Origin: Bacteroidales bacterium
Lineage (GTDB): Bacteria > Bacteroidota > Bacteroidia > Bacteroidales > Muribaculaceae
Length of the DNA stretch: 40,981 nt
Direction of reading: 5' to 3'
NCBI GenBank assembly: GCA_030524765.1
Contig: JAUNGA010000014.1
Location: 1-40,981 of the forward strand
Each line of letters starts with the position of its first letter. The stretch's first letter is position 1. The notes under the pieces are model-generated. The model ran no database searches, was not told where the DNA came from, and saw only the letters and a list, made by a program, of their open reading frames with translations. The position numbers were made by a program, and so were the translations under genes. Of the stretch, positions 1 through 40,981 are shown piece by piece.

Positions 1-192
1 GAAATCAAGAAAGACAAGAAAGTAATCATCACTGGAAAGAATATCTGTTTTGTTGCAGGCATTCTCTCATTGTTAGTAGGTGTATATTGGCTGGTCAGAG
101 CATTGTTTTATGACGGCACCAATCTAATTGCTATGCTGTCAAGTATGTGTATTGCATTGTATCTGATAACCTTCTCAGGACGACGTTCCTGA
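1..192 (+). CDS. 3' end of a small membrane protein
   Basis: An open frame runs from the window edge to a TGA at 190-192; its start lies outside the window. The 63 visible residues begin with a charged Lys-rich stretch. Two hydrophobic segments follow (about residues 16-36 and 43-58), consistent with two transmembrane helices, and the protein ends in Gly-Arg-Arg-Ser. The family cannot be named from this fragment. It is the last gene before about 450 bp without a convincing gene. Confidence 0.55.
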   Translation, partial: EIKKDKKVIITGKNICFVAGILSLLVGVYWLVRALFYDGTNLIAMLSSMCIALYLITFSGRRS

Positions 193-646
193 ATAATGGT
201 ACTGTACAGTCCCGGAAAGGCGAGTCTGTGATATGCCGACAACGCAGGAAGGCAGCACATCACTGTCTCGACTCGTGGCCTGCTATCAAGCGGTAAGTGA
301 GGGAGCGGTCGTAAAAATCCTTATACGGTAACGGCGAAAAAGAACACGGATGAACGGCATAGAGTCTCAGAGGTAAAGCAGCGTCCCCGATGCTTACCTT
401 GGAGGCGTTGCCGCTCAACGGTGTTCCGCCAGTTCCCATAGGCGCGATGCGGTCACAAGGTGTCAGGACCAATGCACCGTCACCTTTTGACGGCATCCAG
501 CCGAAAACCCTGAAGACCGCTCCCTCTCTTGCCGCTTTCTCTGTAAAGTTTCAAAATACTTATGAGATATAATTTCGCTGTAAGCGTCAATATGTCAGGA
601 TATTTTCGTAACTTTGCATTATTGGCATTTGAGCCATGGCTGATAT
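193..646. other. Intergenic stretch with a 12-bp inverted repeat
   Basis: No convincing gene is seen. GAGGGAGCGGTC at 299-310 is repeated as its exact reverse complement at 515-526, bracketing about 200 bp. That interval is GC-richer than the DNA on either side and stays open on the minus strand for about 78 codons, but the product has no recognisable features. It could be a small non-autonomous element, a structured RNA or gene decay; the sequence alone does not decide. Confidence 0.35.
609..616 (+). promoter_or_regulatory. Bacteroidetes -7 box for the AlbA-domain gene
   Basis: TAACTTTG matches the Bacteroidetes -7 consensus TAnnTTTG and ends 30 nt before the ATG at 647. No clear -33 TTTG is visible upstream. 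Confidence 0.5.
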
Positions 647-2071
647 ATGAACATGACTATTGAAGACATATTGACCCGTGAGGAAGGTCAGACTTTTGAT
701 TGCAAGAGCTTTGCAATCGATCCGAAAGGTCTGGCCGTCACATTTGTGGCTATGGCTAATGCTGACGGTGGCGAACTCGCAGTCGGTATCTCTGACCGTA
801 AACGGGAGATTGAGGGTGTATGTTCAAGTGAGAAGCATTTGAATGAGCTACTCCGTGTGCCATACGATTACTGCAATCCTACGGTCAAGGCCACGTTTGA
901 CTTAATTGACTGCACTAACAGGAATGGTGAGCCTGACAAAGTATTGCTATTTCATATTCAGCCGAGCATTGACCTCCACGCCACCCAGAATGACGAGTGT
1001 TATCTGAGAATAGGTGACAAGTCGCGAAAACTGACTTTTCTTGAACGTATGCAGCTGATGTACGACAAAGGGGTGCAGTCTTTTGAAGATACTCCTGTTG
1101 CAAACGCTACGATAGATGATTTGGATTTGTCTGCTGTAAAGGATTACATGAATGTCCTCGGTTATAGTAAGTCTGCCATGGAGTTCTTGACGGAGAACTA
1201 CAATTATGTAAAGGATTCCGATTCAGGCCAACGGATAAGTGCGGCTGCTATTCTTTTGTTCGGAAAGGACCCTCAACGATTCTTTCCGCGTGCAAGGATC
1301 CGCTTTATAAAATATCGAGGTACAGAGGAGAAAGTCGGAGCTGAGATGAATGTTGTCAAAGACATTACTTTTGAAGGCACCATTCTTAATCAGATAAACA
1401 AGATGGTCGAACTGCTTGAATTGCAGATTGACGAGCCAACCTATCTCGGTCAGGACGGACGGTTTGTAACCAAACGGGAATATCCCCATTTTGTACTACA
1501 AGAACTAACGGTAAACTCCGAATGCCACCGTGATTATGCGATTCGTGGCACTGAAATACAAGTAAAGATGTTTGATGACCGTCTTGTATTTGAAAGTCCC
1601 GGCACATTGCCCGGCAATGTGAACCCTGACAACATCCGTCACACACATTTCTCACGCAATCCTCACATCGCACAGTTTCTGAAAGCATACAAGTTTGTAA
1701 AGGAATTTGGCGAAGGTGTTGACCGAATGAGTAGAGAAATGGAGGCTGTGGATATGCTGCCGCCTACTTACCATATCGATGCCTTTATATTAAAGGCTAC
1801 AGCCCGGGCTTGTCCGCCGGCAAATAAGATAACGAAGGAGAATAATGTCCCCGTAAATGTCCCTGTAAATGTCCCTGTAAATCTTTCAGAGACACAAAAA
1901 AGAGCCTTGGAAATAATAAAATCCAATCCAAATGTAACTCATCGAGAGCTTGCCGCCCTTATGACAGTCACTGAAAAAACAGCAAGGAGGACAACAAAGG
2001 CTCTTCGCGAAATGGATTTAATAATCAGGATTGGCAGCGACAAAAACGGTCATTGGGAAGTCAAATACTAA
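647..2071 (+). CDS. AlbA/Schlafen-domain putative DNA-binding regulator
   Basis: The 474-residue protein has the architecture of the RecG-like/AlbA_2 'putative DNA binding' family. An N-terminal AlbA/Schlafen domain covers about residues 5-135, including the F-D-C-K-S-F motif and the A-N-A-D-G-G-E-L region. A central-to-C-terminal GHKL-type ATPase-like domain follows, with the signatures E-L-T-V-N-S-E-C-H-R-D-Y, E-S-P-G-T-L-P-G and a closing E-F-G-E-G-V-D-R. A winged-helix segment ends the protein. A linker of repeated Val-Pro-Val-Asn (about residues 400-412) separates the last two parts. Family members are usually annotated as transcriptional regulators and often sit in accessory or defence regions, as here. 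The biochemical activity is unknown. The ATG at 647 is chosen because the -7 box lies just upstream; ATG 653 is an alternative. Confidence 0.8.
   Translation: MNMTIEDILTREEGQTFDCKSFAIDPKGLAVTFVAMANADGGELAVGISDRKREIEGVCSSEKHLNELLRVPYDYCNPTVKATFDLIDCTNRNGEPDKVLLFHIQPSIDLHATQNDECYLRIGDKSRKLTFLERMQLMYDKGVQSFEDTPVANATIDDLDLSAVKDYMNVLGYSKSAMEFLTENYNYVKDSDSGQRISAAAILLFGKDPQRFFPRARIRFIKYRGTEEKVGAEMNVVKDITFEGTILNQINKMVELLELQIDEPTYLGQDGRFVTKREYPHFVLQELTVNSECHRDYAIRGTEIQVKMFDDRLVFESPGTLPGNVNPDNIRHTHFSRNPHIAQFLKAYKFVKEFGEGVDRMSREMEAVDMLPPTYHIDAFILKATARACPPANKITKENNVPVNVPVNVPVNLSETQKRALEIIKSNPNVTHRELAALMTVTEKTARRTTKALREMDLIIRIGSDKNGHWEVKY
1844..1882 (+). repeat. 12-bp in-frame tandem repeat (Asn-Val-Pro-Val linker)
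   Basis: The unit AATGTCCCtGTA is repeated a little over three times inside the AlbA-domain gene and encodes Asn-Val-Pro-Val repeats. Because 12 bp is a multiple of three, slippage would change linker length without breaking the frame. Confidence 0.85.
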
Positions 2072-2939
2072 AAGATTCGACCTCCGTATTGTATCACAAA
2101 ATTGGTGATGAAATAAAACTGATATAAATATTCCCCACGGATAAGCTTCCGAAATCTATAAGAAATATAAAATAGAAATTCCTAAAATGGAGAAAACGAG
2201 AACTTCCAAACAGGTGTACTAAACCAGAAATACAAGAAAACCAATGTAGTTAAATTTCCTTAACGCCCCATAAAAATCTCAAATTGATTTTCCTCCACTT
2301 TCCTTCAACTACCCCAAAAGTACACTATTAGTACACCGCAAATATCAATCCACGTTGATTATCAGTATAGTTACGCTCGAATATAATTATTTTCCAGATT
2401 TATCTACGCCAAATAACTTGTCTTCAAGTCGTTATGTATATGTCGTTGTTATACTTTCTGTTTCGTAAAAAACGGTTTTAGTTCAACACTAAGGCAAAAT
2501 TACACATAATCTTCCATCCCACCAAACGAAAACGCCAAAATTTAGTAAAAAAATTTCAACAATGCAAATTTTGTAAACGCCTATCAATCAACCAAAATAA
2601 CATATATACCAAACGACCGCCAAATATTTAGTCCCAATGCCGATTTTTTTCAAAAAATTTTTTCAATGCTCCATCGCCCATTGAAACGACCATTTTTCAA
2701 CGGTAGATGAACCCTATTCAAAATCAGATGAAGAGACCGAAAAATCGACTGCCGATTTCACTGAAATGTCAATGTCCTCTTTTGTCGCCTTTCCAATCGT
2801 CATCGGATTAACGACACCTAAATATATTAAGGAGTACCCCCACATTTAGTGCCGTTCCGATATTTAACATTTGTTTACATTTCAACCGCGATAAAATCAT
2901 AAAATGCGATAATTGCCGTAATACCAATACTATATACCG
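2072..2939. other. AT-rich non-coding stretch
   Basis: No gene, RNA or convincing terminator is seen. The composition is markedly AT-rich with long A and T runs (for example around 2541-2560 and 2645-2670). It grades into a degenerate first copy of the tandem array at about 2820-2939. Confidence 0.5.
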
Positions 2940-3525
2940 ATTTATGGTTAAAAGTGCGTTTCCACCGCCATTCGCCAATGGATATTTATATATATAATTT
3001 CTATTGATGGAAGCACCGTTTTCCGCTATTGAAACCATAAATCAATGTAAACTCAACAATATCAATACTATACGCTCATTTATGGTTGAAAATGCCTTTC
3101 CACCGCCATTAGCCAATGAATATTTATATATAATTTCTATTGATGGAAGCACCGTTTTCCGTTATTGAAACCATAAATCAGTATAACCGCTACATTACCA
3201 ACTCCATACGCTCATTTATGGCTGAAAGTGCCTTTCCACCGCCATTAGCCAATAGATATTTATATATATAATTTCTATTGATGGAAGCACCGTTTTCCGT
3301 TATTGAAACCATAAATATGTATAACCTCAACATTACCAACACCATACGCTCATTTATGGTTGAAAGTGTGTTTCCACCGCCATTAGCCAATGGATATTTA
3401 TATATATAATTTCTATTGATGGAAGCACCGTTTTCGGCTACTGAAACCATAAATCCGTATAACCTCAACATTACCAATACCATACACTGATTTATGGATA
3501 AAAGTGCGTTATCACTGCCTTTATC
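2940..3525. repeat. Tandem array of ~138-bp palindromic units (4 full, 1 partial)
   Basis: Four units start with ATTTATGG at 2940, 3078, 3214 and 3352, with periods of 138, 136 and 138 bp. A truncated fifth starts at 3490, again 138 bp on. Each unit begins with ATTTATGGTT (one mismatch in the third copy) and carries its reverse complement AACCATAAAT about 95 bp later (3033-3042, 3169-3178, 3307-3316, 3445-3454). The centre is an AT core, ATATTTATATATATAAT, flanked by CCATTAGCCAAT and CTATTGATGG. Each unit can therefore be drawn as a ~103-bp hairpin or cruciform followed by a ~35-bp spacer. The units are about 90% alike by eye. Function is unknown. The long unit and lack of unique spacers exclude a CRISPR array. 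Confidence 0.9.
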
Positions 3526-4047
3526 CATTGTAAAACGCCTATAATTGCGTTTTAACGGAGGCTATCGTTGAACGAACACATTTCACTATCCAATGCCAAT
3601 ACCGTTGTTATATGAGCTTATATCGCTGTATATGCCCTATATTCCAATGATGAGTTAGTGTTTGAATAATTGGGGGATTGGAGCCAATATCTGATGGTCG
3701 TTTTTATAAATCGGATTAAGCGATTGGTATTCAATGGCGTATAAGGATTTATAATTACCGATGGGCTAAAAGTGGCGATTTCGCATAGATAAATATATAT
3801 ATATAATCCAATGGCGAAAAGCCGATGATCGTTCAATTGAAACTATAAATCGGCATAATCTCAACATATTCACTGCATTACACCGATTAATAATGTAACT
3901 ATCAATAATCCATTGCGTTAGATAGAGCCATAAGCCAACGGTAATTAATCCAATTCAATGCAAAAGTGAAAAACGGCTGAAAACCGCCTAAATCACCACC
4001 GTAACCGCATTAATAACAGTATGTTACACCGCCCAAATCGATAAACT
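3526..4047. other. AT-rich stretch with a decayed repeat copy
   Basis: No gene is supported. Around 3780-3870 a degenerate copy of the 138-bp unit can be recognised. It has a TATATATATATAAT core, then ATTGAAACTATAAATC, then a spacer-like TAATCTCAACAT. The array has therefore probably been longer and has decayed towards the truncated HsdR gene. Confidence 0.5.
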
Positions 4048-6000
4048 ATGTTTTACCTATACTTTTATAAGGCAAAAGGGAACATCTTCGTGTTCGTTGA
4101 CGAATGTCATCGTACACAAGGAGGTATTCTCAACAAGGCAATGAAGAAGATAATGGGCGACGGTGTCATGTTGATAGGCTTCACCGGAACCCCATTGTTA
4201 AAACAGCAGAAAAGCAAGCTCACCTCCCGCGAGAACTTCGGGAATTACATCCACACATATAAGTTCAACGAAGCTGTTGATGATGGCGTTGTGCTCGACC
4301 TACGCTATGAGGCACGCGAGATCGAACAGAATCTTGAGAATGAACAGGACGTCGACCAACTGTTTGAACACATCACACGCAATCTCAGCCCAAGAGCCAG
4401 GATTGAACTGCAAAACCGCTGGGCTGTGATGAAAAATCTATTCTCAAGCCGCGACCGGGTACGTAAGATTGTCGCTGACATCGCCAAGGACATGCAGCTG
4501 GTTCCCTGTCTTCGCGATGGATGGGGCAATGCCATATTGGTTTGCGACAGCATATATCAGGCATTCCGTTGTTGGGAAGTATTTCAGGAGACCTCATTGA
4601 AGGGTCATTGTGCCGTTGTTTCAAGTTTTGACGGGAAGGAGGCAAGTCCCGAAGAATCATCATCAGGCGAGACTCAGAGTGAGGCCGAATACAAGGCTGA
4701 AATGGCTAAGAGAATGTTCAAAAACCGCACGCCCGAAGAATTTGAAGAATGGGCCAAGGCTCAGTTCGTCAATCATCCGGGCGACATGAAGCTGCTGATT
4801 GTCGTTAGTAAACTTCTTACAGGCTTTGATGCTCCTGCCGCGACCTACCTCTATCTCGATAAGAAAATGGAAGGTCACGATCTGTTCCAGGCCATCTGCA
4901 GAGTTAATCGCACCGACAATGAGCATGAGGAAAAAGAGTTTGGCTATATCGTTGACTATAAGCAATTGTTCAAGGATATCGAGAATGCCGTCAAAGATTA
5001 TACAAACGGCGCATTCTCGGATTTCGACAAAGAAGATGTCGCCGGACTGTTGACCGACCGATTTGAAAATGCACGACGTGATCTCGACGCTGCTCTTGAA
5101 CGGGTTGAACATCTATGTGAACCGGTGGCACTGCCGGCGACGATCAACGATTTTTTTGATTATTTTGTCTTTAATCAGCGCACAACATCTCCTGAGGACG
5201 AGGAGGCCGAAACAATCAAAAGTGCACCGTTGCGAGAGACTTTCTACAATGCAGTCAAGGCACTCGCGACCCGCTATTCTGCGATCGCGTTAGAAATGGA
5301 TAGGGCCGGTTATACATCAGACGAAGCACAAGATATATTCGAACGCATAAGAAACTTTGACAATATACGTACTGCCATCATGCGACGTGCCGGCGACATA
5401 ATCGACATGAAACAATATGACCAGCAGATGCGCAGCATTCTCGACACATATGTAGACGCAAAACCGTCAAAGGCCCTCGCCATGCTCGAGGACTTTTCAT
5501 TTCTTGACCTTGTTCTCGACGGCAATTCCGAAGAAGTCGAGACCGAGGCAGAAAATGCGCTCGGTGGCAGAGAAGGCGTGGCATCTACAATTACGGCAAA
5601 TGTTCGCCGCATAGTGAACCGCAAACGAGACAGCAATCCCGAGGAGTACAGGAAGTTCTCAGAGCGCATTAACCGCCTGCTGGCCGAGTATCGCCATGGC
5701 GTATTGGACTACAAAGAATATCTATTGGCCATTGCCGAACTTGCACGCGAGTTCCATAGCCGCACGTCAGACCCTCGGCTTGACACCAAAGGTAAAAGAG
5801 CCTTATTTGATAATCTCGGGGAAGATATCGACCTCACGTTAGAAGTTTATCAACTTATCAGGCTAAATGCCAAACAAGGCTTTCGGACGAATGAGGTGAA
5901 GAAAGCCAAGCTTCGCCGGGCCTTGGCTATACTGGCCGAGTCAAAGACTTTCGATATTGATGTGGTCATTCAGATTGCGATCTGTCAACCCGAATTCTGA
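4048..6000 (+). pseudogene. hsdR: Type I restriction enzyme R subunit (HsdR), 5'-truncated
   Basis: The 650-residue frame matches the C-terminal two thirds of HsdR, the translocase/nuclease subunit of type I restriction enzymes. Homology begins abruptly at about 4069, just before the DEAD-box motif II (V-D-E-C-H, about residues 17-21). Motif III (F-T-G-T-P, about 45-49) follows, then the helicase motifs L-L-T-G-F-D-A-P and Q-A-I-C-R-V-N-R-T, and the helical C-terminal region. HsdR is normally about 1,000 residues. The N-terminal PD-(D/E)xK nuclease and the Walker A motif are missing, so neither nuclease nor ATPase activity is expected. The first ~8 residues (Met-Phe-Tyr-Leu-Tyr...) are unrelated and come from the AT-rich DNA upstream, which looks like the break point. 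No hsdM or hsdS is present. The TGA overlaps the next gene's ATG by one base. Confidence 0.85.
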
Positions 6001-6710
6001 TGCATACGATCAATGTCGCGGATATTGAAATAGCGGTCGAGCGCAAACCAATCAAAAACATGCACTTGGCTGTATATCCTCCCGATGCGAGGGTACATAT
6101 CTCCATGCCCGATTATCTCACCGATGATGATGCGAGGAGTTTCGCACTTCAAAAGCTCGAGTGGCTAAGGGCTCAGATCGAAGAGATTCAAGCCCAGCCC
6201 CGGCAAACAGAACGGCTATTCGTGTCGGGAGAGAGCCATTACCTGTTTGGCCGACGTTATCAACTGATAGTTGATGAATCGCCCCTCTATGTTAACAGCA
6301 TGGGGCTGAAAGGCAACAAGATCTATATGTTTGTCAAACCGGGCATTATGACCGGAACAAAGGCCGGCATGATGCTGACATGGTACCGCCATCAACTAAA
6401 AAAAGAATTAGAACCGATGATTTCTCATTGGATCGAAAAACTTGGTGAGGGCCCCGTTGAGTGGCAAGTAAAACAGATGAAAACCGAATGGGGTAGCTGC
6501 ATTTCTTCTAAGCGTTTGCTAATCTTTAACCTTGAACTCGCGAGAGTGCCGAGAGAGTGTATCGAATTTGTAATCGTACATGAGCTCTGCCATCTGAAAA
6601 TTGACAATCACAACAAATTATTCGAGGCCCTTATGAATCACAGGCTCCCAAATTGGCGAACTCTCCGTAAGAATCTCAATGGTTTTGTCGCTTTACCATA
6701 CAAGGAATAA
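6000..6710 (+). CDS. YgjP-type (DUF45, M48-like) zinc metallopeptidase
   Basis: The protein has 236 residues, the usual size for the YgjP/DUF45 metallopeptidase-like family. It carries the zinc signature H-E-L-C-H at about residues 194-198 with a further His at 204, preceded by the family motif W-G-S-C (about 164-167). The ATG overlaps the HsdR stop by one base (TGATG), so the two were a translationally coupled pair. Metallopeptidases of this family are commonly found directly after hsdR in type I restriction loci. Their role there is not established. The gene itself looks intact although hsdR is truncated. Confidence 0.85.
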   Translation: MHTINVADIEIAVERKPIKNMHLAVYPPDARVHISMPDYLTDDDARSFALQKLEWLRAQIEEIQAQPRQTERLFVSGESHYLFGRRYQLIVDESPLYVNSMGLKGNKIYMFVKPGIMTGTKAGMMLTWYRHQLKKELEPMISHWIEKLGEGPVEWQVKQMKTEWGSCISSKRLLIFNLELARVPRECIEFVIVHELCHLKIDNHNKLFEALMNHRLPNWRTLRKNLNGFVALPYKE

Positions 6711-6793
6711 ACGGTTCTTATGCATCGGACGATTTTAATCGGCAATGATATGAATTAGCAAATGGTTATCCACAAGAACAATTCGTTGTAGGC

Positions 6794-6934
6794 ATGAAAG
6801 AGAATCAGAACTTAGACCCTGAGAAATTCGGCATAATTGCCCTCATACTTTACCTCGGACGCAATTTCTTCAAATGCCTCTTTTGGTTGATTGTGTTTCT
6901 CATATTCTATGGACTTAACTCACTGCTCAACTAA
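6794..6934 (+). CDS. Small membrane protein (46 aa)
   Basis: A 46-codon frame from ATG 6794 to TAA 6934 encodes a charged N-terminus of about 12 residues. Two hydrophobic stretches follow, separated by a short polar turn (L-G-R-N), which suggests one or two membrane helices. It sits 3 nt before the next small ORF in the same direction, and both precede a hairpin terminator. No family is recognised. The tight packing supports it as real, but it could be fortuitous. Confidence 0.45.
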   Translation: MKENQNLDPEKFGIIALILYLGRNFFKCLFWLIVFLIFYGLNSLLN

Positions 6935-6937
6935 AAG

Positions 6938-7096
6938 ATGAAGATTCCGGGTTTAAGTTTCTCGCTCAAACGGGCGATCGGCATAACGGCTGTCAAACAG
7001 AAGATAGCCCGTAAAACCGGCATACCCACCACCAGGCAAGGCTTGGAACGAAAAGTGGGCCGATCGGTATTGGATTATCTTTTCAGAAAGAAATAG
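6938..7096 (+). CDS. Small basic conserved-looking protein (52 aa)
   Basis: A 52-codon frame from ATG 6938 to TAG 7096 encodes a very basic protein with the core A-R-K-T-G-I-P-T-T-R-Q-G-L-E-R-K. Small basic proteins of this kind, with an R-K-T-G-I-P-T-T core, are to my recollection widespread in Bacteroidetes as uncharacterised ORFs; I could not check this here. It lies 3 nt after the preceding small ORF and 17 nt before a strong terminator, consistent with the end of a transcription unit. Confidence 0.55.
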   Translation: MKIPGLSFSLKRAIGITAVKQKIARKTGIPTTRQGLERKVGRSVLDYLFRKK

Positions 7097-7113
7097 GCCG
7101 ATTATCAATCGAT

Positions 7114-7157
7114 AAAATAGCGATGGCACATCTCATGACATGCCATCGCTATTTTAT
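7114..7157 (+). terminator. Hairpin terminator
   Basis: A perfect 15-bp stem, AAAATAGCGATGGCA at 7114-7128 and its reverse complement at 7141-7155, has a 12-nt loop. The A- and T-rich stem ends make it potentially bidirectional. It closes the left island, and 7158-7306 after it holds no gene. Confidence 0.8.
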
Positions 7158-7306
7158 GTTTTGCATAAATCCTAAAGACTCCCTGGCACATCTAAGTATA
7201 GCGAGGTCGATTTTATTTGTCAGATCCAAAATAAATGCCTTTGATGACACGTTTATTCTGCATATATCACAGATATGCTAAGCTAATCACTATATAATAA
7301 CTCAAA

Positions 7307-7918
7307 ATGGAAATACCTGATGAAATGTACGACAGCCGTCCCCGGTTTACTATTACACGTGTCGGCAACAAGACTCTATTTATACTCGGTGTGTCTCTGG
7401 TACTTGCATTCATCGCACGCGGCATCGGCATGTTTGCATTAGACCGCAAGGACAGTGGACTGATCAGCGACCGTTGCTTTCATCTTATTTCTGATTCGTC
7501 GACTTATTGCTTTGCTATTATCGCCATAACCTCATTGTCGCTGGTGCTGGTAGAGATTGCATTTCGCAAGCAGATAAACTATCTGCAATATGCACTGATA
7601 GGATGCGCCCTGTGCCTGTTCTATCTGCTGTTGCTGTCAATGGCCGAGTTTATTGCATTTTCGCTTGCGTATGTTATTGTCGCCGCCATGACTATCGGTC
7701 TGATCGCTCTGTTTGTCAAAGGCATAACCAACCTGGTCAAGGCCGTTTGTCTCATTACCGTGATTCTCGCGATCGAGTACGCACTGATGCTGTTGCTCAT
7801 CACACTCGGACAAATGGCTCTGCTGGTGGGCAGCCTGTTACTCTTTGCACTTATAGCCTTGTCGATGTATTTTACAATCAAACTAAAACTGGTTGATGAA
7901 GAGCTAACGCTGAAATGA
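7307..7918 (+). CDS. CreD-like membrane protein, short form
   Basis: The 203-residue protein has about six hydrophobic segments and matches the C-terminal membrane half of CreD. Visible family traits include the L-Q-Y-A-L-I-G-C-A-L-C-L-F-Y-L-L-L-L-S motif, an A-E-F-I-A-F-S-L-A-Y helix, and a terminal L-L-V-G-S-L-L-L-F-A-L-I-A-L-S-M-Y helix. It lacks the large periplasmic domain present in the next gene. Its stop overlaps that gene's ATG (ATGA at 7915-7918), so the two are translationally coupled. CreD is an inner-membrane protein linked to envelope integrity in Enterobacteria, with unknown biochemistry. A split or duplicated arrangement is inferred. Confidence 0.7.
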   Translation: MEIPDEMYDSRPRFTITRVGNKTLFILGVSLVLAFIARGIGMFALDRKDSGLISDRCFHLISDSSTYCFAIIAITSLSLVLVEIAFRKQINYLQYALIGCALCLFYLLLLSMAEFIAFSLAYVIVAAMTIGLIALFVKGITNLVKAVCLITVILAIEYALMLLLITLGQMALLVGSLLLFALIALSMYFTIKLKLVDEELTLK

Positions 7919-9123
7919 TAATGGACAATAATCAGACACCGCCTCCATACATTCCGCAGAACCGTAAGGCCAAGTCAGTTACAGGCCTGAAGATAATCTA
8001 TCTTATGCTGATATGCGTCGTATTGATGATCGGACTGCTGATGGTGTGGCTTATGTCGGACACACGGGAGATGACGAGCCGCAAGGTCAGCGACGAGATA
8101 GCATCGCAATGGGGCAACGGTGTTGTTGTCGACGGACCGGTTGCGATCGATTCGATAGGCAATGACCGCTTTGTGCGCCCCTCGGTCTTTGACTGTGATG
8201 TGCATGTCGACGGCATATCGATGCACAAAGGCATCTATGACGCCGAGGTTTATGCTGCAAACGTAAAAATATCCGGCATCTTCAGTCGTGAAGCAATCTC
8301 TGAGCGCGCCGACACAGTATATCTGCGACTCAACGTCCCCGCCATAAAGAACATCGATAGGCTGCAACCATTGAAATTCGGTGAAAACAGCATACAGTGG
8401 ACCGCCGGGCACTCCTGCCTGCTGGCCCGAGTGTCTCTCGACGATATGCCTGACTCAATCCCCTACTCGACCGAATTTTACATACGTGGCTCAGGTTCGA
8501 TAGAGGTCAATGCAATAGGCGACCGATCTGACATCACCATCGGGGGTGAGTCGGCCAACCCGTCGTTTCATGGCAATCGTCTGCCCGACGAACGCTACGT
8601 CACCGATAGCGATTTTCGCGCCCGATGGCAGACGGAGCTGCATTCCTACGACGACGTCGATGAGACCGACAGGGTGAGCGTGGATTTTCTGGTAGGCGTC
8701 GATCGCTACCAGAAGGTCAACCGCTCGATGAAATACGGGTTCATAATCATCCTGCTCACGTTTGTAAGCGTGATGTTTGTAGAAATCATGATGCGGTATC
8801 CGATACCGGTATTCAATTATCTGCTGATCGGTGTCGCGCTGATTCTTTTCTACTCACTCCTGCTTGCCTTTGCCGAGCACATGTCGTTTGGCCCGGCCTA
8901 TGCGGTAGCGTCGGTGATGACAGTCGGATTGATTACGGGCTACATGTGGCTGATGCTGCACTCGCGCAAGGTCGGACTCGGCATACTGGCGATACTCACG
9001 CTTATATACGGTGCATGCTACGTGATGCTGTGCCTGTCGACATACTCTCTGCTCGTGGGCAGCCTCATTCTGTTTGTGGCTCTCGCGGCCATCATGTACA
9101 GTTCGCTCAGACTCAGATACTGA
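7915..9123 (+). CDS. creD: CreD family inner-membrane protein
   Basis: The 402-residue protein has an N-terminal membrane anchor (about residues 28-48) and a long polar, probably periplasmic domain (about 50-270). A C-terminal multi-helix region (about 275-400) carries the CreD-type motifs F-N-Y-L-L-I-G-V-A-L-I-L-F-Y and A-E-H-M-S-F-G-P-A-Y. It is somewhat shorter than E. coli CreD (about 450). The start ATG at 7915 overlaps the upstream stop; ATG 7921 is an alternative. The C-terminal half is clearly related to the preceding short protein, so this is a tandem pair. The role is probably envelope maintenance; substrate and partners are unknown. Confidence 0.8.
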   Translation: MIMDNNQTPPPYIPQNRKAKSVTGLKIIYLMLICVVLMIGLLMVWLMSDTREMTSRKVSDEIASQWGNGVVVDGPVAIDSIGNDRFVRPSVFDCDVHVDGISMHKGIYDAEVYAANVKISGIFSREAISERADTVYLRLNVPAIKNIDRLQPLKFGENSIQWTAGHSCLLARVSLDDMPDSIPYSTEFYIRGSGSIEVNAIGDRSDITIGGESANPSFHGNRLPDERYVTDSDFRARWQTELHSYDDVDETDRVSVDFLVGVDRYQKVNRSMKYGFIIILLTFVSVMFVEIMMRYPIPVFNYLLIGVALILFYSLLLAFAEHMSFGPAYAVASVMTVGLITGYMWLMLHSRKVGLGILAILTLIYGACYVMLCLSTYSLLVGSLILFVALAAIMYSSLRLRY

Positions 9124-9128
9124 CCTGC

Positions 9129-9183
9129 GCTGATGACGAGAGCCCGCAAACTGGCCCCACACGACCTGGCTCCCGTCATCAGC
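9129..9183. terminator. Bidirectional hairpin between convergent genes
   Basis: A 16-bp stem with one mismatch, GCTGATGACGAGAGCC at 9129-9144 and its partner at 9168-9183, lies between convergent genes and includes the stop codon of the minus-strand DUF1232 gene. It lacks a U tract, so termination strength is uncertain. Confidence 0.5.
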
Positions 9184-9553
9184 CGATTATCTCGTCGGTC
9201 TTTGCACGGGCCTTGTTTTTGGTATCTTCGCTCATATTGCCTTTGATGGCCTGATAGACAGCTGTCATGGCGGCCAGGTCATCAGTGAAACCTCCCGGCA
9301 GAAAATCGGGAAGAAGATCGGTAGGCAGGATAAAATAGCCGAGCGCTCCGGCAATCATCAGTCTGTCGCGTGTCGACGCTGTGCCCAGTGAATAATATAA
9401 AGCCAGCAACATATAGAGCAACTTGCCTCCGATCTTGCCGGCCACCGATGCGATTTTATTCCAGAAATCAGTATCCGAAAAATTTCTGGCGTATCTGTGA
9501 ATAGTCTCCGGAGCCGATGCCGCTAAGTCTTTTATCTTTTTTATAACGTCCAT
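9179..9553 (-). CDS. DUF1232 (YkvA-like) protein
   Basis: The protein has 124 residues. The C-terminal half has the DUF1232 signature G-Y-F-I-L-P-T-D-L-L-P-D-F-L-P, then G-G-F-T-D-D-L-A-A-M, preceded by a hydrophobic segment. The family is small, membrane-associated and of unknown function. It lies 29 nt downstream of a DUF4230 gene on the same strand and is probably the last gene of a three-gene operon. Confidence 0.85.
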   Translation of the reverse strand: MDVIKKIKDLAASAPETIHRYARNFSDTDFWNKIASVAGKIGGKLLYMLLALYYSLGTASTRDRLMIAGALGYFILPTDLLPDFLPGGFTDDLAAMTAVYQAIKGNMSEDTKNKARAKTDEIIG

Positions 9554-9582
9554 TTGTTCAATCTTTTAACCGTAACAGGATA

Positions 9583-10191
9583 TCAACGATACTTCGGATA
9601 ATGAGCTCCGCGAGGCACCGAATCTGTCACGATAACGGGTTTACGCATAATACCTGCGAGCATCGTCAATAGATTCTGTCTTGCCTCTGCCCGGGCCTTT
9701 GCGACCGTGCCGTTGAGATAGACGCGGCGTAGCCAGTTGTCGCGCACCTTGGCCTTCATAGCGTTTTCCTCGGCAGTGGTAAAGTTGTCTGATCCGAGGA
9801 ACTTGTCATTCCATGTGTCGATGACCATATACGCATTGTCGTCGGTTGACTCGAGCACCTCTATTTCTTCGGGCGGCAGAACGAGTCTGATGGTGTCGGC
9901 GCTCAGGTCGGTGTCAATTTTGTCGATATCAAAATTCACCATACCTCTCAGACGCATACGGGCCACCAGATGTCGTGTGCCTGCCGAGCCTTTGACCGGC
10001 ACCTCGTCGTAGATCTCCATCGAGCACAGTTTCACCATATCCTTTATCTCTCTGACTGTGGCATTGTGTATCTTCACATTATCGGCGTCTGACGAGACAT
10101 GCCACCTGTAGCCCCAGAAGGCGATACAGGCCACAACCGCCACGGCGACAAGCAGTTTAAACAGTTTGATTGTTGTAATTGCGATTTTCAT
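9583..10191 (-). CDS. DUF4230 membrane-anchored protein
   Basis: The 202-residue protein has an N-terminal membrane segment (about residues 9-27) followed by a domain of about 170 residues typical of DUF4230. Its parts are an opening (T-V-R-E-I-K-D-M-V-K-L-C-S-M-E-I-Y-D-E-V-P) and an R-G-M-V-N-F-D-I core. A helix rich in A-K-A-R-A-E-A-R follows near the C-terminus. The function of DUF4230 is unknown. It starts 4 nt after the stop of another DUF4230 gene. Confidence 0.75.
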   Translation of the reverse strand: MKIAITTIKLFKLLVAVAVVACIAFWGYRWHVSSDADNVKIHNATVREIKDMVKLCSMEIYDEVPVKGSAGTRHLVARMRLRGMVNFDIDKIDTDLSADTIRLVLPPEEIEVLESTDDNAYMVIDTWNDKFLGSDNFTTAEENAMKAKVRDNWLRRVYLNGTVAKARAEARQNLLTMLAGIMRKPVIVTDSVPRGAHYPKYR

Positions 10192-10195
10192 GTCA

Positions 10196-10807
10196 TCAGG
10201 CGTTTTTAAATGTCACGACGGCGCTATAACCGGCCGGAGCGAGCAGAGATTCGAAATAACGGCGTGCTTTATCCTTGGCCCTGTCCATGAGAGCCGCGCT
10301 GAACGTATCTTTTTCCTCGACCTCCTGCTTGAGGTGGGTGTTCATACGTTCTTTCAGATCGGCACGCTCGCGGGCATCCACCGCCGATCTCAGTCCCGTC
10401 ACGCGATAGTGGTCTTCGCGCATCCCGGGCTCACGGCCGGCAAACTCAGTCCTGACCGCAGGCAGATTGATCGTAACGCATTTGGTCGCCTCGTCGACCC
10501 TTATATCATCAGGCCTAAGCTCAGACATATCTATATATGCACGCAGATATGTATCATATGAGTAGGCGGCCACGCGGTCGCCGATCTTCAGTTTAGACAA
10601 CAGCGCGTCGGCCGTCTGTTTAATACCTTTGGCCTCTGATAATCTGATGTCGTCGATTGTCGCCATTTTTGTAATGGTCATTGAGGCAAGTACCAGTTTG
10701 TCGACCGAACGCAATTCGGTATAAAAAATCGCGCCGCTGTCAGGAGCCTTGGTGCAGGCGCCCGCGACGATAGCAATAACAGCGGCGTATAACAGTCTTT
10801 TCATCAT
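10196..10807 (-). CDS. DUF4230 lipoprotein
   Basis: The 203-residue protein has a lipoprotein signal peptide; the lipobox V-A-G-A-C puts the acylated Cys at about residue 18. The domain is related to that of the downstream gene: E-L-R-S-V-D-K-L-V-L-A-S-M-T-I at the start, an I-N-L-P-A-V-R core and a D-R-A-K-D-K-A-R-R-Y-F helix near the end. The gene pair therefore makes one lipid-anchored and one helix-anchored version of the same domain, which suggests a heteromeric envelope complex (inference). It is the first gene of the minus-strand operon; no clear -7 box is visible upstream. Confidence 0.75.
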   Translation of the reverse strand: MMKRLLYAAVIAIVAGACTKAPDSGAIFYTELRSVDKLVLASMTITKMATIDDIRLSEAKGIKQTADALLSKLKIGDRVAAYSYDTYLRAYIDMSELRPDDIRVDEATKCVTINLPAVRTEFAGREPGMREDHYRVTGLRSAVDARERADLKERMNTHLKQEVEEKDTFSAALMDRAKDKARRYFESLLAPAGYSAVVTFKNA

Positions 10808-10836
10808 ATCATATTAACGTAAAACCGCCATATTTA

Positions 10837-10869
10837 TTGGAGTCGAAAAACTAATTTATACTATCTTTG
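10837..10869 (+). promoter_or_regulatory. Promoter of the AraC gene (near-leaderless)
   Basis: The -33-like TTG at 10837-10839 is followed after 22 nt by a perfect -7 box TATCTTTG at 10862-10869. The ATG at 10878 is only 8 nt further on, so transcription probably starts within a few bases of the start codon. Confidence 0.65.
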
Positions 10870-10877
10870 CATCCACG

Positions 10878-11669
10878 ATGATACGGATAATCGCACCAAG
10901 CCCCCTGTTAAGACCGTTTGTAAGATACCACTGGGTGATGTCGACCGAGACACCATTCCGCGCGCTGACATTTCCGATCGGCTGCCCGCAGCTGCTTTTC
11001 CATCGCAAGGATGTGCTGACCATTCCCGAGCTGTCGGCTGCCCAAGAGCGTTTTACTGTCAGCGGGCAGGTATGTTTCTCATCGCATGTGTGCGCCACCC
11101 GTCCGCTTGAGACCATCGCCACCGTCTTTCGTCCGCACACAATCATGCCGTTTATCGGCGTACCGCCATCGGCGTTCTACAATGTCGAGATTTCAGGCCA
11201 TGATCTTGAGAACCGTGAACTGAGCGCACTCGCCGGCCGGGTTCTGTCGGCCGCAAGCGCCGACATCGCAGTGAGTCTGATCGAACGCTATCTGATGAGT
11301 CGTCTCGATGTGGCCTGCGATATTAACCTCGGCCGGATGGGCCGGGCCGTATCAGTCATGCTTGCCGACCCCTCGGTCAGCGTAGGCGCTCTGGCATCGC
11401 AGTCTTGCCTCTGTCAGAAACAGTTTGAGCGCGTGTTTCGCCACTCGGTCGGCATGAACCCAAAGAAATATCAAGGAATTGTCAGATTCCAGCGGGCTTT
11501 GCGGCTTATACAGTGCGGATCAGAAAACATCGCCGATATAGCCGCCGCGGCAGGATACGCCGACCAGTCGCATTTCACCCGCGAGTGCCGCAATCTCGTG
11601 TCACTCACACCACTCGGCCTGATCAAGAGCGGCACGGCCTATTCTGACCTTTACACCGAGCCGGTGTGA
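10878..11669 (+). CDS. AraC family transcriptional regulator
   Basis: The 263-residue protein has an N-terminal ligand-sensing domain opening with P-S-P-L-L-R-P-F-V-R-Y-H-W (the DUF6597/AraC type). The C-terminal AraC DNA-binding domain spans about residues 145-250, with two helix-turn-helix units: V-G-A-L-A-S-Q-S-C-L-C-Q-K-Q-F-E-R-V-F-R, and I-A-D-I-A-A-A-A-G-Y-A-D-Q-S-H-F-T-R-E. The first ATG is chosen because the N-terminal family motif begins there. It is followed 57 nt later by an acetyltransferase gene with its own -7 box, a possible target (inference). Confidence 0.9.
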   Translation: MIRIIAPSPLLRPFVRYHWVMSTETPFRALTFPIGCPQLLFHRKDVLTIPELSAAQERFTVSGQVCFSSHVCATRPLETIATVFRPHTIMPFIGVPPSAFYNVEISGHDLENRELSALAGRVLSAASADIAVSLIERYLMSRLDVACDINLGRMGRAVSVMLADPSVSVGALASQSCLCQKQFERVFRHSVGMNPKKYQGIVRFQRALRLIQCGSENIADIAAAAGYADQSHFTRECRNLVSLTPLGLIKSGTAYSDLYTEPV

Positions 11670-11709
11670 GAATGTCTCTTTTATTCTATCGCACCGATAC
11701 GATTGTGCC

Positions 11710-11717
11710 TAACTTTG
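11710..11717 (+). promoter_or_regulatory. -7 box of the CatA-like gene (near-leaderless)
   Basis: TAACTTTG matches TAnnTTTG. The first sensible ATG (11727) is 9 nt downstream, so the transcript would have almost no leader. No convincing -33 element is visible. Confidence 0.5.
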
Positions 11718-11726
11718 CCGCAAAAA

Positions 11727-12353
11727 ATGCAGGAAATAGATCCGCGCGACACCGGTCGCGCATATGCCTTCGAGATGTGGATGCAGGCACCGATGCCGAT
11801 GGTCACACTGTTTTGCACACTCGACATTACCCGTGCACGCCGTCTTGCCTGGCGGCGTCGGCTAAAACTCAATATGCTCATATGCTATTGCATCGGCCGT
11901 GCGGCATCACGCATCAACGAATTCTATACCCTGCCGGTCGACGGCCGGCTGATAAGATACGACACCCTTGCGGTCAGCACTATAGTGGCAAACAGCGCCG
12001 GCACGATCAGTTCGTGCGACATACCATGGAGCATCGACCTCGCGACATTCAGCAGCGACTATCTGCTGCTGACATCGCTGGTCGCGGCTACATGCCGCAA
12101 CCACGACATCACCGACAGCATGGTCATAGGCACATCAGCTCTGGTGAATGACGACATTGACGGCGCTGTGGGCATGTACAGCGGGATATTCAACAACCCG
12201 TTTATGATATGGGGCAGATATCGCCGGCGATTGACGCGCACCACTCTGAAGGTCTCATTCCAGTTCCATCATACACAGATGGACGGCGCACATGCCGCTC
12301 GCTTTCTCACCCTGTTGCAGCAAGAACTCGATGCTTTATCTTCCCGGCTCTAA
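11727..12353 (+). CDS. CatA-like (chloramphenicol acetyltransferase family) O-acetyltransferase
   Basis: The 208-residue protein has the CAT-fold catalytic motif H-H-x-x-x-D-G (H-H-T-Q-M-D-G, about residues 181-187) near the C-terminus, with the usual F-Q-F just before it. Length and layout fit type A CAT proteins (about 210-220 residues), trimeric enzymes that use acetyl-CoA. Many chromosomal CatA-like proteins in Bacteroidetes are not proven to act on chloramphenicol, so the substrate is left open. ATG 11727 is used because the frame upstream crosses the -7 box. The 3' end overlaps the convergent sugar acetyltransferase by 18 bp. Confidence 0.85.
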   Translation: MQEIDPRDTGRAYAFEMWMQAPMPMVTLFCTLDITRARRLAWRRRLKLNMLICYCIGRAASRINEFYTLPVDGRLIRYDTLAVSTIVANSAGTISSCDIPWSIDLATFSSDYLLLTSLVAATCRNHDITDSMVIGTSALVNDDIDGAVGMYSGIFNNPFMIWGRYRRRLTRTTLKVSFQFHHTQMDGAHAARFLTLLQQELDALSSRL

Positions 12354-12935
12354 CTGTCTGATTACGCGGGCCGGATTGCCAGCCACGGCTACGTTGTCGG
12401 GAATATCGCGTGTGACGACCGATCCGGCCCCTACCACCACGTTGTCGCCTATGGTGACACCCGGCAGTATGGTGGCACCGCCACCGATCCACACACTGTC
12501 GCCTATGGTCACGGCCTCGGCCCATTGTATGTTTTTGTCGCGACGCACGGCGTCAAGCGGGTGACAGGCCGTATAGATGCTCACATTGGGACCGATGAAG
12601 ACGTTGTCGCCTATTGTTACTGGTGCCTCGTCGAGAACGGTGAGATTAAAATTGGCCATAAAGCTCTCGCCTACATGTATATTGCAGCCATAATCGCAAC
12701 GAAAAGGCTGATTTATCACCAGTTTCTCGCCACAACTGCCCAACAGACCACGTAACAATGTCTGCTGCCCGTCGATGTCACGTGGCGGCAGATTATTGAA
12801 TATGTGGAGTTTCTCACGCGTATCGAGCAATTTTTCGTAAAACTCGGGCATAAATGCATCATAGATCTCACCTCTGAGCATCTTTTGCCACTCTCGTTCG
12901 AAATCGGTCATTTGACTTTTATCTGACATAATCAT
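12336..12935 (-). CDS. Sugar O-acetyltransferase, maltose-acetyltransferase type (LbH)
   Basis: The 199-residue protein has an N-terminal Mac domain (M-L-R-G-E-I-Y-D-A-F-M-P-E) and a left-handed beta-helix of hexapeptide repeats (for example I-G-D-N-V-F-I-G-P-N-V). The catalytic His is probably in the Y-T-A-C-H-P-L motif. It ends in A-G-N-P-A-R-V-I. It resembles maltose/galactoside acetyltransferases, which acetylate sugars with acetyl-CoA; the true acceptor is unknown. The start is ambiguous: ATG 12935 is annotated, and ATG 12911 (M-T-D-F-E) better matches the family N-terminus. It follows the DUF5131 gene by 56 nt and may be cotranscribed with it. Confidence 0.85.
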   Translation of the reverse strand: MIMSDKSQMTDFEREWQKMLRGEIYDAFMPEFYEKLLDTREKLHIFNNLPPRDIDGQQTLLRGLLGSCGEKLVINQPFRCDYGCNIHVGESFMANFNLTVLDEAPVTIGDNVFIGPNVSIYTACHPLDAVRRDKNIQWAEAVTIGDSVWIGGGATILPGVTIGDNVVVGAGSVVTRDIPDNVAVAGNPARVIRQLEPGR

Positions 12936-12991
12936 GATAATTTATCTTTTATGCTGAATTTATCCTCGTTTCCGCTGTCGCATCTATGCGC

Positions 12992-13717
12992 TCAACGACG
13001 GCCGTTCAGACAGGCCTTGCGGGCCTGTTCGTGCTGTAAATTACGTGGAATGTGATATTGTCGGCCGTCTTTTATCAGATACGAGCCGGTCTGATGAAAG
13101 TTGAACGGCACGCCGGCGTCGGCACATTGCCTGTGCATGTCGAGCACCCAGTCAAAATCAAGCGGACGGGCATATTTGCCTGACTCTCCGCCGACCGAGA
13201 CTTCCTCGACGAGCGACCGGTCGAGATATGCACCCAGATCTATCCGTTCGAGCATAGGTGCCACGATTATAAGTCTGTGCCTGATTGGCAACGAGAGAAA
13301 TATCGGCAGGCGATAGTCGGCGCGGTCTTGATTCTCGACTGTACAGCCCACGGCGACATGCTCATATCCGTCACCCCAGTCAGAGGGAAGGCAGCAGGCA
13401 AGGCGCTCGATGCGTTTGGTAAAGAAAAAGAACGTACAGTCTGACCGTTGCCTGACGATATCCCATATACGGTCACGCCACTGATCGGCTTCCTCGATCA
13501 GCAGATCTGACGTGAAACAGAGCGCGAATTCCGTTCCCGACGGATATTTCAGCTGCCGGTGTCGGTCGCGTCGCAGCGGCATATCGAATGCAGCCGTGCG
13601 GCGTACCTCGGCGGTCGACACAGTTGTGCCGAAAGCCGCATCCTCGCGATATACATAACAGTGCCGGCATCCGGCGCTTATCTTGTGGCAGCCGTGCCAC
13701 GGATTCCACATAGGCAT
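12992..13717 (-). CDS. DUF5131 (phage Gp37/Gp68-like) protein
   Basis: The 241-residue protein starts M-P-M-W-N-P-W-H-G-C-H-K-I-S-A-G-C-R-H-C-Y, the typical DUF5131 opening, with a Cys-x6-Cys-x2-Cys cluster at about residues 10-20. Other family traits are F-T-S-D-L at the start of a strand, F-F-F-F-T-K-R-I, V-G-C-T-V-E-N-Q and the S-V-G-G-E-S-G motif. The Cys cluster suggests an iron-sulfur, radical-SAM-like fold, but the function is not established. The frame is open upstream to 13861, but ATG 13717 is chosen because family homology starts there and a -7 box lies upstream at 13743-13750. Confidence 0.8.
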   Translation of the reverse strand: MPMWNPWHGCHKISAGCRHCYVYREDAAFGTTVSTAEVRRTAAFDMPLRRDRHRQLKYPSGTEFALCFTSDLLIEEADQWRDRIWDIVRQRSDCTFFFFTKRIERLACCLPSDWGDGYEHVAVGCTVENQDRADYRLPIFLSLPIRHRLIIVAPMLERIDLGAYLDRSLVEEVSVGGESGKYARPLDFDWVLDMHRQCADAGVPFNFHQTGSYLIKDGRQYHIPRNLQHEQARKACLNGRR

Positions 13718-13742
13718 AACGGTCGTACTATTAAAATATTTA

Positions 13743-13750
13743 CAAAGATA
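13743..13750 (-). promoter_or_regulatory. -7 box for the DUF5131 gene
   Basis: On the minus strand this reads TATCTTTG, ending 25 nt before the ATG at 13717. It supports the shorter start. Confidence 0.6.
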
Positions 13751-13816
13751 TAACTTTTTTGATATTACGTTAAAATAATGTGTGCTTTTGGTAAGAGCCG
13801 GTTCGATAATAAAAGC

Positions 13817-13824
13817 TAACTTTG
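13817..13824 (+). promoter_or_regulatory. -7 box for the acetyltransferase/AraC pair
   Basis: TAACTTTG lies 22 nt before the ATG at 13847. It forms a divergent promoter region with the DUF5131 gene. Confidence 0.6.
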
Positions 13825-13846
13825 CAACATCAACAATCAGACAATC

Positions 13847-14410
13847 ATGACTACCAAACAATTATTTGAGCAGATAGCACGTGGCGAAGGCGTGAAGGGC
13901 GGATCAGATGCCCACGCCGAGATGCACCGGCTCAGTCAGGAAGCCATACGCATCACCCTCCTTCTTAATAATTCATTTCACACCCACGATGAGATTATAG
14001 CCCTCTGGAGCGAACTGACCGGGTCTGAGATTGACGACAGTTTCAATTTCTTTCCGCCGTTTTTTACCGACTGCGGTAAAAATCTGCATATAGGCCGGCG
14101 GGTATTCATCAACTCGGGATGCAAGTTTCAGGATCAAGGTGGCATATACATCGGCGATGACGTGCTTATCGGCCATAATTGTTTGATCGCCACCATAAAT
14201 CATGATCCCGATCCCGACAGGCGGGCCGACATGACATTTGCTCCCGTGCATATAGCCGACAAGGTATGGATAGGCGCCAACGCCACCATTCTGCCGGGCG
14301 TGACCATCGGCTATGGCGCCATAATAGCCGCCGGCGCCGTCGTGACAAAAGACGTGGCCCCACGCACCGTAGTCGCCGGGGTACCGGCACATTTTATCAA
14401 AAACATATAA
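13847..14410 (+). CDS. Hexapeptide-repeat (LbH) sugar O-acetyltransferase
   Basis: The 187-residue protein has a helical N-terminal part, then left-handed beta-helix repeats. Visible motifs are [22 protein letters not shown], the probable catalytic His in T-I-N-H-D, and [16 protein letters not shown]. It ends [11 protein letters not shown]. It is an acetyl-CoA-dependent acetyltransferase of the maltose/galactoside/NodL group; the acceptor is unknown. An AraC regulator starts 17 nt after its stop, so the two are probably one operon. It is a distant relative of the minus-strand enzyme at 12336-12935, not a close duplicate. Confidence 0.85.
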
Positions 14411-14427
14411 TATAATCGACAAAATAC

Positions 14428-15330
14428 ATGGAGCAATACATCAATCTCGACTCTGTTGACGCATACAACAAAATGTACGGTATTGTCACCCGCCATCCGC
14501 TCGTGAGCGTAATCAATCTGAAAGACGCGGGTTTCATAGCCAACAGCTTCAGGCTCGAATACGGGCTGTATGCATTGTTCCTGAAAAACGGTCTCGGATG
14601 TTCGGTCAAATACGGGCGCAAGACCTATGACTATCAGGAGGGCACGGTGGTGAGCTTCGCGCCCGGACAGACCGTCGATGTAGAGATGAAGCCGGGCGAG
14701 ACCACTCATGACGTAACAGGCATATTGTTCCATCCCGACCTCATATACGGCACTCCGCTCGGCCGCAAGATTTCATCGTTCGATTTTTTTGATTATTCGC
14801 AGATCGAGGCCGTGCACCTGTCGCAAAGCGAACGTGAGATCTTTCTCGATTGCCTGACCAAAATAGACCGCGAGCTCGACCATCCCGTCGACAGCCACTC
14901 GGCCTTAGTGCTATCGGCCAACATCCAGCTGCTGCTCGAATATATGGCGCGATTCTACGACCGTCAGTTTATCACGCGCCACAAAGTCAACTCAGAGATT
15001 GTGGCCGGTTTCGAGCGCAGCCTCAAAGAGTATTTCATGTCGGCCGAGCCACGTGAGTGTCTGCCGTCTGTCAATTATTTTGCGGGCAAGGCCGGCCTGT
15101 CGCCCAAATATTTCAGCGAGCTGGTCAAGAAAGAGACCGGCACGTCGCCCAAGACGCTGATAATGCAGCACTTGATCGAGACGGCCAAACACCGTCTGGC
15201 TGCCTCAGACGAGGATATAAGTCTGATCGCCTATGATCTCGGATTTGAATATCCGGCACATTTCACACGCATGTTCCATCGCATCACCGGTCAGAGCCCC
15301 ACAGACTTCCGCCGCAGCATGGCCAACTGA
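14428..15330 (+). CDS. AraC family transcriptional regulator
   Basis: The 300-residue protein has an N-terminal cupin-like sensing domain (with G-T-V-V-S-F-A-P-G-Q around residues 71-80). A C-terminal AraC domain covers about residues 195-298, with L-S-P-K-Y-F-S-E-L-V-K-K-E-T-G as the first HTH recognition region and L-I-A-Y-D-L-G-F-E-Y-P-A-H-F-T-R-M-F as the second. This is the common Bacteroidetes AraC type whose neighbour is often an oxidoreductase or transferase under its control. Here the neighbour is the upstream acetyltransferase. The inducer is unknown. Confidence 0.9.
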   Translation: MEQYINLDSVDAYNKMYGIVTRHPLVSVINLKDAGFIANSFRLEYGLYALFLKNGLGCSVKYGRKTYDYQEGTVVSFAPGQTVDVEMKPGETTHDVTGILFHPDLIYGTPLGRKISSFDFFDYSQIEAVHLSQSEREIFLDCLTKIDRELDHPVDSHSALVLSANIQLLLEYMARFYDRQFITRHKVNSEIVAGFERSLKEYFMSAEPRECLPSVNYFAGKAGLSPKYFSELVKKETGTSPKTLIMQHLIETAKHRLAASDEDISLIAYDLGFEYPAHFTRMFHRITGQSPTDFRRSMAN

Positions 15331-15331
15331 C

Positions 15332-16057
15332 CTAAAGTATATTGAGCGCCTTGGCCGCACGACAAGCCTCTATCGAGTTGCGGCACTGCAGTTTCGACAA
15401 TATCTGCTGTCTGTGACGGCTCACGGTATGCTTGCTGATGCACAGTGTCCGGGCTATGGCCTCGCTGGTCATACCGTCGTTTATCATTGTGATGATCTGA
15501 CGCTCTCTGCGGCTCAGAATCATGTCGTCGGCATCGCCGGTCAGCTGCTCGCTGACGCCTGTCACGGTATTGACCGCGAGGCTACGGCCCCTGACATCAG
15601 TGAGCATCGGGCCGTAAAGGCATATCGCATAACGCACGCTGTCGGTAGCCTTATCATATATGTAATACATCCGGTGCAGCACATCGATTCCCGACTTGAA
15701 ACGCAGGCCGGTCATCAGACAGTACGATCCGCGGCGATTTCGGGGCTGACGGCGCAGATAGTTTAGAAACCGTATTTCAGCCATGAACTTGAGTTCACGC
15801 TCCTCGTCATCCATCAGCGACAATACGGCTCGCTCCCAGATAGAGTTTTCCTCCTGATATTCGCCAAGACCGATGGTATCGGCAAACCGACCTGCAAATA
15901 TGCGGCTGTTGCCGTGAAGCAGGTCGCTCACCACAGCCACCACATTCTCGACCTCGGCCATGGCCCGGGCATAGTCAAAGACTTCGCCCATCAGATCGCC
16001 TGACTTGCCGAATTTCTGGTCTCTTAACATTCTGTCGAGCCGTCGCTGCTCACTCAT
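15332..16057 (-). CDS. LuxR-type HTH transcriptional regulator
   Basis: The 241-residue protein has an N-terminal PAS-like sensory part and a C-terminal LuxR HTH (about residues 180-238). The HTH reads L-S-R-R-E-R-Q-I-I-T-M-I-N-D-G-M-T-S-E-A-I-A, then L-C-I-S-K-H-T-V-S-R-H-R-Q-Q-I-L-S-K-L. No receiver domain is seen. It is convergent with the AraC gene (stops 2 bp apart) and divergent from the DUF1349 gene. The shared upstream region holds the palindrome TTGATATCAA, a possible site for this regulator (inference). Confidence 0.85.
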   Translation of the reverse strand: MSEQRRLDRMLRDQKFGKSGDLMGEVFDYARAMAEVENVVAVVSDLLHGNSRIFAGRFADTIGLGEYQEENSIWERAVLSLMDDEERELKFMAEIRFLNYLRRQPRNRRGSYCLMTGLRFKSGIDVLHRMYYIYDKATDSVRYAICLYGPMLTDVRGRSLAVNTVTGVSEQLTGDADDMILSRRERQIITMINDGMTSEAIARTLCISKHTVSRHRQQILSKLQCRNSIEACRAAKALNIL

Positions 16058-16082
16058 CGCTAAAAATGGTTATTTGTAGCCA

Positions 16083-16113
16083 TTGCAGGCAAATGTTGAT
16101 ATCAATACCTTTG
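16083..16113 (+). promoter_or_regulatory. Promoter with internal palindrome for the DUF1349 gene
   Basis: The -33-like TTG is at 16083-16085 and the -7 box TACCTTTG at 16106-16113, with a 20-nt spacing. The spacer holds the 10-bp palindrome TTGATATCAA (16096-16105), nested in a wider GCAAA...TTTGC dyad. A repressor or activator bound here would contact the promoter directly. Confidence 0.6.
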
Positions 16114-16142
16114 CAAAGATAATAATTAAACCGATAACCGAC

Positions 16143-16793
16143 ATGAAACATCTTGCATTATTTGCGGCATTTATGCTGACATGTGGCGTATCACACGCAC
16201 AGACACTCGACAAAATGAACTGGTTTAACGAACCCGAGGAATGGTCGGTGACCGACAATACACTAACCATGAATGTCACACCCAAAAGTGACTACTGGCG
16301 CATATCGCACTATGGATTCACTGTCGATGACGCGCCCTTTTACTTTGCCGAGTATGGCGGCGAATTCGAGGCTAAGGTAAAAGTGTCGGGCGACTACAAG
16401 GTGCGTTTCGACCAGGCCGGTCTGATGATAAGGGTCGACCACGAAAACTATATCAAGGCCGGCATAGAGTTTGTCGACGGCAAGTACAATGTCAGCACTG
16501 TCGTCACACACCACACATCTGACTGGAGCGTCATCGCTCTCGACCGTCCTGTCGATTATATCTGGATAAAGGCGGTGCGCCGTCTCGATGCCATCGAGAT
16601 CTTCTACTCGTTTGACGACAAAGAGTATATAATGATGCGTAATGCATGGATAGAGGCCAACCGCCCTGTCAGAATCGGCATGTTCGGCGCCTGTCCCGAC
16701 GGCAACGGATTCAAGGCCACGTTCTCACACTTCACCGTGCGGCACCTGCCCGACCGCGTACGCACCGAGTGGCTGCGCTCCAACGCCGAGTGA
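16143..16793 (+). CDS. Secreted DUF1349 (concanavalin A-like) protein
   Basis: The 216-residue protein has a classical signal peptide (about residues 1-19, cleavage after S-H-A). The rest is a single DUF1349 domain with D-Y-W-R, E-A-K-V-K-V-S-G-D-Y, D-Q-A-G-L-M-I-R-V-D and Y-I-K-A-G-I-E-F motifs. The fold is a jelly-roll related to lectins and glycosidases, and it is probably periplasmic. No catalytic role is assigned. ATG 16143 is chosen because the signal peptide starts there and the -7 box is 29 nt upstream. It is not obviously in an operon. Confidence 0.85.
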   Translation: MKHLALFAAFMLTCGVSHAQTLDKMNWFNEPEEWSVTDNTLTMNVTPKSDYWRISHYGFTVDDAPFYFAEYGGEFEAKVKVSGDYKVRFDQAGLMIRVDHENYIKAGIEFVDGKYNVSTVVTHHTSDWSVIALDRPVDYIWIKAVRRLDAIEIFYSFDDKEYIMMRNAWIEANRPVRIGMFGACPDGNGFKATFSHFTVRHLPDRVRTEWLRSNAE

Positions 16794-16843
16794 CCCTAAG
16801 ACAGATCGGGATCCGGAAGGGTGTGTCAGTCAATAAAATTATG

Positions 16844-16851
16844 TATCTTTG
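16844..16851 (+). promoter_or_regulatory. -7 box of the K+/H+ antiporter gene
   Basis: TATCTTTG lies 29 nt before the ATG at 16881. Confidence 0.6.
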
Positions 16852-16880
16852 CATAAATTTTATTGACCATACGATACGAC

Positions 16881-18368
16881 ATGCTGCCTGATCTTATAAC
16901 TTCAGAGAACATACTGCTCGTCGGCTCGACATTGCTCGTTGCCGGCGTGCTGATTGGTAAATCGAGCTATCGCTCGGGACTGCCGCTGCTGCTCATCTTT
17001 CTGCTGGTGGGCATGGCTTTCGGTACCGACGGACTGGGAGTGCAGTTCAGCGACATGGGCACCGCCCAGTTTATAGGCATGATTGCCCTGTGCATCATCC
17101 TGTTTTCGGGCGGCATGGGCACCCGCATCGCAGCCATACGCCCGGTGATAGTGCCGGGTCTGATATTGTCGACAGCCGGCGTGCTGCTGACAGCGATGCT
17201 CACAGGCCTGTTTATCTGGCGGTTGTCGGGCATGAGCTGGACAAACATTCATTTTGCCCTGCTGCCGTCGTTGCTGCTCGCCGCAACGATGTCGTCGACC
17301 GACTCGGCATCGGTATTCGGCATTCTCGGCAGCCAGAAAGTGGCTCTGCGCAACAATCTGCGCCCCATGCTCGAGCTCGAGAGCGGCTCAAACGACCCGA
17401 TGGCCTATATGCTCACCATCATACTCATAGAGGCCATCACTATGGGTGGAGGACTGTCGGCCGCCGACATCCTGATCGAATTGCTCCTGCAATTCGGCGT
17501 AGGCGCCCTCGGAGGATACCTGATGGGCAGATTCACGCTATGGCTCATCTCGGTTTACCGTCGCATCGGGCAACGTTCTGACAAGCAAGAAGATGCCTCG
17601 CAGGCCACATCTATGTTATCGATCCTGATGATCGGCTGCGTGTTTCTCACCTTCGCTCTCACGACCGATCTTTCGGGCAACGGCTATCTTGCCGTATATA
17701 TCGCCGGCATCGTTATCGGCAACGCCACACTGCCCAACCACCGGGGCATTTCAAAATTTGTCGACGGCATGACATGGCTTTCCCAGATAGTGGTCTTTCT
17801 GATGCTCGGACTGCTTGTCAATCCACGCGAAATGCTCGATGTGGCCGCGGTGTCGGTGCTGATCGGCCTGTTCATGATTGTCGTCGGCCGACCGCTGAGC
17901 GTATTCCTCACCCTCGCGCCATTCCGCAAAATAGGTCTGCGGTCAAAGCTGTTTGTCTCGTGGGTAGGCCTGCGTGGCGCCGTGCCTATCATCTTTGCCA
18001 CCTACCCCGTCGTGGCCCATGTCGATGGTGCCGGACAGATATTCAACATCGTCTTTTTTGTCACTCTGATCTCGCTGCTCATGCAAGGTACCACAGTGCT
18101 CACATCAGCACGCCGTCTGCGGCTGATCGATACCGACGCGACCGATGACGAAGATTTCGGTGTCGAGCTTGCCGACGAACTGCCTACCTCACTGCAGACC
18201 ATCACACTGGGCGAGGATGACCTCGCCGCCGGTGATACTCTGCGCGACCTGCACCTGCCGGCCGGCTCGCTTGTGATGATGATACGCCGGGGCAACCGCC
18301 ACATCGTGCCCAACGGCTCGCTGCGCCTGCTCCCGGGCGACGTGCTGCTTATAATAAAGGAAGAGTGA
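16881..18368 (+). CDS. K+/H+ antiporter, CPA1 family with RCK_C domain (NhaP2/CvrA-like)
   Basis: The 495-residue protein has about 12 transmembrane helices (residues ~8-415) and a C-terminal cytosolic TrkA_C/RCK_C domain. CPA1 hallmarks include S-S-T-D-S-A-S-V-F near the first unwound helix, then E-L-E-S-G-S-N-D-P-M-A-Y-M-L with the ion-binding N-D pair. W-V-G-L-R-G-A-V-P-I is seen in a late helix. NhaP2-type proteins exchange cytosolic K+ (or Na+) for H+. The start is ATG 16881, since the frame upstream contains only a TTG. It is convergent with the ROK gene. A K+ channel-like gene lies 1.3 kb downstream, but there is no sign of co-regulation. Confidence 0.9.
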   Translation: MLPDLITSENILLVGSTLLVAGVLIGKSSYRSGLPLLLIFLLVGMAFGTDGLGVQFSDMGTAQFIGMIALCIILFSGGMGTRIAAIRPVIVPGLILSTAGVLLTAMLTGLFIWRLSGMSWTNIHFALLPSLLLAATMSSTDSASVFGILGSQKVALRNNLRPMLELESGSNDPMAYMLTIILIEAITMGGGLSAADILIELLLQFGVGALGGYLMGRFTLWLISVYRRIGQRSDKQEDASQATSMLSILMIGCVFLTFALTTDLSGNGYLAVYIAGIVIGNATLPNHRGISKFVDGMTWLSQIVVFLMLGLLVNPREMLDVAAVSVLIGLFMIVVGRPLSVFLTLAPFRKIGLRSKLFVSWVGLRGAVPIIFATYPVVAHVDGAGQIFNIVFFVTLISLLMQGTTVLTSARRLRLIDTDATDDEDFGVELADELPTSLQTITLGEDDLAAGDTLRDLHLPAGSLVMMIRRGNRHIVPNGSLRLLPGDVLLIIKEE

Positions 18369-18382
18369 CTTTGTGCCGCATT

Positions 18383-19495
18383 TCAGTCGGCCTCACATGC
18401 AGCGTCGATGCGCTCGAGCGCAAAGGCATAGGCCCCGACCGATATGGCATGGCTTGCGCCGAGGCGTGAGACAGTCACACCGATACGCTTGCGATCGTCG
18501 TAATCGACTGTGAGATCGGTGCCGGGGACACGCAGACGGCGGGTATTTCCGGCGGCAAACGCCGCAAACTCCGTCGGGTCGTCGAGATCATATACATCCA
18601 TCTGCAGTCGTCTGACGCTGTCGCCACCGAGAGTCGCCAGCGACGAACGCATCTCGGCGAGCAACGTAGGCATGATCAGATGACGGGCGGCGGCAATACC
18701 GCCACCGATCACCACGATACCGTCGACAAGTTGAGCCGCGATGGCGATTGCATTGCCTGCGATCTCGCCAAACTCGGCAAAAGCCCTACGTGCCGCATCA
18801 CGGTCGCCATCACGCAGGCCATCGGCTATCTCACAAATCTCACGCGGCTCATAGTCATGGCCGTAGTCGCCCGATGCCTCGGCATACACTCGCTTGATGG
18901 CGCGCACAGCCACACCTTCCTCGGCGATAATGCCGGCCTTGGTCTTATGAGGCAGGCAGAATGTCTCAACGCATGAATTGTCGCCACGGTTGAGCTGACC
19001 GTTGACCACCATGCCGATGCCGAAACCGGTGCCGAAAGTAAATCCCAGCAGATTGTGGTAACGCTTGCAGCTGCCGGCCTCGGCAAGACGGTGATTGATT
19101 TCGGGGAGTGCGCCGCACAGTGCCTCGCCGCAGGCAAACAGATCGCCGTCGTTATTGATAAAGACCGGCAACCCGAATTCATGACCGAGATACGGCCCGA
19201 GCGCCACACCATCGCGAAACGAAGGGAAGTTGGGCAGATACCCGCCTATGATGCCGTTGGCATAATCGGCCGGTCCCGGAAATGCGAAACTGATAGCGAC
19301 CGGCTTCCGGTCAAGCCGGCTGATTATGGTGGCGAATCCGGTTTTCATCATATCGAGACACCGGTCGAGATTGTCGGCGTGTGATGGCAAGCGCAGCGGA
19401 GCGGTGACAAACTCGCATCCGCGCATAGCGCCGAATACAAGATTGGTGCCGCCGGCATCGAGCGTAATGACCGTTCGGTCGTCGTGAGTGTACAT
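18383..19495 (-). CDS. ROK family sugar kinase/regulator-like protein
   Basis: The 370-residue protein has the ROK ATP-binding start (L-D-A-G-G-T-N, about residues 12-18). Other family traits are the F-P-G-P-A motif, I-N-N-D-G-D-L near the catalytic Asp, and G-F-T-F-G-T-G-F-G-I-G. The second phosphate motif is V-V-I-G-G-G-I-A. No N-terminal HTH is present, so a sugar kinase role (glucokinase type) is favoured over a repressor. The typical CxCGxxGC zinc motif is not seen; two Cys at the same place (S-C-V-E-T-F-C) may be its remnant. It is longer than the usual ~300 residues. The substrate is unknown. Confidence 0.85.
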   Translation of the reverse strand: MYTHDDRTVITLDAGGTNLVFGAMRGCEFVTAPLRLPSHADNLDRCLDMMKTGFATIISRLDRKPVAISFAFPGPADYANGIIGGYLPNFPSFRDGVALGPYLGHEFGLPVFINNDGDLFACGEALCGALPEINHRLAEAGSCKRYHNLLGFTFGTGFGIGMVVNGQLNRGDNSCVETFCLPHKTKAGIIAEEGVAVRAIKRVYAEASGDYGHDYEPREICEIADGLRDGDRDAARRAFAEFGEIAGNAIAIAAQLVDGIVVIGGGIAAARHLIMPTLLAEMRSSLATLGGDSVRRLQMDVYDLDDPTEFAAFAAGNTRRLRVPGTDLTVDYDDRKRIGVTVSRLGASHAISVGAYAFALERIDAACEAD

Positions 19496-19606
19496 AGACT
19501 ATAATATTTTGATGTAAAATTAATCAATAATACTCTCACTGCGCGCGATTTGTCACGATTGTGTCAGTCATTGCCAAAATACGAACAAAAGATACAGCCG
19601 TACGTT

Positions 19607-19635
19607 GATAAATATAAACGTTTATTCTATTTATC
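19607..19635 (+). promoter_or_regulatory. Dyad abutting the start codon of the K+ channel gene
   Basis: GATAAATA (19607-19614) and its reverse complement TATTTATC (19628-19635) flank the perfect palindrome TAAACGTTTA (19615-19624) and end directly at the ATG. It could be an operator or an RNA hairpin that masks the start. Confidence 0.45.
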
Positions 19636-20346
19636 ATGAGTACTCAAGTCATTCATCAGTCACCGGGCACAGGCAACGGCAGCCGATATCTGCTCAAGAC
19701 ATTCAATATGATCGTGCTGGTATTGTCAGTCACACTTATTGTATGGATATCGGTCGACACATTCAATCGCGTCAATTTTCTTGAAAACCATGCCTACATG
19801 ACATTCCAGTTCTGGGTATGTGTCGTGTTTATAATCGACTTTTTTGTAGAGATGCACTACGCTCCCGACAAATCACGTTATTTCTGGCACAGGCTGCTCT
19901 TCCTGTTATTGTCAATCCCATACCTCAACATCATCAATCAGATGGACATACATCTGAGCCACGATGCGCTCTACTTTGTGCGCTTCATACCTCTGGCCCG
20001 AGGTGCTCTCGCACTGTCAATCGTGATGAGCTATCTGTCGTCAAATGCCGTGACGAGCCTGTTCATCTCATATCTGTCGATAATGATCCTGATCGCATAC
20101 TTCTGCTCGCTGATATTCTATCAGCGCGAGGCCGGAGTCAATCCGCAGGTCAATTCATACTGGACGGCACTGTGGTGGTCGGCCATGAACATGTCGACCG
20201 TCGGCTGCGACATATCACCGATGACAATATCCGGAAAGATCGTGGCGGTAATTCTGCCCGTAACCGGCATGATCATCTTCCCGCTCTTCACCGTCTACCT
20301 GACCGACTATGTTACCCGGCATATGCACAAAGACAAGAAGCAATGA
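19636..20346 (+). CDS. Two-pore-domain/voltage-sensor-like K+ channel protein
   Basis: The 236-residue protein has about five or six membrane segments and a P-loop before the last helix. The filter region reads M-S-T-V-G-C-D-I-S-P (about residues 188-197), where a canonical K+ channel has T-V-G-Y-G-D. It is followed by a long hydrophobic helix (G-M-I-I-F-P-L-F-T-V-Y-L-T-D). The overall layout fits the ion_trans_2 families. The altered filter leaves ion selectivity open. The gene is alone, preceded by the 19607-19635 dyad and followed by a strong bidirectional terminator. Confidence 0.75.
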   Translation: MSTQVIHQSPGTGNGSRYLLKTFNMIVLVLSVTLIVWISVDTFNRVNFLENHAYMTFQFWVCVVFIIDFFVEMHYAPDKSRYFWHRLLFLLLSIPYLNIINQMDIHLSHDALYFVRFIPLARGALALSIVMSYLSSNAVTSLFISYLSIMILIAYFCSLIFYQREAGVNPQVNSYWTALWWSAMNMSTVGCDISPMTISGKIVAVILPVTGMIIFPLFTVYLTDYVTRHMHKDKKQ

Positions 20347-20356
20347 CATTTTAGCA

Positions 20357-20402
20357 AAAAAAACGGTGGAACCGCCTTGATTGACGGTTCCACCGTTTTT
20401 TT
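20357..20402. terminator. Strong bidirectional terminator
   Basis: A perfect 18-bp stem (20357-20374 with 20385-20402; AAAAAAACGGTGGAACCG and complement) has a 10-nt loop and seven A and seven T at its ends. It ends both the K+ channel gene and the converging TonB receptor gene. Confidence 0.9.
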
Positions 20403-20410
20403 ATGCCTGA

Positions 20411-22417
20411 TCAGAATGTTATCGACACGTAACCTCTGAGCGAGAACGGAGTGCCGGGAGTGAAACATATGTCGGTCACGGGTTCTTTGTCGCCCGGGAT
20501 CAGAGTCTCTGTCTCAAACTGGGCCTCCTTCCATTTGGTATCAAACAGGTTGTCGATGGCAACGCCGAATGTGAATTTCTTCCAGGTATATGCGGCCGTA
20601 AGGTCCACTATACAGTAGCCGTCGGCCGTGAGCGAATAGTCTTCGTTGGCAGGACGGTCGCCGAGCCAGCGAGCCTTGACATTGGCCACAAATGACTTGT
20701 GTTTCCACGTCAAAGCGGCCACAAGCGTATTTACCGGCGCGAGGGGTATATAATTCTCACCCTTGGGATCGTCGATGCTGCGGGCATGCGAGTAGGTATA
20801 GTCGCACTGGAAATAAAAATCCTTGAGAAACTCATAACGCAGTCCCAGATCGAGACCGATGCGGCGCGAGCGTCCGCCGGGCTCCACGACTGCCTCGTCG
20901 CCCACATACACCATCTCCTGATTCGAGTGCATGAACCAACCCATGGCGGCAAAGGTAAGGCCCTTGGCCGGATACCATTTGAAACCGAAGTCGGCGCTCC
21001 AGGTCGACGGCAGCGTCGGCTTGTCTTTCTCGATCACCACCACTCGGGCGTCATTGCTGTGAAATCCCTTGCCCGACTTGAGTATCAGTCTGAAGTCTTT
21101 GGTGACGTCATAGGTGATGTTGAGCTTCGGCGAGACGGTCGCCTGCGAATTGTTGGGATTGGTATATTCCTCGGCGGTCTTGTCGATGTAATCCATCTTG
21201 AACCAGTCGACACGTACCGAAGGATTGATCATCAGTTTGCCGAAATTCATCTCGGCGCCACTATATGCCCACATTGACGACTCGCCTACATCGCCCAGTG
21301 AGTAGGTGCCGATCTGATGCCGGTCAACGGTATGATAGAGCCACAGGTCCTTTACCTGATCATAGCGGAAACCTGCACCGCCCGATACCTTCCAGTCATT
21401 GCCGCGTACCTTGAGCTGATGGGTGTACTCGGTATTGGCTCCTCCGAGCCAGCGGCGTTCGTGCTGGTTGATCTCGTCGCCGTTCTCGGGATCGTGCAGG
21501 AAAAACGTGAAATTGCTGAACAGATTAAACGTATAGTACGAAGCATACATCGTCGTGTTGAGCGTACCCTTGCCGTCGGCTACATGCAGATGATGCAGCG
21601 CCTGCAGGTTCGTGCGTGTGGTCGAGCCGCCCTCGCTGGGGTCGAGCGAGCCCCACCAGTTGATAAGTCCGTTGTCGACGGCACGCTCGGGTATCTGCCC
21701 CGAGGCATTCCACGAACTGTTGAAATTTGATGCTATCAGCGAGAATTTCGAATTCTCGCCCCAGTCGGTATATTTGATCATGCCGTTGAACCGTTTGAAA
21801 TTCTGATCGGCGTCAAAGAATCCGTCATCTGTCAGAAACGAGGCCGTGGCATACAGACTCTGTCTGTGGTTGTTGATCAGCGATGCTGTGGCACGATAGC
21901 GTTGGTAGTTGTGCATGCCGATCTCTACGGCCGCACCGGTCGGCATACGGTCGGCGGTACGGAATTCCACATAACCGGCATTGGCCAGATCGCCTTTAGA
22001 CATATTGTATGGGCCCTTGTCAAAATCGACCTCCTCTATCACTTCGGGAATCAGAAAGTGCAGATCGGCGTAGCCCTGGCCGTGGGCATGGCTCACCATA
22101 TTGACCGGCATACCGTCTACCGATATATTGATGTCTGTGCCGTGGTCGAGATCAAAGCCTCGCAGAAACAGCTGCTCGGCCTTGCCGCCGCCGGCATGCT
22201 GGGCGATGAACAGGCCGGGAACGGTGCGCAGGATCTCCTGCGACGATTTGACAGGATTGACCTTAAGATCAAGATTGACCGACTCGTTGAGATGTCTTAC
22301 CTTAGGGGCCACCGTGACAAACTCGGGCAGATGATACACCGAATCTGTATCTACCGGGTTATGTGCCCCCACAGCGACGGTAGCACAGGCACACAGCATG
22401 AATGTCTTGAATCTCAT
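20411..22417 (-). CDS. TonB-dependent receptor divergent from the urease operon
   Basis: The 668-residue protein has a signal peptide (about residues 1-18), a short linker and a plug domain (about 45-150). Plug motifs include L-R-T-V-P-G-L-F-I-A-Q-H-A-G-G-G-K, F-L-R-G-F-D-L-D-H-G-T-D-I and V-D-G-M-P-V-N-M. A 22-strand beta-barrel follows and ends in a terminal aromatic (V-S-I-T-F). There is no N-terminal carboxypeptidase-like domain and no SusD partner, so it is not a typical glycan receptor. The His-containing plug stretch (V-S-H-A-H-G-Q-G-Y) and the divergent position from urease suggest a metal (nickel) or metallophore substrate. That is an inference from context. Confidence 0.85.
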   Translation of the reverse strand: MRFKTFMLCACATVAVGAHNPVDTDSVYHLPEFVTVAPKVRHLNESVNLDLKVNPVKSSQEILRTVPGLFIAQHAGGGKAEQLFLRGFDLDHGTDINISVDGMPVNMVSHAHGQGYADLHFLIPEVIEEVDFDKGPYNMSKGDLANAGYVEFRTADRMPTGAAVEIGMHNYQRYRATASLINNHRQSLYATASFLTDDGFFDADQNFKRFNGMIKYTDWGENSKFSLIASNFNSSWNASGQIPERAVDNGLINWWGSLDPSEGGSTTRTNLQALHHLHVADGKGTLNTTMYASYYTFNLFSNFTFFLHDPENGDEINQHERRWLGGANTEYTHQLKVRGNDWKVSGGAGFRYDQVKDLWLYHTVDRHQIGTYSLGDVGESSMWAYSGAEMNFGKLMINPSVRVDWFKMDYIDKTAEEYTNPNNSQATVSPKLNITYDVTKDFRLILKSGKGFHSNDARVVVIEKDKPTLPSTWSADFGFKWYPAKGLTFAAMGWFMHSNQEMVYVGDEAVVEPGGRSRRIGLDLGLRYEFLKDFYFQCDYTYSHARSIDDPKGENYIPLAPVNTLVAALTWKHKSFVANVKARWLGDRPANEDYSLTADGYCIVDLTAAYTWKKFTFGVAIDNLFDTKWKEAQFETETLIPGDKEPVTDICFTPGTPFSLRGYVSITF

Positions 22418-22522
22418 TTTTTCGATAATGTATTTTTAAGATTAACTGATAAAAGTTTGTTTTATGAATTTTAAACAATCGTGGAAAATAAATGGTTGAC
22501 CAAAACCAAATCGAACCATCCC

Positions 22523-22580
22523 ATGTTATAATTACATAATTTACCGTGCCACAACCGACGCGGTCTATAAGATAACTTTT
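22523..22580 (+). promoter_or_regulatory. Candidate operator and weak -7 box upstream of ureA
   Basis: The 15-bp near-palindrome ATGTTATAATTACAT (22523-22537, one mismatched pair) lies between the divergent TonB receptor and ureA. An imperfect -7 box, TAACTTTT (22573-22580, last base deviates), is 13 nt before ureA. A metal-responsive regulator is a reasonable guess but none is encoded nearby. Confidence 0.35.
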
Positions 22581-22593
22581 AAAACACAGCACT

Positions 22594-22896
22594 ATGCACT
22601 TAACCCCTAAAGAGCAAGACAAGTTGACGCTGCTTTCTCTCGGCATGATTGCCGAACGCCGACTTAACAAAGGTATCAAGCTGAACTATCCCGAGGCCGT
22701 GGCGTATATTACATCATGCGCACTCGAAGGCGCACGTGCCGGCAAGACCGTCGAGGAAGTGATGCACGACTCGACAACCGTCCTGACCAAAGACCAGGTG
22801 ATGGACGGCGTGGCCGACATGATCACCATGCTGCAGGTCGAGGCGGTATTCACCGACGGTTCACGTCTGGTCAGCATCCACCACCCCATCAAATGA
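22594..22896 (+). CDS. ureA: Urease gamma subunit
   Basis: The 100-residue protein matches the normal length of UreA. Signatures are [11 protein letters not shown] at the start, the [10 protein letters not shown] motif and a terminal I-H-H-P. It forms the structural (UreABC)3 enzyme with UreB and UreC, which hydrolyses urea to ammonia and carbamate in the cytosol. It is first in the operon, 43 nt before ureB. The start is unambiguous. Confidence 0.97.
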
Positions 22897-22939
22897 CAGC
22901 CCGGTCAGCTAATTGTAAAACACATTAGAACTATCAGAT

Positions 22940-23506
22940 ATGGCTAATAACACAACAAAAGGGCAAGACTCGTCAAATCCCACCTATACCACACCGATGG
23001 GAGTATTCCCCGGAAAACCGCAGATCGCATATCCAAACACTCCGGGTTACAAACCCGATCAGCCCGTACCCGTAGGCGGTGTGATACTGGCCGACGGTGA
23101 CATCACTTACAATGCCGACCGCCGCACTGTATCACTCAAAGTGCGCAACACAGGCGACCGTCCCATTCAGGTCGGATCGCATTTCCACTTCTTTGAGGTC
23201 AACCGTTATCTCGAATTCGACCGCAAGGCTGCATTCGGCTGCCACCTCAATATACCTGCCACCACAGCCGTACGTTTCGAGCCCGGCGAGGAAAAAGAGG
23301 TCGAGCTGGTGACTTTTGCCGGCAAACAGCGCATAATCGGCTTCAACGGTCTCGTCGACGGCTATGCCGGACTCGAGGACACGCCATCGTATTATCCACG
23401 CGAGATCCGCGCTTTCCGTCGCATGCAGCAGTACGGGTTCAAAGACATATCCGAGGCTGAGGCCGACGCCGAGTTCACCACACCATCGACTCCCAAAAAA
23501 TCATAA
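22940..23506 (+). CDS. ureB: Urease beta subunit with N- and C-terminal extensions
   Basis: The 188-residue protein is long for a separate UreB (about 100-160). The conserved core runs from about residue 45 ([12 protein letters not shown]) through [12 protein letters not shown] and the [11 protein letters not shown] motif to G-F-N-G-L-V-D-G. About 44 residues rich in Pro, Gly, Thr and Tyr precede the core. About 40 residues follow it, ending P-S-T-P-K-K-S. It is a structural subunit that sits between UreA and UreC. It lies 43 nt after ureA and 24 nt before ureC. Confidence 0.96.
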
Positions 23507-23530
23507 TTTCCTCTCAAACAATTCTGAATC

Positions 23531-25249
23531 ATGGCAACAATTTCCAGACAAGAATATAACAATCTGTACGGCCCGACCGTGGGTGACAAAATCCGACTGG
23601 GCAACACAGATCTGTATGTAGAAATAGAGAAAGACCTGCGTGTCTACGGCGACGAGGTAGTCTACGGCGGCGGCAAGACTATACGTGACGGTATGGGCAC
23701 CGCCAACACCATCACATCAAAGGCCGGTTCGCTTGACCTCGTGATCACCAATGTGACCATCATCGACCCCGTGCTCGGCGTTATCAAGGCCGACGTAGGC
23801 GTGAAAGACGGCAAGATCGCCGGTATCGGCAAGGCCGGCAACCCCAACGTGATGGAAGGCGTGACCCCGACACTATGCACCGGTCCCTCGACCGACGCCA
23901 TCTCAGGCGAGCACCTGATCCTCACCGCTGCCGGCATCGACGGCCACGTACACTTCGTATCGCCACAGCAGGCCTACAACTGTCTTAGCAACGGCATCAC
24001 CACTCTGATCGGTGGCGGCATCGGCCCGACCGACGGCACCAACGGCACAACTATCACATCGGGCCCGTGGAATCTCGAGATGATGCTGCAGTCGGCCTCA
24101 GGCCTGCCAATCAACATGGGTTTCCTCGGCAAAGGCAATTCATCAGTCGCCGAGACACTCGAAGAGCAGGTCGTAGCCGGTGCCTGCGGTTTCAAGATCC
24201 ACGAGGACTGGGGCTCGACTCCCGCCGCCATCCGCGCGTGCATGAGCTGCGCCGACAAGTATGACGTGCAGGTGGCGATCCACACCGATACCCTCAACGA
24301 GGGCGGCTATGTCGAAGATTCTATCGCAGCCATCGACGGCCGCACGATACACACCTACCATACCGAGGGTGCCGGCGGCGGTCACGCGCCCGACCTTCTG
24401 AAAGTCGCATCTATGGCCAACGTCCTGCCTTCGTCGACCAACCCCACCCTGCCATTCGGCGTCAACTCGCAGGCCGAGTTGTTCGATATGATCATGGTAT
24501 GCCACAACCTCAACCCGCTGATCCCGTCAGATGTCGCGTTCGCCGAGAGCCGCGTGCGTCCCGAGACTCAGGCTGCCGAGAACATATTCCACGACCTGGG
24601 CATCATCTCTATGGTATCATCTGACTCGCAGGCCATGGGTCGCGTCGGCGAATCGTTCATGCGTACATTCCAGATGGCATCGTACATGAAACAGGTCCGC
24701 GGCAAACTGCCCGAAGACAGCGACACCAACGACAACTTCCGTGTATTGCGCTATCTGGCACAGATCACCCTCAACCCTGCCATCACATACGGCATCTCTG
24801 ATCTGCTCGGATCTGTCGAGGTGGGCAAGATGGCCGACCTGGTGCTGTGGGAGCCTGCTTTCTTCGGCGCAAAACCCAAGCTCGTCATCAAGGGCGGCCT
24901 GATCAACTGGGCCAACATGGGCGATCCCAACGCTTCGCTGCCTACTCCCGAGCCATGCATCATGCGACCGATGTTCGGCGCATACGGCAAGGCGCTCGAG
25001 ACCACCTGCGCACGCTTTGTATCACGCGCATCGCTTGACAACGGCATCGCCGAGCGCGTGGGCACTGACAACATCTTCTACCCCGTGCATGGCGTACGAC
25101 AGCTGTCAAAGGCCGACATGGTCCGCAACACCGCACTGCCTCACATCGAGGTCGATCCCGAGACATTCAACGTATATGTCGACGGCGTTCTTGCCACAGT
25201 GCCGCCGGCAAAAGAATTACCATTGGCTCAACTTTATTGGTTCAGCTGA
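23531..25249 (+). CDS. ureC: Urease alpha (catalytic) subunit
   Basis: The protein has 572 residues, normal for UreC. All active-site residues are present (numbers in this protein). The nickel-binding His are H139 and H141 (G-H-V-H) and the carbamylated Lys is K222 (F-K-I-H-E-D-W-G). Further ligand or catalytic His are H251, H277 and H325, the mobile-flap Cys is C324 (M-V-C-H), and the last nickel ligand is D365 (S-S-D-S-Q-A-M-G). Spacing equals the classic enzyme with a constant +5 shift. The enzyme should be catalytically competent once nickel is inserted by UreDEFG. A hairpin lies 14 nt after the stop. Confidence 0.98.
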
Positions 25250-25262
25250 TGTTATAAATATC

Positions 25263-25315
25263 AAAGGGCGCGGTTCACTGACATTGAAAATGACGCGGAC
25301 CGTGCCCTTTTTATT
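25263..25315 (+). terminator. Hairpin between ureC and ureE (possible attenuator)
   Basis: AAAGGGCGCGGTTC (25263-25276) pairs with GGACCGTGCCCTTT (25297-25310) at 12 of 14 positions, with a T-rich run after it. It lies in the 105-nt gap inside an otherwise tightly packed operon, so partial termination would give more structural subunits than accessory proteins. Confidence 0.7.
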
Positions 25316-25354
25316 TAATCAACTAACATAACACTAATTTCATCACACCTGTTT

Positions 25355-25909
25355 ATGGAAGTCATCACCGAAATAATCGGCAACATCCACAATCCCGAGT
25401 GGGCCGAAAAACTCAAAACGACACATATCGAGAACCTCTTTCTCAACCAGTGGACGGCACAGAAGAGCCGTTTTCTGGTGACAAGCGACCATGGCCACGA
25501 GTATCCTATAGCGCTCAAACGCGGATCACGTGTGGCCGACGGCGACATTGTGGCCTATGATCCGGTCAAAGGCAATGCAGCTGTGCTGCGGCTCGATCTG
25601 AGCAACGTACTTGTCATCGACATGGGAGGCCTGATCGGACGCGACCCCGAAGACATTATACGCATATCGGTCGAACTCGGCCATGCCCTGGGCAACCAGC
25701 ACTGGCCCGCCGTAGTCAAAGACACCAAGGTATATGTGCCGCTCACTGTCGACAAGAAAGTCATGCTGAGCGTCATGGAGACACACAACATCGAAGGCAT
25801 CACCTACGAATTCCAGCCCGGCACCGACATCATACCATATCTGGCGCCTCACGAGATACGCCGCCTGTTCGGAGGAGCATCCCACGAGAGCCATTCACAC
25901 GTACATTAA
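25355..25909 (+). CDS. ureE: Urease accessory protein, nickel metallochaperone
   Basis: The 184-residue protein has an N-terminal UreE domain (residues ~1-75) and a C-terminal metal-binding domain with G-H-A-L-G-N-Q-H-W-P (about 109-118), the family's nickel site. The tail is short but His-rich, ending H-E-S-H-S-H-V-H. UreE hands nickel to UreG and the UreDFG complex. It is the first gene after the ureC/ureE hairpin and 24 nt before ureF. Confidence 0.95.
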   Translation: MEVITEIIGNIHNPEWAEKLKTTHIENLFLNQWTAQKSRFLVTSDHGHEYPIALKRGSRVADGDIVAYDPVKGNAAVLRLDLSNVLVIDMGGLIGRDPEDIIRISVELGHALGNQHWPAVVKDTKVYVPLTVDKKVMLSVMETHNIEGITYEFQPGTDIIPYLAPHEIRRLFGGASHESHSHVH

Positions 25910-25933
25910 TCCAACTTAAAAGATACACGCCTG

Positions 25934-26614
25934 ATGAAACTGATGCATCTGCTGCAAATGACCGATTCGACGTTTCCGGTCGGCACGTTCTCTTTTTCAA
26001 ACGGTCTCGAGACCGCCTCGCACATCGGCATCGTGCACGACGCCGACAGTCTCGAGCAGTACACCCGGTCGGTCGCACGTCAGGGTGCTTTCTCCGACGG
26101 GGTGGCAGCCCTGATAGCCTTCCGTGCCGCCAAAAACGGCGATCTCAAGGCCGTAGAAGAGATCGACCGCGGTCTGATGCTTTTCAAAATGAACGACGAG
26201 GCCCGCATGATGCTGCAACGCATGGGCAAGAAACTGGCCGAACTGGCCGTGAAACTGTTTCCGGACGACACGCTCATAGCCGCCTGGCTCGACGACATCC
26301 GCTCTGAGTCGACACCCGGCTCATATCCTGTGGCACAGGGGCTGTCGTTCGCCGCAAGCGGTCTCGGCGAAGAAGAGCTGTTTGCCTCGCATCAGTACGG
26401 CGTGATCAACATGGTGCTGAGCGCCGCTCTGCGCTGCGTCAGAGTGTCGCACTACGACACCCAGCTGATATTGCAGAGACTGTGCGCCGAGTCGCAGGAT
26501 CTTTTCGATCAGGCCCGCGAAATGACATTCGACGACATGAACTCGTTCGTGCCCGAGATGGACATCTTCGCATCGATGCACGAAAAAGGCAACATGCGCA
26601 TGTTCATGAACTGA
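25934..26614 (+). CDS. ureF: Urease accessory protein UreF
   Basis: The all-helical 226-residue protein starts [21 protein letters not shown], the UreF hallmark. A central [10 protein letters not shown] segment and [12 protein letters not shown] follow, as in the family. UreF bridges UreD and UreG and gates GTP hydrolysis during nickel insertion. It lies 24 nt after ureE and 32 nt before ureG. Confidence 0.95.
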
Positions 26615-26646
26615 TTACTAACAAGACAACAACACATCATTACAAT

Positions 26647-27264
26647 ATGTCAACCTGCAGAATAGGTATCGGCGGCCCCGTAGGATCGGGCAAAACCGCC
26701 ATCATTGAAGCCATTACCCCGCGCTTGCTCGAGCGCGGCATGAAAGTGCTGATCATCACCAACGATATTGTCACGACCGAAGACGCCAAGCACGTGCGCA
26801 AGACCCTCAAGGGCATCTTGCTCGAAGACATGATCATAGGCGTCGAGACCGGCGCATGCCCCCACACAGCCGTGCGCGAAGACCCGTCGATGAACATCGC
26901 CGCTGTCGAAGAGATGGAAGCGAAATTTCCCGACGCCGACATCGTGCTGATCGAGTCGGGCGGCGACAACCTCACTCTGACATTCTCGCCCGCTCTGGTC
27001 GACTTCTTTATATATGTCATCGACGTTGCCGCAGGCGACAAGATCCCACGCAAAGACGGTCCCGGCATATCACAGAGCGACATCCTGGTCATCAACAAGA
27101 CCGACCTCGCGCCATATGTGCATGCGTCGCTCGAGGTGATGCGCCACGACAGCGAGCTGATGCGCCCGGGCAAACCGTTTGTGTTTACCAACGCCATGAC
27201 CGGCGAGGGCATCGACGATCTGGTCGACCTTATCTTCAAGATGGCCCTGTTCGACAAAAAATAA
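26647..27264 (+). CDS. ureG: Urease accessory GTPase UreG
   Basis: The 205-residue protein is a SIMIBI-class GTPase with P-loop G-G-P-V-G-S-G-K-T (about residues 9-17). Its nickel-binding C-P-H motif is in T-G-A-C-P-H-T-A (about 75-82), and E-S-G-G-D-N-L and the base-recognition motif N-K-T-D are present. All catalytic motifs are intact. The frame is open further upstream, overlapping ureF, but ATG 26647 fits the family N-terminus (C-R-I-G-I-G-G-P-V). It drives GTP-dependent nickel delivery. Confidence 0.97.
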
Positions 27265-27294
27265 TTTTCTCACCTTCCCAAAAACACCGACATC

Positions 27295-28251
27295 ATGGCC
27301 TTCCCGAATACATATGAATATACCGACGTCGAGATTGTAAATTTCGACAAAGCGCGAGAGATGAAACCGTATCTGCGCACACCGCGTGCGATGTATGTCG
27401 GCGCTCCCGGCAAACACGGTTATCTAAAACTCGGATTCGAGCTCGATGCCGACGGTCGCTCGATTTTGCGCGACCTCGACCGCCGCGCGCCTTTGATCGT
27501 GCAGCAGGAGCTATATTTCGATGAGGAGCTGCCCGGCATGCCCTGCGTGTATATTCTGTCGTCGGGAGGGCCTAATGTCGACGGCGACCGCTACCGCCAG
27601 ATCATCACACTCAAAAAAGACAGTATGGCGTTTGTGTCTACCGGCGCGGCCACAAAGCTCGCCAAGATGCAAGACAACTATTCTGGACTGCTGCAGTCGA
27701 TCGAACTCGACGAGGGCGCTTATCTCGAGTATCTGCCCGAGCCTGTCATCCCGTGTGCCGACACCCGCTTTATCAGCGACACCTGTCTGCGGGTACACCC
27801 CACGGCCACGGTCTTTTATTCTGAGATCTACATGGGCGGCCGCAAATATTACGGCGACGGCGAGCTGTTTGCTTTCGACATCCTGTCGGTATGCTCGCAC
27901 GGCGAGCGGCCCGACGGCCGGCAGCTGTTCCGCGAGAAATTCATCATCGACCCCAAGGCATCTCACATTCGCGACATAGGCGTGATGCACGGCTTCGACA
28001 TCTTTGCCAACGTGCTTGTCATGACACCTGAGGCCAACATCGCGCCGATTTACGACGCTGTCGAGCCCTTCTATGACCGCCAACAGCAACTTGCGGCGGG
28101 CATCACCCATCTGCCCAACGGCTCCGGGCTGCTGTTCAAGGTACTCGGCATGGAGACCGGTCCGGTCAAACGTGTCGTACGCGAATTCTGCTCGAAAGTG
28201 CGCATGCAGGTCAAGGGCAGGCCGTTGCCTCCCGAATTCCCATGGCGCTGA
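27295..28251 (+). CDS. ureD: Urease accessory protein UreD
   Basis: The 318-residue protein is slightly long for UreD (about 270-290). Recognisable traits include Q-Q-E-L-Y-F-D near the N-terminus, and S-S-G-G-P-N-V-D-G-D-R-Y matching the family S-P-G-G-x-x-x-G-D motif. T-K-L-A-K-M-Q and Y-L-P-E-P-V-I-P are also seen. UreD is the scaffold that binds apo-urease. It is placed after ureG here, not first as in many operons. It lies 30 nt after ureG and is followed directly by the urea transporter. Confidence 0.93.
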   Translation: MAFPNTYEYTDVEIVNFDKAREMKPYLRTPRAMYVGAPGKHGYLKLGFELDADGRSILRDLDRRAPLIVQQELYFDEELPGMPCVYILSSGGPNVDGDRYRQIITLKKDSMAFVSTGAATKLAKMQDNYSGLLQSIELDEGAYLEYLPEPVIPCADTRFISDTCLRVHPTATVFYSEIYMGGRKYYGDGELFAFDILSVCSHGERPDGRQLFREKFIIDPKASHIRDIGVMHGFDIFANVLVMTPEANIAPIYDAVEPFYDRQQQLAAGITHLPNGSGLLFKVLGMETGPVKRVVREFCSKVRMQVKGRPLPPEFPWR

Positions 28252-28284
28252 ACCTGATTGTCAAACTATAAAAACATAACCGAG

Positions 28285-29310
28285 ATGTTATTCAAAGACA
28301 TTAAAACAACGGTCACCGCGACGCTTAACGGCGCCGGACAGGTGATGTTTCAGCAAAGCCCCTGGACGGGACTGCTGTTTCTTGCCGGCATATTCTGGGG
28401 GTCATATGCATGCCATCTGCCTCAGGTGGCATGGGGCGCGGTGGTTGGTCTGATAGCCTCGACCGTCGCCGGATTCCTTACCGAGAAAAACATTCAGGCC
28501 GGCGAGCAGGGCCTGTGGGGATTCAACGGCATACTTGTCGGTTGCGCGTTCCCTACCTTCCTCTCAGACACATGGCTGATGTGGCTGGCCCTGATATTCT
28601 GTGCGATGCTCACCACATGGGTGCGCACAGGCCTCAACAATGTCATGGCTCCGTGGAAGATCAACTCGCTGACCTTCCCGTTCGTGTTGATGACATGGCT
28701 GTTTCTCTTTGCATCGCGCCAGATGCTCGGCATCGCACCGGTATCGCTGTCTGAGCCCGAGCTGGTCACCCACTTCAACTTCGCGCTCGACACTTCATTC
28801 GGCTCGTTGGTGATCTACTGGCTCAAGGGCATAGCCCAGATCTTCCTGATCGACTCATGGGTGACGGGCATATTCTTTCTGGTCGGTCTGGCTCTGTGCA
28901 GCCGCTGGGCCGCACTGTGGGCCGCTGTGGCATCGGCCATATCGCTTGCGGTGGCTTTGCTCTTCAAGGCCGACACGTCTGACATCGCGAGCGGTCTCTA
29001 TGGCTTCAGTCCCGTGCTGACGGGCATCGCCCTCGGATGCACATTCTACAAGCCCAATGTCAAGACCGCCATATGGTGTGTCACAGGCATTGTCGCCACC
29101 GTATTCGTACAGGCCGGCATGGACGCCATATTCACGCCATTCGGTCTCCCCACCCTCACCGGCCCGTTCTGCATCACCACATGGCTGTTCCTGTTGCCTC
29201 TCTACAAGTTCAGCTCAAACGAAGACCGTCATGCCGAGTGGAACTCCGGATGGGACCGCTTTGTAGACGACCTGCGCCGTGAGGAAGAAAAACATGATAC
29301 TACCAGATGA
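28285..29310 (+). CDS. Urea transporter (UT family)
   Basis: The 341-residue integral membrane protein has about ten helices in two similar halves, as in UT-family urea channels. Family marks are G-L-W-G-F-N-G-I-L-V-G-C-A in the first half and G-L-Y-G-F-S-P-V-L-T-G-I-A-L-G in the second, the two pore-loop regions. L-T-G-P-F-C-I-T-T-W lies near the end. It should let urea diffuse into the cell for the adjacent urease. The frame extends 27 nt upstream to a TTG, but ATG 28285 is preferred. It lies 34 nt after ureD. Confidence 0.9.
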   Translation: MLFKDIKTTVTATLNGAGQVMFQQSPWTGLLFLAGIFWGSYACHLPQVAWGAVVGLIASTVAGFLTEKNIQAGEQGLWGFNGILVGCAFPTFLSDTWLMWLALIFCAMLTTWVRTGLNNVMAPWKINSLTFPFVLMTWLFLFASRQMLGIAPVSLSEPELVTHFNFALDTSFGSLVIYWLKGIAQIFLIDSWVTGIFFLVGLALCSRWAALWAAVASAISLAVALLFKADTSDIASGLYGFSPVLTGIALGCTFYKPNVKTAIWCVTGIVATVFVQAGMDAIFTPFGLPTLTGPFCITTWLFLLPLYKFSSNEDRHAEWNSGWDRFVDDLRREEEKHDTTR

Positions 29311-29332
29311 CAACTGACTAAACCACCCCGTT

Positions 29333-30283
29333 ATGCACATGGCAGATGCTTTGGTTTCGCCCGCCGTTGCGGCCGTAACCGGTGCGGCAGCCGTCGCTCT
29401 GATAGCGGTAGCCGCCACAAAAGTCAAAAAAATCAGGCGCGACGATATCGTGCCGCTTATGGGTGTGATGGGCGCGTTTGTCTTTGCGGCCCAGATGATC
29501 AACTTCACCATTCCGGGCACGGGGTCGAGCGGCCACGTGATCGGCGGTGTACTGCTGTCGGCCGTGCTCGGGCCGTGGGCCGGATTCCTTACCCTGTGCT
29601 CGGTGCTGATCATACAGTGTCTGGTGTTCGCCGACGGCGGTCTGTTGGCTCTGGGATGCAACATACTCAATATGGCCGCCACATCGTGTCTGCTGGCCTA
29701 TCCGCTGATATTCAGGCCTATCGCACGACATAGCTTCAAGCCCGGCCGGCTGATCGGCGCGGCCGTGGCGGCATCGGTGGTAGCCCTCGAGGTCGGAGCG
29801 CTGGGTGTGACGGCCGAGACCGAGCTGTCGGGCATCACGGCTCTGCCCACATCCACCTTCCTGGCATTCATGCTGCCGATACATCTGGTGATCGGTGCCA
29901 TCGAAGGCGTGGCTACGGGCGCTGTACTGTGTTTCATAGCCAAGTATCGTCCCGAGACACTCTGCGTCTACAGCCACAGCGCCACCACCGGCAAGAGCAG
30001 CCGCAAGATGATGGTGGCATTCATCATCGCGGCGGCGGTGCTGGCAGGGGCATTCACCTGGATAGCCTCGGCCTATCCCGACGGCCTCGAGTGGTCTGTC
30101 GAGAAAGCGTCCGGACTCACCGATCTGCCGTCGATGGTCGCACCGACGGCCGTAATGCCCGACTACAACTCGACATTCGCCGGCATAATCGGCGCCACTA
30201 TCGTGATGATCATGCTGTGGGCCATCACCACCCTGCTCTTCCACAGGACACGGGCCACACAACACAAAACAGTAAAAAAATGA
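29333..30283 (+). CDS. nikM: ECF nickel transporter substrate-binding component NikMN (CbiM family, fused PDGLE domain)
   Basis: The 316-residue protein starts M-H-M-A-D-A-L, the CbiM/NikM N-terminus in which the free amino group and His2 bind the metal; this fixes the start at ATG 29333. About seven helices follow. A C-terminal NikN-type segment with an A-Y-P-D-G-L-E-W motif and a last helix is fused on. This architecture is typical of nickel, less often cobalt, ECF transporters. Downstream of urease genes, nickel is the likely ion. Its stop overlaps the ATG of nikQ (ATGA at 30280-30283). Confidence 0.9.
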   Translation: MHMADALVSPAVAAVTGAAAVALIAVAATKVKKIRRDDIVPLMGVMGAFVFAAQMINFTIPGTGSSGHVIGGVLLSAVLGPWAGFLTLCSVLIIQCLVFADGGLLALGCNILNMAATSCLLAYPLIFRPIARHSFKPGRLIGAAVAASVVALEVGALGVTAETELSGITALPTSTFLAFMLPIHLVIGAIEGVATGAVLCFIAKYRPETLCVYSHSATTGKSSRKMMVAFIIAAAVLAGAFTWIASAYPDGLEWSVEKASGLTDLPSMVAPTAVMPDYNSTFAGIIGATIVMIMLWAITTLLFHRTRATQHKTVKK

Positions 30284-31089
30284 AAGTATCGCGTCTCGAA
30301 CAGGCAATAGTCGCGCTGAATGCCCGTCAGATGGCATCAGACAACGACTCGCACATCGCGGGTATCGACCCGCGTGCGCTGCTTGTCGTGACGCTGATAT
30401 ACATGATAGCGATGTTGAGCGTACCCGTGCATAGCGTGGGCATGCTGATCTGGTTTGCCGTCTATCCTATTGTGACGGCACCGCTGGCTCATGTAGCCTA
30501 TGAGCGCGTTTTCCGCGACTCGCTCTATGTCCTGCCGCTGGTGGTGGTGATCGGCATCTTCAATCCGATCTACGACCGCGCGACAGCCTTTATGGTCGGC
30601 GATGTCGCAGTGAGCCGCGGGTGGGTGAGCTTTGTGTCGGTGGTGATTCGCGGCCTGCTGTCTGTGCAGGCTGTGCTGCTGCTGATACGGGTATGCGGGT
30701 TCAACCGCATGTGCGAGGCCATGCGCCGCCTGGGCGTGCCACGTGTGCTCGTCACTCAGCTGCTGATGGTCTACCGCTATCTCACCGTGCTGCTGCAGGA
30801 GACGCTCACCATGCATCGCGCCCGCACAGCCAGGGCCTGGGGCAAGACGTCATACGGGCCGTCGATGTGGGGGCCGTTTGTGGGGCAGCTCATGCTGCGC
30901 ACATTTGAGCGTGCCCGGTGCATCGGCATGGCCATGCGGGCCCGCGGATTCGACGGGTCGCTGCTTGTGAGCCGCCCGTCGAGATGGGCGACAGCCGACA
31001 CAGTATATTGTATGGTGTGGATACCGGTCATCGCCGCCATGCGTTTCGCCGACCTTTCGGGCATCATGTTGCACCTTTTCAGAGTATGA
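30280..31089 (+). CDS. nikQ: ECF nickel transporter T component NikQ (CbiQ family)
   Basis: The 269-residue protein has about five helices. An amphipathic coupling region carries two Ala-Arg-Gly-like motifs, seen here as H-R-A-R-T-A-R-A-W-G and M-A-M-R-A-R-G-F-D-G. It couples the ATPase NikO to NikMN. The start overlaps the nikM stop by 4 bp. The same frame is open far upstream within nikM, but this ATG gives the normal family length. A start further upstream is unlikely. Confidence 0.9.
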   Translation: MKVSRLEQAIVALNARQMASDNDSHIAGIDPRALLVVTLIYMIAMLSVPVHSVGMLIWFAVYPIVTAPLAHVAYERVFRDSLYVLPLVVVIGIFNPIYDRATAFMVGDVAVSRGWVSFVSVVIRGLLSVQAVLLLIRVCGFNRMCEAMRRLGVPRVLVTQLLMVYRYLTVLLQETLTMHRARTARAWGKTSYGPSMWGPFVGQLMLRTFERARCIGMAMRARGFDGSLLVSRPSRWATADTVYCMVWIPVIAAMRFADLSGIMLHLFRV

Positions 31090-31092
31090 GCC

Positions 31093-31815
31093 ATGAGCAA
31101 GACCGTAATGCGATTTGACGATGTGTGTTTCTCTTACCCCGGCGGGCGCGAGGCTCTGAGTCATGTGAGCTTCGAGATTGCCGAGGGCGAGAAAGTGGCC
31201 CTCGTCGGCCTGAACGGCTCGGGCAAATCGACTCTGCTGCTGCACGCCGACGCACTGCTGATGCCGTCGTCGGGAAAAGTCGAGATCGATGGCATTGCCG
31301 TCACCGACAAAAACGCCGCCAAAAGCCGTATGGCCGTGGGTATGGTGTTTCAGAACTCCGACGACCAGCTGTTCATGCCGACGGTCGAGGCCGATGTGGC
31401 ATTCGGCCCGCGCAACATGGGCCTCGACAACGGGCAGATAGCCGCCCGTGTCGACGAGGCTTTGCAGATGACATGTTGCTCTCACCTTCGCGACCGTCAG
31501 CCCTTCCGGCTCTCGGGCGGACAGAAGCGCATGGTATCGATAGCGACCGTGCTGTCCATGCAACCGCGCATACTGGTATTTGACGAACCCACCTCCGGAC
31601 TCGATTTCGCCGCCCGGGCCCAGTTCATCAGCATCGTCGACCGGCTGCCACACACGGTATTCATGTCGAGCCACGACATGGAGCTCGTCAATCGACTTTG
31701 CACCCGGGCAATCGTGCTCGACCGCGGACACGTGACCTACGACGGACCGGTCGACACCCTGCCCTATCCCACATTGACCGACCTAAACGATATTTCCTAT
31801 GAAACAGACTCCTGA
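31093..31815 (+). CDS. nikO: ECF nickel transporter ATPase NikO (CbiO family)
   Basis: The 240-residue ABC ATPase has all motifs intact. Walker A is G-L-N-G-S-G-K-S-T (about residues 39-47) and the Q-loop is F-Q-N-S-D-D-Q. The signature L-S-G-G-Q lies at about 140-144, Walker B I-L-V-F-D-E-P at about 160-166, and the switch His at about 194. It lies 3 nt after nikQ and powers metal uptake. Its last 17 bp overlap the start of the MFS gene. Confidence 0.93.
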   Translation: MSKTVMRFDDVCFSYPGGREALSHVSFEIAEGEKVALVGLNGSGKSTLLLHADALLMPSSGKVEIDGIAVTDKNAAKSRMAVGMVFQNSDDQLFMPTVEADVAFGPRNMGLDNGQIAARVDEALQMTCCSHLRDRQPFRLSGGQKRMVSIATVLSMQPRILVFDEPTSGLDFAARAQFISIVDRLPHTVFMSSHDMELVNRLCTRAIVLDRGHVTYDGPVDTLPYPTLTDLNDISYETDS

Positions 31816-33160
31816 AAGCAGCAGTACGACGGTCGACATGGCCACAATGCCGATGGGTTGGCCGCAGATACGCATAGTGCTGATCGCATCGCTCGGCCAG
31901 TTTATCGGCCAGGGACTGGCCACACTGGTGGGCATAGTCATACCGCTGATGCAGCTGGCCATACACCCCGGGCTGTCGGCCGGCATGCAAGGGCTGATGG
32001 GCTGCATATCGCTGATAGGCATTATGATAGGCACAGTGGTATTCGGCCGCCTCAGCGATCGGTTCGGCTACCTGCTGTTCTTCAGACTGTGCCCGTTGAT
32101 AATTGTGGTGGCATCGGTTGTGGCTACGCTGGTACACAGCGTACCCGTGATGCTCGTGTGCCTGTTCCTGATGGGATTTGCAATCGGCGGCGAATACAGT
32201 CTCGACCCCGACTACATTTCAGAGCTGATGCCTGTAAAATGGCGCGTATATATGGTTGGCGTGGCCAAGGCGCTGGCCTCTGCCGGCAGCGCGTTTGTGG
32301 CGATCGTCTGCTACCTGATACTCAGCGGCCGCAGCGATGCCGGACATTGGTCTGACCTGTTCCTGATCATGACGGCCGTGGCCGGTGTCATGCTGTTGAC
32401 GCGACTGGGCTTTGCCCAGAGCCCTCAATGGCTGATGAGCCGGGGGCGCGACGCCGAGGCCGAGGCGGCAGTCAGAAAACTGCTCGGTAAAAACGTGCGA
32501 ATGAGCGTCACCCGGCCTGTCACACACTCGCCGAAGACACAGAGCATGTGGCAGTTTGTCAAATCAAATTTCTCGAAAATAATACTCACAGGCGTTCCAT
32601 GGGCCTGCGAGGGCCTGGGAGTCTACGGTATAGGCATATTTCTGCCTGTGCTGATCATGAGCTTCAGATTATACACCCTGCCTGCCACCGCCACACCTAT
32701 CGACCATATCACCCACTCGGTGATACTGACATTTGTGCTGTGTCTCGTGATGATGGTGGGCTTTACGTGCGGCATACTGATGATGCGTAGATTCAACCAT
32801 CTGCGCATGCAGTTCGTCGGATTCTGGATGAGCGCCGTCGGCCTCGGGATACTGCTCGCGGCATATCTGTGCCATTGGCCTGCATGGATCGCCATAGGCG
32901 GTTTTGTGGTGTTCGAGCTGTTTCTAAACGCTGGGCCGCATCTCATCACATTTATTCTTCCCAGCAGCATCTATCCGGTCGACGACCGTGGCACCGGATC
33001 GGGCATAGCCGCCGGCATCGGCAAATCGGGCGCCGTGATCGGAGCCTTCCTGATACCGGTACTGCTCAGATCGGGCGGCGCCACACTCGTGCTGATCGTG
33101 TCGATATCGGTTATGGCCGCAGGAGCGGTTATCACCTCTTTTGGCCGCAGGAGCAGCTGA
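31799..33160 (+). CDS. MFS transporter at the end of the urease/nickel operon
   Basis: The 453-residue protein has 12 predicted helices. The MFS loop motif G-R-L-S-D-R-F-G-Y lies between helices 2 and 3, and the sugar-porter-like R-G-T-G-S-G-I-A-A-G-I-G-K-S-G appears in the second half. G-G-E-Y-S-L-D-P-D-Y-I-S-E-L in helix 4-5 resembles the metabolite:H+ symporter group. The substrate is not predictable. The 17-bp overlap with nikO indicates cotranscription and possibly a link to urea nitrogen or metal handling. It is convergent with the CDF exporter (29-bp overlap of the 3' ends). Confidence 0.85.
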   Translation: MKQTPESSSTTVDMATMPMGWPQIRIVLIASLGQFIGQGLATLVGIVIPLMQLAIHPGLSAGMQGLMGCISLIGIMIGTVVFGRLSDRFGYLLFFRLCPLIIVVASVVATLVHSVPVMLVCLFLMGFAIGGEYSLDPDYISELMPVKWRVYMVGVAKALASAGSAFVAIVCYLILSGRSDAGHWSDLFLIMTAVAGVMLLTRLGFAQSPQWLMSRGRDAEAEAAVRKLLGKNVRMSVTRPVTHSPKTQSMWQFVKSNFSKIILTGVPWACEGLGVYGIGIFLPVLIMSFRLYTLPATATPIDHITHSVILTFVLCLVMMVGFTCGILMMRRFNHLRMQFVGFWMSAVGLGILLAAYLCHWPAWIAIGGFVVFELFLNAGPHLITFILPSSIYPVDDRGTGSGIAAGIGKSGAVIGAFLIPVLLRSGGATLVLIVSISVMAAGAVITSFGRRSS

Positions 33161-34079
33161 CATCGCCGCACTCGTTGGAGGCGGTCTCGGCTTCTATGGT
33201 AGAGTGCGATATGCCGCAGCCACATGCGGCCTCACGCACACCGGCGATGGCACGGTCGATCTGCGATGGATCGCTCACCACCACATGCACAGTCAGGGCC
33301 GTTGAGGTCGTACTCATCGACCATATATGCAGATGATGCATCGAGCTGACCTCGGGCACGGCAAGAATCGCCGCCCTGACCTTGTCGACATCGATATTGT
33401 CAGGCACTCCGTCAAGCGCCATACGCAGGCTCTCGCGCAGCAGCGAGTACGAGCCCGCCGCAATCATGACCGCTATGCACAGACCGATAATAGGGTCGAT
33501 AACATACCAGCCGGTAAAGGCGATGATTATACCTGACACCACCACCCCGACCGACACCAGCGTATCGGCGGCCATGTGCATGAACGCACCTCTGACATTG
33601 AGGTCATTGCGGCTGTGTCCGAGCAGCATCCACGCGGTCACACCGTTGACCACGACACCTGCCGCCGCCACCCATGCCACCGTGTCGCCGTCGACAGCCG
33701 ACGGGTGCAGCAGCCTGTCGATGCTCTCGACGGCAATCAGCACCACAGCCACATAAAGTATGACGGCATTGGCAAGCGAGGCTTCGACCGTAGCGCGGCC
33801 ATAGCCAAATGTATATCGGTCATTGGCCGCTCTACGGGCTGCCTTGTATGCGACAAGCGAGATGAGCAGCGAAGCCACATCGCCCAGATTATGCCCTGCG
33901 TCAGAGAGCAGTCCCATCGATCCCTTGACCCATCCGGCCGATGCCTCGATGACTACATAAATCAGATTGAGCGCGATGGCCCAGTAAAATACCGTACTCA
34001 GCCTTCCGTCGGCTGTCATAGGCAACGCATGGTGGTGATGCTCGTGCGGGTGTGTGTGATGATGTTGATCTTGCTGCAT
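33132..34079 (-). CDS. Cation diffusion facilitator (CDF) metal exporter
   Basis: The 315-residue protein starts M-Q-Q-D-Q followed by a His-rich segment (H-H-H-T-H-P-H-E-H-H-H-H). Six helices carry the CDF metal sites D-A-G-H-N-L-G-D in helix 2 and H-M-A-A-D in helix 5. A cytosolic ferredoxin-like domain contains M-H-H-L-H-I-W-S. The C-terminus adds Cys residues (C-G-D-V-S-C-S-C-G). It exports Zn2+, Co2+ or Ni2+. Next to nickel import it may act as a safety valve (inference). ATG 34079 is chosen because the frame upstream runs through the promoter. Confidence 0.9.
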   Translation of the reverse strand: MQQDQHHHTHPHEHHHHALPMTADGRLSTVFYWAIALNLIYVVIEASAGWVKGSMGLLSDAGHNLGDVASLLISLVAYKAARRAANDRYTFGYGRATVEASLANAVILYVAVVLIAVESIDRLLHPSAVDGDTVAWVAAAGVVVNGVTAWMLLGHSRNDLNVRGAFMHMAADTLVSVGVVVSGIIIAFTGWYVIDPIIGLCIAVMIAAGSYSLLRESLRMALDGVPDNIDVDKVRAAILAVPEVSSMHHLHIWSMSTTSTALTVHVVVSDPSQIDRAIAGVREAACGCGISHSTIEAETASNECGDVSCSCGQKR

Positions 34080-34127
34080 ATCTATTGATCGGGTAGCGCT
34101 GTCAGAGCTTTTTATAATATCTGATCG

Positions 34128-34135
34128 CAAAGATA
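34128..34135 (-). promoter_or_regulatory. -7 box of the CDF gene
   Basis: The minus strand reads TATCTTTG, 48 nt before the ATG at 34079. A TTG codon overlapping this box is therefore not the real start. Confidence 0.6.
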
Positions 34136-34144
34136 CAAAAAACT

Positions 34145-36220
34145 TCAGAGACGGTCAAGCTCGGTCTGGGCTGCCGATTCGCCCTTGTAGGCGTCGCGCC
34201 GCGGATGCAGCCGCCAGGTAAGCGACAGTGCCACACCGCGTGTGTCGTAGCGCTGACGCTTGTCGACACTCACGCCGCAGGTGTGCATGCTCCAGTCGCC
34301 GCTCTGGGTTCCCAGAATGTCTGTGGCCGCAAGGCGCAGGGTGAGATTGTCGCCCCACGACTTGCTCACCGAAAGGTCAAGGGCAAACGGCGTAGCTGCG
34401 AAACGGTTGGTGTGCATATCGCCGCCCGTGCTTCCCCATGCGTTGACAGTGACGGCAAATCCGGCCGGCAGAGTGATGACATTGTCGATATAATATGAAA
34501 ATATCGGGCGGTCATAGCGTTGTCCTTCGTAGCCGAGCCACTGACGATGCACGCCTGCGGTGAGCGACGGCATCCATGCCCGCACGTTTTTGCTCCACAT
34601 CAGATAAATGTCGAGCGACGATACGTCGAGATTGACGGGCTGCATGAGCAGTTGCAGCGTCGGTGCGTCATATACTCTCTTGACAAAACCATAGGTGTCG
34701 AGACTGCGGGTGAAATCGCTCTGCAGCACAAATCCGCGCCACGAGGCCATCAGCTGCACATCGTGCATATGCTCGTCGCGCAACGCCGGATTACCGCCTT
34801 CGATCTCATGTCGTCCCACATAGTTCAGACTGCCGGTGAGCTGCGAGTAAGGAGGCTTGACTGTGGCCATCTTGTAGCTGAGAGTGATGCCGTCGCGCTC
34901 ATTGAGGTAGTAGCCGAGCGATATATCGGGGGTGAGCAGATTGTCGCGACGGCTGACGCTCTCGCCTGCACGCGGGCCGCTGACATCAAGTGCATAGTCG
35001 GTAAATTCATATCGTAGTCCGGCCCGCAGGTCAAAATTGCCCAACGACGCACGCCACGAGGCAAAAGCGGCCGCCGTGGTCTGACGGGTGTCTGTAAGCG
35101 ATGACGGCAGATAGTCTGATACAGCATCGTTGAGCATATCGAAATCGAGGCCGGTGCGTGTGTGCGTCGCCTGTGCGCCTACTGTCAGCAGGCCCCGGCC
35201 GACGGGAATGACCGAATACAGCTTTCCGGCCCATAGCGTCGCGCTGCGTTTGCTCGCCGATGCCACATCGGCCGATGACGCATCGGGGTAGACTGTCGCA
35301 ACCCTGTCGGTCGAGGCCGACGACTTGAAGTCGCCGTCGAAATGCAACAGATAACCGCCGGCCAAGGTATGGTCGTAATATACCGACACACGATGGCTGT
35401 GGGCACGTACACGATTGGTTATCAGATTGGCCACCGGCATTTCATCATCAAGCCATTCGCTGCCGCTGTTCGAAAAGTCGCCGCGCTCGGGGTTGTAGCG
35501 GTAACAGGCGCCGAACGACAAGGTCCCGACCGAGTAGTTGAGACCGGCCTTGACCGTACCGTTGAGCGAGGGCATATGCTTGTCCTGCGATGTGCCTACG
35601 ACCGTCGGCTCGCCATTATACAAAAGTGTATTGACCGTCGAACCGCGCACACGGCTGTTATTCCGGGCAAACGTGCCGCCTACATTCCAGTCCCACGGTC
35701 CGGTGTGGTAGACCGCATCGATATACTCATACCCCGACCATGCCCGACGGCGCTTGATCTCGGCGCGATCGGTGAGAGACAAGCCACGCAGGAAGTTTCC
35801 ACGGGTGGTTATACGCAGCACTGCGCGTGTCGAGCTGTCATATTCGGCACCGGGTGCCATGTCGAGCTCAACACGACGTATATCGAGCGATAACAGCTGG
35901 CGCAACTCGTTGTCGTCGCGCACCGGCCGGCCGTCGATAAATATATCGGGAGCCCCCTTACCGACCACCGTCACCGTCTCGTCGTTTACAGTGATAGCCG
36001 GCAACTGGGCAAGTACATCGAGAGCCGTGCCAAGGTTCTGCAGCGGCGAGCCCGACACTGTCGTCACGAGAGCCGTGCCGACAAGACGGGTGGCCGGCTG
36101 ACGCGAGGTGACCACGATTTCATTTAGTTCGCGCGTGAGCGAATCTGCCTGCTCGTCGGCGCGGCACACCGCGAAGACAGGCAGAAAGAGAATGATAAGA
36201 ATGATGATTTTTGATAACAT
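34145..36220 (-). CDS. TonB-dependent receptor-like outer-membrane beta-barrel protein
   Basis: The protein has 691 residues, with a signal peptide (about residues 1-22). A TonB-box-like N-terminal stretch (L-N-E-I-V-V-T-S-R) and a plug domain follow (L-A-Q-L-P-A-I-T-V and P-D-I-F-I-D-G-R-P-V-R-D). The rest is a long beta-barrel of the 'outer membrane beta-barrel family' type, with Y-N-P-E-R and Y-Y-L-N-E-R-D-G motifs. It lacks a SusD partner. ATG 36220 is used, giving a clean signal peptide; a TTG 24 nt upstream lies in the promoter. The substrate is unknown. The next gene upstream is a membrane-anchored HTH regulator, a candidate controller. Confidence 0.85.
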   Translation of the reverse strand: MLSKIIILIILFLPVFAVCRADEQADSLTRELNEIVVTSRQPATRLVGTALVTTVSGSPLQNLGTALDVLAQLPAITVNDETVTVVGKGAPDIFIDGRPVRDDNELRQLLSLDIRRVELDMAPGAEYDSSTRAVLRITTRGNFLRGLSLTDRAEIKRRRAWSGYEYIDAVYHTGPWDWNVGGTFARNNSRVRGSTVNTLLYNGEPTVVGTSQDKHMPSLNGTVKAGLNYSVGTLSFGACYRYNPERGDFSNSGSEWLDDEMPVANLITNRVRAHSHRVSVYYDHTLAGGYLLHFDGDFKSSASTDRVATVYPDASSADVASASKRSATLWAGKLYSVIPVGRGLLTVGAQATHTRTGLDFDMLNDAVSDYLPSSLTDTRQTTAAAFASWRASLGNFDLRAGLRYEFTDYALDVSGPRAGESVSRRDNLLTPDISLGYYLNERDGITLSYKMATVKPPYSQLTGSLNYVGRHEIEGGNPALRDEHMHDVQLMASWRGFVLQSDFTRSLDTYGFVKRVYDAPTLQLLMQPVNLDVSSLDIYLMWSKNVRAWMPSLTAGVHRQWLGYEGQRYDRPIFSYYIDNVITLPAGFAVTVNAWGSTGGDMHTNRFAATPFALDLSVSKSWGDNLTLRLAATDILGTQSGDWSMHTCGVSVDKRQRYDTRGVALSLTWRLHPRRDAYKGESAAQTELDRL

Positions 36221-36223
36221 AAT

Positions 36224-36253
36224 GACGTAAATTTTTTGATGCAAATTTACGTC
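36224..36253 (-). promoter_or_regulatory. Promoter overlapped by an 11-bp dyad (operator)
   Basis: GACGTAAATTT (36224-36234) and its exact reverse complement AAATTTACGTC (36243-36253) are separated by 8 bp. The right arm contains the -7 box, read as TAAATTTG on the minus strand (36242-36249). The whole lies just before the ATG at 36220. A -33-like TTG is about 22 nt further up. A protein bound here would block transcription. Confidence 0.65.
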
Positions 36254-36296
36254 CCGATTGACTCAGAATCCAAAAATAAAGCCTGACATGGTGGAG

Positions 36297-36350
36297 GGTA
36301 TATACTTGATATACCGAACATTACACAGTCAGACAGAGAAAAAGTCTGAC
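36297..36350. promoter_or_regulatory. Two further dyads upstream of the receptor gene
   Basis: GGTATAT-acttg-ATATACC (36297-36315) is a perfect 7-bp dyad. GTCAGAC-9 nt-GTCTGAC (36328-36350) is another, lying just after the stop of the regulator gene. The first could be an activator site. The second could be a weak terminator without a U tract. Confidence 0.4.
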
Positions 36351-36354
36351 AAGG

Positions 36355-37341
36355 TCAGAAAATGGTCATGAAACTGTCGTCGCCGGCCGCGCGAAGTCGG
36401 GCGCGCAGCCTCGATTTGCGCTTATAGAGTACGTCGACTCTGCAACCGACCAACAGACAGATCGTACGTGTAGACAGTCCGCAGGCCAGATAGACGGCAA
36501 GCCGATAATCATCAGCCGAGAGATCGGGCAGCGCACGGCGCATGCGATCGAGCAGACCGTCGCGGCAGTCATTTACCGCACGTTCCATTTCGCCGAATAC
36601 AGCGCTGTCGTCGCTCACGGCCGCAATCTCTGCACGCACACGGTCAGCCACAGCCTTGAGCTCGGTTTTAGTACCCTGCGACTCATAATATGTGCCGCAC
36701 AGATTATCGATAAGTTTAAAACGGCTGTCGAGCAGACCATGCAGAGTCGACTGCAACCGCGACATGTCGGCATCGCGACACTCGAGAGCACAACGCAGCC
36801 CGGCAGCATCGGCAATCAGCGCCTCATAGCGGGCATCTTTGAGACGCATGCGCTGACGCTGACGCGCAATCACCGCCGCTCCGGCCACCGCTATCAGGGC
36901 CACAAGCCACACGAGGCGCTCGCGGGCCATCCGCTCGCGATAGAGATAATATTCCTTTTCTTTTTGCAGATAAAGCGCCGAAGCCAGTTCATCGGTGCGT
37001 GACGACAGGCGGTTCATGCTGTCGCGCACACCCATCGCACGGGCCAATACCCCGCCGCTGTCATGGGCGCTGTAATAATCTATTGCCACGCCTATTATCG
37101 TATCGGTGGGACAGGAAAGGCGATTGGCCACCATTGCCTCGCTATAAAGCAAAGCCCAGCGGGCTATAATTGCCGAATCGCGACACTGCGACACATCCAT
37201 GCCGTTGAGCATCGACAGCGCCTCGCCGGGATCTTCGGCGATCAATTCGTCGGCACGATCAAGCTGACGGGCAGTCTCGGCGCCCGACCATCCGCATCCG
37301 CAGACCACACAGCATAATATGACATAAAACAGCATTCGCAT
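36355..37341 (-). CDS. Membrane-anchored HTH regulator (TPR-like lipoprotein type)
   Basis: The 328-residue protein has an N-terminal hydrophobic segment with Cys residues (C-C-V-V-C-G-C-G, lipoprotein-like). A helical, TPR-like sensor covers about residues 22-135, a transmembrane helix about 143-160 and a coiled-coil region about 165-260. A LuxR-like HTH lies near the C-terminus (L-S-A-D-D-Y-R-L-A-V-Y-L-A-C-G-L-S-T-R-T). This architecture, with an outer sensor and an inner HTH, is common in Bacteroidales. It points to control of the adjacent receptor gene (inference). The ligand is unknown. The -7 box is only 5 nt before the first ATG, so ATG 37335 is also possible. Confidence 0.8.
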   Translation of the reverse strand: MRMLFYVILCCVVCGCGWSGAETARQLDRADELIAEDPGEALSMLNGMDVSQCRDSAIIARWALLYSEAMVANRLSCPTDTIIGVAIDYYSAHDSGGVLARAMGVRDSMNRLSSRTDELASALYLQKEKEYYLYRERMARERLVWLVALIAVAGAAVIARQRQRMRLKDARYEALIADAAGLRCALECRDADMSRLQSTLHGLLDSRFKLIDNLCGTYYESQGTKTELKAVADRVRAEIAAVSDDSAVFGEMERAVNDCRDGLLDRMRRALPDLSADDYRLAVYLACGLSTRTICLLVGCRVDVLYKRKSRLRARLRAAGDDSFMTIF

Positions 37342-37346
37342 CGGGG

Positions 37347-37377
37347 CAAAGTTAGCGGTTTTGACGCTGACTACAAA
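37347..37377 (-). promoter_or_regulatory. Promoter of the HTH regulator gene (leaderless-like)
   Basis: On the minus strand, -33 TTTG (37374-37377), 19 nt, then -7 TAACTTTG (37347-37354): a perfect Bacteroidetes promoter. The ATG at 37341 begins only 5 nt after the box. Confidence 0.7.
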
Positions 37378-37534
37378 ATATAATTGCCGGTTTCCCTCGT
37401 TTCATCCACAAAATGTGTGCTTACCCCCGGATTCGACATATTTGCCCGGATCTAATGTAGTTTGTCTGGACATACTGATATACTTAATGTTGGACACTAA
37501 AATTAAATTTTACTTTTATGTGAAATATTTGTCG

Positions 37535-37542
37535 TATCTTTG
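37535..37542 (+). promoter_or_regulatory. -7 box of the toxin/antitoxin/methyltransferase operon
   Basis: TATCTTTG lies 29 nt before the ATG at 37572. It is the only clear promoter in front of the four-gene cluster 37572-40951. Confidence 0.6.
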
Positions 37543-37571
37543 CGTTGTAATAATAGAAATAATCCGAAGAT

Positions 37572-38042
37572 ATGAGCGAAGTTGAACTGGTGCTCGTCAA
37601 CGACACCGACAAATGTACCATATACACGATTCAGTTTGCCACTGAATCAGAAACCGAGTATGAGCGGTTTTACTCCAGATTCATTGCCGATGCCAAGCTG
37701 AACCAAGACTTGCTTCGCATCGTGCAACTCGTGGATAAGATTGCCGACGAGGGTGCGTTGGAACGCTTCTTCCGCCCGGAGGGCAAGATGCGCGACTCGG
37801 TCGTGGCATTGCCGTTGCTTCGTTCAAAACTCAGGCTCTATTGTCTGCGCCTTTCCGACCAAATCCTTATCCTCGGCAATGGAGGTGTGAAGAACTCGCG
37901 TACATACGAAGAGGACGATTCTCTGCGCGGCTATGTCCTCACTCTCCAAAAATTTGAGGAACTTCTCAAAGAGGGCCAACGCGACGGAACGGTGACTATA
38001 ACCGCAAAAACTATCGAAACCGACAAAACTTTTGAGCTATGA
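37572..38042 (+). CDS. RelE/HigB-like type II toxin
   Basis: The 156-residue protein is long for a RelE/ParE toxin (about 90-120). The central part L-R-S-K-L-R-L-Y-C-L-R-L-S-D-Q-I-L-I-L-G-N-G-G-V-K is the beta-hairpin core typical of HigB/RelE-like toxins, which cleave mRNA at the ribosome. An extra N-terminal helical part of about 60 residues and a C-terminal tail are present. The stop overlaps the downstream antitoxin ATG (ATGA at 38039-38042), so the order is toxin first, as in HigBA. The methyltransferase follows in the same direction. Confidence 0.8.
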   Translation: MSEVELVLVNDTDKCTIYTIQFATESETEYERFYSRFIADAKLNQDLLRIVQLVDKIADEGALERFFRPEGKMRDSVVALPLLRSKLRLYCLRLSDQILILGNGGVKNSRTYEEDDSLRGYVLTLQKFEELLKEGQRDGTVTITAKTIETDKTFEL

Positions 38043-38302
38043 AGGATATAAGAAATCGATATCGCGAAATGGTGGCGCAGGTTCCACAGCCGATAAAAGA
38101 TGAAATCGACCTGTCCTTTGCCATTTCCAACAAGATAGATTCGTTGATGAAAGAGCGCGGCCTCTCAAAGAAACAATTTGCAGATGCTCTCGGTAAACGT
38201 CCCGGTGAAGTAACGCGCTGGCTCAGCGGGCAACACAACTTCACTATTTCTACCCTCGCAATGCTGTCCTCCTTTTTCGGCAAATCTATAATCTCAGTGT
38301 GA
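38039..38302 (+). CDS. XRE family antitoxin (HigA-like)
   Basis: The 87-residue protein has a Cro/C1-type HTH at about residues 35-82 (L-S-K-K-Q-F-A-D-A-L-G-K-R-P-G-E-V-T-R-W-L-S-G), followed by F-T-I-S-T-L-A-M-L. HigA-type antitoxins bind the toxin and repress their own promoter. It is coupled to the toxin by a 4-bp overlap. Only 2 nt separate its stop from the methyltransferase ATG at 38305, so the methyltransferase is probably under antitoxin control as well. Confidence 0.85.
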   Translation: MKDIRNRYREMVAQVPQPIKDEIDLSFAISNKIDSLMKERGLSKKQFADALGKRPGEVTRWLSGQHNFTISTLAMLSSFFGKSIISV

Positions 38303-38304
38303 TT

Positions 38305-39417
38305 ATGGCAAATGAATCCCTATCAGCGGCAAAAGCAGCTAAAAACGATGAGTTTTACACTCAATACTACGATATTGAGCGTGAGATAAGTGCTTATCTT
38401 GAATACAATCCGGATGTATTCAGGGGTAAAACGGTTTTGCTTCCATGCGATGATCCCGAATGGAGCAACTTTACGCTCTATTTCGCACAGCATTTCCAGA
38501 CGCTTGGGCTGAAAAAGTTGATTTCCACTTCTTACGCTCCCGAAAGCAAGAAATACAAGACACCTTACCAACCATCACTTTTTGAGCATGATGCGCCGCA
38601 GTTTGACCCGGCTAAGACATCGGTACGTGGTAAAATCTTTATCCTCGACCACGACATTGATGGTGACGGTCGCATTGACTTCCACGACCTCGAATGGCGG
38701 TACCTCGACGGTGACGGAGATTTCCGCAGTGCCGAAGTCACCGCACTTCGTGACGAAGCCGATATCATTGTTACCAATCCGCCTTTCTCCCTTTTCCGTG
38801 AGTTCCTTGCATGGATAGTTAAAGCTGATAAACAATTCGTGATTATCGGTAATATGAATGCGTTGACATATAAAGAAGTTTTTCCGCTTATAATGTCCAA
38901 TAAAATATGGATGGGGTGTACCATTCACAGTGGAGATCGAGAATTTGGCGTTCCCGATTATTACCCATTGAATGCAGCCGGGTGGCGTATTGATGAAAAT
39001 GGCAACAAGTATATACGAGTAAAAGGAGTACGTTGGTTTACAAACTTAGACCACGGTCGTCGTCATCAGCCATTGTCCTTAATGACAATGGAGGAAAACA
39101 TTATGTATTCCAAGCACAAAGAGATACGCGGCATAGGCTATGAGCATTATGAAAACTACGATGCGATGGAAGTCCCCTATACCGATGCAATCCCGTCAGA
39201 TTACGAGGGTGTCATGGGGGTACCCATTACTTTTCTCGACAAATATTGCCCGGAGCAATATTCGATATTAGGGATAAGCCTTGAAGAAGCTGAAATGAGC
39301 AATATTAAATCTGAACTTGGCAAATTATCGGGTGGCCCTCGATTTTATGTTAGAAGAAATGGAGAATTAATACGTCTTTATGAACGTATTATCATTAAGA
39401 AAGTTACAACCTTTTGA
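38305..39417 (+). CDS. EcoRI-family adenine-specific DNA methyltransferase (current tail A)
   Basis: The 370-residue protein belongs to the EcoRI methylase family. It opens A-K-A-A-K-N-D-E-F-Y-T-Q-Y and has L-L-P-C-D-D-P-E-W-S-N-F near residues 45-56 (cofactor region). The catalytic T-N-P-P-F-S motif is at about 157-162. An acidic Asp-Gly-rich stretch (D-I-D-G-D-G-R-I-D, about 117-125) resembles a calcium-binding loop. The protein is complete. The last 51 residues (from about 320, S-I-L-G-I-S) are the variable tail and end L-Y-E-R-I-I-I-K-K. They start at the repeat 39260-39275. Two alternative tails lie inverted downstream (39404-39600 and 39600-39763). ATG 38305 is preferred; a GTG at 38299 is in frame. 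It should modify adenine in its target. Confidence 0.88.
   Translation: MANESLSAAKAAKNDEFYTQYYDIEREISAYLEYNPDVFRGKTVLLPCDDPEWSNFTLYFAQHFQTLGLKKLISTSYAPESKKYKTPYQPSLFEHDAPQFDPAKTSVRGKIFILDHDIDGDGRIDFHDLEWRYLDGDGDFRSAEVTALRDEADIIVTNPPFSLFREFLAWIVKADKQFVIIGNMNALTYKEVFPLIMSNKIWMGCTIHSGDREFGVPDYYPLNAAGWRIDENGNKYIRVKGVRWFTNLDHGRRHQPLSLMTMEENIMYSKHKEIRGIGYEHYENYDAMEVPYTDAIPSDYEGVMGVPITFLDKYCPEQYSILGISLEEAEMSNIKSELGKLSGGPRFYVRRNGELIRLYERIIIKKVTTF
39242..39275 (+). repeat. Recombination-site candidate A (16-bp repeat plus dyad)
   Basis: ATTCGATATTAGGGAT (39260-39275) occurs again inverted at 39585-39600. Its first ten bases occur inverted again at 39754-39763. Just upstream is the perfect dyad AATATTGC-ccgga-GCAATATT (39242-39262), overlapping the start of the core. 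It marks the boundary between the constant part and the tail of the methyltransferase. Confidence 0.8.
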
Positions 39418-39600
39418 TTAAAATTCGCTGATAAACTTTCTCACGTAGTCCATTTCTTACAACGACACCGCTTGCATTCAAATCATACGTTCCAATTCTT
39501 CCGAATTTATGATAATACGCATCTTTACATTCCTGAGTTGAATAACTCCGGGATTTCAATGAATATAGATTCTCATTCTCACACATCCCTAATATCGAAT
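39404..39600 (-). other. Alternative methyltransferase tail B (inverted, promoterless)
   Basis: This minus-strand frame starts at the inverted copy of the 16-bp repeat and stops with TAA at 39404-39406. From S-I-L-G-M-C it encodes 64 residues and ends V-Y-Q-R-I-L-I-K-R-L. This matches the end of tail A (L-Y-E-R-I-I-I-K-K) and differs in between. It has no start codon or promoter of its own. The frame stays open further upstream to a Met codon at 39634, but that part is another reading of tail C. If the DNA between the two repeats were inverted, this tail would join residue 319 of the methyltransferase in the correct frame. Tails A and B overlap tail to tail by 14 bp. Confidence 0.8.
39585..39600 (-). 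repeat. Recombination-site candidate B (inverted 16-bp repeat)
   Basis: This is the exact reverse complement of 39260-39275, 309 bp away from it. In coding orientation it is preceded by the small dyad AATCAA-aca-TTGATT, which overlaps the core. The stop codon of tail C (39600-39602) shares its first base. Confidence 0.85.
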
Positions 39601-39763
39601 CAATGTTTGATTTTTCTAATAAAGATACGACCATAGGTGCGATTGCCGTTTACCACGGTACAACCGCCACGATCTTGGGGATGCGGCCTATATTTCAATT
39701 CAGCAAGTATTTCGCTTGGAGCAGAGGCTCTTGTGTTCCCACTCGCTTGCCACAATATCGAAT
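39600..39763 (-). other. Alternative methyltransferase tail C (inverted, promoterless)
   Basis: This minus-strand frame begins at the repeat core at 39754-39763 (read ATTCGATATT) in the same phase as tails A and B. It encodes 53 residues from [11 protein letters not shown] to a TGA at 39600-39602. It ends [12 protein letters not shown], the same C-terminal family motif. Internal features are P-H-P-Q-D-R-G-G and V-V-N-G-N-R. It has no start codon. Tails B and C abut exactly at base 39600. Inversion between 39260-39269 and 39754-39763 would attach it in frame. The core is shorter here (10 identical bases, then GG two bases further), so it may recombine less well. Confidence 0.75.
39754..39763 (-). 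repeat. Recombination-site candidate C (10-bp core)
   Basis: This is the minus-strand copy of ATTCGATATT. Together with the other two sites the shared pattern is ATTCGATATTnnGG. It lies 18 bp before the ATG of the DUF262-HNH gene. Confidence 0.65.
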
Positions 39764-39781
39764 TTTAAGGACAATAAACCG

Positions 39782-40951
39782 ATGAAAACAAAACTACATA
39801 CAGAGTGGACAGTCGCCGATATCTGTGACGGCTTTGTCTACAACGAATACGAGGCCAAAGGTCTTTTCGGCATGGGTGGGCAACTCACCATTCAGCCGGA
39901 GTATCAACGCAACTATATTTATGCCGACGGCAAACGGGATGTTGCCGTAATAGACTCTGTGCTTAAAGGTTATCCGCTCGGTGTGATTTACTTTGTCAAG
40001 ACAGCGGACGGCCGGTTTGAGGTGCTTGACGGACAGCAACGCATCACCTCTCTCGGACGGTTCTACAACGGTGCTGGAAAACTTAGCTGGAAAGACAGTC
40101 AAGGTCTTCCACAAAGTCTCGGCAGTCTGCCGAAAGAGCTGCGCGAAAAGTTCTTGAACGCCCAATTATTGATATACGAGTGCGAGGGCACCGAGCAAGA
40201 AATAAAGGAGTGGTTCAAGACCATAAACATTGCCGGAGTGCCGCTCAACAATCAGGAATTGCTCAACGCTGTATATTCCGGCCCGTTTATCACCGCAGCA
40301 AAGGAGGTGTTCAGCAACTCGCAGACATCTCAAATTCAGAAATGGAGTGCCTATATTAACGGAGCAGTCAACCGACAGGACTTTCTTGCAACCGCCCTCG
40401 AATGGGTGAGCCGAGGTAATGTCGAGGAATATATGCGCGACCACCGATTCAGCTCAGACATCACGGAACTTGTCAACTACTTCAACTCGGTAATTGGTTG
40501 GGTGCGCACGGTCTTTCCTATCGTTGAAAACGAAATGCGAGGTTTGCCGTGGGGTGAACTTTATGAACGATACCACAACACGCCCTATAATCCAACTCAA
40601 ATGGTTCAAAGAGTCAAGGAACTGTATGCCGACCCATACGTTAAGAGCCGCCGGGGAATATTTGAATATCTTCTTGGCGGCGAAATAGACAAGAAACTCC
40701 TTGACATCCGTATATTTGATGAAGCCACCAAACGTGCTGTTTATTCTCGCCAGACCGAGTACGCAAAGGAAAAAGGAATTTCAAACTGTCCCGATTGCGC
40801 CTTAGGCCATCAAGCTACCGCACAGAAAATATGGAAGCCCGGCGAGATGGATGCCGATCACGTTACGGCGTGGAGCCGTGGTGGCGCAACATCGATTGAA
40901 AACTGCCAGATGCTTTGCAAACACCACACCCGCGCCAAGGGCAATCGCTGA
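39782..40951 (+). CDS. DUF262-HNH nuclease
   Basis: The 389-residue protein has an N-terminal DUF262 (GmrS/ParB-like) domain with the signature [11 protein letters not shown] (D-G-Q-Q-R at about residues 83-87) and Y-Q-R-N-Y at 41-45. A helical middle follows. The C-terminal HNH domain (about 336-389) has a C-P-D-C zinc knuckle, [12 protein letters not shown], and [14 protein letters not shown]262 domains bind or hydrolyse nucleotides and often sense DNA modification; HNH cuts DNA. It could be the restriction partner of the adjacent methyltransferase or a modification-dependent nuclease. ATG 39782 is chosen; the frame is open to 39716 but that part overlaps site C. Confidence 0.88.
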
Positions 40952-40981
40952 CCCGATTCCGTAGCAGTATATTTTGTGGAA
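40952..40981. other. Window end, nothing seen
   Basis: Thirty bases after the nuclease stop codon, too short to interpret. Confidence 0.3.

Follow-up and report, generated by a model that had tools for sequence, protein, structure and literature searches.

The window, that is, the whole stretch of 40,981 nucleotides analysed here, contains a locus in which the specificity of a single-chain methyltransferase is likely switched by a recombinase. According to the proposed mechanism, a tyrosine recombinase would recombine short core sites located at the heads of interchangeable C-terminal tails, with two possible outcomes: (i) between inverted sites, the segment would flip and a silent tail would be fused in frame to the constant catalytic body; and (ii) between direct sites, a tail cassette would be excised. 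The neighbouring DUF262-HNH endonuclease would have no sequence reading of its own, and a switch of tail would change restriction and protection together. The relatives of the locus display the sites and the link to one recombinase lineage, as well as reciprocal arrangements and cassette excision, and the window locus itself probably switches among its three tails (A, B and C) as the relatives do. An earlier note on this DNA had described a miniature shufflon. The locus is more than that: its relatives constitute a module that recurs together with a DUF262-HNH endonuclease and a recombinase lineage of its own, and from which cassettes are also excised.

The methyltransferase gene and its three tails

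The following features can be distinguished in the window:

37572..38302, + strand: upstream pair of uncertain membership (an 87-aa HTH_3 protein and a protein of 156 aa resembling PADLOC candidate PDC-M64B)
38305..39417, + strand: EcoRI-family adenine methyltransferase, 370 aa (body, residues 1-319, followed by tail A)
39260..39275, + strand: site 1, head of expressed tail A, within the conserved strand (residues 319-324); exact inverted copy at 39585-39600
39262..39417, + strand: tail A, expressed, SLQLADM-like class; best non-self match L014 (E 2e-21)
39404..39600, - strand: tail B, silent, GMCENEDLY-like class, same codon phase; matches 22 of 168 expressed tails
39585..39600, - strand: site 2, head of tail B, inverted, 16/16 identical to site 1
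39600..39763, - strand: tail C, silent; matches 8 of 168 expressed tails, two of them weakly
39754..39763, - strand: site 3, head of tail C, inverted, 10 exact bases ATTCGATATT
39782..40951, + strand: DUF262-HNH endonuclease, 389 aa, putative cognate restriction enzyme (PF03235 GmrSD_N, 4.5e-22; PF01844 HNH, 1.7e-6)

The window corresponds to one complete contig out of the 127 that make up a 2.36-Mb assembly, and it ends 30 bases past the endonuclease gene. As regards the upstream pair, the matches are to PDC-M64B (1.2e-45, PADLOC) and HTH_3 (3.8e-10, profile search), and the 156-aa protein is found again in L082 and L195 among 20 neighbourhoods compared, many of them with little upstream sequence.

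Judged by its profile match, the methyltransferase is a full-length member of PF13651 (E 2.1e-131, profile positions 2-344 of 345) with the NPPF motif, of which N158, P159 and P160 are invariant among 115 sequences and F161 is present in at least 90% of them. The earlier note had placed two inverted alternative tails behind this gene, and the repeats, the frames and the shared ending of tails A, B and C (Y-x-R-I-x-I-[KR]-[KR]) are all confirmed in the sequence. The common codon phase that it claimed for the three tails is equally borne out, as inversion in silico between the window sites keeps the reading frame through each tail and gives full-length products of 370 aa with A, 383 aa with B and 372 aa with C, all sharing the same body and the same conserved last strand. 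As to the supposed lack of start codons, the ORF list has no minus-strand ORF of at least 60 aa for tail C; it does not strictly apply to tail B, whose stop-to-stop frame contains an ATG at 39634, 34 bases before its site.

Both silent tails are homologous to expressed tails of the EcoRI family, an outcome in favour of the earlier note: among the 168 expressed tails (a set which includes the window's own tail A and some loci fetched twice), the best match of tail B is L090 (73%, E 1.8e-33) and that of tail C is L029 (76%, E 3.4e-28). The window has 547 stop-to-stop frames of at least 40 aa, and apart from the methyltransferase, B and C none of them matched a tail of the set at E<=1e-3; as a control, 400 shuffled versions of B and C produced a single hit line.

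The recombination sites

Site 1 lies in the same place as the site where the relatives recombine. Site 3, the shortest of the window, is in register with it (39257-39269 pairs with 39754-39766 at 12/13 positions). The tail heads in most of the loci compared carry the 13-bp core TTGAAATCTTAGG, whose letters vary between loci and are common to the heads within one locus: ATTCGATATT in the window, TTCAATCTTAGG in L002 and L082, and TTGAAATATTAGGG in L003. Correspondingly, the first tail residue is E in 145/168 expressed tails, and S is limited to the window (L001), L002 and L082, as would be expected if recombination homogenises the heads of one locus. The repeats at loci with inverted tails measure 13-21 bp. 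In the window, as in the relatives, alternative coding segments are found inverted, in the same phase and with a copy of the site at each head.

A recurrent module with a pool of tails

The relatives were collected as the best 80 of 572 genome matches and the best 80 of 102 viral-contig matches (L002-L161). The methyltransferase gene occurs in 34 of 196 genomes, the window's own included, and many relatives match only up to residue 322-325, where the tail starts. By single-linkage, the 168 expressed tails fall into 18 clusters, several of which are common to distant bodies. Reverse silent tails with a junction repeat are present in the window, L002, L003/L163, L022, L031, L065, L066, L069, L082, L089, L090, L137, L166 and L169, and reverse tails are additionally found at L075 and L152; L031 has four tails, and L066 four heads, one of them out of frame. 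A recurrent module can thus be recognised in the relatives, composed of (i) the methyltransferase; (ii) alternative tails; (iii) the DUF262-HNH endonuclease; and (iv) a tyrosine recombinase. Named records with this module include Bacteroides neonati MS4, Muribaculaceae bacterium Isolate-104 and Phocaeicola massiliensis TSDC17.2-1.1.

By their substitution ratios, the silent tails of relatives are kept as protein. There are 19 silent-silent tail pairs from different loci, of which 14 have a finite dS, with dN/dS from 0 to 0.33 and <=0.20 in 13 of the 14; in this set, from which pairs with <50% identity or dS <=0.02 were left out, many dS values exceed 1, the pairs are non-independent, and the window's tails and one L082 tail are absent. 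Expressed-silent pairs mostly give similar ratios, up to 0.56 (L066/L090) and 0.38 (L022/L193).

Several variants of the module deserve mention. In L075 (4001-4978), three tails are present and the methyltransferase frame closes right after PEQ at the site, ending LKS, which is possibly an off state or an assembly error. In G047 (C47, 15681-17929; L162 and L192), two complete family methyltransferases with different tails stand in tandem ahead of the DUF262-HNH gene, and the recombinase matches in this genome reach 28% at best. L137 (4700-5029) and L152 (4652-5144) are distant family methyltransferases on viral contigs of 80.8 and 115.9 kb, each having a single silent tail in inverted orientation and repeats of 18-21 bp whose sequence differs from that of the other loci. 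The tyrosine recombinase of the module is absent from their stored flanks, and their arrangement is possibly an independent version.

Five loci have a common protein between the tail array and the endonuclease; its copy in L191 (7771-8622) is a Bro-N protein and matches PADLOC candidate PDC-S13 (2e-138). Furthermore, L191 contains, beyond the recombinase, a second integrase with an arm-binding domain and a MobV relaxase (2017-5535), and near-identical stretches recur in G102, a genome from the same family as the window, and in L066, from a Phocaeicola bin. The integrase, the relaxase and these stretches suggest that the region is a mobilisable element.

Inversion and excision in relatives

Inversion has taken place between close relatives, as read from their assembled sequences. 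L089 and L169 have flanks 99.9% identical over 1,017 and 1,292 bp, between which a 392-bp segment is inverted at 99.7% identity. L191 covers the place of L169 at greater length, and over 2,500 bases it differs from L089 by 1,129 mismatches as is, by 895 after inversion alone, and by 1 after inversion plus excision in silico. The operations needed were inversion between sites 1 and 2 and removal of the cassette between sites 2 and 3, at TTGAAATCTTAGG; this drop to one mismatch indicates that L089 and L191 are separated by one inversion and one exact excision (or insertion). L002 and L082 form a second inverted pair (flanks 97.8% and 94.8% identical, 384 bp inverted at 96.4%), and OY725995.1 of P. 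massiliensis, with flanks about 97% identical, has a different ON/silent pair. The other arrangements that the earlier note had advised looking for in related loci are therefore seen.

Contig ends point in the same direction. Among the 154 loci with a located junction (from the best 80 of 572 genome and the best 80 of 102 viral-contig matches; 6 of the 160 loci, without a located junction, are absent from the list), 32 have a contig end within 2,500 bases past it. The contigs of L005, L006, L011, L023, L027 and L059 stop within the core, 11-12 bases after the tail begins, and that of L013 stops 51 bases into the tail, so that seven genomes have a contig break at or just past the site. In G002, G003, G033 and G408 (L011 being G002:C53, L013 G003:C7, L023 G033:C27 and L059 G408:C10), the endonuclease and the recombinase lie on another contig, which starts either exactly at the site or no more than about 55 bases away. 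The methyltransferase and endonuclease contigs of G003 share exactly 55 terminal bases, corresponding to the head of one tail joined to two different flanks; the shared terminal bases are 14 in G002 and 19 in G408. The G003 contig has a SPAdes-style name, and 55 is a usual final k of that assembler. The simplest reading is that both orientations are present in the sample, the alternative being two copies of that tail in one genome. Taken as a whole, inversion within the sampled populations is strongly indicated. The claim of the earlier note that the tail is exchanged by DNA inversion thus finds support in the reciprocal arrangements of the relatives, the homology of the tails and the contig breaks at the site.

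On the second G003 contig (C8, L220), the recombinase frame (1866-2816) has an internal TAA at codon 104, and an ORF between the tail head and the endonuclease (15-638) resembles, by eye, a REP-associated transposase.

The tyrosine recombinase

In relatives, a recombinase of 307-317 aa is encoded 3' of the endonuclease (PF00589, 5e-27 to 4e-29 in the four tested). At >50% identity, it accompanies 10 of the 12 loci with inverted tails and none of the 109 without (Fisher 5e-13), counted over the 121 of 160 loci (L002-L161; best 80 of 572 and best 80 of 102 matches) with at least 2,700 bases past the match, 39 being left out; the inverted-tail class was chosen by hand (repeat of at least 13 bp plus reverse tail, L075 and L152 being first taken by the repeat alone), L034, which has a 13-bp repeat but lacks a reverse tail, and loci whose repeats fall short of 13 bp, e.g. 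L086/L087, were counted as not inverted, and the 27% match of L107 was counted as none. The two exceptions are L137 and L152. When only genome contigs are considered, the recombinase is found at 7/7 inverted-tail loci versus 0/53 others. Given this association, the recombinase is probably the enzyme that performs the inversion.

Recombinase matches with E<=1e-60 occur in 11 of 393 genomes of the order. The recombinases of G408 and G183 (77%) are part of the methyltransferase module. There are eleven further recombinases, at 42-53%, in ten genomes; Methylase_S genes, often with copies in opposed orientation, adjoin eight of the eleven (G033, G250, G124 (C7), G385, G248, G371, G421 and G327), and none was found on the contigs of the recombinases of G174, G432 and the second of G124 (C11). 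In a tree of 25 recombinase rows, the 15 that are linked to the methyltransferase cluster together (100/99) and are separated from those linked to hsdS; this tree is unrooted and carries a long-branch warning (L235 above all), with L208 (internal stop) and L232 (short reading) left out. As the tree places it, the module recombinase is related to, but grouped apart from, the hsdS-linked recombinases. In G033 (C1, L223:521-5034), a recombinase 48-49% identical to that of the module lies beside opposed Methylase_S genes and a Fic-domain gene; the same genome also holds the methyltransferase module.

In the window's own assembly, the search for a close recombinase gave only distant or partial matches, and the contig ends before any recombinase. 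The gene is predicted to lie just beyond the contig end.

The endonuclease and the target sequence

The tail lies outside the part of the methyltransferase that aligned to catalytic domains and contains the least conserved stretch of the protein (0.30 versus 0.72-0.76 in most of the body). It is probably the variable part of the target-recognition region, in which case switching would change the methylated sequence. Modelling of the domain alone brought up no known recognition domain as a convincing match. Conservation is also reduced (0.52) at residues 200-250 (38902-39054), a stretch of the body that does not clearly track the tail (partial r 0.045, 63/1,000 permutations).

The endonuclease gene matches PADLOC REase_II (2e-87; co-encoded, putative nuclease). 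Of the 133 relatives with at least 1.5 kb stored (drawn from the best 80 of 572 genome and the best 80 of 102 viral-contig matches), 105 have a DUF262-HNH homologue on the same strand no more than 1.6 kb downstream, as do 67/67 among the genome contigs. Across 100 loci (the 102 with readable body, tail and endonuclease minus two near-copies), the raw correlation between endonuclease and tail was 0.152; given the body, it was -0.036, and 1,688 of 2,000 permutations were as high. The endonuclease instead follows the body (0.807 given the tail, 0/2,000 permutations), and the median pairwise identity is 0.63 for the endonuclease and 0.66 for the body. Such conservation, comparable to that of the methyltransferase body, is not what Type II nucleases that differ in specificity usually show.

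If the tail sets specificity, the independence of endonuclease sequence from tail speaks against site recognition by the nuclease itself. Furthermore, if the nuclease read its own site, a tail switch that changed methylation would expose the chromosome to it. The endonuclease appears to follow the methyltransferase, because its sequence does not track tail type, and probably takes its specificity from that enzyme or from its mark. In its fullest form, to which we give an even chance, the proposal is a two-protein R-M system in which (i) recognition would be set by the exchangeable methyltransferase tail alone; (ii) the recombinase would invert or excise cassettes from a shared pool of tail classes; and (iii) a sequence-blind DUF262-HNH nuclease would follow.

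Alternative explanations

The inverted tails might change partner docking, oligomerisation or activity instead of the DNA sequence recognised. The tail is short and C-terminal, its role in recognition is a putative one, and its modelled domain resembles no known recognition domain convincingly. Nevertheless, this reading is rather unlikely: after correction for the body, no covariation remains between the DUF262-HNH protein and the tail, and endonucleases 99-100% identical stand beside unrelated tails in L066, L089 and L090. The change in partner binding that the earlier note had offered as an option is thus disfavoured as far as the endonuclease is concerned. A recombinase-free switch, in which general homologous recombination between the short repeats would produce the inversion, could account for L137 and L152, which have inverted tails and no such recombinase in their stored flanks. 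General homologous recombination normally uses repeats longer than 13-21 bp, and the repeats at the inverted-tail loci fall below its usual length; the 10/12 versus 0/109 distribution of the recombinase and its single group in the tree also argue against this explanation, which is highly improbable.

As for the silent tails, they could be remnants of past cassette exchange, with no switching left in the window's lineage. One arrangement of the window locus has been seen, site 3 is short, the window's assembly has no close recombinase and the G003 recombinase frame is interrupted. However, tails B and C of the window are intact and 73-76% identical to expressed tails, silent tails of relatives have low dN/dS (<=0.20 in all finite silent-silent pairs except one), and near-identical relatives differ by an exact inversion, all of which makes this explanation improbable. 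The early frame closure of L075 would suit a simple ON/OFF phase switch of the methyltransferase in which the tails are immaterial. We give hardly any credence to it, since all three window arrangements encode a full-length protein with the conserved last strand and the silent tails of relatives are conserved as protein. The preferred reading is a recombinase-driven switch among tails that would determine specificity.

Comparison with known systems

In inverting type I hsdS loci such as the pneumococcal SpnD39III, as described in excerpts of the cited papers, inverted repeats lie inside the specificity frame, alternative segments lie downstream and a recombinase is linked (PMC7394358, PMC11892184, PMC5903667). 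The present locus resembles those systems, in the features given in these excerpts, by its inverted repeats in a specificity-determining frame, its downstream alternatives and, in relatives, a related recombinase. It differs in that the switched gene is a single-chain methyltransferase of which only the last part is exchanged, in its 13-21 bp repeats and in its DUF262-HNH nuclease. An identity as a type I hsdS shufflon was ruled out, as the switched gene is a methyltransferase and a profile search for Methylase_S (PF01420) in the methyltransferase and in tails B and C gave no match at E<=1. In short, the locus works like an hsdS shufflon, with a related recombinase in its relatives, but the switched gene is the methyltransferase itself.

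The protein fits the model of the Type II EcoRI family (PF13651) end to end. EcoRI itself has one fixed C-terminus and its endonuclease reads the site independently; here, unlike in EcoRI, the C-terminus appears to be exchangeable. Inversion within a coding region is also a property of the intragenic invertons and gene-altering programmed inversions that Chanin (2024) and Milman (2023) are said to describe, and the locus is like them in this respect.

Two further groups of systems share single traits with the locus, as far as excerpts of the respective papers go. GmrSD, BrxU and SspE combine a DUF262 domain with an HNH-type nuclease, as does the endonuclease of this locus, and act on modification state (PMC4619093, PMC12707154). 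Unlike in GmrSD, the endonuclease here matches PF01844 HNH at its C-terminal end, and its gene forms a pair with that of an EcoRI-family methyltransferase. A GmrSD type IV enzyme was rejected as the identity of the endonuclease: DUF262 is present, the nuclease match is PF01844 HNH, and DUF1524 is absent among its matches at E<=1. In BREX, the methyltransferase PglX/BrxX doubles as the specificity factor of the defence (PMC11341690, PMC11842806), a role similar to that proposed here, but it belongs to a different methyltransferase family; no BREX families were found among the nearest window genes scanned.

Significance

In the open full-text literature, no EcoRI-family methyltransferase with invertible tails was found; such a gene may have been mentioned earlier in inverton surveys or in work on phase-variable restriction in B. 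fragilis. Inversion-driven switching of restriction specificity is described, in the excerpts of the literature considered, for type I hsdS genes (PMC5903667, PMC11892184, PMC7394358). A simple Type II pair would be intolerant of a changed methylation specificity unless the nuclease follows. Since such a pair would not tolerate the switch, the locus points to a putative mode in which the specificity of the DUF262-HNH nuclease would derive from the methyltransferase. The pool of tails, for its part, is a natural set of short interchangeable modules with which recognition in the family could be tested by means of tail swaps and methylomes. The locus is also a further phasevarion candidate in gut commensals.
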